In this document: positions 1-64,000 of the stretch, in pieces
How positions within the stretch are numbered: position 1 is the stretch's first letter
Layout of the letters: every line of letters begins with the position of its first letter
Origin: Algiphilus aromaticivorans DG1253
Lineage (GTDB): Bacteria; Pseudomonadota; Gammaproteobacteria; Nevskiales; Nevskiaceae
Assembly (NCBI RefSeq): GCF_000733765.1
Contig: NZ_JPOG01000001.1
Span: 3,358,501-3,422,500, forward strand
Length of the DNA: 64,000 nt
Direction of reading: 5' to 3'
Translations under genes and position numbers: made by a program
The notes under the pieces: model-generated
What the model was told of the DNA's origin: nothing
Seen by the model: the letters and a program-made list of their open reading frames with translations, nothing else
Database searches by the model: none

Positions 1-394
1 CGCTGGTGATGGCGGGTTCGGTCAGGGAGCTGACGACTTCGCGGTTGCCCTCGTAGCGGATTTCCACTTCGTTGAAGTTGCGGATGCCGGCCTCGCGCGC
101 CCGCTGCGGCTCACGCGAAGGATCCACGAAGCGAACCTCGATGTTGTCGCGCGCGCGCCGGTAGCGCGCCAGATCGCCGAGGACGGTGCGCTTCATCTCG
201 GCGTCTGCGGAGGTGTAGGCCGTGAAGACGATCGGCTCGGGCATGCGCTCGAGCAGCGCCAGGCTGGCTTCGCTGAGCGTATTGCGCCCGCCATAGGTCC
301 AGTCGAACTCGGTCTTGTAGAGCTGGCTCAGTGTGCCCAGCAGCACGACCAGTGCCAGCACCAGCACGATGCGCAGGATGGCCTGCAGTCGCAT
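1..394 (-). CDS. GldG-family ABC transporter auxiliary protein (partial, C-terminus outside window)
   Basis: Partial gene read on the minus strand; only its first 131 or so codons are in the window. The protein starts with a short basic N-terminus and a hydrophobic segment (about residues 5-22), followed by a periplasmic-looking region. That region has the GldG/ABC_transp_aux pattern: a GGRNTLSEAS segment near residue 35 and an EVEIRYEGNREVV segment near residue 110. GldG-like proteins are accessory subunits of ABC exporters related to the Flavobacterium gliding genes, and their role in proteobacteria is not settled. The ATG lies one base after the TGA of the upstream permease, so the genes are one operon. 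The family assignment is good; the function is inferred from neighbours. Confidence 0.75.
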   Translation of the reverse strand, partial: MRLQAILRIVLVLALVVLLGTLSQLYKTEFDWTYGGRNTLSEASLALLERMPEPIVFTAYTSADAEMKRTVLGDLARYRRARDNIEVRFVDPSREPQRAREAGIRNFNEVEIRYEGNREVVSSLTEPAITS

Positions 395-395
395 A

Positions 396-1142
396 TCAGC
401 TCCGCTCCATGTCGAGGCGCTGCACGGCTGCCCAGAGAAAGGTGCCGGTGAACAGCAGGTAATAGATCACGTCCGCGGTATCGAAGACGCCACGGCGCAG
501 ATTCTCGTAGTGGGCGATCAGGGAGAGATGCCGGAAAAGCTCCGCGAAGGGAATCTCCTGGTAGGCGAGCACGTCGACCAACCAGAACATCAGCACCAGA
601 CCGAAGCCGCCGACGGCCGCGATGGTGGGCTCGCGCGTCAGCGTCGACACGAAGAGCCCCGCCGAGCTGAAGGCCATCAGCATGAGCAGCATGCCGAGCA
701 TGCCCGCGGCCAGGCGCCCGTAGTCCAGCGAGGTGCTGAAGGACAGCGAGGCCGGCATGACACCGAGGATGAGCAGCAGCGCGGCCATGAAGACGCACAG
801 ACCGAGGAACTTGCCGAGCACGATCTGTGTCAGCGACACCGGCGCGGCCATCAGCAGTGTCAGCGCGCCGTTCTTGCGCTCCTCGGCGAAGAGCCGCATG
901 GTCATCAGCGGCATGACGAGCAGGAAGAGCAGCGTCGCGAAGCCGAATACGCCGGCGCTGATGTAGTCGGATACGCCGATGTAGTCGGACAGCGCCATCG
1001 GGTCCGCCTGCAGCGACAGCAGCAGGTTGATGAAGATGAAGCCGGAAATGGCGGCCACGACGGCCAGCACCGTCCAGGCCAGGGGCGAGGTGAAGATGCG
1101 CCGGGCCTCGTTGCCGGCGATGCTGAGCGTGCCTGCAATCAT
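396..1142 (-). CDS. ABC transporter permease, GldF/ABC-2 type
   Basis: Integral membrane subunit of an ABC-2 type exporter, 248 residues with about six hydrophobic segments. The first spans roughly residues 22-44, and a conserved region MRLFAEERKNGALTLLM lies just after residue 80. This is the pattern of GldF-type permeases. The ATG overlaps the stop codon of the upstream ATPase gene (ATGA), so translation is coupled. The next gene is GldG-like, completing the GldA/F/G arrangement. Residues around 57-68 contain a short tandem duplication (SDYIGV then SDYISA), visible in the DNA as an 18-bp repeat. The substrate cannot be read from the sequence. Confidence 0.85.
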   Translation of the reverse strand: MIAGTLSIAGNEARRIFTSPLAWTVLAVVAAISGFIFINLLLSLQADPMALSDYIGVSDYISAGVFGFATLLFLLVMPLMTMRLFAEERKNGALTLLMAAPVSLTQIVLGKFLGLCVFMAALLLILGVMPASLSFSTSLDYGRLAAGMLGMLLMLMAFSSAGLFVSTLTREPTIAAVGGFGLVLMFWLVDVLAYQEIPFAELFRHLSLIAHYENLRRGVFDTADVIYYLLFTGTFLWAAVQRLDMERS

Positions 1143-2098
1143 GCCGCCTCCCGCGCGGGTGCCTTTGCCTCGGCGTCGCTGCCCGAAGTGAGCGCGACGA
1201 AGATGTCCTCCAGCGTGCGCAACTCCGGCTGCAGCTCGAAGAGCCCCCAGCCCTCGCTGGCCGCGGTTGCGGCCCAGCGTTCGCGCGCCGCCGTGTCGGT
1301 GCGGCAGCGCAGGCGAAAGCGCTGGGCGCCCAGCGCTTCGACAGCCTCGACGTCCTCCAACGCTGCGAGCTCCCCCTCTTCCGGCGGCTTGCGCAGGCCG
1401 ATGATGGCGCTGGAGAAGCTGGGCCGCATGGCCGTGGCCATGTCTTCGGAATACACCACCCGGCCGCGGTTGATGATCATGACGCGGTCGCAGATGGCCT
1501 GGATCTCGGGAAGGATGTGACTGGAAAGCAGTACCGAGTGCTTGCGGCCCAGCTCTGTGATCAAGGCGCGAATCTCGCGGATCTGGATCGGATCGAGGCC
1601 GACGGTGGGCTCGTCGAGCACGATGACCTCGGGGCTGTGGATGATCGCCTGCGCCAGGCCAACGCGCTGCTGGTAGCCCTTGGAGAGATTGCCCACCAGC
1701 CGTCGTCCCATGGCCTGCAGGCCGCAGGAGTTCTTGGCGCGTTCCAGCGCCGCCTCACGCTCGCCGCGCGGCACGCCGTGCAGGCGTGCGGCGAAGCCCA
1801 GGTACTCGTCGACACAGAGCTCCGGATACAACGGCGGCTGTTCCGGCAGATAGCCGAGCTTGCGCTTGGCCGCCACCGGCGCCGTGCGCAGATCAAAGTC
1901 ACCGATCGCGACGCTGCCGGCGCTGGGTGCCAGGCAGCCGGTAAGCATCTTCATGGTGGTGGACTTGCCGGCCCCGTTGGGGCCGAGCAGACCGAGGATC
2001 TCGCCCTGGCGCAGCTGCAGATCCACGCCCTCGACGGCAACGGTGGGCCCGAAGGCGCGGGTCAGACCCTGCGCCCGTATCAGTGGTGCTGCTTCCAT
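1139..2098 (-). CDS. ABC transporter ATP-binding protein (GldA/CcmA-like)
   Basis: Cytoplasmic ATPase that powers the adjacent permease. The Walker A motif GPNGAGKST is at residues 39-47, the signature LSKGYQQR at about 138-145 and Walker B VIVLDEP at about 158-164; the switch region follows with the SSHIL motif. A C-terminal extension of about 100 residues after the ATPase core resembles the DUF4162-like tails of ABC-2 exporters. Length (319 residues) is normal for this subfamily. Its stop codon overlaps the start of the permease gene. The gene follows the TRAP binding-protein gene by 69 bases on the same strand, so a longer transcript from the acyltransferase gene is possible but not shown. 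Confidence 0.9.
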   Translation of the reverse strand: MEAAPLIRAQGLTRAFGPTVAVEGVDLQLRQGEILGLLGPNGAGKSTTMKMLTGCLAPSAGSVAIGDFDLRTAPVAAKRKLGYLPEQPPLYPELCVDEYLGFAARLHGVPRGEREAALERAKNSCGLQAMGRRLVGNLSKGYQQRVGLAQAIIHSPEVIVLDEPTVGLDPIQIREIRALITELGRKHSVLLSSHILPEIQAICDRVMIINRGRVVYSEDMATAMRPSFSSAIIGLRKPPEEGELAALEDVEAVEALGAQRFRLRCRTDTAARERWAATAASEGWGLFELQPELRTLEDIFVALTSGSDAEAKAPAREAA

Positions 2099-2167
2099 TG
2101 TGAGCTTGCTTCCCTGTTCGTTCTGCGGGTGTCACCCGACGGCTTCATAGGGACAGCGCTGGCGGCT

Positions 2168-3277
2168 TCAAGTGCCCGAGGCGGGAAGAATGCCGCGTGC
2201 CCCAAGCTGGGCGGCGTCGCCGATGCGGGTGTTCGCTGCCATGGTGTCACGGAAGGGCCGGTAGGATTCCCAGACGCGCGCGGCAAATTCATCGCGATCA
2301 GCGAGTTCCGTGATGACGGCGTCGGCTGCCGCGCGCAGCTCCGAGAGCACATCCTCGGGAAAAGGCAGCACTTCGACGCCGTGCTCCTCCTGCAGCTCTC
2401 GCAGCGCCTCGGCGTTGCGGGCATTGATCTCAGCCAGCATGGTGTGCGATGCGGCGAGGCAGGCAGTTTCGACGATCTTCTGCAGATCCTCCGGCAGTGC
2501 CTCCCAGGCCTCCTTATTGACGATGGCCTCCAGGGTCGCGCCCGGCTCCTGCCAGCCGGGGTAGTAGTAGTAGGGCGCGATCTTGTGGAAGCCGAAGGCG
2601 AGATCGTTGTAGGGGCCAACCCATTCCGCGGCGTCGATGGCGCCGGAGGACAGCGCCTGATAGAGCTCGCCGCCGGGGATGTTGACGGTGGCCACGCCTA
2701 GCCTGGCCATGACGTCGCCGCCCAGGCCGGGAATGCGCATGCGCAGGCCGTCGAGATCGGCGACCGAGTCTATGCGCTTGCGGAACCAGCCGCCCATTTG
2801 CGCGCCGGTGTTGCCGGCGTCGAAGGGCACGAGATTGAAGTCGGCGTAGAGCTCGCGCCAGAGCTCCATGCCGCCGCCCCAGTGCAGCCAGGCATTCGTC
2901 TCGTTGGCGTTCATGCCGAAGGGCAGTGCCGTGAAGAAAGGCATGGCCGGCGATTTCCCCTTCCAGTAATAGGCCGCGCCGTGGCCCATCTCCGCGCTTC
3001 CGCGCGACACGGCATCGAAGACCTCCATCGCCGGCACGCGTTCACCGGCGCCGAAGACTTCCACGGTCAGCCGGCCGCCGGACATCGTGGAGATGGTCTC
3101 TGCGAGCCGCGCGGCGCCGCTGCCCAGTCCCGGGAAATTGCGCGGCCAGGTGGTGTACATCTTCCAGTGGAAGCGTTCGCTGTTGCGGGACCCGCTCTGG
3201 TCCGACTCCTTGGCGCAGCCGACGGCACCCAGTCCGGCGGCGGCCATCAGTGTGGCGAGCATGTCGCGTCGAAGCAT
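2168..3277 (-). CDS. TRAP transporter solute-binding protein (DctP/TakP type), orphan
   Basis: Extracytoplasmic binding protein of a tripartite ATP-independent periplasmic (TRAP) transporter, 369 residues. The N-terminus carries twin arginines (LRRDML) followed by a hydrophobic stretch ending AVGC near residue 21, so it could be a Tat-exported lipoprotein. The body shows the DctP-family features: a WPRNFPG region, the WFRK...DLDGLRMRIPG segment near residue 165 and the GAIDAAEWVGP segment near 205. That segment is the mannonate/2-oxo-acid (TakP-like) pattern, which is family knowledge; the ligand here is unknown. No DctQ or DctM membrane subunit lies in the window. The ATG is preceded by AGAGGA at good spacing. 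Confidence 0.88.
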   Translation of the reverse strand: MLRRDMLATLMAAAGLGAVGCAKESDQSGSRNSERFHWKMYTTWPRNFPGLGSGAARLAETISTMSGGRLTVEVFGAGERVPAMEVFDAVSRGSAEMGHGAAYYWKGKSPAMPFFTALPFGMNANETNAWLHWGGGMELWRELYADFNLVPFDAGNTGAQMGGWFRKRIDSVADLDGLRMRIPGLGGDVMARLGVATVNIPGGELYQALSSGAIDAAEWVGPYNDLAFGFHKIAPYYYYPGWQEPGATLEAIVNKEAWEALPEDLQKIVETACLAASHTMLAEINARNAEALRELQEEHGVEVLPFPEDVLSELRAAADAVITELADRDEFAARVWESYRPFRDTMAANTRIGDAAQLGARGILPASGT

Positions 3278-3313
3278 GGGCTGTGTCCTCTTGTTTTGAA
3301 CGGTTCTGGCCGC

Positions 3314-4177
3314 TCAATCGTTGTAGAAATCGGGGCTGCCGGCGGGCCGTCGACGATAGCGGCGATAGGCCCACCAGTACTGATCCGGCAGGTGCATGAT
3401 GCAGGCTTCCACACTGGCGTTCAGTGCCGCCAGCCCCCCGCCGGCGGCCGGCGCCGGCCGGATGTGGAAGCGGAAACCGCTCGCGCCGACGCGCTCGGCG
3501 TAGCAGTAGAGCACGCGCGCACCCGTGCGCTCCGCCAGGCGGTGCATGAGCGTCGGCGTGTGTGCCGGTACGCCAAAGAGCGGAGCGAAGTCGCCCGCCC
3601 CCGGAGGGGGATCCTGATCGGGAAGAATGCCGACCCGCTCGCCACGCTTCAGCGCGGCGAGCAGCGCGCGCACTCCGCCGCCGTCGCTGGAGACCAGCTT
3701 TGCTCCCAGGCGTTGCCGACCGACCAGCATGAGGGCGTCAACCGCCCCCTTTTGCGGCTTGTAGAGCGAGGTGATGCCCCCGTGGCGGGCACAGAACATG
3801 CCGGCCAGTTCCCAGCAGCCGATGTGGGGACAGAGCACGATGGCACCGCCGGGGGTGTCATCTGCCAGCGCATGTAGGCGCGCGGCGGCCGCCGGCGCGT
3901 CGATCCAGCGCAGCAGCCTTCGGCGCGGGCCGTACCAGATCGCCAGCGATTCCATAAGCCCGCAGCCGAGATGCTGCAGACTGCGCCGCGCCAGACGCCG
4001 CCGGGTGCAGGGCGACGCCTCTGGAAAGAGACGATCGAGATGGTGCGAAGCGATACTGCGCTCGCGCGTCGATAGCCACCACAGTACGAGACCGCCGGCT
4101 CGACCGAGCGCACGGAGTAGAGGAAGCGGCAAGTGGCCGACGGCGCGCATCAGCGCGCGGAGAAGCTGCGCCTTCAT
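3314..4177 (-). CDS. LpxL/HtrB-family lysophospholipid (lipid A) acyltransferase
   Basis: Membrane-associated acyltransferase of the LpxL/LpxM family, 287 residues, expected to add a secondary acyl chain to lipid A or to act on a related lipid. The catalytic HX4E motif is H118-E123 (HIGCWE), and the later block GILPDQDP near residue 195 is also typical of the family. It ends with the WAYRRYRRRP motif of HtrB-like proteins. It is slightly short compared with E. coli LpxL (about 306 residues). A TATGAT box sits eight bases before the ATG, suggesting a very short or absent leader. It heads a minus-strand series followed by the TRAP binding-protein gene after 36 bases. Confidence 0.85.
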   Translation of the reverse strand: MKAQLLRALMRAVGHLPLPLLRALGRAGGLVLWWLSTRERSIASHHLDRLFPEASPCTRRRLARRSLQHLGCGLMESLAIWYGPRRRLLRWIDAPAAAARLHALADDTPGGAIVLCPHIGCWELAGMFCARHGGITSLYKPQKGAVDALMLVGRQRLGAKLVSSDGGGVRALLAALKRGERVGILPDQDPPPGAGDFAPLFGVPAHTPTLMHRLAERTGARVLYCYAERVGASGFRFHIRPAPAAGGGLAALNASVEACIMHLPDQYWWAYRRYRRRPAGSPDFYND

Positions 4178-4185
4178 GGGCCGGT

Positions 4186-4191
4186 ATCATA
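4186..4191 (-). promoter_or_regulatory. Candidate -10 box of the acyltransferase gene
   Basis: On the minus strand this reads TATGAT (5 of 6 to consensus) and ends eight bases before the ATG at 4177, so transcription could begin at or within a few bases of the start codon. No convincing -35 box is seen. Confidence 0.3.
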
Positions 4192-4377
4192 AAGGCCGCA
4201 CGCGAAGAGCTTCCGTGCTGAAGCAGCGTGCGGATACGGCCGTCCGTGGCGTGACTGCCGGCCGAGGCATCCTTGCACGCGACACATCCATGGCGGTCGA
4301 TAGGAATGCTGCCGTATCCGGGGTCTGCTACCTGTAGGCGGCCCACGAGGCCTTTGTAGGAAATTGCAGATAAAGCG

Positions 4378-4818
4378 ATGATCGGATTGCTTCAACGGGT
4401 GCGCGAGGCCTCGGTCGCGGTGGACGGCGAGCGCATCGCGCGCATCGACGCCGGCCTGCTGGTGCTGGTGGGCATCAAGCGCGAGGACACGGCCGCTCAG
4501 GCGGCACGGCTCGCGCAACGTCTGCTGGACTATCGCGTTTTCGCAGATGCGCACGGTCGCATGAACCGTAGCCTGCACGATATCGACGGCGGCTTGCTGC
4601 TGGTGCCTCAATTCACCCTCTGCGCTGACACGCGCCGCGGGCTGCGACCGGGATTCGAAGCAGCGGCGCCGCCCGAACAGGCGGTCGCCCTCTTCGAGTC
4701 GGTGCACGCAGAAGCCGAGACCTTGCATCCGGGCCGGGTGGCCGTCGGCCGCTTCGGTGCCGACATGCAGGTGGCGCTGCTCAACGATGGTCCGGTGACC
4801 TTCTGGCTGGAGGTCTGA
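4378..4818 (+). CDS. dtd: D-aminoacyl-tRNA deacylase
   Basis: Removes D-amino acids (and mis-attached glycine) from tRNA, acting as a cytoplasmic proofreading homodimer. At 146 residues it matches the family length. The two active-site motifs are present: PQFTL at residues 77-81 (SQFTL in E. coli) and the Gly-cisPro motif within NDGPVT at 136-141. The C-terminus TFWLEV is almost that of E. coli DTD. The Ser-to-Pro change in the first motif is not by itself evidence of inactivity, because catalysis centres on the second motif. It lies 81 bases upstream of hisB, with a possible separate promoter between them. Confidence 0.95.
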   Translation: MIGLLQRVREASVAVDGERIARIDAGLLVLVGIKREDTAAQAARLAQRLLDYRVFADAHGRMNRSLHDIDGGLLLVPQFTLCADTRRGLRPGFEAAAPPEQAVALFESVHAEAETLHPGRVAVGRFGADMQVALLNDGPVTFWLEV

Positions 4819-4841
4819 GGTGGACTACCCGATAGGCGGAG

Positions 4842-4869
4842 TTGCGCCTGCGGGCAAGCGGAGTATCCT
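4842..4869 (+). promoter_or_regulatory. Candidate sigma-70 promoter for the his-tat operon
   Basis: TTGCGC (4842-4847), a 16-base spacer and TATCCT (4864-4869) lie 30 bases before the hisB ATG. Each box matches consensus at four positions. No leader-peptide attenuator with a His-codon run was seen. Confidence 0.35.
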
Positions 4870-4899
4870 ACGCGCCCTTCAGCGACCGACCGGTCAACA

Positions 4900-5490
4900 A
4901 TGGACGCGCGCAGCGCCCGCGTGCAGCGGGATACCAAGGAAACGCAGATCGCCGTCGCCATCAATCTCGACGGCAGCGGACAGGCACGTCTGGAGACCCC
5001 GGCGCCCTTTCTCGATCACATGCTCGATCAGATCGCCCGTCACGGGCTGATCGATCTTGATATCACCGCCCGCGGCGACACCGAGATCGATCTGCATCAC
5101 ACCGTCGAGGACATCGGCATCACCCTCGGTCAGGCGCTGGCCAAGGCCGTCGGCGACAAGAAGGGGCTGATGCGCTACGGCCACGCCTATGTGCCGCTGG
5201 ACGAGGCGCTGTCGCGCGTCGTGATCGACTTCTCCGGACGGCCGAGCCTGCACTGGCACGTCGATTTCCCGCGCGCGCGCATCGCCGACTTCGACGTGGA
5301 TCTGTTCAGCGAGTTCTTCCAGGGCCTGGTCAACCACGCCCAGCTGACGCTGCACGTCGACGCCCTGCGCGGCCGCAATGCGCACCACGTCGCCGAGACC
5401 ATCTTCAAGGCCTTCGGCCGCGCGCTGCGCGCGGCGGTGGAGCGCGACCCGCGCTCGGACGCCATTCCCTCCACCAAGGGCAGCCTCTAG
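4900..5490 (+). CDS. hisB: Imidazoleglycerol-phosphate dehydratase
   Basis: Sixth step of histidine synthesis: imidazole-glycerol phosphate to imidazole-acetol phosphate, in the cytoplasm, using manganese. At 196 residues it is the monofunctional form without the histidinol-phosphatase domain of E. coli HisB. Metal-binding motifs are clear: LDHMLDQ at residues 38-44, [11 protein letters not shown] at 64-74 and HHVAE at 161-165. It opens a tightly packed his cluster; hisH begins 11 bases downstream. Confidence 0.97.
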
Positions 5491-5501
5491 GGCCATCCGC
5501 C

Positions 5502-6143
5502 ATGTCTGCCATTGGCGTCATCGACTACGGCATGGGCAACCTGCACTCGCTGGCCAAGGCGCTGGAGCGCTCGGCCGGCTCGCAGCGTGTGCTGGTCACC
5601 TACGACCCCGACAAGCTTGCCAAGTGCGAGCGGCTGGTGCTGCCCGGCGTCGGAGGGGTACGTGCCTGCATGGCCGAGCTGCAGCGCCTGGAGCTGGATG
5701 CCTTCGTGCGCGAGCAGGCGCAGACCAAGCCGCTGCTCGGCATCTGTCTGGGCATGCAGGTGCTGCTCGACCACTCCGAGGAGAACGAGGGCGTCGACGC
5801 CCTCGGTCTGATTCCCGGCAAGGTCAAACGCTTTCCCGATCCACCCGCCCCTAAGCCCGGCGAGCAGCGCCTGAAAGTGCCGCACATGGGTTGGAACCGC
5901 GTGCGCCAGACGCAAGCGCACGCGCTCTGGGAGGGCATTCCGGACGAATCCTGGTTCTACTTCGTGCACAGCTATTACGCTGAGCCAGCGCTGGCCGAGC
6001 ATGTGCTGGGCGAGGCGACCTATACGCACGCCTTCGCGGCTGCCCTCGGGCGCGACAATGTGGCAGCCTTTCAGTTCCACCCGGAAAAGTCGCAGCAGGC
6101 AGGTATGATGCTGCTCAACAACTTCATCCAATGGGAGCCCTGA
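5502..6143 (+). CDS. hisH: Imidazole glycerol phosphate synthase, glutamine amidotransferase subunit
   Basis: Class I glutaminase that supplies ammonia to HisF. The triad is visible: nucleophile C82 in GICLGMQ, and H193 and E195 in FHPEKS. Length (213 residues) is standard. It is placed between hisB and hisA as in many proteobacteria, and its partner hisF is two genes downstream. There are 97 bases between its stop and the hisA ATG, in which no further gene is seen. Confidence 0.97.
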   Translation: MSAIGVIDYGMGNLHSLAKALERSAGSQRVLVTYDPDKLAKCERLVLPGVGGVRACMAELQRLELDAFVREQAQTKPLLGICLGMQVLLDHSEENEGVDALGLIPGKVKRFPDPPAPKPGEQRLKVPHMGWNRVRQTQAHALWEGIPDESWFYFVHSYYAEPALAEHVLGEATYTHAFAAALGRDNVAAFQFHPEKSQQAGMMLLNNFIQWEP

Positions 6144-6240
6144 GCCGCACGACGGGCGCCTAGATCCAGCGGGGTGCGAGCAGCCGATTGCCCTAGGGTG
6201 ACGGTCGCGCTGGAAGGCCCAGTCGGCTCACCGACACATC

Positions 6241-6972
6241 ATGTTTCTCATCCCCGCAATCGATATCAAGAACGGGCAGTGCGTGCGCCTGCGCCAGGGC
6301 AAGATGGACGACGTCACCGTCTTCTCCGAGGACCCGGTCGCGGTCGCCCGGCGCTGGGCCGAGGCCGGTGCCGAGCGGCTGCACATCGTCGACCTCGACG
6401 GTGCCGCCACCGGCCGGCCCGTACACGCCGAGCTTATCCAGCGCATCTGCGAAGCGAATCCGAATCTCGCCGTGCAGGTCGGCGGCGGCATCCGCGACGA
6501 GGAAGCCGTGCAGGGCTATCTCGACGCCGGCGCGCAGTGGGTCATCATCGGCACGCGCGCGGTGACCGCACCGCACTTCCTGCGCGATCTCTGCGTGGAG
6601 TATCCGCGCCACATCGTCGTCGGCCTCGACGCCCGCGACGGGCGCGTCGCCGTCGACGGCTGGAGCAAGCTGTCGCATCACACGGTGCTGGAGTTGGCGC
6701 AGCAGTTCGAGGAGGACGGCGTCGAGGCCATCGTCTACACCGACATCGGCCGCGACGGCATGATGAAAGGGGTCAATGTCGAGGCGACGCGCGAGCTCGC
6801 CGCGCAGATTCGCACGCCGGTCATCGCCTCCGGCGGTGTTTCGACAATGGATGACCTTCGCGCGCTGCACGCTGTCGAAGAGGATGGCGTCGTCGGCGCC
6901 ATCATTGGTCGCGCCCTCTACGAAGGCACCATCGACTTCAAGCAGGCTATCGAGGAGATGGCCGGGAGCTGA
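6241..6972 (+). CDS. hisA: ProFAR isomerase (phosphoribosylformimino-5-aminoimidazole carboxamide ribotide isomerase)
   Basis: TIM-barrel isomerase converting ProFAR to PRFAR in histidine synthesis. The general acid/base aspartates are D8 (in IPAIDIKNG) and D130 (in VVGLDARDG), and the phosphate-binding loops GGGIR (about 81-85) and ASGGVS (about 199) are present. 243 residues is the normal length. hisF starts four bases after its stop. Confidence 0.97.
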
Positions 6973-6976
6973 CCCT

Positions 6977-7762
6977 ATGTTGGCGAAGCGCATAATTCCC
7001 TGCCTCGATATCGACCGCGGTCGCGTGGTCAAGGGCGTGAAGTTCCGCGACATCGTTGACGCCGGCGACCCGGTGGAAGTGGCGGGTCGCTACGACGCCC
7101 AGGGCGCCGATGAGCTTGTCTTCCTCGACATCACCGCCAGCCACGAGGATCGTCCCACCCTTTTCGCCACCGTCGAGCAGGTCGCGCGGCAGATCTACAT
7201 CCCCTTCACGGTGGGCGGCGGCGTGCGCACCTGCGCCGACGTGCGCGCGCTGCTCTCCGCCGGTGCCGACAAGGTTGCCATCAACACCGCCGCGGTCATC
7301 GACCCGGATTTCGTCACCGAGGCGGCTGGCCGCTACGGTGTGCAGTGTATCGTCGTCGCTGTCGACGCCAAGCGCGTCAACAAGCGCAAGGAACCGCCGC
7401 GCTGGGAGGTCTTCACCCACGGCGGCCGCAAGGCCACCGGTCTGGACGCCGTGGAGTGGTGCCAGACTATGGTCGAGAAGGGCGCCGGCGAGTTGCTGCT
7501 GACAAGCATGGACAAGGACGGCACCAAGTCTGGCTATGACACCGAGCTGCTGCGCGCGATCTCGTCGCACGTCCCGGTGCCGCTGATCGCCTCCGGCGGC
7601 GTCGGCAACCTGCAGCATCTCTACGAAGGCCTCGCCGAGGGCGAGGCCGACGCCGTGCTCGCGGCCAGCATCTTTCATCAAGGTACGCACAGTGTCGGTG
7701 AGGCCAAGGCCTTCCTCGCCGAGCGCGGCATCAATGTGCGGCTGCCGCCGCAGGCGGCCTGA
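6977..7762 (+). CDS. hisF: Imidazole glycerol phosphate synthase, cyclase subunit
   Basis: Cyclase half of IGP synthase; joins PRFAR with ammonia from HisH to give imidazole-glycerol phosphate and AICAR. Catalytic aspartates are D11 (CLDIDRG) and D130 (VVAVDAKR); the GGGVR and ASGGVG phosphate loops are present. The ATG at 6977 gives 261 residues and is chosen over an upstream in-frame ATG at 6776 inside hisA, because it gives the conserved N-terminus [11 protein letters not shown] and follows the hisA stop by four bases. The next gene is hisE, not hisI. Confidence 0.97.
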
Positions 7763-7766
7763 GCCC

Positions 7767-8108
7767 ATGACCGATAGCGCCGCACTCGATGCGTTGGCTG
7801 AAACCATTCGCCAGCGCCTGGCCAGCGGCGATCCGGACAGCTCCTACGTCGCCAGGCTTCACGGCAAGGGCCTCGACGCCATTCTCAAGAAGGTGGGCGA
7901 GGAAGCGGCCGAGGTGCTGATCGCCGCGAAGAATGACGATTCAGTGAATCTGGTCCACGAGCTGGCCGACCTGTGGTTTCATTGTGCAGTTCTCATGGCG
8001 CATGCGGACATCGCCCCCGAGCAGCTTTATGGGGAGATCGCCCGACGCGCCGGAACCTCCGGTATCGCCGAGAAGGCATCCCGGGGAACTTCCTCCAACG
8101 GAGCGTGA
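7767..8108 (+). CDS. hisE: Phosphoribosyl-ATP pyrophosphohydrolase
   Basis: Second step of histidine synthesis: hydrolyses phosphoribosyl-ATP to PR-AMP and pyrophosphate. It is a small all-alpha MazG-like protein. The metal-binding signature is seen as EEAAEV at residues 45-50, with E66 and D68 in HELADLW. The ATG at 7767 gives 113 residues, with the usual N-terminus; an earlier ATG lies inside hisF. The protein has only the HisE domain. The cyclohydrolase HisI, normally encoded just before it, is absent. Four bases separate it from hisF; tatA starts two bases after its stop. Confidence 0.95.
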
Positions 8109-8109
8109 T

Positions 8110-8352
8110 ATGGCACCGAGTCTCTGGCAATTGCTGATCGTGCTGGGCATCGTCATCGTCGTTTTCGGCACCAAGCGGCTGCGGGGCATGGGCAGTGATC
8201 TCGGCTCGGCGATCCGCGGTTTCAAGGATTCCATGAAGGGCGGCGAGAAGGAGGGCGAGGAGCACGTCGCCCATCTGACTACCGAGGAACGCGAAGCCGC
8301 CGACAGCGAGCAGCAGACGCAACAGAAGCAGCACGACAAGTCCGGCAGCTAG
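8110..8352 (+). CDS. tatA: Sec-independent protein translocase subunit TatA
   Basis: Single-span membrane protein that forms the pore of the twin-arginine translocase. The 80-residue product has an N-terminal transmembrane helix (about residues 5-20), the FG hinge in VVFGTKRLR and an amphipathic helix with [13 protein letters not shown], then an acidic/polar tail rich in Glu and Gln. It starts two bases after hisE, continuing the his-tat linkage common in proteobacteria, and is followed by tatB and tatC. Confidence 0.95.
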
Positions 8353-8358
8353 AACTCC

Positions 8359-8778
8359 GTGTTCGACCTGGGCTTCTGGGAGCTGCTCTTTGTCGGCGTG
8401 ATCGCGCTGGTCGTTCTCGGCCCCGAGCGCCTGCCCGTCGCGGCGCGCACGCTCGGGCGCTGGGTGGGCCGTGCGCGCGCCTACACGCGCAGCCTCTCCA
8501 ACGAGCTCGACCGCGAGGTCCAGATCCGCGAGCTGCGCGCGAATATGCGCTCGGCTGAAAGCAAGTTCCGCTCGGAAGTCTCCGGCGTCGACCGCTCGGT
8601 GCGCGAGCTGGCCGAGGACACCGCGCGTGAAGAGGCAAAGAAGCCGCCATCAGACGCCGGCGCTGCAGAGGCGTCGCCGGCCGACAGCGAGCGAACCCTG
8701 ACTCCGAGCGAGAGCGACGTCTCGCCCGCTCCCGAGCTGCCGCCAGAGGCCGACAGCGACGACGGTAGCCGCTGGTGA
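8359..8778 (+). CDS. tatB: Sec-independent protein translocase subunit TatB
   Basis: TatB, the signal-peptide receptor partner of TatC. It starts at GTG (8359), giving the TatB-type N-terminus MFDLGFWELL with the early Glu that tells TatB from TatA. A transmembrane helix occupies about residues 5-21, followed by LGPERLPVAARTLGRWVG, an amphipathic helix and a long charged tail ending rich in Pro, Ser and Asp. Its stop codon overlaps the GTG of tatC. 139 residues is normal. Confidence 0.95.
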   Translation: MFDLGFWELLFVGVIALVVLGPERLPVAARTLGRWVGRARAYTRSLSNELDREVQIRELRANMRSAESKFRSEVSGVDRSVRELAEDTAREEAKKPPSDAGAAEASPADSERTLTPSESDVSPAPELPPEADSDDGSRW

Positions 8779-9572
8779 GCGAGCAGGAGAAACAGCAAGG
8801 TCGCGCCCACGCGGCCCAACCGGATAGCGAGCAGCCGCTGGTCGCGCATCTGATCGAGCTGCGCGACCGCGTGCTGCGCGCGCTCATCGGCATAGCCATC
8901 GTCTTCGTGCCGCTGGCCTTCTTCGCCCAGGACATCTACACCTTCACGGCCGCGCCGCTGATGGCGCTGCTACCGGAGGGCGCGAGCATGATCGCCACCG
9001 ATGTGGCTTCGCCCTTCTTCGCGCCCTTCAAGCTGGCTGCGCTGGCGGCGCTTGTGATCGCCCTGCCCTGGGTTCTGTACCAGATCTGGTCCTTCATCGC
9101 GCCGGGCCTCTACATGCAGGAGCAGCGCCTGGTGCTGCCGCTGCTGGCGACCAGCACTGCGCTGTTCTACTGCGGCATGGCCTTCGCCTATTTCGCCGTC
9201 TTTCCAGTGGTCTTCGGCTTTTTCATCTCGGTGGCACCCGAAGGCGTAGCCGTGATGACGGACATCTCGCGTTATCTGAGCTTCGCTCTGGGCATGTTTC
9301 TGGCCTTTGGCATCGCCTTCGAAACGCCCGTCGCCATCGTGCTGATGGTCTGGAGCGGTTTCACGACGCCGGCAAGTCTCGCCAAGAAGCGGCCCTATGT
9401 GCTGGTCGGCCTCTTCGTGCTGGGCGCATTCCTGACCCCGCCCGATATCGTGTCGCAGACCATGCTGGCGGTGCCCGCCTATCTGCTCTTCGAGATCGGC
9501 ATCCTTGCTGCGCGCTGGTTCGTGCCGGGCAGCGCCGATGTCGACGCCCAGCGCGACGCCGACGACGCCTGA
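8775..9572 (+). CDS. tatC: Sec-independent protein translocase subunit TatC
   Basis: Core six-helix membrane receptor of the Tat system, 265 residues. The conserved early motif HLIELRDRVLRA occurs at about residues 25-36, and SPFFAPFKLA with a following helix pair is also typical. It starts at GTG, overlapping the tatB stop (GTGA). The TRAP binding protein in this window carries a possible twin-arginine signal, so it may be one of the clients; that is inference. Confidence 0.96.
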   Translation: MSEQEKQQGRAHAAQPDSEQPLVAHLIELRDRVLRALIGIAIVFVPLAFFAQDIYTFTAAPLMALLPEGASMIATDVASPFFAPFKLAALAALVIALPWVLYQIWSFIAPGLYMQEQRLVLPLLATSTALFYCGMAFAYFAVFPVVFGFFISVAPEGVAVMTDISRYLSFALGMFLAFGIAFETPVAIVLMVWSGFTTPASLAKKRPYVLVGLFVLGAFLTPPDIVSQTMLAVPAYLLFEIGILAARWFVPGSADVDAQRDADDA

Positions 9573-9576
9573 GATC

Positions 9577-9996
9577 GTGACCAGAGGCGCGCGCCTGCCG
9601 ATACTGGTCTACGGCACGCTGCGGCGGTGCGGTGAAGCGCATGCGCCCTTCGGATTGGCGCGGCGTACGCGTTTTCTCGGCCGCCAGGTCTTGCGCGGCT
9701 GGCTCTACGATCTGGGCGCCTATCCCGGTTTTCGCCCCGGCTGGGGCTATGTACCGGCCGACTGTCTGCTGCCCCGGGATCCCGAGTTGCTCGCCGAGCT
9801 GGATGCCTTCGAGGGCGTCGAGCACGCTGACCCGGTGCGCGGCGAGTATCGGCGTATCGCCTGGCCCTGCCGTGCCACCGGCGGTCCGGCCTGGCTGTGG
9901 GTCTATAACGGTGCGGTGGCGGGCAAGCCGCTGTGCAGCGGCGGGTGGCTGGCGCGCTCGGATGCGGCGCTTAGCCTGCCCGCAGCATGGCGATGA
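9577..9996 (+). CDS. Gamma-glutamylcyclotransferase-like (AIG2/GGCT fold) protein
   Basis: Small protein of the GGCT-like superfamily, which cyclises gamma-glutamyl groups to 5-oxoproline or performs related reactions. The substrate-binding motif YGTL is at residues 12-15, and a candidate catalytic Glu (E79) lies in LDAFEGVE. The GTG at 9577 is chosen because it sits four bases after the tatC stop; an upstream ATG at 9505 would lie deep inside tatC. The 3' end runs 26 bases into the 3' end of the convergent aroE gene. The specific substrate is unknown. Confidence 0.8.
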   Translation: MTRGARLPILVYGTLRRCGEAHAPFGLARRTRFLGRQVLRGWLYDLGAYPGFRPGWGYVPADCLLPRDPELLAELDAFEGVEHADPVRGEYRRIAWPCRATGGPAWLWVYNGAVAGKPLCSGGWLARSDAALSLPAAWR

Positions 9997-10783
9997 TCGG
10001 CGCGGTCTCCGGCCGCTGCCCGTGCCAGAGCGCGAAGCTGGCCGCAGCCTGCTCCACGAGCATGCCCAGGCCGTCGTGCACGGCCACTGCACCGGCGGCG
10101 CGCGCCCATTCCGCGAAGGGGGTGTGCGCGGCGCCGTAGCTAAGGTCATAGGCTACTGCTCCCTGCGCCAGCAGCCCGTCGGGCATGCGCGGGAAAGCGC
10201 CCTGATGGCCGACCGACATGGCGTTGATGACGATCTCGAAGTGGTCGCCCTTCAGTGCCATGTGCGTTGCGGGTCGGATCGGACCATGCGCGGCCAGCGC
10301 CTCGGCGATGGTCTCGGGCTTCCAGGGCGAGCGGTTGGACAGCACCAGCTCTGCCGGGCCGGTTTCCAGCAGCGGCGGCAGGATGCCGCGCGCCGCGCCG
10401 CCGGCGCCCAGCACCAGCACGCGCTTGCCCGCCACCGCTACGCCGAGATTGTCCTGCAGGTCGCGCAGCAGGCCCTCGCCATCGGTGTTGTCGCCGGTCC
10501 AGCCGGCGTCGATGCGACTCAGCGTGTTAACCGCCTCGGCCAGCCGTGCTCGTTCGCTGACGCGCGCGCATTCGGTCGCAACGGCCTGTTTGTGCGGCAG
10601 CGTCACGTTCAGGCCGGCGTAGCCGGCCGCGTGCAACTCCGTGAGTCGCTCGCTCAGCGCCTCCGGCTCCACTTCGATGCGCTCATAGTCCAGCGCGATG
10701 CCCAGCTGCTCGCCGAAGGCGGTGTGGATGCGGGGTGAGGCGGAATGCGCGATGGGCTGGCCGATGACAGCGAAACGGCTCAT
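9971..10783 (-). CDS. aroE: Shikimate dehydrogenase
   Basis: NADPH-dependent reduction of 3-dehydroshikimate to shikimate in aromatic amino-acid synthesis. Shikimate-binding residues in SASPRIH (about 14-20), catalytic K65 in NVTLPHKQ and D101 in GDNTDGEG are visible, as is the NADP-binding GAGGAARG at 126-133. The start at 10783 makes an ATGA overlap with the hemB stop, supporting it over an in-frame ATG seven codons earlier. 270 residues is typical. aroK and aroB of the same pathway lie about 22 kb away in this window. Confidence 0.96.
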   Translation of the reverse strand: MSRFAVIGQPIAHSASPRIHTAFGEQLGIALDYERIEVEPEALSERLTELHAAGYAGLNVTLPHKQAVATECARVSERARLAEAVNTLSRIDAGWTGDNTDGEGLLRDLQDNLGVAVAGKRVLVLGAGGAARGILPPLLETGPAELVLSNRSPWKPETIAEALAAHGPIRPATHMALKGDHFEIVINAMSVGHQGAFPRMPDGLLAQGAVAYDLSYGAAHTPFAEWARAAGAVAVHDGLGMLVEQAAASFALWHGQRPETAPIIAMLRAG

Positions 10784-11781
10784 GCGCCGGGCTCCGCCAG
10801 CCATTCGGCTGCCTCGGCTGCGAAATAGCTCAGGATCATGTCGGCGCCGGCTCGCCGGAAGCAGAGCAGCGATTCCATGATGGCGCGCCGGCGGTCCAGC
10901 GCCCCCGCAGCTGCGGCGGCCTCCAGCATGGCGTATTCGCCGGAGACCTGATAGGCCGCAACCGGTACGCCGAACTCAGCCTTGGCGCGCGCGACGATGT
11001 CCAGATAGGGCATGCCCGGCTTGACCATGACCCAGTCCGCCCCCTCGCGCAGATCCAGCGCGATCTCGCGCAGCGCCTCGTCGCCGTTGGCCGGGTCCAT
11101 CTGGTAGCTGCGCTTGTCGCCGATCAGCGCCGTGCGGCTGCCCACCGCGTCGCGGAAGGGGCCGTAGAAGCCCGAGGCGTACTTGGCCGCGTAGGACAGG
11201 ATGAGGGTGTCGAAGCGGCCGTCGCGCTCGAGCGCGGTGCGCAGTGCGCCGACGCGGCCATCCATCATGTCCGAGGGCGCCAGCACATCGGCGCCGGCGC
11301 GGGCGTAGAGGATGGCCTGGCGCGTCAGCACCTCGACCGTCGCATCGTTGTCGATGCTGCCATCGGCACGCAGCAGGCCGTCGTGGCCGTGGTCGGTGAA
11401 GGGATCCAGGGCAATATCGACAATCACGCCCAGCTCAGGCACGGCCTGCTTGACGGCCTTGATGGCGCGCGGCACGAGACCTTCCGGGTCCAGCGCCGAA
11501 TCGCCGCGGGCGTTCTTCTCGGCGGCGGGGAGGACCGGAAAGATCGCCACCGCGGGGATGCCCAGCGCGTGAACACGCGCGCATTCGGTGCAGAGCGCGT
11601 CGATGGCGCGTCGCTGGATGCCGGGCATGCTCGCGACCGGGCCGACCAGATCGCCCTCGGCGACGAAGAGCGGCTGGATCAGGTCGGCGGGCGCCAGGCG
11701 ATGTTCACGCGTCATGCGCCGGGCGAAATCCTGCATGCGGTTGCGGCGCATGCGCGTCGCGGGAAAGCGTTGCTCGATCAT
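10780..11781 (-). CDS. hemB: Delta-aminolevulinic acid dehydratase (porphobilinogen synthase)
   Basis: Condenses two 5-aminolevulinate molecules into porphobilinogen, second step of tetrapyrrole synthesis in this pathway. Schiff-base lysines are K200 (SYAAKYASGFYGPF) and K254 (VKPGMPYLDI). The metal loop reads ALDPFTDHGHDG, with Asp where zinc enzymes have Cys, so it is the magnesium-type enzyme known from Pseudomonas. The ATG at 11781 gives 333 residues; an upstream ATG at 11883 would add a poor extension and run into the divergent sigma gene. A perfect TATAAT lies six bases ahead, suggesting a leaderless message. It overlaps aroE by four bases. Confidence 0.96.
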   Translation of the reverse strand: MIEQRFPATRMRRNRMQDFARRMTREHRLAPADLIQPLFVAEGDLVGPVASMPGIQRRAIDALCTECARVHALGIPAVAIFPVLPAAEKNARGDSALDPEGLVPRAIKAVKQAVPELGVIVDIALDPFTDHGHDGLLRADGSIDNDATVEVLTRQAILYARAGADVLAPSDMMDGRVGALRTALERDGRFDTLILSYAAKYASGFYGPFRDAVGSRTALIGDKRSYQMDPANGDEALREIALDLREGADWVMVKPGMPYLDIVARAKAEFGVPVAAYQVSGEYAMLEAAAAAGALDRRRAIMESLLCFRRAGADMILSYFAAEAAEWLAEPGA

Positions 11782-11787
11782 GGCGGC

Positions 11788-11793
11788 ATTATA
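11788..11793 (-). promoter_or_regulatory. Consensus -10 box of hemB
   Basis: TATAAT on the minus strand ends six bases before the hemB ATG. With the usual -10 to +1 distance, transcription would start on or next to the A of the start codon. No clear -35 box is seen 16-18 bases upstream. Confidence 0.45.
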
Positions 11794-11874
11794 GGGATCG
11801 TGGCGCGCACCTCTGCACGCCGCGCGCCGCAACGCTAGGATGCTCTTCCCTTCTTCGCGATCCATGCCCGCCCC

Positions 11875-12435
11875 TTGAGCCACGACGATCCGCGCCTGCA
11901 GGAACTGCTCGCCGCAACCGCGCGTGGCGACCGCGCCGCCTTCTCAGAGCTTTATGCCGCGACCAGCGCGCATCTCTTTGCGCTGCTGCTACGTATTTTG
12001 CGCAGAAGGGATCTTGCCGAGGAGGCTCTCCAGGACTGTTATGTGCGCATCTGGCAAAAATCGGGCAGCTACAGCGCCGAGCGCGGCGCGCCGGTGGCCT
12101 GGCTCGCCAGCATCGCCCGCTACCGCGCGCTGGACATGCTGCGCGCGCGGCGGCCGGAGGTTTCCGAGCAGCAGAACGAGTCGGGGGAACCGCCCGCCAC
12201 GCATGTCGATGAAGGCATCGACGTGCAGCGGCAGGCCGAGGATCAGCACGAGCTGGAGCGCCTGCACGATTGTCTTGCTGAGCTCGGCGGCGAGCAGCGC
12301 AGCGCCGTGATGCTCGCCTACTACGAGGGTTTCACGCATCCCGAGCTGGCCGAGCGCATGACCGCCCCGCTGGGCACGGTCAAGAGCTGGGTGCGACGCG
12401 GTCTGCAACGGCTGCGGGAGTGCCTGGAGCAATGA
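11875..12435 (+). CDS. ECF-family RNA polymerase sigma factor
   Basis: Extracytoplasmic-function sigma-70 factor, 186 residues. Region 2 runs from about residue 20 to 90 (core-binding DLAEEALQDCYVRIWQ and the WLASIARYRALDMLR segment). Region 4 is about 130-185 (AVMLAYYEGFTHPELAERM, then the helix-turn-helix GTVKSWVRRGLQRLR). The start appears to be TTG at 11875; the nearby ATG at 11864 is out of frame. The gene is divergent from hemB and is followed, with an ATGA overlap, by its likely anti-sigma factor. The stress or signal it answers cannot be read from the sequence. Confidence 0.93.
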   Translation: MSHDDPRLQELLAATARGDRAAFSELYAATSAHLFALLLRILRRRDLAEEALQDCYVRIWQKSGSYSAERGAPVAWLASIARYRALDMLRARRPEVSEQQNESGEPPATHVDEGIDVQRQAEDQHELERLHDCLAELGGEQRSAVMLAYYEGFTHPELAERMTAPLGTVKSWVRRGLQRLRECLEQ

Positions 12436-13139
12436 AGATTCGCAACCCCGACATCCGTTCGCTGCTGGCAGCCGAGTACGCGCTGGGCACCTTGCAGGGG
12501 CGCGCGCGCCGGCGCTTCGAAAGCCTCGCCACTGCCGATCCGGAGCTACAGCGCGAGGCTGATCGCTGGGAGGCGCATCTGCACGCCGTGATGACCCGCC
12601 AGCTCGATCCGGTGACGCCGCCCGAGGCGCTGCGCGAGCGCATCATGCAACGCATCGGTGCCGATGCTGGCGCCAGTATTAGCGTGCGGCAACCGCGCCG
12701 CGCCTACCGCCGCCGGCGCGTCTGGGCCGCCGCCTCGGTGGCCGCGACCCTGGCCGTGGTGGCCTTGCTGCTGCCGGAAAGCCTCGAACAGCCGGAAGGC
12801 CCGCAGATCGTCCAGCCCGAGCTGCAACCCTTGATGCAGCTGGAAGTCGCCGAGGCCGGTGCGCAGTGGACGGTCGGCCTGCGCGGTGACGCGCCGGTCA
12901 TCGCCGCTTCGGCGGACGGCGTGACGCCGCCCGAAGGCGCCGACTACGAGCTGTGGTGGGTGGACCCGGAGGGCACGCCGCATTCACTGGGCGTGCTGCC
13001 GCGCCGGGGCGAGCGCCCCGTCAGCGTGCCCGAGGCCGGCGCCGGCCTCGACAGCGGTGCGTTGGCCATCTCGCGCGAGCCCGAGGGCGGCGCGCCCGAG
13101 GGTACGCCGAGCGAAGTGCTGAAGGTCTTCCCGCTCTGA
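12432..13139 (+). CDS. Anti-sigma factor, RskA-like
   Basis: Single-pass membrane regulator that would hold the adjacent ECF sigma factor inactive. The cytoplasmic N-terminus (about residues 1-95) contains the AEYALGTLQGRARRRFE pattern of RskA/anti-sigma-K proteins. A transmembrane helix lies at about 98-114. The C-terminal domain (about 125-235) has the WTVGLRGDAPV and YELWWVDPEG blocks of the RskA C-terminal family. No zinc-binding HXXXCXXC motif is present. Starting at 12432 it overlaps the sigma stop (ATGA). The three-hairpin repeat element follows its stop codon by five bases. Confidence 0.88.
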   Translation: MKIRNPDIRSLLAAEYALGTLQGRARRRFESLATADPELQREADRWEAHLHAVMTRQLDPVTPPEALRERIMQRIGADAGASISVRQPRRAYRRRRVWAAASVAATLAVVALLLPESLEQPEGPQIVQPELQPLMQLEVAEAGAQWTVGLRGDAPVIAASADGVTPPEGADYELWWVDPEGTPHSLGVLPRRGERPVSVPEAGAGLDSGALAISREPEGGAPEGTPSEVLKVFPL

Positions 13140-13144
13140 CGTGA

Positions 13145-13230
13145 GCGTCGCCGCGGGCGACGCCGCTTCCCCTCACCCGCGCAGCGGGAGAGGGGGGAAC
13201 CGTCCGCGGATGCGGACGGTGGGGAGCGGG
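13145..13230 (+). repeat. Three-hairpin intergenic repeat, copy 1
   Basis: Three consecutive inverted repeats follow the anti-sigma stop codon. Hairpin 1 (13145-13163) is GCGTCGCC with loop GCG. Hairpin 2 (13169-13195) is CCCCTC-A-CCCGC with loop GCA and one A-A mismatch. Hairpin 3 (13199-13220) is ACCGTCCGC with loop GGAT, a perfect 9-bp stem. A GGGGAGCGGG tail follows. A second copy of the same design is at 44098-44183. There is no T-run, so it is not a textbook intrinsic terminator, but the position just 3' of a gene fits an mRNA 3'-end or REP-like element. Confidence 0.85.
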
Positions 13231-13345
13231 TGTACCGGCAGCGGAATCCATGCTGCGAGTGCGCCGCACCCGGAACGGCTGCCAGCCGCGCACGAGGGCG
13301 GTCGCCTGCGCTAGCATCGTCCGGAACCGGGGAGATGCCAACACC

Positions 13346-14830
13346 ATGACCTACCTGCTCGCTGTCGATCAGGGCACCACCAGCACGCGCGCCATCGTCT
13401 TCAACGCGGAAGCCACCGCGGTGGCCTCGGCGACGCGCGAGCACGAGCAGCACTACCCGCAACCCGGCTGGGTCGAGCACGACGCCGGCCTGCTCTGGCG
13501 CAACACGCGCGACTGCGTGCGCGAAGCCATGGCCAAGGCCGGGCTGGAGGCGAAGGAGATCGCGGGCCTGGGCATCACCAACCAGCGCGAGACCGTCGTC
13601 GTCTGGGACCGCGCCACCGGCGAGCCCATCCACCCGGCGATCGTCTGGCAGGACCGGCGCACCACCGACTTCTGCAAGCAGCACCACAGCGACGCGCGCG
13701 ACGCCTGGCTGCAGCAGAAGACCGGCCTGCTGCTGGACCCCTACTTCTCGGCCACCAAGGTGGCCTGGATCCTCGACAACGTCGAGGGTGCGCGCGCCCG
13801 TGCCGAGGCCGGCGAGCTCGCCTTCGGCACCATCGACAGCTGGCTGATCTACAAGCTTAGCGGCGGGCGCGTGCATGCCACCGACGCCACCAACGCCTCG
13901 CGCACCCTGCTCTTCAACATCCGCCTGCAGCGCTGGGACGACGAGCTTCTCGAGTTCTTCAACGTCCCGCGCGCGATGCTGCCCGAGGTCCACGACTGCG
14001 CCCACGCCTTCGCACAGACCGACTCGGCGCTCTTCGGTGGCGCCATCACCGTCGCCGGCGTCGCCGGCGATCAGCAGGCGGCCACCGTCGGCCAGGCCTG
14101 CTTCGAGCCCGGCATGATCAAGTCCACCTACGGCACCGGCTGCTTCATGGTGCTGAACCTCGGCGAGAAGTTCGTGCATTCGAACAATCGCCTGCTCACG
14201 ACCACGGCATATCGTCTCGACGGCAAGGTGACTTACGGGCTCGAAGGCAGCATCTTCATCGCCGGTGCGGCCGTGCAATGGCTGCGCGACGCCGCGCATC
14301 TCATCAAGCACGCCGCCGAGACCGAGGACATCGCGCGCTCGATCCCCGATACCAAGGGCGTCTACATGGTGCCTGCCTTCACTGGCCTGGGCGCGCCCTA
14401 CTGGGATCCGGAGGCGCGCGGTGCGGTGCTCGGTCTGACGCGCGATACCGGGCTGGCGCACATCGTGCGCGCGGCGCTGGAATCGGTCTGCTATCAGACG
14501 CGCGATCTCATCGGTGCCATGCGCGAGGACGCCTATGCGCCCAGCGAGCTGCGCGTCGACGGCGGCATGGTGGTCAACGACTGGGTCGTGCAGTTTCTGG
14601 CAGACGTGCTGGGACTGCCGGTGGTGCGCCCGCAGAACATCGAGACCACGGCCCTGGGCGCGGCCTTCCTGGCCGGCCTGCAGACTGGGGTATACGCCGA
14701 TCTCGACGCCATCGGTGCGCATTGGCGGATCGATCGCAAGACCGGCCCAGGCATGCCCCGCGAAGAGGCCGATCGCCTCTACGAAGGCTGGCGGCGTGCG
14801 GTGGCGCGTGTGCGCAGCGAACCGGCCTGA
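13346..14830 (+). CDS. glpK: Glycerol kinase
   Basis: Phosphorylates glycerol to sn-glycerol 3-phosphate in the cytoplasm, a FGGY-family kinase of 494 residues. Seen are the N-terminal phosphate loop DQGTTSTR (8-15), the ITNQRET motif near residue 80, the WQDRRT segment near 103 and the C-terminal FGGY motif region [12 protein letters not shown]. The ATG at 13346 is preceded by GGGGAGA and gives the conserved start [10 protein letters not shown]; the in-frame ATG 32 codons earlier has no homologous N-terminus. glpF and glpD are not adjacent, which is unusual compared with enterobacteria and Pseudomonas. Confidence 0.97.
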
Positions 14831-14837
14831 GACGGAT

Positions 14838-15773
14838 TCAGTTCCGACCAGCGCGCCGGTAGAGCGCCTCGCATTCCACCATCAACTCCGGCCGGCAGAC
14901 ATCGCCCTGCAGCACGCTGACGGCGCCGCCCAGCCGCTCGCGGTCGACAAGCGCCAACTCGGCCGGGTCGCGTAGATAGACCACCGTTCGCAGTGGCTGC
15001 CAATCGCCGCCGGCGGCCTCGCGCAAGGCGGCGAGATTGCGCTCGGTCTCGAGCAGCTGCGCGGCAGTGTCGTCGGGGTGGCGGCTTTCGTGGCCGACCA
15101 CGGCGGCCGTGCCTGAGACAATGAGTTCGCCCCAGCTCGTGCGCTGGGCACGCACGAAGCTCGGCGGCTGCGGGCCGTAGCGGCGCGGATAGTCGAAGGC
15201 ACTGGTCTGGCGCGGGTTCTCGATAGCCTCGGCAGGCTCGCGCCCGGCCATGAAGTGGATGCAGGCGCCGTCGCCGGGCCGGCCGATGACGGTCGCGGCC
15301 GGAAAGGCATTGGCGTCGAGGCCGGCGGCCGTCAGTGCGCGACCCCGGCCGATGCAGAACTGGCGATAGCGCTCGTCGTCACCCTCGCCGGCGTGGATGT
15401 GGCCGAGATAGATCCAGCTACGTAGCAAATGCGGCAGGCCGGTGGTCGGCAGCAGTGCCAGGATGCGCGCGAAGGCCTCTTCACAGGAGGCGGCGCAGTC
15501 GGCCCGCAGCGCCGACTCGGGAATCCGGAGCTGCCCGAAGCCGATATCAGCGTTAGTGCGCAGCCCCAGCTCGCCCGTGCTGTGGTCGGTTAGGGGCGTC
15601 TCGGAAAGCCACCACTCGCGCTGCGGCCCTGCCAGATGCGGCAGACCGGTGCGCAATTCCCACATAGCCGGCTCGCCCTCGGCTTCACCATGCGTCACGC
15701 AGAGCAGGACGCGGCCGGCATCGACCGCCGGCTCCGCTTCGGTGGACAGGCGATAGGGCGGCGTGCGGGTCAT
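14838..15773 (-). CDS. Chorismatase, XanB2/FkbO/Hyg5 family
   Basis: Predicted chorismate-hydrolysing enzyme, 311 residues, with the two-domain YjgF/RidA-like fold of this family. Characteristic blocks are ENPRQTSAFDYPRRYGP (about 190-206) and VSGTAAVVGHESRHPDD (about 222-238), close to those of Xanthomonas XanB2. XanB2 makes 3- and 4-hydroxybenzoate for xanthomonadin pigment and ubiquinone; FkbO and Hyg5 give dihydroxycyclohexadiene carboxylate or 3-hydroxybenzoate. Which product forms here cannot be told by eye. It lies 40 bases after mdh on the same strand, with a strong hairpin between. No pigment polyketide cluster is in the window. Confidence 0.82.
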   Translation of the reverse strand: MTRTPPYRLSTEAEPAVDAGRVLLCVTHGEAEGEPAMWELRTGLPHLAGPQREWWLSETPLTDHSTGELGLRTNADIGFGQLRIPESALRADCAASCEEAFARILALLPTTGLPHLLRSWIYLGHIHAGEGDDERYRQFCIGRGRALTAAGLDANAFPAATVIGRPGDGACIHFMAGREPAEAIENPRQTSAFDYPRRYGPQPPSFVRAQRTSWGELIVSGTAAVVGHESRHPDDTAAQLLETERNLAALREAAGGDWQPLRTVVYLRDPAELALVDRERLGGAVSVLQGDVCRPELMVECEALYRRAGRN

Positions 15774-15780
15774 GGAAAGG

Positions 15781-15800
15781 CGGCCGGCAAGAGCCGGCCG
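15781..15800 (-). terminator. GC-rich hairpin after mdh
   Basis: CGGCCGGC and GCCGGCCG form a perfect 8-bp stem around a four-base loop in the 40-base gap between mdh and the chorismatase gene. On the minus strand it is followed by CCTTTCC, only a weak T-run. It may terminate or attenuate transcription entering the chorismatase gene. Confidence 0.5.
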
Positions 15801-15813
15801 CGGCAGGCGGGTC

Positions 15814-16791
15814 TCAGCCCAGCAGATCCTCGATGGCGCCGCGCTCCTCGCGCAGCTCGGTCTCGGTCTCGGTCATGCGCGCGCGCGAGAAATCATCCAC
15901 GGACAGATCCTGCACGATGCGGTAGTCGCCGTTCTCGCAGATCACCGGGTAGGAATAGACCACGCCGGGGGCGATGCCGTAGGAGCCGTCCGAGGGGATG
16001 CCCATGCTCACCCAGGCGCCGTTCGAGCCCAGCGCCCAGTTGCGCATGTGATCGATGGCGGCCGAGGCGGCCGAGGCGGCGGAGCTGGCGCCGCGCGCCT
16101 TGATGATGGCCGCGCCGCGCTGCTGCACGGTGGGAATGAAGTCCGACTCGATCCAGGTCTGGTCGACCAGATCCTTGGCCGGCTTGCTCTTGACCGTGCA
16201 GTGCGACAGGTCCGGATACTGCGTCGAACTGTGGTTGCCCCAGATGACGAGCTTGTCGATGTCGTTGACGTGGCTGTCCGTCTTATTGGCCAGCTGCGCG
16301 GCGGCGCGATTGTGATCCAGGCGCGTCATGGCGGTGATCTGGCGTGGATCGATCTTGGGCGCGTTGGTGGCGGTGATCAGCGCGTTGGTGTTGGCCGGGT
16401 TGCCGACCACCAGAATGCGCACGTTCGACTTGGCGTTGTCCGACAGCGCCTTGCCCTGTGCCGAGAAGATCTTGGCGTTGGCCTGCAACAGATCCTTGCG
16501 CTCCATGCCCGGGCCGCGGGGGCGCGCGCCGACCAGCAGACCGTACTCGATGTCCTTGAAGGCGACGTTGGGGTCATCGCTGGCCGTGATGCCGTGGACC
16601 AGCGGGAAGGCACAGTCCTCGATCTCCATGACCGTGCCGCGCAGCTTTTCCATGGAATCCGGGATATCCAGCAGCTGCAGGATGACCGGCTGGTCCTTGC
16701 CCAGCATGTCGCCCGAGGCGATGCGGAAGATCAGCGAGTAGGCGATCTGACCGGCGGCGCCGGTGATCGCGATGCGTACGGGGTCGGCCAT
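15814..16791 (-). CDS. mdh: Malate dehydrogenase (type 2, NAD-dependent)
   Basis: Oxidises malate to oxaloacetate in the TCA cycle. The NAD-binding loop TGAAGQIA (10-17), substrate arginines in [15 protein letters not shown] (about 88-102), GNPANTN, the Asp of TRLDHNR (159) and catalytic H187 in [12 protein letters not shown] are visible. The 325-residue product is the cytosolic-like form known from Burkholderia, Xanthomonas and Thermus rather than E. coli. The ATG at 16791 is preceded by a GGAG box; the longer upstream reading frame overlaps ybbP and is discarded. Confidence 0.97.
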
Positions 16792-16888
16792 AGTGTGAAC
16801 TCCAGAATCCGGTGGATGGCAAATTGATGCCGCGTGGCGGGTCGCAATTATGCAGGAATGCGGGGGCATTGCCCCGCCGGTGGTGCGA

Positions 16889-19396
16889 TCAGCCGGCCTG
16901 CAGGCGCAGCACGCGGTCCGGTGGCACGCGCGTGATGCCGCGCAGTGCCAGCCAGCCGAGGCCGCCGACCAGAATCCCGCCCGCCACCGGCCCGAGCAGC
17001 CAGGGCCACCAGGGCATGGCGAAGGGGATCTCGAAGACGCGCGCCGCCAGCGCCACGGCCACCCCCTGCGCGATGCCCGCCGCCAGCGCGCCGGCGGCCG
17101 TGCCCAGCGCGCCGTACTCCACCAATAGTGCGCGCCTGATGAAGGCGCGCCGCGCGCCCAGGGTGCGCAGCAGGGCAACCTCCCGCTCGCGCTCGGCGCG
17201 CGAGGTCTCGATGGCGGCGAGCAGCACGATTAGGCCGGCGGCCAGCGCGAAGGCGAGCAGGAAGGCCAGCGCGGCGACGACGCGGTCCATCACCGCACGC
17301 ACCTGCTCGAGCAGCGCGCCGATATCGATGGGCGTGATATTCGGAAAGGCTGCGACCAGATCGCGCAGTAGCGGTCCGCGCGCGGCGTCGAGATGGAAGC
17401 TGGTCAGCCAGCTTGTCGGCACCTGGCCTTCCAGCGCCCCCGGCGTGGCCATCAGGAAGAAATTGGGCCGGAAGCTGTCCCACTGCACGCTGCGCAGGTT
17501 GTGCACTTCGAACTGCCGATCCTCGCCGGCGAAGCGCAGCGTCAGCGTGTCGCCGATGGCCAGATCCAGGCGCTCAACGGCGTACTCGTCGGCCGACAGC
17601 AGCGCCTCGTCCTGCTCGGCGGGCGACCACCATTGGCCTTCGAGCAGCTGGTTGTCCCCAGGTAGCTCGGCGCTCCAGGAGAGATTGAAATCGCGGTTGA
17701 TCCAGCGCCGGGTTTCCTCGTCCTCGAAATCCGAGGCCGACACCGCCTCGCCGTTGAGTGCCACTAGCCGCCCGCGCGCCATGGGCCAGAGGCGCACATC
17801 GGTCAGCTCGCGCTCGGCGAGAAAGTCGCGCAGCGGCTGGCGCTGATCGGCCTGGACGTTGATCAGGAAGACGTTCGGCGTGCCCGGCGGCAGGCTCGCC
17901 TGCCACTGCGTCAGCATCTCGACGCGCACGATGGCCATCAACAGCAGCGCCAGCAGCACCAGGCCGAGCGCGGCCGCCAGGCCGCCGGCGCTGCGCCGGC
18001 GCCGCGCCAGATTGGCCAGGCCCAGCCGCCAGGCGGCACCGGCCGCGCCGCTGCGGCGCAAGCCCTCGAAGACCGCCAGCAGGCTGCGCGCGATGAAATA
18101 GAGCAGCAGCGCGACGGCCGCTGCTCCGCCGATTACTGCCGCGGTCAGCGTCAGGCTGCGCGCCTGCATGCCTACCAGTAGCACCAGTCCGATCAACGCA
18201 CCCAGGCGCAGGCTCCAGGCACTGCCGCGGGCAGAGTCCGCCGCGCGCTGGAAAACACGCATGGGCGAGACGTCGCGTACTGCCAGCACGGCCGGCATCG
18301 CGAAGCCCACCAGCAGCAGCGCACCGAGGAGCGCGGCACGGCCCGCGGGCATCCAGGAGGCAGGTGCCGGCAGGCCGGCGTCGAAGAGGGTGCCGGCCAG
18401 CAGTGCAATCACGCCCTGGCCGGCCAGGGCAATAAGCAGACCCAGCGCGATGCCGACGCCGCCGAGGGTGAGCAGCAGGCCGAGTAGTGCTCGCCCGATG
18501 AAGGCGCGCGTCGCGCCCAGCACGCGCAGCAGCGCGGCCTCGTCGCGCAGCCCGCGGCCGAAGCTGTCCGCGGCGATCATGGCTGCTGCCGCGGCGAGGA
18601 TTAGCGCGCAGACGACAGTGAGATCCAGAAAGACGCCGGCTCGATCCAGTGCGGCGGCGAGCTCGCGACGTGCCTCGGCGGGGGTCTCGAAGGTGACGCC
18701 CGCCGCCTCTGCCTGCTCACGCAGCGCGGCCAGCGCTTGCTGGTCGCCGGCGAGCTGCAGGGCGTAGCGCACACGTGCGCCTTCCCCGGTCAGCCCGGCA
18801 TCGACGAGATCGTCGGCGTGCAGCATCAGCCGCGGCGCCAGGTCACCGAAGCCGCCGCCGCGGTCGGGCTCGAAAGCCAGTGCGCTGGCGACGCGCAGCG
18901 TGATAGTGCCCACCTGCACCTCGGCGCCAGGCGTCAGGCCCAGTTCGGCCCAAAGCCGGTTGTCGACGTAGATCTCTCCGGCTCGCGGCGGCGGTGCGGA
19001 TCGGGCTTCGCCGAAGGGGGCGTCCGACACGCGTAGTTCGCTACGCAATGGGTAGCCGGCTGCCACAGCCTTCAGCGAGGCCAGTGCGCTCGCTTCTTCG
19101 GAGCCGAAGACCACGCTCGGCATGGTGGCGAAAGCGGCTGTGCGCAGACCAGCGTCTTCGGCGGCGCTGCGCAGAGCCTCAGGGATGGGCTGGCGGCTGC
19201 GCAGCACGGCGTCAGCACCGATGCTCTCGCCACTCTGCGCCACCAGCGCGGCGCGCACGCGTTCCGAGAACAGTCCCACGGCGCCGGCTGCGCCCACTGC
19301 TACGGCCAGTGCCGCCACCAGCAGAAGGGCGCTGCGCTGTTGCCAGCCGTGACGCGCACGGCGCAGCGCGTAGCGCAGCGGCGAGGCAGTCGTCAT
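16889..19396 (-). CDS. ybbP: ABC transporter permease, YbbP/FtsX-like
   Basis: Large MacB/FtsX-fold membrane protein of 835 residues, partner of the ATPase YbbA. The N-terminal helix lies at about residues 21-41, a periplasmic domain follows, then three FtsX helices near 250-370, further helices, a second periplasmic domain and a final FtsX block near 720-825. The ATG at 19396 overlaps the ybbA stop codon (ATGA). The ybbA-ybbP pair beside a divergent tesA is conserved from E. coli; its substrate is not established. About 97 bases separate its stop from the mdh start. Confidence 0.92.
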
Positions 19397-20088
19397 GCGG
19401 TGCTGCCGCGCGGGGTGGCGATCTGCTCGAGCAAGCCGTCGGCGAGATGCAGACGCCGGCCGCAACGGCCAGCGAGCTGATGATCGTGCGTCACCAGCAC
19501 CAGTGTTGTACCGGATTCCTGATTGAGGGCGAAGAGCAGCTCAATGATCTGAGCGCCGGTTGCCGCGTCCAGCGAGCCGGTGGGCTCATCGGCGAAGAGT
19601 ATTGCGGGCCGGGTTACCCACGCGCGCGCCAGCGCCACGCGCTGCTGCTCGCCGCCCGAGAGTTGATGCGGATAGTGGCCGTGTCGCTGTGCCAGCCCGA
19701 CGCGGGCTAGCGCATCGGCGGCGCGGGCTGCGGCATCGTGGCGCCCCGCCAGCTCAGCGGGCAGCATGACGTTCTCCAGGGCCGTGAAGCCGGCGAGCAG
19801 ATGAAAGGACTGGAAGACGAAACCAACAGTGTCGGCGCGCGCTGCCGCGCGCGCCTCCTCGTCCATGGCGCTGGTATCGCGACCGTTGAGTAGCACGCGA
19901 CCGCTGGTGGGTGTATCCAGGCCAGCGAGCAATGCGAGCAGTGTGGTCTTGCCCGATCCACTTGTACCGAGGATGGACACGGACTCCCCAGGGGCGACGT
20001 CAAGCTCGACACCGCGCAGAATGTCCAACTTCTGCAAACCACTTGACACGCTCTTGCACAACTTTTCGGCACGAATGATGGATCGCAT
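19393..20088 (-). CDS. ybbA: ABC transporter ATP-binding protein YbbA
   Basis: ATPase of the LolD/MacB type, 231 residues. Walker A GTSGSGKT is at 41-48, the signature LSGGEQQR at 143-150 and Walker B ILFADEP at about 163-169, with an H-loop THDHQL. The start at 20088 aligns with E. coli YbbA, while an upstream ATG at 20151 would lie in tesA. Its ATG (20088-20086) lies in the palindrome GCATGC together with an ATG of tesA on the other strand, so the two divergent genes have no intergenic space and their promoters must lie inside each other's coding region. Confidence 0.95.
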
Positions 20089-20719
20089 GCGGCTGCTGAC
20101 TCTTCTGCTGGTGGTGGCGGTCCTGCCGCTGCCGGCCGCGGCTGCGCCCAAAGTGCTGGTGCTGGGCGATTCGCTGTCGGCTGCCTACGGCATCGCGCTG
20201 GAGGCGGGCTGGGTGCATCTCTTCCAGGAGCGTATACGCAGCCGCGGTCTGCCGCACCAGGTGATCAACGCCAGTGTCAGCGGCGAAACCACCAGCGGCG
20301 GGCTGGAAAGGCTGCCCGATCTGCTGGACAAGCACGAGCCCGAGCTTGTGCTGATCGCGCTGGGCGGCAACGACGGCCTGCGCGGGCTGCCGATTCCGCG
20401 CATGGAGGAGAACCTGCGCGCGATGCTCGACAGCGTGCAGGCGGCCGGGGCCGAGGCGGCGCTCTTCGAGATGCGCATCCCCAGCAACTACGGCGCCACC
20501 TATACCCAGCGTTTCCGCGCCGCTTTCTCGCAGGTCGCCGAGGCCGAGGGTGCTGTACTGGTCCCCTTCCTCCTGGCCGACATCGCCGGCGACCCTAGCG
20601 CCTTCCTCGACGACGGCATCCATCCTTCGGCGCAGACGCAGCCGGTCATTCTCAAGGCTGTTTGGCCGCATCTACTGCCGATGCTCGGCGCATCCAAAAG
20701 CGGCAGCGACCGTAACTGA
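20087..20719 (+). CDS. tesA: Periplasmic acyl-CoA thioesterase I / arylesterase / lysophospholipase L1
   Basis: SGNH-family hydrolase exported to the periplasm. A signal peptide occupies about residues 1-20 (MRLLTLLL..., ending PAAAA). The catalytic Ser is S29 in GDSLSAAYG (block I), and block III GGNDGLRG and the Asp/His pair in DDGIHPSAQTQ complete the active site. Starts at 20075, 20078 or 20087 are all in frame and differ by at most four residues; none has a strong ribosome site. It is divergent from ybbA with overlapping start codons, and a flavoprotein operon begins 24 bases after its stop. Confidence 0.93.
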   Translation: MRLLTLLLVVAVLPLPAAAAPKVLVLGDSLSAAYGIALEAGWVHLFQERIRSRGLPHQVINASVSGETTSGGLERLPDLLDKHEPELVLIALGGNDGLRGLPIPRMEENLRAMLDSVQAAGAEAALFEMRIPSNYGATYTQRFRAAFSQVAEAEGAVLVPFLLADIAGDPSAFLDDGIHPSAQTQPVILKAVWPHLLPMLGASKSGSDRN

Positions 20720-20743
20720 CAACAAGCCACTCACGAATATCTC

Positions 20744-22021
20744 ATGCGTATTGCCGTCATCGGTTCCGGGATCTCCGGTCTGAGCGCCGCCTATCTGCTC
20801 AGCCGCCGCCACGAAGTCACGCTCTTCGAGGCCGGCCAGCGTCTGGGCGGCCACAGCAACACCGTCCAGGTCGAAGCCGGGACGGGGCAGCTCGCCATCG
20901 ATACCGGCTTCATCGTCTGCAACGCTGTGAACTATCCGAACTTCTACAAGCTGATGGCCGAGCTGGGCGTCGCGCTGGTGCCCAGCGATATGTCCCTGGG
21001 CGTTTCGGTAGCGCAGGGGCGCGTGGAATGGGCCGGCGACGACAACCTGCTGAAGATCTTCGCGCAGCCGTCGCTGTTGGCTTCGCCGACCCATCTGCGC
21101 ATGCTGACTTCCGTGCTGCGCTTCAATCGGCACGTCAAGAAGCTGCTCGCCGAGGATCGCTTGCCCGAGATCACGCTCGGCGAATTTCTTGAGCAGCACG
21201 GTTACCCGATGGCGCTACGCGTGCGCTACGTTGCGGCCATGGCAGGTCCGATCTGGAGTTGCTCCACGCGCGGTGTGATGGAATTCCCCTTTCCGGCCTT
21301 CGCGCGTTTCTTCGAAAGCCACGGCTTGCTCAGCGTCGCCGATCGCCCCCAGTGGATGACGGTTGACGGTGGCTCGCGCAGCTACGTCGAGCGCCTGCGC
21401 GCGAAGAGCCGCGCCACCATCCATACCGGTATGCCGGTACGCGGGCTCAGCCGCCACGCCGAGGGCGCGCGCCTGCGCACGGACGCCGGCGAAGCCGAAT
21501 TCGATGTTGTTCTCTGTGCGGCGCACTCCGATCAGGCGCTGGCCCTGCTTGAGGACGCCAGCGCCGAGGAGCGCGCCGTGCTCGATGCGGTGCCCTTTGC
21601 CAGCAACCACGCCGTGCTGCACCGCGATCCCGGCCTGATGCCGCGCCGCCGCCGCGTCTGGTCGAGCTGGAATGCGCTGCTCGCCGAGGACGGACTCAGC
21701 GATAGCCCCATCGGTGTGACCTATTGGATGAATCGGCTGCAGCCGCTGCGCACGGATCAACAATGGTTCGTCAGCCTCAATCCGCCGCGGCCGCCAGCGC
21801 GCGAGAGCGTGGTCTACGAGACCACCTACACACACCCGCAATACACGCCGGCCACCATCGCCGCGCAGCAGCGGCTGCCTTCGATCCAGGGCGGCAATCG
21901 CGTCTGGTGGGCCGGCGCCTGGACGGCCTACGGTTTCCATGAGGACGGTCTGCGCTCGGGGCTGCGCGCCGTCGCGGGCATCGATCGCGACTGTCTTCCG
22001 GAATGGGTGGAGGGACTGTGA
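20744..22021 (+). CDS. FAD-dependent oxidoreductase (amine-oxidase family) of the CFA cluster
   Basis: Flavoprotein of the amine oxidase/phytoene desaturase superfamily, 425 residues. The N-terminal Rossmann FAD motif is GSGISG (7-12), with E29 for ribose binding and RLGGHSNTV after it. The C-terminal FAD-binding block is WWAGAWTAYGFHEDGLRSG. It is the first gene of an operon with DUF1365 and a cyclopropane-fatty-acid synthase-like methyltransferase, a combination widespread in proteobacteria and suggested to modify unsaturated acyl chains. The exact substrate is unknown. Its stop overlaps the GTG start of the next gene. Confidence 0.9.
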   Translation: MRIAVIGSGISGLSAAYLLSRRHEVTLFEAGQRLGGHSNTVQVEAGTGQLAIDTGFIVCNAVNYPNFYKLMAELGVALVPSDMSLGVSVAQGRVEWAGDDNLLKIFAQPSLLASPTHLRMLTSVLRFNRHVKKLLAEDRLPEITLGEFLEQHGYPMALRVRYVAAMAGPIWSCSTRGVMEFPFPAFARFFESHGLLSVADRPQWMTVDGGSRSYVERLRAKSRATIHTGMPVRGLSRHAEGARLRTDAGEAEFDVVLCAAHSDQALALLEDASAEERAVLDAVPFASNHAVLHRDPGLMPRRRRVWSSWNALLAEDGLSDSPIGVTYWMNRLQPLRTDQQWFVSLNPPRPPARESVVYETTYTHPQYTPATIAAQQRLPSIQGGNRVWWAGAWTAYGFHEDGLRSGLRAVAGIDRDCLPEWVEGL

Positions 22022-22794
22022 GCAGTATTCTGGCTAGAGACGAGGCCGTGCTCTACAGCGCGCGGGTCATGCACCGCCGGCGTGTGGCGCCCTTCTATCG
22101 CTTCGTCTACCGCGTCTTCTATCTGCTGCTGGATGTCGACCGCATCGCCGATACGGCGCGCCGGCACCGCCTGTTCTCCTACAACCGCTTCAACCTGATC
22201 AGTTTTTACGACGCCGATCACGCCGTGCCACCGGGCGGCTTGCGCGCCTGGGTTGATCGCACCCTGGCTGAGCGCGGCATCCGTCTGCACGGCGGGCGTG
22301 TGCGCCTGCTCTGCATGCCGCGCGTGCTGGGCTTCGTCTTCAATCCGATCAGTATCTTCTATTGCGAGGATGCTTCCGGAGAGCTGCGCGCGGTCATCGC
22401 CGAGGTGCGCAATACTTTTGGTGAGCGTCATTGCTATGTGCTCGATGCCGATGGCGCTCCGCTGGCCTGGGAAGCGTCACTGGAAAAGTCCAAGCGCTTC
22501 CACGTCTCCCCCTTCTTCGATGTCGAAGGTGGCTATCGCTTCAGGCTGCATGAGCCCGACGCGCGTCTGCGTGTCGCGATCTCCGCGTACGGCCCCGACG
22601 GCCCGCTGCTCGATACCGTGCTCAGCGGCGAAGCACGCAGCTTCGACGCGCCCCGCATTCTCCGCACTGTTGCCGCCATGCCCTGGATGACCGTCAAGGT
22701 CGTTGCTGCCATTCACTGGCAGGCGTTGAAGATCTGGCTGCGCGGCGCCGCCTTTCATCGCAAACCCGAAACGCCCCCTCAGGAGACCAGCTGA
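22018..22794 (+). CDS. DUF1365 family protein
   Basis: Conserved protein of unknown biochemical role, 258 residues, almost always found with a flavoprotein and a Cfa-like methyltransferase, as here. The YSARVMHRRRVAPFYRFVYRVF segment near residue 15 and FNPISIFYCED near 107 are hallmark blocks. The GTG at 22018 overlaps the stop of the upstream gene (GTGA), and the stop overlaps the ATG of the methyltransferase gene (TGATG), so all three are translationally coupled. It may bind or process the acyl substrate of the methyltransferase; that is inference. Confidence 0.9.
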   Translation: MSSILARDEAVLYSARVMHRRRVAPFYRFVYRVFYLLLDVDRIADTARRHRLFSYNRFNLISFYDADHAVPPGGLRAWVDRTLAERGIRLHGGRVRLLCMPRVLGFVFNPISIFYCEDASGELRAVIAEVRNTFGERHCYVLDADGAPLAWEASLEKSKRFHVSPFFDVEGGYRFRLHEPDARLRVAISAYGPDGPLLDTVLSGEARSFDAPRILRTVAAMPWMTVKVVAAIHWQALKIWLRGAAFHRKPETPPQETS

Positions 22795-24068
22795 TGGCAC
22801 GAGATCCCTCCCCCCGCTACGACGACGCGCAGGGACAAGAACCCCTGATGCACGCTCTCACCGAGCCCATGCAAGGCGATCGCGTCTCGGGCAAGGGCCT
22901 GAGCCTGGGCCTGCGGCTGCTGCTCTACATGCTGCGCGGCCTGCGCGTCGGCAGCCTGAGCGTCGAGCTTCCCGATGGCAGCCGGCGCGAGTTCGAGGGC
23001 AGCATCACCGGCCCGCATGGCGTGATGCAGGTGCGCCGTGCCGATCTGGTCGGTCACGTCATGCGTGGCGGTGAGGTCGGCTTCGGCGAGGCCTATATGG
23101 CCGGCTGCTGGGATTCTCCCGATCTGACCACCCTGCTCCGCGTGCTCTATCGCAACGAGCCGCATTTCCGTGGACCCTATGACAAGAATCTGCTCGGCCG
23201 CATGGTGGGCGCCCTGCAGCATCGGTTGCGCCTGAGCAAGTCTCGGGCACGCGACAACATCGCCCATCACTACGATCTCGGCAATAGCTTCTATCGCCAG
23301 TGGCTGGACGGAACGATGGCCTATTCCAGCGCCGTCTTTGCCACGTCGGAGCAGTCGCTGGAAGCTGCCCAGATCGAGAAGTTCCGCCGGCTTGCCGAGC
23401 GACTCGAGCTTCGCCCGGAACATCACATGCTGGAGATCGGCTGCGGCTGGGGAGGCTTCGCGATCTGGTGCGCGCAGCGCTACGGCTGTCGCGTCACCGG
23501 CCTGACGCTGTCCACCGAGCAGCTGGAAGAGGCGCAGGCGCGCGCAGAGGCCGCTGGCGTGGCCGACCGCGTCAGCTTCCGGCTCGAGGATTATCGCGAT
23601 CACGACGGCGTCTACGACCGTATCGCCAGCATCGAGATGTACGAGGCCGTCGGCGAGCGGCACTGGCCGGGATACTTCCAGGCCGTGCACGACGCACTGG
23701 TGCCGGGCGGTCGCGCCGCCATACAGGGCATCACCCTCGCGCCGGAGATATTCGACAGCTATCGGCGCAAGCGCGATTTCATTCAGAAGTACATCTTTCC
23801 GGGCGGCATGCTCTGCCCGCCTGAGCACTTCCGGGCGCTTGCAGCGGAAGCCGGCCTGGAAAGCAGTGACGCTCGCTTCTTCGCCGACGATTACGCGCGC
23901 ACGCTGGCAATCTGGCATCGCAACGTGATGGCCTGCGCCGATCGCGTCACCGAGCAATTCGATGCGCGCTTCCTGCGCATGTGGCGCTACTACCTCGCCT
24001 ACTGCGAGTGCGGCTTCCTCACCGGTTCCATCGACCTCATGCAGATCACGCTGCAGCGCCGCGCCTGA
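22794..24068 (+). CDS. cfa: Cyclopropane-fatty-acyl-phospholipid synthase family methyltransferase
   Basis: SAM-dependent enzyme that adds a methylene or methyl group to unsaturated acyl chains of membrane lipids. 424 residues; an N-terminal lipid-binding domain covers about residues 35-140 and the catalytic domain follows, with HYDLGN at 159-164, SAM-binding EIGCGWGGF at 214-222 and IEMYEAVGERHW near 281-292. The QKYIFPGG block near 325 is typical. It closes the flavoprotein-DUF1365-Cfa operon. A paralogue rather than the housekeeping Cfa is possible, since the accompanying genes are those of the alternative cluster. Confidence 0.93.
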   Translation: MARDPSPRYDDAQGQEPLMHALTEPMQGDRVSGKGLSLGLRLLLYMLRGLRVGSLSVELPDGSRREFEGSITGPHGVMQVRRADLVGHVMRGGEVGFGEAYMAGCWDSPDLTTLLRVLYRNEPHFRGPYDKNLLGRMVGALQHRLRLSKSRARDNIAHHYDLGNSFYRQWLDGTMAYSSAVFATSEQSLEAAQIEKFRRLAERLELRPEHHMLEIGCGWGGFAIWCAQRYGCRVTGLTLSTEQLEEAQARAEAAGVADRVSFRLEDYRDHDGVYDRIASIEMYEAVGERHWPGYFQAVHDALVPGGRAAIQGITLAPEIFDSYRRKRDFIQKYIFPGGMLCPPEHFRALAAEAGLESSDARFFADDYARTLAIWHRNVMACADRVTEQFDARFLRMWRYYLAYCECGFLTGSIDLMQITLQRRA

Positions 24069-24082
24069 GGCGCCCTCAGGCG
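24062..24082. terminator. Bidirectional inverted repeat between convergent genes
   Basis: CGCCTGAGG, loop CGC and CCTCAGGCG form a perfect 9-bp stem. The left arm contains the TGA of the cfa gene and the right arm the TGA of the minus-strand gene, so a single symmetrical hairpin would end both transcripts. There is no T-run on either side. Confidence 0.55.
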
Positions 24083-24705
24083 ACCGCGCGCGGGTCGTCG
24101 TCGCCGTCTTCGCGCAACAGAGCTTCAACCCGGGCGCGGTCGAGGCGCTGCACGGGTTGGCCGTCGGCCGGTGACAGCGGTTTCTGGCGGCGGCCAAGTT
24201 CATCGAAGATGGCGATGTCGACGCCGACGTCGCCGGCGTTGAAGTGCAGCAGCGGAATGTCCTGCGTGCGGCCGTCGCCGAAGCGGTAGCGGCGCTCGCC
24301 GGTCTCGAAGGTGATGCCGCGCTCCAGAAAGAAAAGATCCAGCGCCTCGGCCATATCCGCGAAGCAGTGCAGCTGCAAGCGATGTCCGCCGTGCGCTGCC
24401 CCCGTGGCGGCGGCTCCCACCATGCGTGGCGAGAAGTCGGCGAGCAGTGTCATGACTTCCAGAGCGGTCTTGCGCATGCGACGCAGCTGGGTGTGATACG
24501 CGTCGCCGCCGAATAGCTGCTGGTACTCCAGCACCGCAGCCTGGATGTCGGAATTGGCCGGCATTGCCGTGCGCAGGCTGAGCCCGAGCCGCTGCGAAGC
24601 CTTCTGCTTGGCCAGCCGGTAGTCGGTGAGCCGTTCCTCGACGAGGATGCGCGCTGTCTCGCGGACCAGATCCACACCGGCAAGGCTTGCCGATCGCTTG
24701 CCCAT
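24076..24705 (-). CDS. Conserved hypothetical protein
   Basis: 209 residues, cytoplasmic by appearance, with no signal peptide or membrane helix. The N-terminal part is helical (VDLVRETARILVEE, then DYRLAKQKASQRLG), the middle has MRKTALEVMTLLADF, and a Gly/Ala-rich stretch (AAATGAAHGGHRLQLH) is followed by a block around FFLERGITFETGERRYRFGDGR that looks like a nucleotidyltransferase-type beta sheet. I do not recognise a characterised family with certainty. The ATG at 24705 is chosen over 24762 because of the preceding GGTGGGGCAGC. It lies 95 bases after mrcA on the same strand, behind a possible promoter. Confidence 0.75.
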   Translation of the reverse strand: MGKRSASLAGVDLVRETARILVEERLTDYRLAKQKASQRLGLSLRTAMPANSDIQAAVLEYQQLFGGDAYHTQLRRMRKTALEVMTLLADFSPRMVGAAATGAAHGGHRLQLHCFADMAEALDLFFLERGITFETGERRYRFGDGRTQDIPLLHFNAGDVGVDIAIFDELGRRQKPLSPADGQPVQRLDRARVEALLREDGDDDPRAVA

Positions 24706-24733
24706 GATTGCTGCCCCACCGGAACCTGCGAAT

Positions 24734-24762
24734 AACTTATGCAGGTGTAGCGATGGCGTCAA
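24734..24762 (-). promoter_or_regulatory. Candidate promoter of the conserved hypothetical gene
   Basis: On the minus strand TTGACG (24762-24757), a 17-base spacer and TAAGTT (24739-24734) lie 28 bases before the ATG at 24705. The -35 matches at five positions, the -10 at three. Confidence 0.3.
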
Positions 24763-24800
24763 CGTTGTCGCGCGCCGATATAGAGAGTTGCTATCGAGAG

Positions 24801-27350
24801 TTAGTAGAGCGCGTCCAGCGCGGAACCGCCAGGTTCGCTGCTGGTGGCATGTTCCATGTCCGGCAACCGCTCTTCGGGCAGCGTCTCGAAGACTACCGAC
24901 TCGGCATCCGGGTGTGCGATGAGACCGCTGTCCGCGTCGATGCGCACGTCGATCAGGCCCTCAGGTCGCGGCATGAAGCCTTGCGGAACGCCTTCCAGAG
25001 CGACGTTCATGAAATCGATCCATACCGGCAGTGCCGCGCGTGAGCCGCCTTCGCCGCGTCCTAGCCGGCGCGGTTGATCGTGGCCGATCCAGACCGCCGC
25101 CGCGAGTTCGCGCTGGATGCCGACGAACCAGGCGTCGGCCTCGTCGTTGGTCGTTCCCGTCTTGCCCGCGATGTCGCTGCGCCCCAGCCGTGTGGCGCGG
25201 GCGCCGGTGCCCCGGCGCGTGACGTCGCGCATCATGTCGGCCGTCATCCAGGCGACGCGTTCGTTGACGGTGCGCGGTAGGCAACCCGGCACTTCCAGTG
25301 GTGCGGGAGGTAGCGCCCCCTCGGCCTTGCGCCGTTCGCTGGGCAGCGCCGCACTGGTGGGCACCGGCATGCTGATGGTGGCAGGGACGAGATCCTCCGC
25401 CTCGCCTTCCGCTTCGTCTTCGGTGGCGTCCTGCGCGCGCGTGGCCTCGTACTCGAAAGTCGCCGGCAGCGGGTTGTCGCACAGTGGCGGAATCGGCGTA
25501 ACGATGGGGCGGGCGTTCTCCTCGGCGCGGTCGATGCGCGCGATGAAGTAGGGGTCCACCAGGTGGCCGCCGTTGGCGAAAGTGGCGAAGGCGCGGGACA
25601 TTTCCAGCGGCGTGAAGACTGGGCTGCCCAGCGCCAGCGATAGATTGTTCGGCATGCGTTCCAGCGGTAGGCCGAATCGTGTGGCGTAGTTGCGCCCGAC
25701 CTCTACCCCGATGCTGCGCAACAGCTTGATGGAAATGATGTTGCGCGAGTGCACCAGCGCCTCGCGCAGGCGTGTCGGCCCGTGGAAGCGGCCGCTGTAG
25801 TTGCGAGGGCGCCACTTCGCCTCCAGCGCGTAGTCCTCCATGACGATAGGGGCGTCGATGAGCACCGAGGCCGGGGTAAATCCCTGATCGAGGGCCGCAG
25901 CGTAGATGATCGGCTTGATGGCGCTGCCCGGCTGTCGTTCGGCCTGGATGGCGCGATTGAAGCGGCCATCGAAGAAGTCGTAGCCGCCGACCAGTGCGGT
26001 GATGGCGCCGCTGTCGGGCCGCATGGCTACGACTGCACCCTGAGCGATGGGCTCGGCCGCGAGTCGCCAGTCGGCTTGCTCGGGGTCGACTTCGGCTTCA
26101 TCTCCCTCGCCATCCCGGTTTTCGAGATAGACGAGGGCGCCGCGAGTCAGTCGGGTGTCGCCCAGCTCGGCCCAGTCGTAGTCCTCGGGCGTGAGGCGTG
26201 CGCGATCGCCGGTAGCCAGTGTCAGCTGCATGCCTTCTGCATCGTGTGAAAGCACGACGGCGCGGGTCAGCCCGGCCAGGCGCGGCAGCTCGTTGATGCC
26301 GGTGATCACGGCCTCCGCGAGCGGCTCGCCGCCCAGCTCATCGCGTACTGTCTCGGCGATCATCGGGCGATTCGTCCGGTAGCCCTGGCGTGCGCTGTGC
26401 TCGCGCAGATGCCGGCGCAGCGCGTTGGTGGCGGCCTTCTGCTGGCGGCTGTCGATGGTCGTGGTGACACGGTAGCCGTCGGTGTACGCGGCATCGCCGT
26501 AGCGGTCGATCATCTCCTGGCGCACCATCTCGGCGACGAAATGCGCATCGACGTCGACATCGGCGCGCTCGGGGTTGGCGATCACCGGCTCGGCACGCGC
26601 GCGCTGCAGCGCCGCATCGTCGATGTAGCCGAGATCGTGCATGCGCCCCAGCACGTAGTCGCGCCGCTCGAGTGCGCGCTCCGGATCGTTGACCGGATTG
26701 TCGCGCGAGGGGGCCTTGGGCAGCCCGGCCAGCACTGCCATCTGGGAGACGCTGAGCTCCGCCACCGGCTGGCCGAAGTAGACCTTGGCGGCGGCGCCGA
26801 CGCCGTAGGCGCGCTCACCGAGGTAGATCTTGTTGAGATAGCTCTCCAGGATCTGTTCCTTGGACAGCACCTCTTCCATACGCAGCGCCAGGAAGATCTC
26901 GCGGATCTTGCGCTCGTAGGTGCGCTCGCGCGTAAGGAAGAAGTTGCGCGCGAGCTGCATCGTGATCGTGCTTCCGCCCTGGCTGCGCTCACCGGTCAGC
27001 ATCAGATTGATGCCGGCGCGCAGGATTCCCTGCCAGTCGACGCCCGGATGCTCGAAGAAGCGCGCGTCCTCGGCAGCGATGAAGGCTTCAATAAGCGGCT
27101 TCGGAAGCTCCGCATAGTCCAGCGGATCACGCCGCTCGGCGCCGAACTCGCCGATAAGCTTCCCATCGCGCGTATAGATGCGCAGCGGCACCTGCAAAGG
27201 GAGCTCCTGCACGGCCTCGACCGAGGGCAGATCGCCTTCGTAGATTTTCTTGGCGACGAAGAAGCCCGCAGTGGCCAGCGCGGCCCCCGCCGCGAGGACG
27301 ACGATCAGCACAAAGCCCGTGCGCAGGGCGATTCTGGAGGCGAGAGACAT
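24801..27350 (-). CDS. mrcA: Penicillin-binding protein 1A (bifunctional transglycosylase/transpeptidase)
   Basis: Class A PBP that polymerises and cross-links peptidoglycan in the periplasm, 849 residues. A membrane anchor lies at about 10-32, and the GT51 domain about 55-240 with catalytic E94 (AAEDARFFEHPG) and the QGGSTITMQLARN motif. An OB-like insert is followed by the transpeptidase domain with S473-K476 (SAIK), S532-R533-N534 and K727-T728-G729. A Glu/Asp-rich loop (about 637-650) lies before the last motif. The gene is divergent from pilM, the conserved mrcA (ponA) | pilMNOPQ arrangement of gammaproteobacteria. Confidence 0.97.
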   Translation of the reverse strand: MSLASRIALRTGFVLIVVLAAGAALATAGFFVAKKIYEGDLPSVEAVQELPLQVPLRIYTRDGKLIGEFGAERRDPLDYAELPKPLIEAFIAAEDARFFEHPGVDWQGILRAGINLMLTGERSQGGSTITMQLARNFFLTRERTYERKIREIFLALRMEEVLSKEQILESYLNKIYLGERAYGVGAAAKVYFGQPVAELSVSQMAVLAGLPKAPSRDNPVNDPERALERRDYVLGRMHDLGYIDDAALQRARAEPVIANPERADVDVDAHFVAEMVRQEMIDRYGDAAYTDGYRVTTTIDSRQQKAATNALRRHLREHSARQGYRTNRPMIAETVRDELGGEPLAEAVITGINELPRLAGLTRAVVLSHDAEGMQLTLATGDRARLTPEDYDWAELGDTRLTRGALVYLENRDGEGDEAEVDPEQADWRLAAEPIAQGAVVAMRPDSGAITALVGGYDFFDGRFNRAIQAERQPGSAIKPIIYAAALDQGFTPASVLIDAPIVMEDYALEAKWRPRNYSGRFHGPTRLREALVHSRNIISIKLLRSIGVEVGRNYATRFGLPLERMPNNLSLALGSPVFTPLEMSRAFATFANGGHLVDPYFIARIDRAEENARPIVTPIPPLCDNPLPATFEYEATRAQDATEDEAEGEAEDLVPATISMPVPTSAALPSERRKAEGALPPAPLEVPGCLPRTVNERVAWMTADMMRDVTRRGTGARATRLGRSDIAGKTGTTNDEADAWFVGIQRELAAAVWIGHDQPRRLGRGEGGSRAALPVWIDFMNVALEGVPQGFMPRPEGLIDVRIDADSGLIAHPDAESVVFETLPEERLPDMEHATSSEPGGSALDALY

Positions 27351-27451
27351 GAGAAAGGCAGGCGGACCGAAAGCGACAGAGAGCGTAGCAGTGGCGCTAT
27401 GCGCTGCCGCATGGCGCTTACATATCAGGGGCTTGGGTGAAGAATCTAGTG

Positions 27452-27479
27452 TTGCATCCGAGCTTCACCGCGTTATATT
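27452..27479 (+). promoter_or_regulatory. Candidate sigma-70 promoter for the pil operon
   Basis: TTGCAT (27452-27457), a 16-base spacer and TATATT (27474-27479) lie in the 193-base mrcA-pilM gap, 64 bases before pilM. Boxes match consensus at four and five positions. Confidence 0.45.
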
Positions 27480-27543
27480 AGCGGACACAGGCCGATGCAG
27501 CCGGGGGGAGGAGCTGCGCGGTCGCCACGCGAGCGGTGCCTAG

Positions 27544-28629
27544 ATGGGAGTGATGCCGAGGCTGTTCGGGCGCAGGAGCCAGCCACTGGTTGGCGTGGAT
27601 ATTTCCGCGTCCGCCATCAAGCTGGTGGAGCTGTCCGGTGACGAAGACGACCCGCAGGTCGTCGCCTTCGCGGTGGAGCCTTTACCTGAGGGCGCCATCA
27701 TTGATCGACAGATCAGTGATCCCGATGCCTTGGCCAGCGCCCTCAAGCGCACGCTGTCGCGCGCCGGTACGAAGACGCGGCGCGTCGCCCTGGCCGTACC
27801 GGGCGCCTCGGTGATTTCCAAGGTCATCACCATGCCGGCCTCGCTCTCCGAGAACGATATGGAAGAGCAGATCGCCGTCGAGGCTGATCAGTACATTCCC
27901 TATCCGGTCGCCGAGGTCAGCCTGGACTTCGAGGTCATCGGCCCTTCGGAGAATGACCCTGACGCAGTGGACGTATTGCTGGCCGCCTGCCGTCGCGAGC
28001 ACGTCGAGGCGCTGACCCAGGTTCTGGAGCTGGCCGAACTCGAGCCCGCCGTCGTCGACGCCGAACCCTTCGTGCTGGAGAACGCCTGCGACTATCTGCG
28101 TCGCCAGATGCCGGCGGAAGGCAGCGGCCATACCGTGGCGGTGATCGACATCGGCAACAGCGCCACGCATGTCAACGTGCTGCACGATGGCGACAGCGTC
28201 TTCTCGCGCGAACACAGCGTCGGTGGCCGCAACCTGACCGAGGAGATCATGCGCGCCTACGGCATGGACCTGGCGGAGGCGGCGCAGGCGAAGAAGGAGA
28301 ACGCGCTGCCCGAGGACTATCGCGAATCGATCCTGATTCCCTTCTTCGACGAAGTCGCTCAGCTCGTGGATCGCAGCTTCCAGATGTTCTTTGCCTCGGG
28401 GCGTGTCAGCCAGCACATCGACCAGCTGCTGATCGCCGGTGGCTCGGCTTATCTGGAAGGCATCGTCGAGCATCTCGGCCAGCGCCTGCAGATCCCCGCC
28501 GAGCGCGCACGCCCGCTGACCGGCATGAAGGTGGCCCTGCGCAGCCGCTCCGCGAATCTGGAACGCAACGAGAGCGCGCTGCTGCTCGCCCTCGGTCTGG
28601 CCTCCCGAACCTTTGACCCGGTGCGCTAG
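27544..28629 (+). CDS. pilM: Type IV pilus assembly protein PilM
   Basis: Cytoplasmic actin-like protein that binds the N-terminal tail of PilN at the inner membrane, part of the alignment complex. 361 residues with the ATPase folds GVDISASAIKLVEL (about 19-32) and the later phosphate loop VIDIGNSATHVNV (about 200-212); IAGGSAYLEGI is the adenosine motif. Start is ATG 27544 or ATG 27553, three residues later; neither has a well-placed ribosome site, though GGGAG overlaps the two. It heads the pilMNOPQ operon. Confidence 0.96.
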   Translation: MGVMPRLFGRRSQPLVGVDISASAIKLVELSGDEDDPQVVAFAVEPLPEGAIIDRQISDPDALASALKRTLSRAGTKTRRVALAVPGASVISKVITMPASLSENDMEEQIAVEADQYIPYPVAEVSLDFEVIGPSENDPDAVDVLLAACRREHVEALTQVLELAELEPAVVDAEPFVLENACDYLRRQMPAEGSGHTVAVIDIGNSATHVNVLHDGDSVFSREHSVGGRNLTEEIMRAYGMDLAEAAQAKKENALPEDYRESILIPFFDEVAQLVDRSFQMFFASGRVSQHIDQLLIAGGSAYLEGIVEHLGQRLQIPAERARPLTGMKVALRSRSANLERNESALLLALGLASRTFDPVR

Positions 28630-28632
28630 CCT

Positions 28633-29220
28633 ATGGCCACGCACATCAATCTTCTGGATTGGCGCACCGCGCGTCGCGAGCGCCGGCTCCAGGAATTCAA
28701 GAAGCAGATGATCGGTGCAGCCGTCCTCGGTGGCGCCGTCGCCTTGCTGTGGTGGATGCACGCCGGCTCGGTGCTCTCCGATCAGCAGGCGCGCAACAAT
28801 CTGCTGCGTAGCGAGATCCAGCGGCTCGACCAGGAAATCAAGGAGATCTCGCAGCTCGAACAGGTCCAGCAGAATCTGTTGGCGCGCATGGAGGTCATCG
28901 ATTCGCTGCAGGCTTCGCGTTCGGCGACCGTGCATTTCTTCGATCAGCTCGTGGAGACCCTCCCCGACGGCGTGCATTTGCAGAGACTTCAGCAGAACGA
29001 TCAGGAAGTCACGATCGAGGGCATCGCCGAGTCGAACGCGCGCGTATCGAGCTACATGAAGAATCTGGACACGTCACGCTGGTTCGACAACCCGCGCCTG
29101 GTGGTCATCCGCAGCAACCAGCGCGAGAACGATCGAGTGCGCCAGTCCCAGTTCACGCTGCGGGTGCAGGTACTGCGCGATCCGCAGAGCGCGAATGAGG
29201 AGGGCGACGATGCAGATTGA
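28633..29220 (+). CDS. pilN: Type IV pilus assembly protein PilN
   Basis: Inner-membrane bitopic protein of the pilus alignment complex, 195 residues. The short cytoplasmic tail contains the PilM-binding sequence INLLDWRTARRERR (about 5-18), then a membrane helix (about 29-45), a coiled coil near 52-85 and a periplasmic ferredoxin-like domain. Three bases separate it from pilM, and its 3' end overlaps pilO by 11 bases. Confidence 0.95.
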   Translation: MATHINLLDWRTARRERRLQEFKKQMIGAAVLGGAVALLWWMHAGSVLSDQQARNNLLRSEIQRLDQEIKEISQLEQVQQNLLARMEVIDSLQASRSATVHFFDQLVETLPDGVHLQRLQQNDQEVTIEGIAESNARVSSYMKNLDTSRWFDNPRLVVIRSNQRENDRVRQSQFTLRVQVLRDPQSANEEGDDAD

Positions 29221-29878
29221 TCTGCGCCGCCGTTTCGAGGAGCTGCAGGGCCTGGATCTGCAGAATCCGGGCAGCTGGCCGGATTGGGTGCGGACAGCCG
29301 CCGCCGTGCTGCTGGCCACGGTGCTGATCGCCGGTAGCTACTGGTACCTCATCAAGGATCGCTACGTCGAGGCCGAGCGCGCCGCGCGTACCGAGCAGGA
29401 GCTGCGTAGCGAATTCGAGACCAAGCAGCGCCGCGCTGCCGCCCTCGACGCCTACCGCGCCCGCCTTGAGCAAATGGAACGCGACTTCGGCGCCATGCTG
29501 CGTCAGCTGCCCGGCAAGGCCGAGGTCGCGAACCTGCTCAATGACATTTCGCGCACGCGCAGCGCCAACAATCTGGACGAGGAGATCTTCGAGCCGCAGT
29601 CGGAGATCGTGCGTGACTTCTACGCCGAGCTGCCGAATCGCATCGTCGTCGTCGGCACCTTCCACGACATGGCGCGCTTCGTCTCGGATATCGCTGAGCT
29701 GTCGCGCATCGTGACCATCGAACAGGTGGAGATCTCGCGCACCGGTGGTGGCGGTGGCAACGACAGCGATGCGCCCACCGAGTTGCGCATGTCGGCTACA
29801 GCCAAGACCTACCGCTACCTTGATGACGACGAACTCGCCGCGCAGCGCAGCAGCGGCGCGCGCAGGGGGCGGCGATGA
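29210..29878 (+). CDS. pilO: Type IV pilus assembly protein PilO
   Basis: Partner of PilN in the periplasmic alignment complex, 222 residues. Typical N-terminus DLRRRFEELQGLDLQNPGSW, a membrane helix at about 28-47, a coiled coil (about 50-90) and a C-terminal ferredoxin-like domain with the LPNRIVVVGTFHDMARFVSDIA segment split across residues 143-165. The ATG at 29210 lies inside the last codons of pilN and has a GGAGGG ribosome site at 29199-29204. pilP begins with an ATGA overlap. Confidence 0.95.
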   Translation: MQIDLRRRFEELQGLDLQNPGSWPDWVRTAAAVLLATVLIAGSYWYLIKDRYVEAERAARTEQELRSEFETKQRRAAALDAYRARLEQMERDFGAMLRQLPGKAEVANLLNDISRTRSANNLDEEIFEPQSEIVRDFYAELPNRIVVVGTFHDMARFVSDIAELSRIVTIEQVEISRTGGGGGNDSDAPTELRMSATAKTYRYLDDDELAAQRSSGARRGRR

Positions 29879-30378
29879 AGACGGCCCGACTGCTTCTGCC
29901 GCTCGCCGCGCTGTTTCTGGTGGCCTGCGACGACGGGCGTGAGGATCTGCGCGCCTATATCGACCGCATCAACGATCGGCCCGGGCGCGAGCTGGAACCG
30001 CTGCCCGAGCCGAAGCCTTACGAAAGCTTCGTCTATCGCGAGGCTGACCGCCGCGACCCCTTCGCACCGATTCGCCCCCAGCGCGAGGAGAGGCGTGGCG
30101 GGCTGCGCCCGGATCAGGACCGGCCGCGCGAGCCGCTGGAAGCCTATCCGCTGGACAGCCTGACGATGGTCGGCTTGATCGAGCGCGCGGGTACCCGTTT
30201 CGCGCTGCTCCGCGACCCAGAGAATAAGATTCACCGCGTATCCGTCGGCATGCACGCCGGCCAGAACTATGGCCGCATCACGGCCGTGACGCCCACCGAA
30301 ACGCAGCTCGTCGAGATCGTTCCCGATGGCTTCGGCGGCTGGACCGAGCGCCCGGCCACGATCCCGCTCGCCGAGTAG
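29875..30378 (+). CDS. pilP: Type IV pilus lipoprotein PilP
   Basis: Inner-membrane lipoprotein that links PilN/PilO to the PilQ secretin, 167 residues. Signal peptide with a lipobox ending VAC near residue 20, followed by Asp residues (DD) that suit inner-membrane retention. The conserved FVYREADRRDPFAP motif is near residue 51, and a compact beta domain follows (about 85-160). It overlaps the pilO stop by four bases and is followed by pilQ. Confidence 0.95.
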   Translation: MKTARLLLPLAALFLVACDDGREDLRAYIDRINDRPGRELEPLPEPKPYESFVYREADRRDPFAPIRPQREERRGGLRPDQDRPREPLEAYPLDSLTMVGLIERAGTRFALLRDPENKIHRVSVGMHAGQNYGRITAVTPTETQLVEIVPDGFGGWTERPATIPLAE

Positions 30379-30402
30379 AGAATCATGCAGGAGACCGATT
30401 CC

Positions 30403-32586
30403 ATGTCCGGACAACTCATCATGCGGCACTTGCGCCGGGGGGCAGGCGGCCTGCTGCTGGCCGTGCTCGCCACCGCCGCGCCCGCTCAGTCCGAGCGCAG
30501 CATCGAGGCGATCGATCACGTCGCCCTCGACACCAATAGCGTGCGCATCACCCTTACCTTCGACGGCCCGGCGCCCGAGCCGAAGAGCTTCTTCGTCGAG
30601 GAACCGGCGCGGCTGTCCATCGATCTGCCGAATACTCGTCTTGGCGATCTGGGCCGCGTGCACCGCATCAATGTCGGTGACACGCGCTCGCTGGCGCTGG
30701 CCGAGGCCAGCGACCGGACGCGTGCGGTGCTTGAGTTGACCGCCGCGTTGCCCTATCAGATCACACGCGATGCCAATCAGCTCAATATTCTCGTCAATGC
30801 CGGAGAGAATCGGCAGGCCGTAACGAAGCCGGCGGGAGAACAGACAGCCGGCGCCGGTGGCGCCGAGCCGACCCGCGAGGCGGCGAAGCAGAAAGACGCT
30901 CCCGCAGGTCCGGCGATCCGCAACATCGATTTCCGCCGCGGCGAAGACGGTGCTGGACGGGTCATCGTTGACCTCACCCGCGCAGATGTCCGCATCGACA
31001 GCAGTGAATCGGAAGGCCGCATCATTGCGCGCTTCCGGGATGCCCGCGCCTCGTCCGAGCGCTACGAGCGCCTCGACGTGCTGGATTTCGCCACCCCCGT
31101 CAAGAGCATCGCACTGCGTCCGGATGGCAGCGACAGTGAGCTGGTCGTCACGCCCATCGCCGACGCGCGCTATGAGCAGATCGCCTATCAGGCCGGTCGT
31201 CGCTACACCATCGAGCTGAAGCCGCTCAGCGAGGCGGAGGAACGTGAGCGCGACGTTGCCGAGCCGGTCTACGAAGGCGAGCGCATCTCGCTGAGTTTTC
31301 AGGATGTCGAGGTCCGCTCGCTGCTGCAGATCATTGCGGATGTCGCTGAAACCAATCTGGTCGTCTCCGACAGCGTCGACGGCAGTATGACGCTGCGCCT
31401 GGAGAATGTGCCCTGGGATCAGGCGCTGGACATCGTTCTGCGTCAGCGCGGGCTTGGTATGCAGGAGCGCGGCAACGTCATGATGATCGCGCCTAACAGC
31501 GAGATCACCGAGCGCGCCTCGCAGGAGCGCGCCGCCCGGCGCGCCCGTGAAGAGCTGTCGCCGCTGCGTACCGAGGTCATCCAGGTCAACTACTCGCGCG
31601 CCGGCGATCTCGCCGGAATCATCCGCGAGGCCTCCGAGCAGCGCGAGGGTGGCGGTAACTCCGAGAACGATGTGCGCGAATCCGAGCTGCTCAGCCGGCG
31701 CGGCAAGATTACCGTCGACGAGCGTACCAACTCGCTGATCGTGCAGGAGGCGCGCGACAATCTCGCCGCGATTCGCCGCCTTGTCCAGCGCCTGGACGTG
31801 CCGGTGCGCCAGGTGCTCATCGAATCGCGCATCGCTATCGTCAACGACGATTTCGAGAAGAACCTCGGCGTGCAGGCCGGCTTCACGAGCATTGGCACGA
31901 CGGGAGACGCCACGGTCGGCTTCAGCGGCTCGGGCAACGCCGCCAACACCGTAGTCAACGGCGGTGTTCCCGGCTTCGCCGATCGTCTGGGCGTGCGCCT
32001 GCCCATCGCCAGCCCCGCCGGCCAGTTTGGCGTTGCCGTGCTGGGTAGCGACTTCCTCGTCGATCTGGAGCTGTCGGCCATGCAGTCCGAAGGTCGCGGT
32101 GAGCTGGTCTCGACGCCGCGTGTCGTGACGGCCGACCGCAGCGAGGCGGTCATCAAGCAGGGCCTGCAGATTCCGATCACCACGCGCAGCCAGCAGGACG
32201 CCGAGTCGACCACTACGGAGTTCGTCGACGCGCTGCTTGAGCTGCGCGTCACGCCCGAGATCACTCCGGACGACGGCGTTTTCCTGAATTTGCTGGTGAC
32301 GCGCAATGAGCCCGATTTCACGCAGGTGAACGCCGACGGCAATCCGGCCATCGCCACGCGCGAAGTCGGCACGCGCGTTCTGGTGCGCACCGGTGAAACC
32401 CTTGTGCTCGGCGGTGCCTATGAGTCGGAAACCACCGAGACGGTGACCAAGGTGCCGTTGCTCGGCGATATACCGATCATCGGTCGGCTGTTCCGCAGCG
32501 ACTCGAGCATGAACAGTCAGCGCGAGCTGCTGGTCTTCGTGACGCCGAAGATCCTCAAGGAAGGCCTCGATATCGGCGGCGAGTGA
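30403..32586 (+). CDS. pilQ: Type IV pilus secretin PilQ
   Basis: Outer-membrane secretin through which the pilus emerges. A signal peptide is followed by two AMIN domains (about 30-265), an STN/N0 domain around ISLSFQDVEVRSLLQ, an N1 domain and the C-terminal secretin domain with VPLLGDIPIIGRLF. ATG 30403 is chosen over ATG 30385 because AGGAGA (30389-30394) is spaced eight bases from it; this gives 727 residues, the longer form 733. The gene ends the pil operon and is followed by a strong hairpin. Confidence 0.96.
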   Translation: MSGQLIMRHLRRGAGGLLLAVLATAAPAQSERSIEAIDHVALDTNSVRITLTFDGPAPEPKSFFVEEPARLSIDLPNTRLGDLGRVHRINVGDTRSLALAEASDRTRAVLELTAALPYQITRDANQLNILVNAGENRQAVTKPAGEQTAGAGGAEPTREAAKQKDAPAGPAIRNIDFRRGEDGAGRVIVDLTRADVRIDSSESEGRIIARFRDARASSERYERLDVLDFATPVKSIALRPDGSDSELVVTPIADARYEQIAYQAGRRYTIELKPLSEAEERERDVAEPVYEGERISLSFQDVEVRSLLQIIADVAETNLVVSDSVDGSMTLRLENVPWDQALDIVLRQRGLGMQERGNVMMIAPNSEITERASQERAARRAREELSPLRTEVIQVNYSRAGDLAGIIREASEQREGGGNSENDVRESELLSRRGKITVDERTNSLIVQEARDNLAAIRRLVQRLDVPVRQVLIESRIAIVNDDFEKNLGVQAGFTSIGTTGDATVGFSGSGNAANTVVNGGVPGFADRLGVRLPIASPAGQFGVAVLGSDFLVDLELSAMQSEGRGELVSTPRVVTADRSEAVIKQGLQIPITTRSQQDAESTTTEFVDALLELRVTPEITPDDGVFLNLLVTRNEPDFTQVNADGNPAIATREVGTRVLVRTGETLVLGGAYESETTETVTKVPLLGDIPIIGRLFRSDSSMNSQRELLVFVTPKILKEGLDIGGE

Positions 32587-32592
32587 TTCCGG

Positions 32593-32618
32593 GGCCGGTC
32601 GCCGACTGGCGACCGGCC
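32593..32618 (+). terminator. Strong hairpin after pilQ
   Basis: GGCCGGTCGCC, loop GACT and GGCGACCGGCC make a perfect 11-bp stem seven bases after the pilQ stop. It lacks a T-run, so it may be a pause or RNA-processing site rather than a full terminator. Confidence 0.55.
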
Positions 32619-32625
32619 GGGCCGA

Positions 32626-32631
32626 TATACT
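32626..32631 (+). promoter_or_regulatory. Candidate -10 box for aroK
   Basis: TATACT (5 of 6 to consensus) lies 40 bases before the aroK GTG and just past the pilQ hairpin. No good -35 is seen, because that position falls in the hairpin. Confidence 0.3.
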
Positions 32632-32671
32632 GCGCCCCCCTTGTATCGGGGAAGCTTGCTTCCCGCCTACC

Positions 32672-33268
32672 GTGAGCGTTCGCCCGCCCTTCAGGCTCCT
32701 GCAGCGACGCCGGCCGCGCAGCGAGCGGCCCGCCGCTCCCGCGTGCAGTGGCCGCATCTTCCTCGTCGGGCCCATGGGGTCCGGCAAGACGACGCTGGGC
32801 CGTCGACTCGCTTCGCTGCTGGGTATGGATTTCGTCGACAGCGACCACGAGATCGAGCGTCGTACCGGTGTCGATATCCCCTTCATCTTCGAGAAGGAGG
32901 GGGAGGCCGGCTTCCGGCGGCGCGAGCACGACATCCTCCAGGAACTTGCCGGCCGCGATGGCGTCGTGGTCGCCACTGGCGGCGGCGCGGTGCTGGACGC
33001 CGCGACGCGCGCTCGATTGCAGAAGGCCGGCCACGTCATCTATCTGCACGCCAGCGTCGACCAGCAGCTGCGCCGTACCGCGCGCAGCCGCCACCGCCCG
33101 CTGTTGCGCTCCGGCGACCGTCGCGCCATCCTCGCGCGGCTGCTCGCCGAGCGCGATCCGCTCTACCGCGAGACGGCTCACCGTATCGTTGCCACGGACG
33201 GGCGCAACACGCGCGCGCTCGCCCACGAGATCCATCGCAGCCTTATGCAGGAGAAGTCCGCGCCGTGA
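32672..33268 (+). CDS. aroK: Shikimate kinase
   Basis: Phosphorylates shikimate at the 3-position with ATP. The P-loop is GPMGSGKT (33-40), followed by D56-S57-D58 for magnesium and shikimate binding and GGGAVLD near 102-108; the lid arginine is in RHRPLL. The start at GTG 32672 is the only usable start upstream of the P-loop, and gives an N-terminal extension of about 27 basic residues compared with E. coli AroK. The stop overlaps the GTG start of aroB (GTGA). Confidence 0.94.
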   Translation: MSVRPPFRLLQRRRPRSERPAAPACSGRIFLVGPMGSGKTTLGRRLASLLGMDFVDSDHEIERRTGVDIPFIFEKEGEAGFRRREHDILQELAGRDGVVVATGGGAVLDAATRARLQKAGHVIYLHASVDQQLRRTARSRHRPLLRSGDRRAILARLLAERDPLYRETAHRIVATDGRNTRALAHEIHRSLMQEKSAP

Positions 33269-34383
33269 CCGCAACCGCCCGACGTCTGCCCCCTCGTCAG
33301 CTGCAGGTCGAGCTGGGCGCGCGCACTTATCCCATCCGCATTGGTAGCGGGCTGATCGCCGACGCGGGTGCCTGGCGCGAGCTGCACGACCGCCCCGTGC
33401 GCCTGCTCAGCGACGAGGAAGTGGCGCGGCATTGGCTGAAGTCGGTGGTCGCGCAGCGCGACATCGCCCCGGAGCACACGCGCATCGTGCCGTCGGGCGA
33501 GGGCACCAAGACCATGCAGCAGGTGGAGGCCTGCCTCGACTGGCTGCTGGAGACGCGGATGCCGCGCGACGGCGTGCTGATTGCCCTCGGCGGCGGTGTT
33601 ATCGGCGATCTTGCCGGTTTCGTGGCGGCGATCTATCAGCGCGGCATCGATTTCGTGCAGGTGCCGACGACGCTGCTGGCGCAGGTCGACTCCAGCGTCG
33701 GCGGCAAGACCGGCGTCAATCATGCGCTTGGCAAGAATCTCATCGGTGCCTTTCACCAGCCGCGGCTGGTGCTGGCCGACTGCGAGACACTTTCCACCTT
33801 GCCCGCCCGCGAGCTCAGCGCGGGTCTTGCCGAAGTCATCAAGTACGGCATGCTGGGCGACGCGGACTTCTTTGCCTGGTTGGAGGACAACATGGCCAAG
33901 CTGCGCGCCCTGGATGCGCAGCGTGTCATGGACGTCATCGAGCGCTGCTGCACGATGAAGGCTCAGGTCGTGGTTGCCGATGAACGAGAATCCGGGCGTC
34001 GCGCCCTGCTCAACCTGGGCCACACTTTCGCCCACGCCATCGAGACCCACACTGAATACGCGCGCTATTTGCATGGCGAGGCGGTGGGTATCGGCCTGGT
34101 CATGGCTGCAGGGCTGTCGCGCCGGCTGGGCTGGCTGAGCGCGAGCGAGGTCGAGCGCGTGCAGGCATTGGTGGCAGCCGCCGGTTTGCCCAGCACCGTC
34201 CCGGAGGACATGACACCGGCGGATTTCATGCGCCACATGGCACACGACAAGAAGGTGGTTTCCGGCCGGCTTCGCTTCGTGCTGCTGCGGCGGCTGGGCG
34301 AGGCGCTGGTCACCGGCGATGTGCCGGCGGAGCAGCTTTCGCGGCTGCTGGCCGAGTACTGCACGGCGACGGATTCGGCCTGA
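33265..34383 (+). CDS. aroB: 3-dehydroquinate synthase
   Basis: Converts DAHP to 3-dehydroquinate, second step of the shikimate pathway, using NAD and zinc. Seen are GEGTKT (about 76-81), GGGVIGDLAGFVA (about 112-124), DSSVGGKTGVNH and the zinc ligands in GLAEVIKYG, NLGHTFAHAIE and HGEAVGIG. The GTG at 33265 overlaps the aroK stop and has GGAGAA upstream, giving 372 residues; the open frame to its left is non-coding. The stop overlaps the dgt ATG (TGATG). Confidence 0.96.
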   Translation: MTATARRLPPRQLQVELGARTYPIRIGSGLIADAGAWRELHDRPVRLLSDEEVARHWLKSVVAQRDIAPEHTRIVPSGEGTKTMQQVEACLDWLLETRMPRDGVLIALGGGVIGDLAGFVAAIYQRGIDFVQVPTTLLAQVDSSVGGKTGVNHALGKNLIGAFHQPRLVLADCETLSTLPARELSAGLAEVIKYGMLGDADFFAWLEDNMAKLRALDAQRVMDVIERCCTMKAQVVVADERESGRRALLNLGHTFAHAIETHTEYARYLHGEAVGIGLVMAAGLSRRLGWLSASEVERVQALVAAAGLPSTVPEDMTPADFMRHMAHDKKVVSGRLRFVLLRRLGEALVTGDVPAEQLSRLLAEYCTATDSA

Positions 34384-35531
34384 TGGCCGTCGTGGCCTGG
34401 GCGGCCGACCCGGCGCGCAGCCGTGGCCGGCATTACGCCGAGCCGGCGCCGTCGGGGCGCAGCGAGTACCAGCGCGACCGCGACCGCATCGTGCACAGTG
34501 GCGCCTTCCGCCGGCTGGAGTACAAGACCCAGGTATTTCTCAACCACGAAGGCGACTGGTTCCGGACGCGGCTGACGCATTCGCTGGAAGTCGCGCAGAT
34601 CGCGCGCTCGCTCGCGCGCTCGCTGACGCTGGACGAGGATCTGGTGGAGGCGATCTGCCTGGCGCACGACCTCGGCCATACCCCCTTCGGCCACGCCGGT
34701 CAGGACGCGCTCAATGCCTGCATGAAGGACCTCGGCGGCTTCGAGCACAACCTGCAATCGCTGCGCGTGGTCGACGAGCTGGAAGACAAGTACGCCGACT
34801 TCCGTGGCCTGAATCTCACCTTCGAGACGCGCGAGGGCATCCTCAAGCATTGCTCGCGCGCGCGCGCCGCCGAGCTGGGTGCGCTCGGCGAGCGCTTCCT
34901 GAACGGTACGCAGCCGGGCATGGAGGCGCAGCTCGCCAATCTGGCGGACGAGATCGCCTACAACAACCACGACATCGACGACGGCATCCGCGCCGGCTTG
35001 ATCAGCCTGGACGAGTTGGAGGCGCTGCCGTTGGTGGCGGAGCCGCTACGCGAGGTGCGCCGCCTGCATCCGCAGGCCAGCGACCGCCAGCGGCGGCACG
35101 AAGTCATCCGGCGCCTGATCACGATTCTTGTCGACGACCTGCGCGCCACCACCGAGGCGCGCCTGGCCACGGCTGCGCCGGACTCGCCGGAAGCCGTGCG
35201 CGCTCAGTCGCGCCCGATGGTGGCCTTCTCCGACGCCATGCGCACGCAGGCCACCGAACTCAAGCGCTTCCTCTACACCCGCGTCTATCGCCACCACCGC
35301 GTTTACCGCATGACGCGCAAGGCCCAGCGCGTCATCCGCGAGCTCTTCGAGGCGCTGGTGGACGATCCGCTGCTGCTGCCGCCCGAGTTCCAGGCCGTGG
35401 CTGCGGCCGGCCGCGAGGCCGAGGGCGAGGCCGGCGTGGCGCGGGCCGTAGCCGACTATATCGCCGGCATGACCGACCGTTACGCGCTGCATGTCCACGG
35501 CAGCTTGTTCAACCTCCGGCAGGTGGATTGA
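34383..35531 (+). CDS. dgt: dGTP triphosphohydrolase-like HD-domain protein
   Basis: HD-superfamily enzyme expected to split dNTPs (classically dGTP) to nucleoside and tripolyphosphate. 382 residues, the short dgt-like class. Metal-binding residues: H in RLTHSLEVAQ, the HD pair in LAHDLGHTPFGHAG and the later D in NHDIDDGI. The Y-rich segment KRFLYTRVYRHHRV follows. It is coupled to aroB by a one-base overlap. aroK-aroB-dgt-gltB order is, as I recall, common in betaproteobacteria too, whereas Pseudomonas has a DamX-type gene at this place. Confidence 0.93.
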   Translation: MAVVAWAADPARSRGRHYAEPAPSGRSEYQRDRDRIVHSGAFRRLEYKTQVFLNHEGDWFRTRLTHSLEVAQIARSLARSLTLDEDLVEAICLAHDLGHTPFGHAGQDALNACMKDLGGFEHNLQSLRVVDELEDKYADFRGLNLTFETREGILKHCSRARAAELGALGERFLNGTQPGMEAQLANLADEIAYNNHDIDDGIRAGLISLDELEALPLVAEPLREVRRLHPQASDRQRRHEVIRRLITILVDDLRATTEARLATAAPDSPEAVRAQSRPMVAFSDAMRTQATELKRFLYTRVYRHHRVYRMTRKAQRVIRELFEALVDDPLLLPPEFQAVAAAGREAEGEAGVARAVADYIAGMTDRYALHVHGSLFNLRQVD

Positions 35532-35581
35532 AAAAGCGCGATAATAGCGACTTGCGCTAGCGATCAAAGGGCCGCTTTTCC

Positions 35582-35610
35582 TTGACACAAAAGGCTTGCT
35601 GATCGATAGT
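35582..35610 (+). promoter_or_regulatory. Sigma-70-like promoter of gltBD
   Basis: A perfect TTGACA (35582-35587), a 17-base spacer and GATAGT (35605-35610) lie in the 201-base gap before gltB, giving a leader of about 115 bases. This is the best -35/-10 pair found in the window. Confidence 0.55.
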
Positions 35611-35732
35611 CGCCGGTCGCGCTGCGGCGAATTCCGACGTCTGACCCCGAGAACAGGCGCCCATCTGGAACAGGTGGCGCGTCACGGGGGAGTGTCGCCG
35701 CAGCCTCCATGCGCCTCCACCATGGATTGCTT

Positions 35733-41640
<5,908 letters not shown>

Positions 41641-41648
41641 GCGCCGGC

Positions 41649-42536
41649 GTGCAGCGCGATCCGGCCGGATGGGGGGCGGCGCTGGCCGCCGTTGCCATCT
41701 GGACCGGCTTCATTCTGGTCACGCGTTATTCGGAGCGCGGCACGCTGCTGCCCACCGATCTTGCGGCGCTGCGATTCTTCGGCGCCGCCATCGTCATGGC
41801 GCCCTGGCTGTGGAAGTACCGCGCGCGCATGCCGGCCTGGCCGAAGATGCTGCTGCTGGCGCTCTGCGGCGGGCTCGGTTACGCACTCTTCGCCTATCAC
41901 GCCTTCCAGCTCGCGCCGGCCGCGCACGCCGCCGTGCTGCTGCCCGGCATGATGCCCTTCCTGGTGGCGCTGGTCGCCATCGTGGTGCTGGGAGAGAAGC
42001 CCGGGCCGATGCGCGCCGTTGGTCTCGCCATCATCGGCGCCGGCATGGTCTGCGTCGGTATCGAAGGCATCGCCCCCTCGCTCGGGACCGGGGCGACCTG
42101 GCAGGGTGATCTGCTTTTCGTCGCGGCCTCACTGAGCTGGTCGATCTTCACCGTGCTGCTGCGGCGCTGGCAGATCCAGCCCTGGGATGCCGTCGCGATC
42201 ACTGCCTGCGTGTCCGCGTTGATCTACCTGCCGCTGTGGCTGCTCGTGCTGCCCAGCGCGATTGCTGAGGCGCCGTGGCGCGAGATCGCGCTGCAGGGCG
42301 GCTATCAGGGCTTTCTCGCTGTCATTGTGGCCATGGTGCTCTTCGCCCGCGCTGTGGTGGGTATCGGTGCCACGCGGATGGGGGTTCTGATGGCGCTGGT
42401 GCCAGCGGCCGGCGCGCTGCTCGCCGTGCCCGTGCTGGGCGAGCCATTGACGCTGCTCGCCGGCGCCGGCGTGCTACTTGCCAGCAGTGGTGCCATCATC
42501 GCCGCCCGCGGCCCCACCGTCGCCGCCAACCGATAG
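41649..42536 (+). CDS. DMT-superfamily (EamA) transporter
   Basis: Inner-membrane protein with two EamA repeats and about ten helices, 295 residues. The first repeat covers about 10-140 and the second about 160-285, ending in the GEPLTLLAGAGVLLASSGAIIA signature-like helix region. Members export amino acids, nucleosides or drugs; the substrate here is unknown. GTG 41649 lies eight bases after the gltD stop and is preferred to the long frame running through gltD. The yceH gene starts nine bases downstream. Confidence 0.85.
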   Translation: MQRDPAGWGAALAAVAIWTGFILVTRYSERGTLLPTDLAALRFFGAAIVMAPWLWKYRARMPAWPKMLLLALCGGLGYALFAYHAFQLAPAAHAAVLLPGMMPFLVALVAIVVLGEKPGPMRAVGLAIIGAGMVCVGIEGIAPSLGTGATWQGDLLFVAASLSWSIFTVLLRRWQIQPWDAVAITACVSALIYLPLWLLVLPSAIAEAPWREIALQGGYQGFLAVIVAMVLFARAVVGIGATRMGVLMALVPAAGALLAVPVLGEPLTLLAGAGVLLASSGAIIAARGPTVAANR

Positions 42537-42545
42537 GCGCTCCGA

Positions 42546-43205
42546 ATGCCCGAGATCCAGCTCACCCCCACCCAGGCCCGCGTACTCGCCTGTCTCGCCG
42601 AGAAGGCCGTGACCACGCCGGCCTACTACCCGATGACGGTCAACGGGGTCATGGCGGCGGCCAACCAGAAATCCAATCGTTACCCGGTCATGAGTCTGCG
42701 TGAGGCCGAGGTCGGCGGTGCGCTGGCGGATCTGGAAACAATGAAGCTCGTCAGTCGCGACGATGACAGCGGCCGCGTGCCGAAGTGGCGCCAGCGCTTC
42801 GAGCACGAGACGCTGCTACCGAAACCTGTCCTCGCCGTGCTTGTGGCCCTGATGCTGCGCGGTCCGCAGACCATCGCCGAGCTCAAGACCCGCGCCGAGC
42901 CGCTGGGCGGGCCAGCCGACAACGACGGCGTGCAGGCAGCCCTGGAGCGCATGGCCGACCGTGCCGATCCCTTTGTCATGGAGCTGCCACGCGCGGCCGG
43001 CCAGTCCGCCACGCGCTGGGCGCATCTCCTCTGCGGCGAGCCCGAGATTCCGGAGGCGGCGCCGGCCCCGGCGCGCAGCGGCGGCCAGCAGCAGGCGCTT
43101 GCCGAGTTGACGGAGCGAGTGGAGATCCTGGAGCGTCAGGTTGCCGAGCTGCGCAGCGCCCTTGGTGTCTCGGATAACGGTGTCTCCGATAGCGGAGGTG
43201 CATGA
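42546..43205 (+). CDS. YceH family protein (DUF480)
   Basis: 219 residues of the YceH/UPF0502 family, made of two winged-helix domains (about 5-85 and 90-165) and a C-terminal coiled coil (about 183-205: LAELTERVEILERQVAELR). Hallmark blocks are LTPTQARVLACLAEKAVTT and YPMTVNGVMAAANQKSNR split across residues 6-46. The fold suggests DNA or protein binding, but the role is unknown. The transglutaminase-like gene starts 28 bases after it. Confidence 0.92.
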   Translation: MPEIQLTPTQARVLACLAEKAVTTPAYYPMTVNGVMAAANQKSNRYPVMSLREAEVGGALADLETMKLVSRDDDSGRVPKWRQRFEHETLLPKPVLAVLVALMLRGPQTIAELKTRAEPLGGPADNDGVQAALERMADRADPFVMELPRAAGQSATRWAHLLCGEPEIPEAAPAPARSGGQQQALAELTERVEILERQVAELRSALGVSDNGVSDSGGA

Positions 43206-43233
43206 TACGGGGACCTTTGATGCGGAGCCCCCC

Positions 43234-44091
43234 ATGAAGCTCGCCGTGCGCTCCGAGGTCGCCTACCGCAGCGATCGCGGCTATCCCTGCACCTATGTCT
43301 TCAATCTGGCGGCCGCGAATATCAATGCGCAGCAGGTCGAAGATGAATCTCTGCTTGTCGACCCCGATGTCTCGCGCGATCACTACGAGACGGACAGCCT
43401 CGGCAATCGTCTGACGCGCTGCCAGCTCGCCGACGGCGGCAGCCTGTCGGTGCAGTACGAGGCCGTCGTCTCCGTTACGCATAGCAGTGGCATCGTCGCG
43501 GACATCGAGGAAGTGCCGCCCGGACGACTGCCGCTGTCGATCCTGCCCTACACCTACCCCAGTCGCTATTGCCAAAGCGATCGCCTCATGCGCATGGCGC
43601 AGAGCGAGTTCGGCCGGATGGAGCCCGGATTCACTCGTGTGCTCGCCATCTGCGACTGGATCTACCGGCGCGTGGACTATCTGTCGGGCACCACCAATGC
43701 ACACACCTCGGCCTTTGAGACGGCGACCGAGCGCCAGGGCGTCTGCCGCGATTTCGCGCATCTGGGTATCGCCTTCTGCCGTGCCCTGAACATCCCGGCG
43801 CGCTTCGTATCGGCCTATGCGCTGGAGCTGCAGCCGCAGGATTTTCACGCTGTCTTCGAGGCCTATCTGGGCGGCCGCTGGTGGCTCTTCGATCCCACGC
43901 GACTGGTGCCGCTGGATGGCCTGGTGCGCATTGGCACTGGCCGCGATGCCGCCGACATCGCCTTCGCCACCATCTGGGGCGTGGCCGAGACGACGATGCA
44001 GTCCGTCAGCGTGCGGCGCCTCGACGGCGAGCGCAGCGAATGGGATGGCAGCCCGGTTTCGGTCGACGTCACGCCCCACCGCGGCGCCTAA
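43234..44091 (+). CDS. Transglutaminase-like (cysteine protease-fold) family protein
   Basis: 285 residues with an N-terminal beta-sandwich (about 1-95) and a transglutaminase-like core. The catalytic triad can be read: Cys in RQGVCRDFAHLG (about 171), His in DFHAVFEAYL (about 207) and Asp in WLFDPTRLVP (about 222). Bacterial members of this class are mostly peptidases or of unknown role, and no signal peptide is present. ATG 43234 starts a typical N-terminus (MKLAVRSEVAYR); an earlier ATG would overlap yceH. The second three-hairpin repeat follows its stop by six bases. Confidence 0.88.
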   Translation: MKLAVRSEVAYRSDRGYPCTYVFNLAAANINAQQVEDESLLVDPDVSRDHYETDSLGNRLTRCQLADGGSLSVQYEAVVSVTHSSGIVADIEEVPPGRLPLSILPYTYPSRYCQSDRLMRMAQSEFGRMEPGFTRVLAICDWIYRRVDYLSGTTNAHTSAFETATERQGVCRDFAHLGIAFCRALNIPARFVSAYALELQPQDFHAVFEAYLGGRWWLFDPTRLVPLDGLVRIGTGRDAADIAFATIWGVAETTMQSVSVRRLDGERSEWDGSPVSVDVTPHRGA

Positions 44092-44097
44092 AGAGAA

Positions 44098-44183
44098 CGT
44101 TGCCGAAGGCGACGCTTGCGCCCCTCGCCCGCGCAAGCGGGAGAGGGGAGGACCACCCGCGGCAGCGGGTGGTGGGGAGAGGG
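44098..44183 (+). repeat. Three-hairpin intergenic repeat, copy 2
   Basis: Same design and spacing as the copy at 13145. Hairpin 1 (44098-44114) is CGTTGCC with loop GAA and one T-G pair. Hairpin 2 (44121-44148) is CCCCTC-G-CCCGC with loop GCAA. Hairpin 3 (44152-44173) is ACCACCCGC with loop GGCA, a perfect 9-bp stem. A GGGGAGAGGG tail follows. Relative to copy 1, stem 3 has two changed base pairs with both sides changed. It lies directly after the transglutaminase-like gene, again 3' of a plus-strand gene. Confidence 0.85.
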
Positions 44184-44310
44184 CGGTTGCGTGTGTCGGT
44201 TTTTGTCCTGACGGCTGCGCGCGTCTTAGCCGTTAAACCACTGCTGGAAGGGGCGCGGCCCGGCCGGCATCATGCGCGGAAATGGGCAGGCTCAGGGCAC
44301 CGGAGCATTC

Positions 44311-44694
44311 ATGGCCATCCGCATCGTCAGACTGGGCAGCGAGCGTCTCGCCGACGAAGGGCTGCGAATCGGCGCGGTACGTCGCCCGCCGCGCGGCGTG
44401 CCCAAGGCCGAGTACAGCGCGCGCGATATCTACGACGCTTGGTTCCCTACGCTTGCCCCCAGCGAAGAACTGCTGAAGGCTTTCGCGCCCATCGACCCGA
44501 AGGACTGGAAGACATTCAGCCGGCGCTACCGCAAGGAGATGAAAGCGTCCGACGCGCGTCACGCCATCGCGCTGCTCGCGGTGCTGTCGCAGCAGACGCA
44601 CCTGTCGGTCGGCTGTTACTGCGCCGACGAGAGCCTCTGCCACCGTTCGATCCTGCGCGAGCTGCTGGCAGCGCAGGGCGCTGTTCTTCGATAG
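44311..44694 (+). CDS. DUF488 family protein
   Basis: 127 residues of the DUF488 family, unknown function. Typical features are the R-x-G-x-x-R start (IVRLGSERLADEGLR), the YDAWFPTLAPS block, WKTFSRRYRKEM and the C-terminal cysteine motif CYCADESLCHRSIL (about 105-118). ATG 44311 gives the usual N-terminus MAIRIVRLG; an ATG 13 codons upstream is less likely. It is separated from its neighbours by 127 and 144 bases, so it may stand alone. Confidence 0.85.
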   Translation: MAIRIVRLGSERLADEGLRIGAVRRPPRGVPKAEYSARDIYDAWFPTLAPSEELLKAFAPIDPKDWKTFSRRYRKEMKASDARHAIALLAVLSQQTHLSVGCYCADESLCHRSILRELLAAQGAVLR

Positions 44695-44838
44695 CGCTCA
44701 AGGGCTCGATCGTCTGCAACGCTGATCGGATCAAGGCAGAATCGCTGGCGACGGTTCGATAGCTGCTTGGTGGTGGAAAGACCAAGCCGCCAATGGAACG
44801 AGCCGTACCGAATCCTGCATGGATGCAAGGGGGCAGTA

Positions 44839-45453
44839 ATGGGGGGCAAGTACTTTTCGGTCGTGGCCCTGGTGATGCTGTTGGCATCCATGGTGGTTCA
44901 GGCGCAGCCGGAACTCAGCTACAACTATCTCGACGCTCGCTATCGGATGCAGGACGAGACGCTCGACGATGGCAGGGAGATCGACGCCGAGGGCTATTCG
45001 GTGGAGGGTTCGGCGCTACTGAGCGAGCGCCTTTTCGCGGTAGCGTCCTTTGGCGAGATTCTTACCGACCCGATCCCCAACGGCGGCGGCAGCGTGGAGA
45101 TCGAGCTGGAAAGCCTGACGCTGGGGCTGGGTCTGCGCCAGCGGCTGGCTGAGCGTCTGGATCTGAATCTCGGCGTCGCTTACCGCCGGTCGCGTGTCGA
45201 GGCCGCACAGGGCGCGATGCGCGAAAGCGATTCCGACAGCGGCCATGTCCTGATTGCCGGCCTGCGCGCTCTGCCGCAGCCGTGGCTGGAAATCGAAGCG
45301 AGTGTCGGCCGTAGCGAGATATTCGACGACACCTCCACGACTTTCGCGCTCGGCGCGCTCGTCGAGATCGTGCCGCGCTTCCAGCTCGGCGCTACCTATT
45401 TGCGCTCCAGCGACGTGGACGGCATCTCTTTGGGTGGGCGCATCGGCTTCTAG
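44839..45453 (+). CDS. Putative outer-membrane beta-barrel protein
   Basis: 204 residues. A signal peptide occupies about residues 1-22 (hydrophobic [12 protein letters not shown], cleavage after VQA). The rest alternates hydrophobic and polar residues in strand-length segments, e.g. [38 protein letters not shown] and [15 protein letters not shown], and it ends in a terminal Phe (GGRIGF), as outer-membrane barrels do. I do not recognise a specific family. ATG 44839 has AAGGGGG upstream. It overlaps the convergent oxidoreductase gene by four bases. Confidence 0.75.
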
Positions 45454-46439
45454 CTCTTCGCGGCGACACAGCCGGCAATCAGCTCGAAGGAACGCAGCCG
45501 CGCGTCGGGGTCATAGATGTCGGAGACCACCATCAGTTCGTCGGCGCCGGTCTCCTTCGCCAGCGCGTCGATGCCTGCGCGCACGGTCTCGGGCGAGCCG
45601 ATGATGCTGCGCGCCAGCATGTGCTGGGCGTGCTCTTTCTCGCCCTGCGTCCAGTAGCTGTCGATATCGTCGATGGGCGGGCGGCTGCGGCTGCGCGCGC
45701 CGCGCAGCAGGTCGGCGAAGCTCATCTGCTGGGTGGTCGCCAGCTTCCGGGCTTCGGCGTCGCTGTCGGCGGCGACGATGTTGACCCCGACCACGGCGTA
45801 GGGCTCGGCCAGCTGCGCGGAGGGCTTGAAGCGGGCGCGGTAGATCTCCAGCGCGCGCAGCAGCGCGTCGGGGGCGAAATGCGAGGCGAAGGCGTAGGGC
45901 AGGCCCAGCTCGGCGGCGAGTTGGGCGCCGAAGGTGCTGGAGCCGAGGATCCAGATCGGCACCTGCGTGCCAGCCGCCGGCACGGCCTGCACCGGATCCT
46001 GTGCGGCATCCGAGGCGAAATAGCGCTGCAGCTCGGCGACATCGCGCGGGAAGTCGTGCGCCGAGCTGGGTGAGCGGCGCAGCGCGCGCAGTGTCTCCGG
46101 CCCGGTTCCGGGTGCGCGCCCCAGGCCGAGCTCGATGCGGCCAGGGAACAGATGCGCCAGCGTGCCGAACTGCTCGGCCACCACCAGCGGCGCGTGGTTG
46201 GGCAGCATGATGCCGCCGGCGCCGACGCGAATGTGCTGCGTACCGGCGGCAACGTGCTGGATCACGAGCGAAGTTGCCGCGCTGGCGATGCCCGGCATGT
46301 TGTGATGCTCGGCGAACCAGATGCGTTGATAGCCCCAGCCCTCGGCATGCCGCGCCAGCCGGCGTGCATTGTCCAGCGCATCGCGTGCGTCGAGGCCTTC
46401 GCGGATGCGGGCGAGGTCGAGGATGGAGAGGCGGGTCAT
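45450..46439 (-). CDS. LLM-class (luciferase-like) flavin-dependent oxidoreductase
   Basis: TIM-barrel flavoprotein of the bacterial luciferase superfamily, YhbW-like group, 329 residues. It has [18 protein letters not shown] near residue 41, [23 protein letters not shown] near 72 (split for length) and [10 protein letters not shown] near 104, all typical of this subgroup. The cofactor would be FMN supplied in trans; the substrate is unknown. It lies 37 bases downstream of the antitoxin-like gene on the same strand. Confidence 0.92.
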
Positions 46440-46476
46440 GATGTCTCCGAGTCGCGTGGTACGTGGTCAGTCGGAT

Positions 46477-46728
46477 TCAATGGTCCGCAGACCGCGCATC
46501 TGCGATGGCCTGCTCAATGGCAAGCGCCTCTTCTTCGCGCATGTGGCCGCTGAAGCGCCGGAGGCGATCGCCGACCAGGGGTTGTGTTGGTTTGGAGCCC
46601 AGTTCCAATTGCGCGCCGCGGCGCATCAACTTGAGCGCCGCCTTGTTGAGCGAGAGCCCCTCGCGCGCTGCCAGCTGGCGAAGGCTGTGCTCCAACTTCC
46701 CGTCGAGGCCTCGTAGTGTCAGCTGCAT
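46477..46728 (-). CDS. Antitoxin-like ribbon-helix-helix protein (downstream of vapC)
   Basis: 83 residues. The N-terminus MQLTLRGLDGKLEHSLRQLA followed by LSLNKAALKLMRRG is the FitA/VapB-like ribbon-helix-helix pattern; the C-terminal part (SGHMREEEALAIEQAI) resembles a toxin-binding tail. Genes like this normally sit immediately before a PIN toxin gene. Here it follows vapC by eight bases, and the next gene down is an oxidoreductase, so it has no toxin of its own. It may neutralise the upstream VapC, or be an orphan antitoxin left after loss of its partner. Confidence 0.75.
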   Translation of the reverse strand: MQLTLRGLDGKLEHSLRQLAAREGLSLNKAALKLMRRGAQLELGSKPTQPLVGDRLRRFSGHMREEEALAIEQAIADARSADH

Positions 46729-46736
46729 GGGAAACG

Positions 46737-47132
46737 CTACTCGTCTAAGGCATCCCGCAGACCGAGATGCTCGTGAAAGGGCTGAAAATCTCGGTCATTG
46801 TGGAGCAGGGGCACGTCGTGCGTCAGGCACCAGGTGGCGATGAGCGTGTCGATGGTCTTGCGCACGGTGACGCCGCGGCTGCGAAGCAAGCGGAAATGAT
46901 CGGCAGCCCGCATGGCGATCTCGGCGCCGCCGATGGTCACGATATCGAGCCGCTGCAGATGCCGGACTGCAGCGCGGAAGTCGTGCTCATGCCGGAAGCC
47001 CTGCAGCACCTCGGTCAGTATCAGATCGCCGATCATCACCGGCCGCTGTCCCAGCTGCGCGTGCAGGAAGTCGCTGGGCGAATTGCTGCGGCCGGTGAAG
47101 TAGTCGATCCAGACGCTGGAATCGACGAGCAT
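46737..47132 (-). CDS. vapC: PIN-domain ribonuclease toxin VapC
   Basis: Toxin of a type II system, 131 residues, predicted magnesium-dependent RNase. The four acidic residues of the PIN site are D4 (MLVDSSVWIDYF), E41 (ILTEVLQGF), D95 (KTIDTLIATWC) and D113 (HNDRDF). ATG 47132 shares a base with the TGA of vapB (TGATG); a GTG one codon earlier is also possible. It is flanked by antitoxin-type genes on both sides. Confidence 0.9.
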   Translation of the reverse strand: MLVDSSVWIDYFTGRSNSPSDFLHAQLGQRPVMIGDLILTEVLQGFRHEHDFRAAVRHLQRLDIVTIGGAEIAMRAADHFRLLRSRGVTVRKTIDTLIATWCLTHDVPLLHNDRDFQPFHEHLGLRDALDE

Positions 47133-47326
47133 CACGCGTCGCGCCGCATGGCCTCAAGATCACCCTCCCACTGCAGCCTGCCGCGCAGTGCGCGCAGCTG
47201 CTCCTGCTCGCGCAGCTTGAGCAGCGCGCGCAGGCCGGCTTCGACGGCCTCGCGCTTGGTGCGCAGGCCCGTGCGCTGCATCACCTGCGCCATCAGCTCG
47301 TCATCAATCACGATATTGGTACGCAT
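47132..47326 (-). CDS. vapB: Antitoxin VapB (type II)
   Basis: 64 residues, too short to stand out from a larger overlapping open frame. MRTNIVIDDELMAQVMQ and RTKREAVEAGLRALLKLRE are the N-terminal strand and helices of a ribbon-helix-helix VapB; the C-terminus LQWEGDLEAMRRD is the usual toxin-binding tail. Translation is coupled to vapC. The gene is divergent from hrpA with 90 bases between, containing a TGTGTA/TACACA inverted repeat that could be the autoregulatory operator. Confidence 0.9.
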   Translation of the reverse strand: MRTNIVIDDELMAQVMQRTGLRTKREAVEAGLRALLKLREQEQLRALRGRLQWEGDLEAMRRDA

Positions 47327-47328
47327 GA

Positions 47329-47356
47329 TGTGTACGATACGCCATTCCCATACACA
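47329..47356 (-). promoter_or_regulatory. Candidate VapB operator
   Basis: Inverted half-sites TGTGTA (47329-47334) and TACACA (47351-47356) flank the probable -10 (TATCGT on the minus strand) just before vapB. The second vapBC in the window has similar half-sites. Confidence 0.35.
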
Positions 47357-47416
47357 GAATAGGCGCAGCGGGCGCCGATTAACAAGCCCGCAGACCGCGC
47401 ACGAGCCAGCCCCCGC

Positions 47417-50400
47417 ATGACCCGCTCCACCCGCAGCCAATTCCACCAGCTCCTGCGCGAGGCCGAGGAGAGCCTGTCCGTGCGCGACGCGCGTCGCCTG
47501 CATGGCAAGGCGCGCAAGCTGCGCGGCGGCGACAGCCAGCCGCTCATCAAGGAGCTCAACGCCGCCAGGCAGCGCACGGAGCAGCGCCTGCGGCGCCTCC
47601 CGGCCAATCTCAACTATCCGCCGGAGCTGCCGGTGGTGGCTGCGCGCGAGGAGCTGCTGACGGCAATTCGCGAGCATCAGGTCATCGTCGTCTGCGGTGA
47701 TACCGGCTCGGGCAAATCCACGCAGCTGCCCAAGCTCTGCCTGGAGGCCGGCCGCGGCCGGCGCGGGCTGATCGGCCACACCCAGCCGCGGCGTGTAGCG
47801 GCGCGGGCGCTGGCCAATCGCGTCGCCGCCGAGCTGGACAGCCGGCCCGGCGAGGCCATCGGCTTCGAGACCCGCTTCGAGAAACAGCTGGCTGACGACG
47901 GTGGCCTGATCAAGCTGATGACCGACGGCATCCTGCTCAACGAGCTGAGCCGCGACCGCGACCTCACCGCCTACGACACACTGATCATCGACGAGGCGCA
48001 TGAGCGCAGCCTCAACATCGACTTCCTGCTCGGCTATCTCAAGCGCCTGCTTGCCAAGCGGCCCGATCTCAAGCTGATCATCACCTCGGCGACGCTCGAC
48101 CCGGAGCGTCTCAGCCAGCACTTCGACGAGGCGCCCATCCTGCGGGTGGAAGGTCGCAGCTACCCCATCCGCATCGACTATGCCCCGCCGGCCCACGACG
48201 ATACGGCCGTGGCAGTCGCCGACGCCATCGACCGCCTCTGGTCGCGCCGCCCGGACGGGGACGCGCTGGTCTTCCTGCCCGGCGAGCGCGAGATCCGCGA
48301 GGCCGCGCGCGTGCTGCGCGGCCGGCGCAAGGATGCCGAGGTGCTGCCGCTCTACGCCCGGCTGGGCGCACGGGCGCAGGATGCCGTCTTCAGCAAGGCC
48401 AGCAAGCCGCGCATCGTGCTGGCGACCAATGTCGCGGAAACCTCGCTGACCGTGCCCGGCATTCGCTATGTCGTCGACACCGGCACGGCGCGCGTGGCGC
48501 GTTTCCAGCCGCGCTCAGGCGTGCAGTCGCTGAAGGTCGAGCCCATCAGCCAGGCCGCAGCCGATCAGCGCGCCGGCCGCTGCGGGCGCGTCGGTCCCGG
48601 CCACTGCCTGCGTCTCTACGAAGAAGAAGACTTTGCCAAGCGCCCGGCCTTTACCGATCCGGAAATTCGGCGCAGCAATCTTGCCGGCGTCATTCTGCAG
48701 ATGGCTGCGCTCAAGCTCGGTCGCGTCGAGGATTTCCCCTGGGTCGACCCGCCGGACAGTCGGCACGTGCGCGAGGGCGAGCGCCTGCTGCGCGAGCTGA
48801 ACGCGCTGGGCGAGGACGGCAGCCTGACGCCTACCGGCCGCGAGCTGGCGCGCCTGCCGCTGGACCCGCGCATGGCGCGCATCGCGCTGGCGGCGCGTGG
48901 CACCACCGCGCAGGACCCGGCGCTGATCCTGGCTGCGGCGCTGGCCGTGGCCGATCCGCACGAGCAGCCGGCCGACCAGCGCGAGGCCGCCAAGTCCGCG
49001 CACGGCCAGTGGCGGCATCCGCGCTCGGATTTCCTGACATTGCTGAATCTCTGGGATCGCACACGTGCCATCCGCCGCGACGAGGGCAGCAGCGCGCTGC
49101 GCCGCTGGTGCGAGAAGCATTTCGTCTCCTTCAACCGGCTGCGCGAATGGGGTCTGGTGGTGAGCCAGCTGCGCCAGGCGCTGGGCGTGCGCGCTGCCGC
49201 CGACCGGCCGCTGGACGACGCCGGGCGCGCGCAGGCGCTGAAGAGCCTCTACGCGCCGCTGCATCAGGCGCTGCTGGCCGGGCTGGTCGATCACATCGGC
49301 CTGCGCCTGCCCGAGAAGGCCGGCTACCAGGGTCCGCGTGGCCGGCAGTTCCAGGTCTTCCCCGGTTCCGGGCTGGCGAAGAAGCAGCCGCCGTGGGTGA
49401 TGTGTGCCGAACTGTCGCAAACGCGTCAGCTTTATGCGCGAACCTGCGCCGCCATCGAGCCCGCCTGGCTGGAGGAAGTGGCGCCGCATCTGCTGCGCCG
49501 CACGCTGGAGGATCCGCATTTCGACGCCGAGCGCGGGCAGGTATCGGCCACCGAAGTGGTGCGTTTCCACGGACTGGAACTGACGCGCCGCGCGCGCCAC
49601 TACGGCAGCGCCGAGCCGGTCGAGGCGCGGCGAATCTTCATCCACGAGGCGCTGGTGCGCGGTCAGCTCAAGCGGCCGCCGCGCTTTCTGCGCGACAACC
49701 TGGCGCTGGTCGAATCGGTGCGCGATAAGGAGCAGCGCCTGCGCCGCCCGGACTTGCTCGCCGACGAGGATCAGCTCTGCGCCTTCTATGAGGCGCGCCT
49801 GCCCGACAATGCCTGCACGCAGGCCGCGCTGGAGAAATGGCTCAAGCGCAGCGGCCAGACCGAGACGCGTCCCCGCGATGACCGACCGATGGCGCAGCTC
49901 AAGCAGCAGATGCCCACCACCGGCCCGCTGCATATGCGCGAGCCGGACGTCCTGCGCCCGGGTGCCGACGCCGATGTCGAGGCGCTGTTTCCGGAGCGCC
50001 TTTCCATCGACGGCCACGAGGTGGCGCTGGAATACCGCCACGATCCGGGCGCCGAGGCCGACGGCGTCACCTTCGTGCTCGATCTCACGGCGCTCTTCGC
50101 TCTGCCCGCGAACCGTTTCGACTGGCTGGTGCGCGGCCTGCGCCCGGCGCTCTTCGAGGCGTTGCTGCGCAGCCTCCCCGGTCGCAAGCGCCGCGCCGTC
50201 ACACCGGCCGCGCATTTTGCCGACGCGCTCACCGAGCGCCTCGGCCCGGATGAGGGACCACTGCTGGAAGCGATATGCGCTGCGCTACGCGAGATGAGCG
50301 GCGCCGATCTGGCCCCCGAGGATTTCGAATGCGAACGCCTGCCGCCGCATTTGCGCCCGCGGCTACGGCTGCTCGACGAGGTCGGCAAGGCACTCGGTGA

Positions 50401-51295
50401 GGATGAGTCGATCGAGGCTTTGCGCGAGAAATTCGGCGAACGCGCGAGAAAAGTCGTTACCAATGCCGCTAAAGGCTCCGAATGGGTGCGCGATCATCTG
50501 CGCGACTGGGATTTCGGCGCGCTGCCCGAGCGCGTGACGCTGCCCGGCGATATTCCGGCCTATCCGGCGCTGACGGTCGAGGAAAATGCGGTGCATCTGC
50601 GTCCCTTTGAATCGCGCGCGGCCGCCGAGGTGGCGCACGCCGACGGCGCGCGTGCGCTGATTCTGGCGGCGATCGGCAGCCGTGCGCGCGATATCGAGAA
50701 GGAGGTCCAGCGCCGCTTCGGTCTGCAGCTGGCCACCAGCGCGCATACGCCCAGGGCGCTGGCGGCCTCGCTGATCGCGCGCTGCGCCGACGCCATCTTC
50801 CAGCCCGCCGCGGTGCGCGACCGCGCCGCCTTCGAAGCGGCTCTCGCCCGGCGCGCCGAATTCAGCCAGCGTGCCCAGAACAGCCTGAACGATCTAGAGG
50901 CCTGGCTGACGCGGGCCGCCGCGCTGCGCGGCCGGCTCAAGGATCTGGAGAAGCCCTTCCCGGAAGCTGTCGCCGACGCCCGTGCGCAGCTCGACAGCCT
51001 GCTGGCGCCGGAGGCCATCACGGCGATTCCCGAGGCCCACTGGCCGCGCGTGGGGGTCTATCTGCAGGCGCTGGAAAAACGCCTGGAACGACTGGCCAAC
51101 AAGCCGGCGCGCGATGCGCAGCTCCTGGCGGATATCGTCGCGGCGCGCGGCAAGATGCCGCTGCCATTGACGTACCCGGCGCGCTGGGTCGAGGAAGAGT
51201 GGCGCGTGGCGCTGTTCGCGCAGGAGCTGAAAGCCCAGGGAGGCCCGAGTGCAGAGCGGCTGCGAGCTCGGATGGAGGGCGGCACGAGGGCCTAA
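47417..51295 (+). CDS. hrpA: ATP-dependent RNA helicase HrpA
   Basis: DEAH-box helicase of 1292 residues, matching E. coli HrpA (about 1300), which rescues stalled or collided ribosomes. Motif I GDTGSGKS (94-101), motif II DEAH (192-195), motif III SAT near 225 and motif VI QRAGRCGRVGPG near 375-387, then helicase-associated and OB-fold domains and the long DUF3418 C-terminal region (about 690-1290). ATG 47417 lies in the 90-base divergent gap with vapB. A TetR gene follows after 35 bases. Confidence 0.96.
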   Translation: MTRSTRSQFHQLLREAEESLSVRDARRLHGKARKLRGGDSQPLIKELNAARQRTEQRLRRLPANLNYPPELPVVAAREELLTAIREHQVIVVCGDTGSGKSTQLPKLCLEAGRGRRGLIGHTQPRRVAARALANRVAAELDSRPGEAIGFETRFEKQLADDGGLIKLMTDGILLNELSRDRDLTAYDTLIIDEAHERSLNIDFLLGYLKRLLAKRPDLKLIITSATLDPERLSQHFDEAPILRVEGRSYPIRIDYAPPAHDDTAVAVADAIDRLWSRRPDGDALVFLPGEREIREAARVLRGRRKDAEVLPLYARLGARAQDAVFSKASKPRIVLATNVAETSLTVPGIRYVVDTGTARVARFQPRSGVQSLKVEPISQAAADQRAGRCGRVGPGHCLRLYEEEDFAKRPAFTDPEIRRSNLAGVILQMAALKLGRVEDFPWVDPPDSRHVREGERLLRELNALGEDGSLTPTGRELARLPLDPRMARIALAARGTTAQDPALILAAALAVADPHEQPADQREAAKSAHGQWRHPRSDFLTLLNLWDRTRAIRRDEGSSALRRWCEKHFVSFNRLREWGLVVSQLRQALGVRAAADRPLDDAGRAQALKSLYAPLHQALLAGLVDHIGLRLPEKAGYQGPRGRQFQVFPGSGLAKKQPPWVMCAELSQTRQLYARTCAAIEPAWLEEVAPHLLRRTLEDPHFDAERGQVSATEVVRFHGLELTRRARHYGSAEPVEARRIFIHEALVRGQLKRPPRFLRDNLALVESVRDKEQRLRRPDLLADEDQLCAFYEARLPDNACTQAALEKWLKRSGQTETRPRDDRPMAQLKQQMPTTGPLHMREPDVLRPGADADVEALFPERLSIDGHEVALEYRHDPGAEADGVTFVLDLTALFALPANRFDWLVRGLRPALFEALLRSLPGRKRRAVTPAAHFADALTERLGPDEGPLLEAICAALREMSGADLAPEDFECERLPPHLRPRLRLLDEVGKALGEDESIEALREKFGERARKVVTNAAKGSEWVRDHLRDWDFGALPERVTLPGDIPAYPALTVEENAVHLRPFESRAAAEVAHADGARALILAAIGSRARDIEKEVQRRFGLQLATSAHTPRALAASLIARCADAIFQPAAVRDRAAFEAALARRAEFSQRAQNSLNDLEAWLTRAAALRGRLKDLEKPFPEAVADARAQLDSLLAPEAITAIPEAHWPRVGVYLQALEKRLERLANKPARDAQLLADIVAARGKMPLPLTYPARWVEEEWRVALFAQELKAQGGPSAERLRARMEGGTRA

Positions 51296-51330
51296 TGCGG
51301 ATGTATTGATTCATCTGTATTATCGCCTCA

Positions 51331-51990
51331 ATGGGGGAGGCAAATATCGGAACTACGCCCGAATCGGGGGCGACGCGCGAGCGCCTGATGCAGGAGGCCA
51401 TGCGCTTGCTTGCCCAGGAGGGCTTCAAGGCGGTGTCGCTGCGACGCATCGTGCTGGCCGCCGGTGCGCGAAACCCCTCGGCGCTGCACTACCACTTCGG
51501 CACGCGATCGCATCTGATCTCTTCCATTACCGACATGTTGCGCGAGCAGATCGAGCCGCCGGCACTGCGCGCGCTGGCCGATCTCGAGCGACAGCCGGAT
51601 TACCGCGCGCGCGATGTTGTCGAAGCGGTCTTTGGCCCGGTCATGGCCCTACGCGAGGATCCCGCCTATGGCCGGGACGCGGTGCAGTTTCTGGCACGCC
51701 TGGGCTGGGACTACGGAACCGACGGCCAGGAGCTGTCGGCTGCCCTGCACCGCCGCATGATGCTGGCGGCCGTGGCGCGGCTGCAGACGCTGATGCCGGA
51801 GGTCGACGGGGAAACGCTGCAGTTCCGGCTGATCCTGAACATGAACAACGTCTACTACGGCCTGGCCTATCGCAGCTATATGAAGCGCTCGCCTTTCGGC
51901 GCGCTGTCGCTGGCTGATCCGGCGCAGGGCGAACGCCTGCGCCGACTGTTCATCGATTACATGGAGGCGGGACTGCGCGGCGCTCAATGA
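51331..51990 (+). CDS. TetR-family transcriptional regulator
   Basis: 219 residues. N-terminal helix-turn-helix about 15-62 (RLMQEAMRLLAQEGFKAVSLRRIVLAAGA, then ALHYHFGTRSHLI, the Y-H-F recognition end). The C-terminal ligand domain has no recognised signature. ATG 51331 is only seven bases after a TATTAT box (51318-51323), so the message could be leaderless. It is followed after 48 bases by a lipoprotein lipase gene, a plausible target. Confidence 0.88.
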   Translation: MGEANIGTTPESGATRERLMQEAMRLLAQEGFKAVSLRRIVLAAGARNPSALHYHFGTRSHLISSITDMLREQIEPPALRALADLERQPDYRARDVVEAVFGPVMALREDPAYGRDAVQFLARLGWDYGTDGQELSAALHRRMMLAAVARLQTLMPEVDGETLQFRLILNMNNVYYGLAYRSYMKRSPFGALSLADPAQGERLRRLFIDYMEAGLRGAQ

Positions 51991-52038
51991 CACGCCGGCT
52001 GTTCAGCCGAGACAAAGAAGAAAGGGAGGAGAACAACC

Positions 52039-53472
52039 ATGAGCTATAGAGAAGTACGCCGGCTTTCGGGCCGCTTCCTCGTCGTTGCGCTCGCGCTTGC
52101 CGGCCTAGCGGCCTGCGGCGGCGACAGCGGGGACGGCAGCGCGCGCGGCCCGGATTCGGTGGTGCCCCCCGAAGAGGTGAGCGAGCGCATGCTGCCCATC
52201 GTCTTCGTGCACGGCGTGGCCGGCTCGGCGCAGCAGTACCAGACGCAGGTCATGCGCTTCGAGGCCAACGGCTATCCGGCAGACCGTATCCACGCCTTCG
52301 AGTACAACGGCGGCCTGCCGGGCGTCGTGCAGGCGGCCGCGGCCGGATTTGCGCTGGAGCTGCTGGATTTCATCAACGAGGTGCGCGCCGAGCACGACGT
52401 CGAGGCGGTCTATCTGGTCGGGCATTCGCTGGGCACGATCATCTCCACCGAGTTCCTGACTCTGGGCACGATCACCGGCCTGATTCCGGGTGTCGACGGA
52501 CCTTCCGACGTGGTGGCCAAGTACGTCGCCATTGATGGCTTGCTGACGCCCGTCTGCCCGGGATTGGTGCCCTGCCTGGGTGTTTACGACGGCGAGCGCA
52601 CCGACATCTCCGGTCCGGAGCGCGAGGAAATCGAGAATCAGGCGCACGTCGAGGTTGCGACCTCGGAGGAATCCTTCATCGCGCAGTACGAATTCCTGCT
52701 GGAACAAGCGCCACAGGTCGTGAAGATCGCGCCGCAGCGCGGGCCGGTCGAGATCGCCGGCCGCGCGGTCAACTTCCCGGAGAACACCGGCCGCGCCGGG
52801 GCGACGCTGGAAATCTGGCCCATCGACCCGCAGACCGGACATCGCGCCAGCACCGAGCCGCACACGCGCGTGATCGTTGCCGACGACGGCAGCTGGGGGC
52901 CGGTGACAGTGGACCCACAGCAGCATTACGAGAAGGTGCTGCTGGTCGAGGGCGAGAATCCGCACCATTTCTACTATCAGCGCTATCCGCGCAGCACCCG
53001 CCACGTGCGGTTGCTTTCCGGCCCGCCGGATGCCGACACGCCGGAAAACACGCACACCAGCGACAACCACACCGCGCTGCTCGTGCTGCGCCACCGCGAA
53101 TGGTTCGCCACGCACGAAAGCGGCAACATCGACGTGCTCGAGATCAGCACCACCAGCCCGACGCGCGAGGACCAACCAGCCTTCAATGTCATCGCGGATT
53201 TCGTGGGCAACGATGTGCTCGGCCTGCACATCCACGATGCCGAAGCCACACCGGGAGAAACCACCGGCGAGCCGCTGCCCTACTTCCCGGACGAGCCCTT
53301 CCAGAGCGGCATCGATGTCTTCATGCCGGGCGCCGAGCAGCCGGACGGCACCATCATTGTCCGCAACCTGCCGCGCGGCGACGCCAGCCGACCGCAGGAA
53401 ATCCGGCTGCCCAATTGGCCGTCCTCCGGCCACCGCATCGGCGTGCTCTTCAACGACTACGTCCTGGAGTGA
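52039..53472 (+). CDS. Lipoprotein lipase/esterase (alpha/beta hydrolase)
   Basis: 477 residues. A lipoprotein signal peptide ends at Cys26 (LAAC), followed by a Gly/Ser/Asp-rich linker. The hydrolase domain shows the oxyanion HG (59-60, in VFVHGVAG) and nucleophile S130 in GHSLG. The domain after about residue 250 is beta-rich (FNVIADFVGNDVLG, GIDVFMPGAEQPDG) and may bind substrate or the cell surface. A very strong ribosome site GGGAGGAG precedes ATG 52039. Likely anchored in the outer membrane; substrate presumably lipid or ester, not provable here. Confidence 0.82.
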   Translation: MSYREVRRLSGRFLVVALALAGLAACGGDSGDGSARGPDSVVPPEEVSERMLPIVFVHGVAGSAQQYQTQVMRFEANGYPADRIHAFEYNGGLPGVVQAAAAGFALELLDFINEVRAEHDVEAVYLVGHSLGTIISTEFLTLGTITGLIPGVDGPSDVVAKYVAIDGLLTPVCPGLVPCLGVYDGERTDISGPEREEIENQAHVEVATSEESFIAQYEFLLEQAPQVVKIAPQRGPVEIAGRAVNFPENTGRAGATLEIWPIDPQTGHRASTEPHTRVIVADDGSWGPVTVDPQQHYEKVLLVEGENPHHFYYQRYPRSTRHVRLLSGPPDADTPENTHTSDNHTALLVLRHREWFATHESGNIDVLEISTTSPTREDQPAFNVIADFVGNDVLGLHIHDAEATPGETTGEPLPYFPDEPFQSGIDVFMPGAEQPDGTIIVRNLPRGDASRPQEIRLPNWPSSGHRIGVLFNDYVLE

Positions 53473-53496
53473 GTCGCGGCGGGCTGCCGGGAATGC

Positions 53497-54105
53497 TCAG
53501 GCCGCCCGGTACCCCGCCAGCAGGTCGCGGATCATCTCCACGCCGTCGGCGTGCAGCCGAAAGGCGTCGGGGTCCTGGATGCCGACGTAGATCAGACCGA
53601 TGAGCTGACTCTGGAACCCGCGCGCGGCGCGCTCGGGCGGAATGCTCTCGCGCAGCATGCCCAGTACCTTGGCGCGGCGGAAGCAGTCGCCCAGCGCGGC
53701 GGCGATGTGGCCGCGCAGCTGGCGCTCGATGTCGATCATGCCGGGGTTGCCCGGCAGCCGCTCGCGGCGGAGCATGATGATGACGTGGATGCGCCAGATC
53801 TGTTCGTTGTGCGCGATGCGTTCCAGCGCCTTGTCCGCGAATCGCTCCAGCGCGGCAAAGGGGTCGCTGAGGTCCGACGCCGCCAGCTCGGTTTCCAGCA
53901 AAGGCAGGCGCACGCGCTCGAGCATGGCCGCGTAGAGCGCTTCCTTGTCGGTGAAGTGCCAGTAGAGCGCGCCGCGCGTCATGCCGGCTTCGCGTGCGAT
54001 TTCCTCCAGCGTGGCGCGTGCCACCCCGCGATCGAAGAAGACTTGCTCGGCGGCGTCGAGCAGCGCCTCGCGGGTTTCGGCGGTCTGTTCCTTGGTGCGG
54101 CGCAT
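53497..54105 (-). CDS. TetR/AcrR-family repressor of the RND pump
   Basis: 202 residues, very like AcrR/TtgR. The N-terminus MRRTKEQTAETREALLDAAE and the helix-turn-helix TLEEIAREAGMTRGALYWHF (about 37-56) are the AcrR pattern; the C-terminal domain is the TetR_C drug-binding type with NEQIWRIHVIIML near 100. It is divergent from the pump genes; between them lies a perfect palindrome that overlaps the pump promoter, so it should repress pump and itself until an inducer binds. Confidence 0.93.
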   Translation of the reverse strand: MRRTKEQTAETREALLDAAEQVFFDRGVARATLEEIAREAGMTRGALYWHFTDKEALYAAMLERVRLPLLETELAASDLSDPFAALERFADKALERIAHNEQIWRIHVIIMLRRERLPGNPGMIDIERQLRGHIAAALGDCFRRAKVLGMLRESIPPERAARGFQSQLIGLIYVGIQDPDAFRLHADGVEMIRDLLAGYRAA

Positions 54106-54114
54106 GGACGGAGT

Positions 54115-54142
54115 TTGACAGTTGCGGAACTTTCGCTAGTAT
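54115..54142 (+). promoter_or_regulatory. Promoter of the RND pump operon
   Basis: TTGACA (54115-54120), a 16-base spacer and TAGTAT (54137-54142) lead directly into the palindromic operator. Confidence 0.5.
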
Positions 54143-54161
54143 ACATACATAAATGTATGTA
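54142..54161. promoter_or_regulatory. AcrR-type operator palindrome
   Basis: TACATACAT, AA, ATGTATGTA: perfect 9-bp arms around a two-base centre. Its arms are the same as the inner arms of the E. coli acrAB operator, there separated by six bases. It overlaps the expected +1 of the pump operon. Confidence 0.75.
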
Positions 54162-54198
54162 AATGGCGCTCAGCGCCAGAGTTCGTCAGGACCCCGCC

Positions 54199-55359
54199 AT
54201 GACCCTGTCTTCCCCCCTTTCCCGGCGTGCGTTGCGTGCGCCGGGTCTTCTGTTTCCGCTGGTGTTGATCGGTCTGCTCGCTGCCTGCGGTAATGACGAG
54301 GCCAAGGAGGAGCCGGATGTGCCGGCCCCCGTGCGCGTGACGGAACTCCGCACCGAAGATGTCTCGCGCCACGGCGTCTATCCGGGCCGTCTGCGCGGTG
54401 CGCGCGAGGTGGAGGTGCGCGCGCGCGTCGAGGGCATCCTGGAAGCCCGCACGCACGATGAGGGCGCGCGCGTCGAAGCCGACGAGCAGCTCTTCCGCAT
54501 CGACCCCCGGCCCTATGAGATCGCGCTGCAGCGCGCGGAGGCCGAGGTCGCCAACGCGCGCGCCATCGTCGACGAGGCTCGTCGCGAGTGGGAGCGCATC
54601 GAGGGGCTCTACGAGCGTGATGCGGTCAGCACGCGTGAGCGTGATCAGGCGCGCTCGGCGCTGGATCTGGCGAGCGCCCAGCGGGCCATGGCAGAGGCCG
54701 GCCGTAACGACGCACGTTTGCAGCTCAGCTACACCGAGGTGCGCGCGCCGGTGGCCGGGGTCACTGGACTGGAAACCGTTCCCGAAGGCACGTTGGTGGA
54801 GCGCGGCACCCTGCTCACCACCATCGTGCAGCTCGACCCGCTGCATCTGCGTTTCTCTCTGCCGGAAGCCGATGCCTTGGCGCGCCGCGTGCGCGAAGCC
54901 GCAGCTGACAACGGTGCTGCACGCGCGCGCGCCAAGCTGCTGCTGCCCGACGGCGCGATCTACGAGCGTGACGGCAGCGTCGACTTCACCGCCGCGAGCA
55001 TCGATCCCGATACCGGCACTGTGCGCGCCCGCGCCATCTTCCCGAACCCCGAAGATGTGCTGCAGCCGGGCCAGTTCCTGCGCATTCGGGTGTTGCTCGA
55101 GGAACTGGAGGACGTCTTCCTCATTCCCGAGAAGGCTGTCGCGCAGGGCGACGATGGCCCACAGATCTTCGTCCTCAGCGACGACAAGGCCGAAGCGGTG
55201 GATGTGGAACTGGGCCCGGTCATCGACGGCAAGCAGGTATTGCACTCCGGACCCGAGGCGGGTGACCGCCTCATCGTCAGTGGTCTCGCGGGCCTGGCCG
55301 ACGGCGACACGGTGCGCCTGCTCGACGCGGATGAGGAATCCGGCGACGGGAGCCGCTGA
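54199..55359 (+). CDS. RND efflux pump periplasmic adaptor (AcrA/MexA type)
   Basis: Membrane-fusion protein of a tripartite drug pump, 386 residues. Lipoprotein signal with Cys30 in LLAAC, then lipoyl halves (about 50-85 and 160-190, with LSYTEVRAPVAGVTG), an alpha-hairpin between them (about 95-155, coiled coil) and beta-barrel and membrane-proximal domains to the C-terminus. ATG 54199 is chosen; the in-frame ATG at 54163 touches the operator and adds a non-homologous stretch. The RND gene overlaps the stop by one base. Confidence 0.94.
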   Translation: MTLSSPLSRRALRAPGLLFPLVLIGLLAACGNDEAKEEPDVPAPVRVTELRTEDVSRHGVYPGRLRGAREVEVRARVEGILEARTHDEGARVEADEQLFRIDPRPYEIALQRAEAEVANARAIVDEARREWERIEGLYERDAVSTRERDQARSALDLASAQRAMAEAGRNDARLQLSYTEVRAPVAGVTGLETVPEGTLVERGTLLTTIVQLDPLHLRFSLPEADALARRVREAAADNGAARARAKLLLPDGAIYERDGSVDFTAASIDPDTGTVRARAIFPNPEDVLQPGQFLRIRVLLEELEDVFLIPEKAVAQGDDGPQIFVLSDDKAEAVDVELGPVIDGKQVLHSGPEAGDRLIVSGLAGLADGDTVRLLDADEESGDGSR

Positions 55360-58300
55360 TGCTGCGCTTCTTCATTGACCGACCCATTTTTGCGGCGGTT
55401 ATCTCCATCATCATCACCCTGGCGGGCAGCGCCACGCTGGGTGTGCTGCCGGTGGAGCAGTACCCGGACGTCACGCCGCCGCAGATCTCGGTGCAGGCGA
55501 GCTATCCGGGTGCCAGCGCCGAGGTGATCGCCGAATCCGTGGCCGCGCCGCTGGAGCAGGAGATCAACGGCGTCGACAACATGATCTACATGGAGTCGAA
55601 CAGCACCGATTCCGGCAGCCTGCAGTTGACCGTGTCCTTCGATATCGGCACCGACCCGGACCAGGCCGCGATCAACGTCAACAATCGCGTCCAGGCCGCC
55701 AGCTCGCGGCTGCCGCAGGCGGTGCGCAACCAGGGCGTGCGCGTGCAGGCGCGCTCCAACAACATCCTGATGGTCGCCACGCTGGCCTCTCCCAACGAGA
55801 GTTTCAGCAGCCTGGAGATCAGCAACTACGCGCTCATCAACATCCTCGACGAGCTGGTGCGCATCCCGGGCGTCGGCGATGCGCGGCTCTTCGGCGCGCA
55901 GGACTACTCGATGCGCATCTGGCTGCGGCCCGACAAGCTCGCCGACTTCGGCCTGACGCCCTCCGACGTCGCCGCCGCGCTGCGCGAGCAGAACGCCCAG
56001 TTCGCAGCCGGCCGCATCGGCGCCGAGCCGGCGCCCGCCGGGCAGGCCTTCAGCTTCACGGTGGCCACGCGCGGCCAGCTCAGCGAGGTCGAGGACTTCG
56101 AGCGCATCATCCTGCGCGCCGATGACGAGGGCGGCACGCTGCGCCTAGACGATGTGGCGCGCGTAGAGCTGGGCGCGCAGGACTACGCCTTTTCGGCGAC
56201 TTATCGCGGCGAATCGGCGGTGCCCATGGGGGTCTATCTGCAGCCGGGCGCCAACGCGCTGGAGACGGCCACGGCCGTGCGCGAGACCCTCGCCGGGATC
56301 GGCGCCGAGCTGCCCGAGGGAATGGCCTACGACATTCCCTACGACACCACCGAGTTCGTCGAGATCTCCATCAAGGAGGTCATCATCACGCTGCTCATCG
56401 CCATCGCGCTGGTGGTGCTGGTGACCTTCGCATTCCTGCAGCATCTGCGTGCGACCTTGATTCCCGTGCTGGCGATTCCGGTGTCGCTGATCGGCACTTT
56501 CGCCGGCATGCAGGCGCTGGGCTTCTCGGTGAACCTGCTCACGCTATTCGGCCTGGTGCTGGCTATCGGCATCGTCGTCGACAACGCCATCATCGTGCTG
56601 GAGAACGTCGACCGCCTGATGCACGAGCAGAAGCTGTCGGCACGCGACGCCACCGTGCGCACCATGGAGCAGGTCGCTGGCGCGGTGGTGGCCTCGACCC
56701 TGGTGCTGGCGGCGGTCTTCGCGCCGGTGAGCTTCCTGGGCGGGCTGACGGGCGAGCTCTACCGCCAGTTCGCGGTCACCATCGCCATCGCCGTCATCGT
56801 TTCGGGCGTGGTTGCGCTGACCCTGACACCGGCGATGTGCGCGCTGCTGCTGGGTGGTCAAAAGCAGACCGTTGCTGCCCCCTTCCGCATCTTCAATCGC
56901 GGTTTCGATGCGCTGACTCGCGGCTTCACGCACGTGGTCAGCTATCTGCTTCACCACCGCATCATCGGCAGCGTCGGCTTCGCCGGCGCCATCGGCGCCA
57001 TGCTGCTGGCGCTCAGCGCGTTGCCTACCGGCTTGGTCCCGCAGGAGGATCAGGGGCTGGTGCTGGTGGCGCCGCAACTGCCACCGGTTGCAGCCCTGAA
57101 CCGGACCGAGGCAGCGCGCGACGCCCTGACCGAGAAGATTCTCGCCATGGAGGAAATCGAGGGCGCGGTGATGTTCGCCGGCTTCGATATCGTCGCCGGT
57201 GCGCTGCGCAGCAACTCCGGGGTGGGCTTCATCCAGCTCACCGACTGGGATGAGCGTGGCGGGTCGAATCAGGACGCCGCTTCGGTCGCCAAGCGCGTCG
57301 CGGAACTCGGCGATTCGCTACCCGAGGTCGAGGTGGTCAGCTTCGTGCCGCCCCCGATCCGCGGCCTGTCCTTGACCGGCGGTGTCGAAGGTTATCTGCA
57401 GATTGCGGGCGACCTCTCGCCGAAGGAGCTGGCCGCGCGCGCCGATCGCTTCGTCGCAGCGGCCAAGCAGCGTCCGGAGTTGACCAAGGTGCGCACCACG
57501 CTCGATGCCACTTATCCCCGCTATCGTGCCGATGTTGATCGCGAGAAAGCCAAGGCGGCCGGCGTACCCATCGACAGCATCTTCGAGGCCATGCAGTCGA
57601 CCTTCGGCTCGCTCTACATCAACGACTTCTCGTTGGCTGGCCGCATCTGGCAGGTGCGCGTGTCCTCCGAGGCCACCTTCCGCGACCAGGCGAAGGACAT
57701 CGACAAGGTCTTCGTGCGCGGTGACGGCGGCCAGATGCTGCCGCTGTCCAGCCTGGTGACGCTGGAGCGCGAAAGCGGTGCCGACATCCTGGCGCGTTTC
57801 AACGTCAATCCGGGCGCCAAGGTGCTGGCTGAGCCGGTCGAGGGCTACACCACCGGTGACGCCAAGGCCGCGATGGAGGCGGTCGCCGCCCAGCAGCTGC
57901 AGGCTGGCGACGGTATCGGCTGGACTGGCGAGGCCTTCCAGCTCGACGCGGCGGGCAGTGCCGGCGGCATTGCCTTCGGCCTTGGCCTGATCATGGTGCT
58001 GCTGATTCTCGCTGCCCAGTACGAGCGCTGGCTGCTGCCCTTCGCGGTGGCCAGCGCGGTACCCTTTGCTGTGCTGGGTGCGGCGGTGGCGATGTGGCTG
58101 CGCGGCTTTCCGAACGACATCTACTTCCAGGTCGGTCTGCTCGTGCTCATCGGCCTGTCGGCGAAGAACGCCATCCTTATCGTCGAGTTCGCCGCGCAGA
58201 ACAAGCGCGAGGGTCACACCGCCGTGGAAGCCGCCATCGCCGCGGCGCGCCAGCGCTTCCGCGCCATCATGATGACGGCGCTAACCTTCATCATCGGCAC

Positions 58301-58487
58301 GCTGCCGCTGGTCTTTGCGACCGGCGCAGGCGCCGCCAGCCGGCAGGAGATCGGCACCGTCGTCGTCGGCGGCATGGTGCTCGCCAGCTCGCTGGCGCTG
58401 CTCTTCGTACCGCTGATCTACTGCCTGCTGGAAGAGCTGAGCGACTGGATACGGGCGCGTCGCGGGCACGAGGAGACCTCGGCATGA
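55359..58487 (+). CDS. RND efflux pump inner-membrane transporter (AcrB/MexB type, HAE1)
   Basis: Proton-driven trimeric exporter, 1042 residues, twelve membrane helices. N-terminal FIDRPIFAAVISI is the HAE1 signature. The proton-relay Asp pair region is GIVVDNAIIVLENV near 403-416, and the late helix has LSAKNAILIVEFA (Lys near 935). Two large periplasmic domains lie at about 30-330 and 560-865. The pump family handles drugs, detergents and solvents; actual substrates unknown. It overlaps the adaptor and outer-membrane genes (ATGA), so all three are coupled. Confidence 0.96.
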   Translation: MLRFFIDRPIFAAVISIIITLAGSATLGVLPVEQYPDVTPPQISVQASYPGASAEVIAESVAAPLEQEINGVDNMIYMESNSTDSGSLQLTVSFDIGTDPDQAAINVNNRVQAASSRLPQAVRNQGVRVQARSNNILMVATLASPNESFSSLEISNYALINILDELVRIPGVGDARLFGAQDYSMRIWLRPDKLADFGLTPSDVAAALREQNAQFAAGRIGAEPAPAGQAFSFTVATRGQLSEVEDFERIILRADDEGGTLRLDDVARVELGAQDYAFSATYRGESAVPMGVYLQPGANALETATAVRETLAGIGAELPEGMAYDIPYDTTEFVEISIKEVIITLLIAIALVVLVTFAFLQHLRATLIPVLAIPVSLIGTFAGMQALGFSVNLLTLFGLVLAIGIVVDNAIIVLENVDRLMHEQKLSARDATVRTMEQVAGAVVASTLVLAAVFAPVSFLGGLTGELYRQFAVTIAIAVIVSGVVALTLTPAMCALLLGGQKQTVAAPFRIFNRGFDALTRGFTHVVSYLLHHRIIGSVGFAGAIGAMLLALSALPTGLVPQEDQGLVLVAPQLPPVAALNRTEAARDALTEKILAMEEIEGAVMFAGFDIVAGALRSNSGVGFIQLTDWDERGGSNQDAASVAKRVAELGDSLPEVEVVSFVPPPIRGLSLTGGVEGYLQIAGDLSPKELAARADRFVAAAKQRPELTKVRTTLDATYPRYRADVDREKAKAAGVPIDSIFEAMQSTFGSLYINDFSLAGRIWQVRVSSEATFRDQAKDIDKVFVRGDGGQMLPLSSLVTLERESGADILARFNVNPGAKVLAEPVEGYTTGDAKAAMEAVAAQQLQAGDGIGWTGEAFQLDAAGSAGGIAFGLGLIMVLLILAAQYERWLLPFAVASAVPFAVLGAAVAMWLRGFPNDIYFQVGLLVLIGLSAKNAILIVEFAAQNKREGHTAVEAAIAAARQRFRAIMMTALTFIIGTLPLVFATGAGAASRQEIGTVVVGGMVLASSLALLFVPLIYCLLEELSDWIRARRGHEETSA

Positions 58488-59938
58488 GAGCGCTGATTCT
58501 GCTGCCCGTTGCGGCGCTGCTTTCGGGCTGCCTGCTCGGCCCGCAGCACAGCGTTCCGGCCTCCGAATTGCCGGAGCTGCTGACCCTGCCCGAGACGGTG
58601 GAGCGCGACGGCGCCGACTGGCAGGCGTGGTGGCGGGCTTTCAACGACCCCGCCCTGAACCGCCTCATCGAGCGCGCCATGGCCGACAACCTCGAGCTGC
58701 GCGAGCAGGCCGCGCGCATCCGTGCGGCGCGCGCGCGGCTCGGCTTCGCCGAGGCTGATCAGCTGCCCAGCGTCGACCTGCAGGCCGAGGCCAGCCGCCA
58801 GCAGCAACCCGGCGCGGCCTTCGGCATCCCCGGCGCCTCCAGTTCTACGCGCTCGCTGTTCTCGGTCTCCGGCGTGCTCGGCTACGAACTCGACCTCTGG
58901 GGCCGGCTGGCACGTGAGCGCGAAGCCGCAGCCGCGCAACTCGCCGAGAATGTCTTCGCGCGCGAGGCCGTGCGCCTGAGCCTGATCGCGGATCTGGTCA
59001 CCACCTACTTCGAGTACCGCTCGGCGCAGCGCCAGTTGGGTATCACCCAGGATGCCGTCGCCACGCGCGAGGAGTCGCTGGGGCTGCAGCAGCTGCGCTA
59101 CGACGCAGGTGCCGTCAATCGGCTGGTGCTGCTGCAGGCGAAGAGCGAGCTGGCCACGGCGCGCTCGCGGCTGCCCGACCAGCGCGAGCGCCTCGACCAG
59201 CTCGAAAGCGCGCTGGCGATCCTCGTCGGCGCCTCGCCGCGCGAGCTGTTCGAGGGCATGACGCTGGAAGACCGGCGCCTCGCCGATATCGAGGTGCTGA
59301 ATCGCTATCCCGAAGTCCTGCCCTCGGAGCTGCTGGAGCGCCGACCCGATATCCGGGCGGCCGAGGCGGCGCTGCGCGCGGCCAATGCCGGTATCGGCGC
59401 CGCGCAGGCTGCCCGCCTGCCCAGCCTCAACCTGTCCGGGCTGATCGGCAGCACGGCTGCCGACTCGGGCGACCTATTCACCGGTGCCGCCGAGGCCTGG
59501 AGCATTGGTGCCTCGGTGCTCGGCCCGGTGCTGGACTTTGGCCGCGGCGGTGCCAATGTCGAAGAGGCCGAGGCGCTGCGCGATCAGGCGGCCCTGCAGT
59601 ACCAGTCCACCGTGCAGACCGCCTTCCGCGAGGTGCGCGACGCGCTGTTCAGCTTCGAAGCCGCCCACGACCGCGTGCATGCCTTGCGCGAGCAGGTGGC
59701 GGCTATCACCGAAACCGCCGAGCTGGCCGAGATGCGTTACGAGGCCGGCGCCACCGACTTGCTCACCGTGCTCGACGCGCGCCGGGCCCTGCTGGACGCG
59801 GAATTGGCCCTGAGCGAGGCGCTGCAGCGGCGACTGACCGCCTCGGCGACCCTGTTCAAGACGCTTGGCGGCGGCTGGAATCCTGAGGCCGCGGCTGGCC
59901 TGGCCGGGCAGAAGGAAGGGGAAGGCGGGAGAAACTGA
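58484..59938 (+). CDS. RND efflux outer-membrane factor (OprM/NodT-type lipoprotein)
   Basis: Trimeric outer-membrane channel, 484 residues. Lipobox LSGC with Cys16, then two OEP repeats (about 60-240 and 270-455) with the usual ELDLWGRLARERE and LDFGRGGANVEEAEALRD segments at equivalent places. ATG 58484 overlaps the transporter stop; the longer upstream frame is inside the transporter gene. It completes the adaptor-pump-channel set, under the divergent TetR repressor. Confidence 0.95.
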   Translation: MRALILLPVAALLSGCLLGPQHSVPASELPELLTLPETVERDGADWQAWWRAFNDPALNRLIERAMADNLELREQAARIRAARARLGFAEADQLPSVDLQAEASRQQQPGAAFGIPGASSSTRSLFSVSGVLGYELDLWGRLAREREAAAAQLAENVFAREAVRLSLIADLVTTYFEYRSAQRQLGITQDAVATREESLGLQQLRYDAGAVNRLVLLQAKSELATARSRLPDQRERLDQLESALAILVGASPRELFEGMTLEDRRLADIEVLNRYPEVLPSELLERRPDIRAAEAALRAANAGIGAAQAARLPSLNLSGLIGSTAADSGDLFTGAAEAWSIGASVLGPVLDFGRGGANVEEAEALRDQAALQYQSTVQTAFREVRDALFSFEAAHDRVHALREQVAAITETAELAEMRYEAGATDLLTVLDARRALLDAELALSEALQRRLTASATLFKTLGGGWNPEAAAGLAGQKEGEGGRN

Positions 59939-59941
59939 CAC

Positions 59942-59970
59942 TTGTCGTGTCGTTGCTTGGCGCCTACATT
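59942..59970 (+). promoter_or_regulatory. Candidate promoter of the MpaB-type gene
   Basis: TTGTCG, a 17-base spacer and TACATT, each four of six to consensus, lie in the 75-base gap after the pump operon. Confidence 0.35.
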
Positions 59971-60013
59971 GGTGGCCGCGCGCAAGCGCGGCGATGCCAC
60001 CAAGGAGGACGCG

Positions 60014-61273
60014 ATGGACAGCAGCACGGCGCCGGCGGCTCCCGAAACCCGATCCGGCTTCATTCCGCGCCGGCACGGTGCCGACACGGCTGGCCAGCGC
60101 AAGCTGACCGCGGGTCTGCGCTGGTCCATCCGCGGTGACGCCGAGCCTGCGCCCGAGCGCTGGCAGGCCATCGGCGAGGCGCTGATGCACGGCGACCCGG
60201 CTGCCGACGCCCTCGTCGAATGGATGCAGGCGCAGGGCATGGGCAAGGCATGGCCGCTGCTGCAGCGCGCGCTGGCACAGGGTATCGAAGCCGTGCCCGA
60301 AGCGCCGGAACCCATGCGCGCCTTCTTCGCCACCGTCGAGCCGCTGCCGGACTGGGTGGACCCCGCGCTCTGTGCCCGCGGCGCGCGCGTCATCCAGGAG
60401 CTGGGCATGAGTTCGCACTACGCCCTGCGCGATGTGGCGCTGATGGGCGGTTATCAGGCCTCGGCGCTCAACAAGCCGCTGATCCTCACCGGTGCGCTGG
60501 ACGGTGGCACCCCAAGGCGCATCGCCGAGACCATGAAATGGGTCGTCGCGGTGACGGCCGACAACGGCCTGCAGCGCTTCGCCGAGGGCTACCGCGGCAC
60601 GCTGCACGTGCGGGTGCTGCACGCCATGATCCGCAGGCGCCTGCTCGATCGCGCGGACTGGTCCGTGGAAGAAATGGGCCTCCCCATCAATCAGACCGAC
60701 ATGGCCGCCACCTTCCTCGGCTTCAGCGTCGTGCAACTGCTGGCCGCGCGGCTGCTCGGCGTGCCTGTAACCAAGCGCGATGCGCACGCCGTCATGCATT
60801 TGTGGAAAGCCATCGCCTGGCTGATCGGCGTCGACGAAGCCTGGCTGACCGACGACGAGCAGGAAGGCCGCAGGCTGCTCTATCACATCACTCTGGCCCA
60901 GACGCCGCCGGACGACAGCACGCGCCAGCTCGGTCGCGCCTTGATGGAGGAGACGCTGGGTGTGCCCTATCCCTTCCCGCGGCAGCTGCGCGCGCGCTTC
61001 GAGCAGGCGCGGCATCTGTCGGTGACGCGGATGTTCGTGGGCGGCAAGGGCATGCGCCACCTCGGGCTGCCGGCGTGGATGCCGCCCTGGTATCCGCTCG
61101 TCTCTGCGCCGGCCACCTTCGGCTGGCACCTGGCGCACCGCCTGCTGCCGGGTGGTCGCGAGCGCCTGGCGCGCCGTGGCCGCCGCGCGCACGAGGAACT
61201 GGTGAAGCTGCACTTCGCCGGCCGCGAGCAGGGCTTGGCCGCTGTCGCGGACGGGAGCGAGGCGTCCGGATAA
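60014..61273 (+). CDS. MpaB-family oxygenase (DUF2236)
   Basis: 419 residues of the ER-bound oxygenase MpaB/rubber oxygenase (Lcp) superfamily, b-type-heme-like proteins that cleave carbon chains. The family pattern R-x-x-H-A-x-x-R is visible as RVLHAMIRRR near residue 204, with INQTDMAATFLGFS and HAVMHLWKAIAWLIGV after it. No signal peptide is evident. ATG 60014 is set by the strong ribosome site AAGGAGGA. Substrate unknown; related proteins in bacteria act on polyisoprenoid or terpenoid compounds. Confidence 0.85.
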   Translation: MDSSTAPAAPETRSGFIPRRHGADTAGQRKLTAGLRWSIRGDAEPAPERWQAIGEALMHGDPAADALVEWMQAQGMGKAWPLLQRALAQGIEAVPEAPEPMRAFFATVEPLPDWVDPALCARGARVIQELGMSSHYALRDVALMGGYQASALNKPLILTGALDGGTPRRIAETMKWVVAVTADNGLQRFAEGYRGTLHVRVLHAMIRRRLLDRADWSVEEMGLPINQTDMAATFLGFSVVQLLAARLLGVPVTKRDAHAVMHLWKAIAWLIGVDEAWLTDDEQEGRRLLYHITLAQTPPDDSTRQLGRALMEETLGVPYPFPRQLRARFEQARHLSVTRMFVGGKGMRHLGLPAWMPPWYPLVSAPATFGWHLAHRLLPGGRERLARRGRRAHEELVKLHFAGREQGLAAVADGSEASG

Positions 61274-61289
61274 GGCTGGTGCGGCCATC

Positions 61290-61310
61290 ATGCGCATGTA
61301 TCATGCGCAT
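61290..61310 (+). promoter_or_regulatory. Candidate CcdA operator: two ATGCGCAT palindromes
   Basis: ATGCGCAT, itself palindromic, occurs at 61290-61297 and 61303-61310, a 13-base period, 24 bases before ccdA. Confidence 0.45.
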
Positions 61311-61334
61311 AAAGCGCACCTGCAGGAGCTTGCC

Positions 61335-61577
61335 ATGGCCCCGGACGACGCCGCCCCCGCCAAGAAGTCCGTGAATCTCTCGGTCCGCGAGGATCTGCTG
61401 AATGAGGCGCGCGCCCACGGCATGAACCTGTCGGCAACTTTCGAAGCGGCGTTGGTCGCGCAGTTGCGTGAAGACCGCGGTCGTCGCTGGAAGGAAGAAA
61501 ACCGCGAGGCGATTGCGCATCACAAGGAGCGCATTCGCCGCGAAGGGATGTGGAACCAGCACCTTGTCCGCTTCTAG
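61335..61577 (+). CDS. ccdA: Antitoxin CcdA
   Basis: 80 residues. KKSVNLSVREDLLNEAR is the ribbon-helix-helix DNA-binding part, and the C-terminus WKEENREAIAHHKERIRREGMW...L is the CcdB-binding tail with the family's W-x-x-E-N-R-E motif. ATG 61335 has AGGAG at 61324-61328; an upstream in-frame ATG (61290) lies in the operator. It is chromosomal, nine bases before ccdB. Confidence 0.93.
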   Translation: MAPDDAAPAKKSVNLSVREDLLNEARAHGMNLSATFEAALVAQLREDRGRRWKEENREAIAHHKERIRREGMWNQHLVRF

Positions 61578-61586
61578 GTTGTAGCT

Positions 61587-61895
61587 TTGGCCCAGTTCAC
61601 GGCCTACTACAACGAGCGTGGCGGCGAGGATGCGATTCCCTATCTGCTCGATGTGCAGTCGGACTGGGTCGAAACCGGCTCGCGCGTTGTCGTGCCACTG
61701 GTTCGTCGTTTGCGCTATGGCCCCCTCTATTCGCGGCTGAATCCGGTCTTCACCATCTCTGACACGGAGGTGGTCATGGCAACCTCCGATCTCGCAGCCA
61801 TTGATGCACAGGAGTTGCGCCGGCCGGTCGCTGACCTTCATGCGGGGCGATCGGTCATCATGATGGCCCTCGACTTCCTCCTGCTCGGCTACTGA
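61587..61895 (+). CDS. ccdB: Toxin CcdB (gyrase inhibitor)
   Basis: 102 residues, close in length to plasmid F CcdB (101). LLDVQSDWVETGSRVVVPL near 20-38 is the core CcdB signature, and the C-terminus is DFLLLGY. The Trp of the F-plasmid C-terminus (WGI) is Leu here, though other chromosomal CcdB proteins also lack it. Starts at TTG 61587. The TGA stop shares its last base with the pyrF ATG (TGATG). Confidence 0.92.
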   Translation: MAQFTAYYNERGGEDAIPYLLDVQSDWVETGSRVVVPLVRRLRYGPLYSRLNPVFTISDTEVVMATSDLAAIDAQELRRPVADLHAGRSVIMMALDFLLLGY

Positions 61896-62608
61896 TGCCC
61901 CAAACCGATATTGCTGCCCGCGACCGCCTCATCGTCGCCCTCGACCTCCCCACCGCTGACGCCGCCCGTACGCTGGTCGACCAGCTCGGCGATACGGTGG
62001 TTTTCTACAAGATCGGCATGGAGCTGGCGATGGCGCCCGGCTTCTTCGAGCTGCTCGCCGAGCTGAAGGCGCGGCGCAAGCAGGTCTTCGTCGACCTCAA
62101 GTTCTTCGACATCCCGGAGACCGTGGCGCGCGCGGTGCGCAACCTCTCCGAGCGCGGCGCCGATTTCTGCACCGTGCACGGCAACCAGTCGATCATGGAA
62201 GCGGCCGCGGCCGCCAAGACCGGGCACACGCGCGTGTTGGCCGTCACGGCGTTGACCAGCCTCGATCAGGGCGACATGGATGATCTCGGCTTCCAGGTGG
62301 ATATCGCCGATCTGGTGCTGTCGCGCGCCCGCCGCGCGCTGGAAGCCGGCTGCGACGGCGTAGTGTCGTCCGGCCTGGAAGTCGCGCGCCTCAAGGCCGA
62401 GGCCGGCGGCAGCCTGGTCTGCGTCACGCCCGGCATTCGCCCCGTGGAGAACCGCGAAGAAGCTGACCAGAAACGCATCATGACGCCCACCGACGCCATC
62501 CGCGCCGGCGCCGACTATCTGGTGGTCGGTCGCCCGGTACGCGACGCGGCCGATCCGCGTGCGACGGCCGAGGCCATCGTCGCCGAGATCAAGGCGGCCG
62601 CTGCCTGA
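61895..62608 (+). CDS. pyrF: Orotidine 5'-phosphate decarboxylase
   Basis: Last step of UMP synthesis. 237 residues; catalytic D67-K69-D72 are in VDLKFFDIPETV, and the C-terminal phosphate loop is VTPGIRP and VVGRPVRDA. Its ATG overlaps the ccdB stop codon. No separate promoter or ribosome site is visible ahead of it other than inside ccdB, so at least part of its expression probably depends on the ccdAB transcript. Confidence 0.97.
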   Translation: MPQTDIAARDRLIVALDLPTADAARTLVDQLGDTVVFYKIGMELAMAPGFFELLAELKARRKQVFVDLKFFDIPETVARAVRNLSERGADFCTVHGNQSIMEAAAAAKTGHTRVLAVTALTSLDQGDMDDLGFQVDIADLVLSRARRALEAGCDGVVSSGLEVARLKAEAGGSLVCVTPGIRPVENREEADQKRIMTPTDAIRAGADYLVVGRPVRDAADPRATAEAIVAEIKAAAA

Positions 62609-62647
62609 GACGCCTCGCAGCCGGCACCGTGATCCGATACCATGTTC

Positions 62648-62668
62648 ATACACATGAATTGTGTGTAT
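62648..62668 (+). promoter_or_regulatory. Candidate operator of the second vapBC
   Basis: ATACACA (62648-62654) and TGTGTAT (62662-62668) form a perfect 7-bp inverted repeat six bases before vapB, resembling the half-sites near the first vapBC. Confidence 0.5.
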
Positions 62669-62673
62669 AGGCC

Positions 62674-62898
62674 ATGAGCGTACGCAGCAATATCGTCTTT
62701 GACGACGACGTCTGGGAAGCCCTGCAGCAAACGCCGCGTGGCGAGCGCTCGCGTGTGGTGAATCAGGCCGTGGCCGAGTGGTTGAAGCGCCGCGATGCGG
62801 ATGCGGCCTGTCGGCTGATGGATGAGATCAGCGCTCGCCATACGGCGCAGCCCGGAAGCGCTGTCGATTGGCTGCGCTCAGATCGCGAGCGGCAATGA
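62674..62898 (+). CDS. Antitoxin, CopG/VapB-like
   Basis: 74 residues. SVRSNIVFDDDVWEAL followed by RSRVVNQAVAEWLKRR is a ribbon-helix-helix; the rest (about 45-74, acidic and basic) is the expected toxin-binding tail. The stop overlaps the ATG of the PIN toxin gene (ATGA). It is the antitoxin of the second PIN module in the window and is not closely similar to the first VapB. Confidence 0.88.
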   Translation: MSVRSNIVFDDDVWEALQQTPRGERSRVVNQAVAEWLKRRDADAACRLMDEISARHTAQPGSAVDWLRSDRERQ

Positions 62899-63317
62899 AT
62901 CCACTCGTCGTTGACGCCTCGGTCCTCATCAAGTGGTTCATCGTCGACGACGAAGGGGATCGCGAAAGCGCCGTGCAGCTGCGCGACGCCATTGCCCGCG
63001 AGCACGTCACGGCGGTGGCCCCGGATCTGGCGCTCTACGAAGTCGGCAATACGCTCGGCCGGCGCATCCCCGAGGATGCGCCGCTGGCCATGACGGCGTT
63101 GCAGCGTTTGCCGCTGAGCCTCTGCCCTCCCCAGCCCGCAGAAGTCGAAGCCGGCTTGGCGCTGGTGCGCGCGCATGGCGTGACCTTCTACGATGCCATC
63201 TATCACGCCATGGCCCTGCACCGCGCGGGGCGGCTGCTTACCGCTGATCGCCGTTATCTCGACCGCACTGCCGCTGCCGGCAGCGCAGTTCTTCTCGCCG
63301 ACTGGAGTCTGAATTGA
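62895..63317 (+). CDS. vapC: PIN-domain ribonuclease toxin VapC (second module)
   Basis: 140 residues. PIN-site acids D7 ([11 protein letters not shown]), E49 (LYEVGNTL), D100 ([11 protein letters not shown]) and D118 (TADRRYL) are all present, so it looks active. ATG 62895 follows the antitoxin with an ATGA overlap. Its TGA overlaps the TTG start of hemE (TTGA), an unusual direct coupling of a toxin gene to a heme-biosynthesis gene. Confidence 0.92.
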
Positions 63318-64000
63318 GCGCGCCCCTGCAGAATGACCGCTACCTCCGCGCCCTGGCGCGCCAGCCCGTCGACCGCACGCCGGTCTGGATCATGCGACAG
63401 GCCGGGCGCTATCTGCCTGAGTACCGCGAGGTGCGGGCGAAGGCCGGCGATTTCATGACGCTGTGCCGCACGCCGGAGCTGGCCTGCGAGGTCACCATGC
63501 AGCCGCTGCGTCGCTTCGATCTGGACGCGGCCATTCTGTTCTCGGACATCCTCACCGTGCCGGATGCCATGGGCCTGGGCCTGTCCTTCGCCGAGGGTGA
63601 GGGTCCGCGCTTCGCCAATCCGGTGCGCGACGAGCGCGCCATCCGTGCGCTGGCGGTGCCGGACCCGAACGACAGCCTCGGCTACGTCATGGATGCCGTG
63701 CGCACCATCCGCGACGCCCTGGCCGGCAGCGTGCCGCTGATCGGCTTCGGCGGCAGTCCCTGGACGCTGGCCACCTACATGGTGGAAGGCGGCTCCAGCA
63801 AGGATTTCGCGCACATCAAGGCGCTGATCTACGACCGCCCGGAGCTGGGCGACGCGCTGCTGTCGACGCTGGCCGAGGCCAGCGCGCAGTATCTGTCGGC
63901 GCAGGTCGAGGCCGGCGCCCAGGCCGTCATGGTCTTCGACACCTGGGGTGGTGCGCTGCCGCCAGCGGCCTATCGCCGCTTCTCGCTGGAACCGATGCGC
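63314..64000 (+). CDS. hemE: Uroporphyrinogen decarboxylase (partial, 3' end outside window)
   Basis: Decarboxylates uroporphyrinogen III to coproporphyrinogen III. About 229 codons visible, open to the edge. TTG 63314 gives [14 protein letters not shown], then the family signature [16 protein letters not shown] (about 25-40) and the catalytic Asp segment [13 protein letters not shown], and later [16 protein letters not shown]. It overlaps the vapC stop by four bases. In Pseudomonas hemE follows gltD; here the two are 21.7 kb apart. Confidence 0.96.

Follow-up and report, generated by a model that had tools for sequence, protein, structure and literature searches.

Of the palindromic repeats that lie in frame within protein-coding genes, those of Rickettsia and Wolbachia are the most familiar. 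They have been described in Rickettsia and, as REPs, in other bacteria (PMC3733652, PMC2229807, PMC5896051), with intragenic REPs occurring in ORFs of free-living bacteria including Xanthomonas (PMC3733652). As that report describes them, GTAG REPs often supply a stop codon, and CGTC REPs, in which A-T pairs come first in the stem, have no known transposase (PMC3733652). A further structured repeat, the triplex motif TM_ECO, consists of CCCTCNCCC N3-6 GGGNGAGGG N3 GGGNGAGGG and has 3610 occurrences over 262 proteobacterial genomes (Holder et al., 2015, PMC4666352). According to the same report, this motif forms a triplex in vitro, stable triplex formation in vivo not being supported there; it had no promoter or terminator activity in the earlier work referred to; and in E. 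coli MG1655 it is always intergenic and linked with genomic variability (PMC4666352).

Here we describe a three-hairpin repeat that occurs twice in a 64,000-nucleotide stretch of Algiphilus aromaticivorans DG1253 (hereafter the window; contig NZ_JPOG01000001.1, positions 3,358,501 to 3,422,500), and which is probably a member of a dispersed, non-autonomous, once-mobile palindromic repeat family whose hairpins were kept after insertion. The parts of the two window copies are as follows (hp1 to hp3, hairpins 1 to 3).

13137..13144, plus strand: left junction of copy 1, the TGA that ends the upstream ORF, followed by CGTGA (from the sequence)
13145..13163, plus strand: hp1 of copy 1, GCGTCGCC GCG GGCGACGC (from the fold)
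13169..13195, plus strand: hp2 of copy 1, whose arms are the pyrimidine strand and the purine strand in the core of the triplex motif (from fold and conservation)
13199..13220, plus strand: hp3 of copy 1, a variable stem within the triplex motif's second loop (from fold and covariation)
13221..13231, plus strand: tail of copy 1, GGGGAGCGGGT, the would-be third strand, its block having one A to C change
44098..44114, plus strand: hp1 of copy 2, CGTTGCC GAA GGCGACG, with a single T-G pair (from the fold)
44121..44148, plus strand: hp2 of copy 2 (from fold and pattern search)
44152..44173, plus strand: hp3 of copy 2 (from sequence and fold)
44174..44184, plus strand: tail of copy 2, GGGGAGAGGGC, which matches the consensus third strand

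A preliminary description of this DNA had reported two three-hairpin copies at these positions, and all three hairpins are present in the minimum-free-energy fold of each (z = -3.03 for copy 1 and -3.38 for copy 2; equally good folds in 1/200 and 0/200 shuffles, respectively). Its reading of stem 3 (the arms, two double changes, and the loops GGAT and GGCA) and of the T-G pair that copy 2 has in stem 1 is borne out by the sequence of both copies, as is their location 3' of plus-strand genes, each copy starting 5-6 bases past the stop codon. Absent from that description was an 11-base tail after hp3, which is nearly invariant (consensus GGGGWGAGGGC). The left junction of copy 1 is similar to the left ends TGACATGA and TTAACGTGAA of several other copies. 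When up to three mismatches were allowed, a 28-base pattern for hp2 matched only copy 2 in the window (shuffle mean 0.00, n = 100), copy 1 being missed because its loop is one base shorter. The Rfam scan of the window returned nothing above gathering score for the element. An intrinsic terminator was ruled out, as the hairpins of both window copies have no U-tract after them.

The triple design had earlier been left unplaced. Its core can now be placed as the published TM_ECO intrastrand triplex motif (PMC4666352): the three 9-base blocks CCCTCNCCC, GGGNGAGGG and GGGNGAGGG follow one another in order, exactly in copy 2 and with one third-block change in copy 1, and the block columns are near-invariant in an alignment of 103 copies that were partly preselected by pattern. 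Blocks and block order are thus common to the element and TM_ECO/PIT, both of which are GC-rich and dispersed in proteobacteria. The second loop sets them apart, being N3 in TM_ECO, whereas in the element it is a 26-28-base stretch bearing hp3; hp1 is a further addition, upstream. Because the published TM finder allowed loops of 1-6 bases, it would not report this form. The element, unlike TM_ECO in E. coli MG1655, also occurs in frame within genes. Judged from its sequence, the element may itself fold as a triplex. Simple TM copies, with TTA before GGGGAGAGGG, were found at four sites of the same genome. Six further sites there (L001-L006, L008) have a simple hairpin with two arms, CCCCTCTCCC...GGGAGAGGGG, and lack hp3; at four of them TTAGGGGAGAGGG follows.

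When the genome was searched with a covariance model (R1), the check that the preliminary description had proposed, there were 27 matches at E <= 1. Seven of these keep the design (E from 3.7e-17 to 1.4e-7), the four best of the seven being the copies from which the model was built. As few candidates were scored per genome, the rates of the wider model searches are lower bounds: model R1 had matches at E <= 0.01 in at least 18 of 41 genomes, own genome included, which by rank are 17 of 25 in the same family and 1 of 16 in other families of the order; and a model built from 103 copies (R2) had matches at E <= 1e-5 in at least two of 369 genomes drawn from the class, one of them again the own genome, and matches in at least 6 of 119 genomes of the family of G204. 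Other genomes were also reached by searching a genome-contig collection with an exact pattern (3' arm of hp2, hp3 and tail), which occurred at 77 places in 74 stretches. Record titles make 59 of the 74 members of Nevskiales or Lysobacterales, 27 being titled Nevskia, Nevskiales/Nevskiaceae, Solimonas, Hydrocarboniphaga, Stagnimonas, Panacagrimonas, Sinimarinibacterium or Algiphilus, and 32 Luteimonas, Lysobacter, Dokdonella, Rhodanobacter, Rhodanobacteraceae, Lysobacteraceae or Lysobacterales; we take the genera so named to belong to these two orders. A further 13 are titled just Proteobacteria or Gammaproteobacteria, and two Verrucomicrobia, from a single assembly. The element is therefore found mainly in two related bacterial orders, Nevskiales and Lysobacterales. 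The two Verrucomicrobia-labelled contigs that bear it (L139, L153) point to mis-binning or transfer. A looser hp3 pattern with two mismatches was uninformative (59+60 matches versus 42+61 for the control). Queried with copy 1, plasmids gave a single 27-base partial match and phages none, and no viral contig held the exact pattern.

An alignment of 103 copies (102 distinct), fitted to the covariance model, shows pairing in 97.2% of 2668 cells. Changes on both sides of a pair fill 346 cells, against a mean of 87.8 in 500 shuffles that do not preserve the relatedness of the copies (0/500 as high) and 21 to 50 in a control with the partner slid. They fall in 16 of 27 pairs, namely 7/7 in helix 1, 6/9 in helix 3 and 3/11 in helix 2; in helix 3, 98.9% of cells are paired. 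A structure-free test of hp3, anchor-based and run on 85 copies after removal of duplicates and of the near-identical copies of genome G015, agrees: the arms, of which 28 distinct left ones were seen, are 94.9% Watson-Crick, compared with 64% when redealt (maximum 70% in 2000 deals). Stems of 5 or more bp were present in the hp1 region of 70/84 copies, compared with 64/247 control segments and 280/1680 shuffles. The sequence of hp2, in turn, is conserved across the 103 copies. Invariance of the tail is partly built in, since 77 copies were chosen by a pattern that fixes it; among the 28 copies found by model, 21 match GGGGWGAGGG and seven are off at one position. The earlier proposal that structure is maintained rather than sequence therefore holds for hp1 and most of hp3, where pairing is conserved, and fails for the core, where it is the sequence of hp2 and the tail that is conserved. 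A switch in which the 5' C-rich arm would pair with the tail was also considered and dropped, the variable columns giving it no supporting covariation.

G-T pairs outnumber A-C mismatches by 26 to 6 in helix 3 and by 68 to 4 in helix 2 (50 of the 68 at one pair), and by 22 to 16 in helix 1, or 10 to 8 with the outermost pair excluded; the rows behind these counts come from related genomes and are not independent. The excess in helices 2 and 3 suggests that the G-rich strand is the folding strand.

That covariation implies selection for structure, as had been argued from the two window copies, does not follow on its own, because template switching at imperfect palindromes can alter both arms together without selection. 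Taken to its end, this would make the fold unselected, with quasi-palindrome template switching in replication changing the arms and the elements lying in the genome as inert debris. The mechanism is a known mutational one at just such sequences, and the rarity of mismatches, the many arm types and the existence of tandem copies are all consistent with it. We nevertheless consider this account quite unlikely: it explains neither why an unpaired tail is near-invariant in copies chosen without the pattern nor why orthologous sites keep the design complete (see below), and a DNA process that is neutral as to strand would not be expected to produce the surplus of G-T pairs in helix 3.

Retention at orthologous sites was observed in two settings. 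Just beyond the SRP RNA gene (RF00169), A. aromaticivorans and a second genome of its genus, G001, carry an orthologous copy that differs by a single double change in each of hp1 and hp3, the sequence beyond having diverged; in an Rfam scan of six element loci, SRP RNA was the only family above gathering score, adjoining the element in two of them. In mpl, the element occupies one common site in five records with 78-88% DNA identity, a level like that of its flanks. The differences here in hp1 and hp3 are paired changes, apart from one mismatch in L188, and the 21-residue peptide that the insert encodes is constant in all five, so that the protein may be selected in addition to the fold. Orthologous copies with compensatory changes, as in these two cases, make selection for structure more plausible, if unproven.

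Other sites record the arrival of the element. Genome G001 has the same two genes that neighbour copy 1 and no element between them. Its upstream ORF ends FPLES-stop, two codons later than the FPL-stop of the window, where the TGA stands at the left end of the element; for copy 2, no convincing orthologue was seen in that genome. In hrpA the element is in frame in genome G014 and absent from all eight aligned orthologues, and no target duplication could be defined at this site. In dapE, 30 extra residues lie between the positions that align to residues 125 and 126 in 1VGY, a protein of solved structure. In a RidA-like gene it forms the C-terminal tail in four records from the exact-pattern search, and none of 28 readable orthologues (30 fetched) from another genome set has a three-hairpin tail. 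These empty sites establish that the element inserted. Two side observations concern the same genes: upstream of the element in hrpA of G014 (L123, L213) there are two simple hairpins of the triplex-motif kind, likewise in frame and also absent from the eight orthologues, and two of the RidA-like orthologues that lack the three-hairpin tail (L272, L282) have at its site what seems to be a simple hairpin of this kind, as if the gene end were a target hit repeatedly.

The hrpA and dapE cases belong to a larger set. The preliminary description had presented an intergenic element at the 3' side of genes, which is true of both window copies and too narrow for the family, as in 19 of 39 scanned ORFs an in-frame copy lies in the interior of the gene, and both orientations occur. 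Of 270 listed frames passing through an element, 40 were picked by hand and 39 scanned against Pfam (L179 was left out), ten of them also against NCBIfam; because the simple gene caller gave spurious long ORFs on both strands, only cases supported by homology were counted. The 19 represent 13 families, and in each ORF the element falls either within a domain or in the space between domains of a single protein: comF, carbon-nitrogen hydrolase, nirB, hrpA, CoA-transferase, prlC/oligopeptidase A (two ORFs), mpl (five), hemF, pcm, glnE, dapE, AFG1/zapE (two) and relA/spoT. The gene names comF, hemF, zapE and prlC are given as what we take to be equivalents of the family names. For L134, L164, L205 and L210, all among the 19, the better stretch of the match was seen and its partner across the element is presumed. 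Seventeen of the 19 come from the 77 genome-contig places, and the element is read forward in six and in reverse in 13. Five more ORFs have it as a C-terminal tail, namely the four RidA-like ones and an OB-fold protein of the own genome (L131), and in four (nuoG, glnD, ftsW and a second hemF) it stands at or near the N-terminus, where the start codon is uncertain. Pfam left 11 ORFs unplaced (L133, L142, L149, L150, L155, L169, L170, L183, L185, L186, L207), one of which, L155, has an NCBIfam match in two stretches. Enzymes with in-frame copies are predicted to carry an extra loop encoded by the repeat. The structure model of Mpl, made from five sequences, is poor (mean pLDDT 61.7) and renders the insert as its least confident coil, which is weak evidence at most. 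Selection for open frames within the element was considered as well and is unsupported, since its reading frames are no more open than those of shuffles (4.78 versus 4.64 open frames).

The two orientations also bear on whether the element works as RNA. It could have been domesticated to stabilise the 3' ends of mRNAs and SRP RNA or to signal their processing, selection then acting on its RNA hairpins; the two copies of the window, like a number of others, start at or just after stop codons, the SRP RNA-adjacent copy is orthologous with compensatory changes in two genomes, and the preponderance of G-T over A-C in helices 2 and 3 fits folding of the G-rich strand. Copies in coding regions, on the other hand, show no favoured sense strand, the hairpins of the window copies lack a U-tract, and the asymmetry of helix 1 is small, in counts taken from related genomes. 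On balance we regard an RNA function as the origin of the pattern as unlikely.

Given its size, its location at gene ends and its intragenic copies, which are REP-like features (PMC3733652), the element might instead be a REP, of a family with a GTAG or CGTC tag that RAYT transposases mobilise, and the three family genomes richest in it do have Y1 (PF01797) matches (six in G004, two in G014, four in G015). This we judge very improbable. By eye, hp2 opens with C-G (or T-G) and not with the A-T pairs of CGTC REPs, and the consensus contains no GTAG or other such tag. Among 25 genomes of the family, Y1/RAYT matches occur in 10 of the 17 with the element versus 7 of the 8 without it, giving no positive association: PF01797 is absent from the own genome and from G001, G003 and G022, the last with 16 element matches, and is present in G011, which has none. 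Nor was any mobilising enzyme found for the element, a point of likeness to CGTC REPs, which are described as having no known transposase; GTAG and CGTC REPs resemble it further in lying within ORFs (PMC3733652). As they are described, however, REPs are single-hairpin units with a terminal tag, whereas the element has several hairpins, a conserved unpaired tail and no tag that we recognised.

Other families come close in different respects. Palindromic elements of Rickettsia (RPE) and the protein-coding palindromes of Wolbachia are of similar size and likewise occur both in frame and between genes, and the presence of the element in frame in conserved protein genes (19 of 39 ORFs, 13 families) is a trait of the Rickettsia type; RPE belong to a different lineage, and the likeness is one of published description (PMC2229807, PMC3733652). 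Coxiella QMITE and enterobacterial RU/ERIC are small structured repeats also found fused in frame to ORFs, mostly with reported terminal inverted and/or direct repeats (PMC5896051, PMC2229807), whereas none were defined for the element, inspection by eye recognising no terminal inverted repeat.

Returning to a once-mobile repeat family as our preferred reading, we envisage an element of ~85-110 bp with a core of pyrimidine strand, purine strand and purine third strand, in which the variable hp3 occupies the loop ahead of the third strand and a second variable hairpin, hp1, lies upstream. It would have spread by insertion in a REP/MITE-like manner, landing beside start and stop codons, past the SRP RNA gene and in frame within genes, after which paired changes would keep the hairpins and sequence conservation the core. 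We infer that it was mobile, presumably through a trans-acting enzyme acting on the folded single strand, and that keeping the fold would benefit host or element. A more specific version, which we offer tentatively and think doubtful as a whole, is a mobile DNA structure independent of a REP-type transposase: a triplex core, its third strand presented by a variable hairpin, would be recognised as folded single-stranded DNA and insert in housekeeping genes of two orders, adding ~30 residues, to be kept afterwards as fold and peptide (mpl) or beside SRP RNA.

We found no description of the three-hairpin form, or of TM-cored elements within genes, in the literature searched (mostly open-access, without bioRxiv preprints). 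The element is a structured repeat unlike the Rickettsia and Wolbachia palindromes in make, in frame in core enzymes of free-living bacteria. The genes affected serve cell wall, lysine, haem and nitrogen metabolism and the stringent response. Several hosts are named cultured strains, which makes gain, mobility and effect of the element directly testable. It also connects the unexplained TM_ECO motif with insertion, and the natural covariation within the family can inform on the strand, and on the parts of the motif, that are important.

Finally, some copies have additional structure around them. Two or three copies stand in tandem at L161, L178, L147, L138 and L139, spaced ~87-123 bases apart, and several copies in G014 seem, by eye, to have a further hairpin after the tail. 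In G015 (L097-L116) the element lies within a longer unit with a period of ~144 bp (TTAACGTG...), tandem in places; this unit is found at many contig ends, where the draft assembly therefore seems to be broken.
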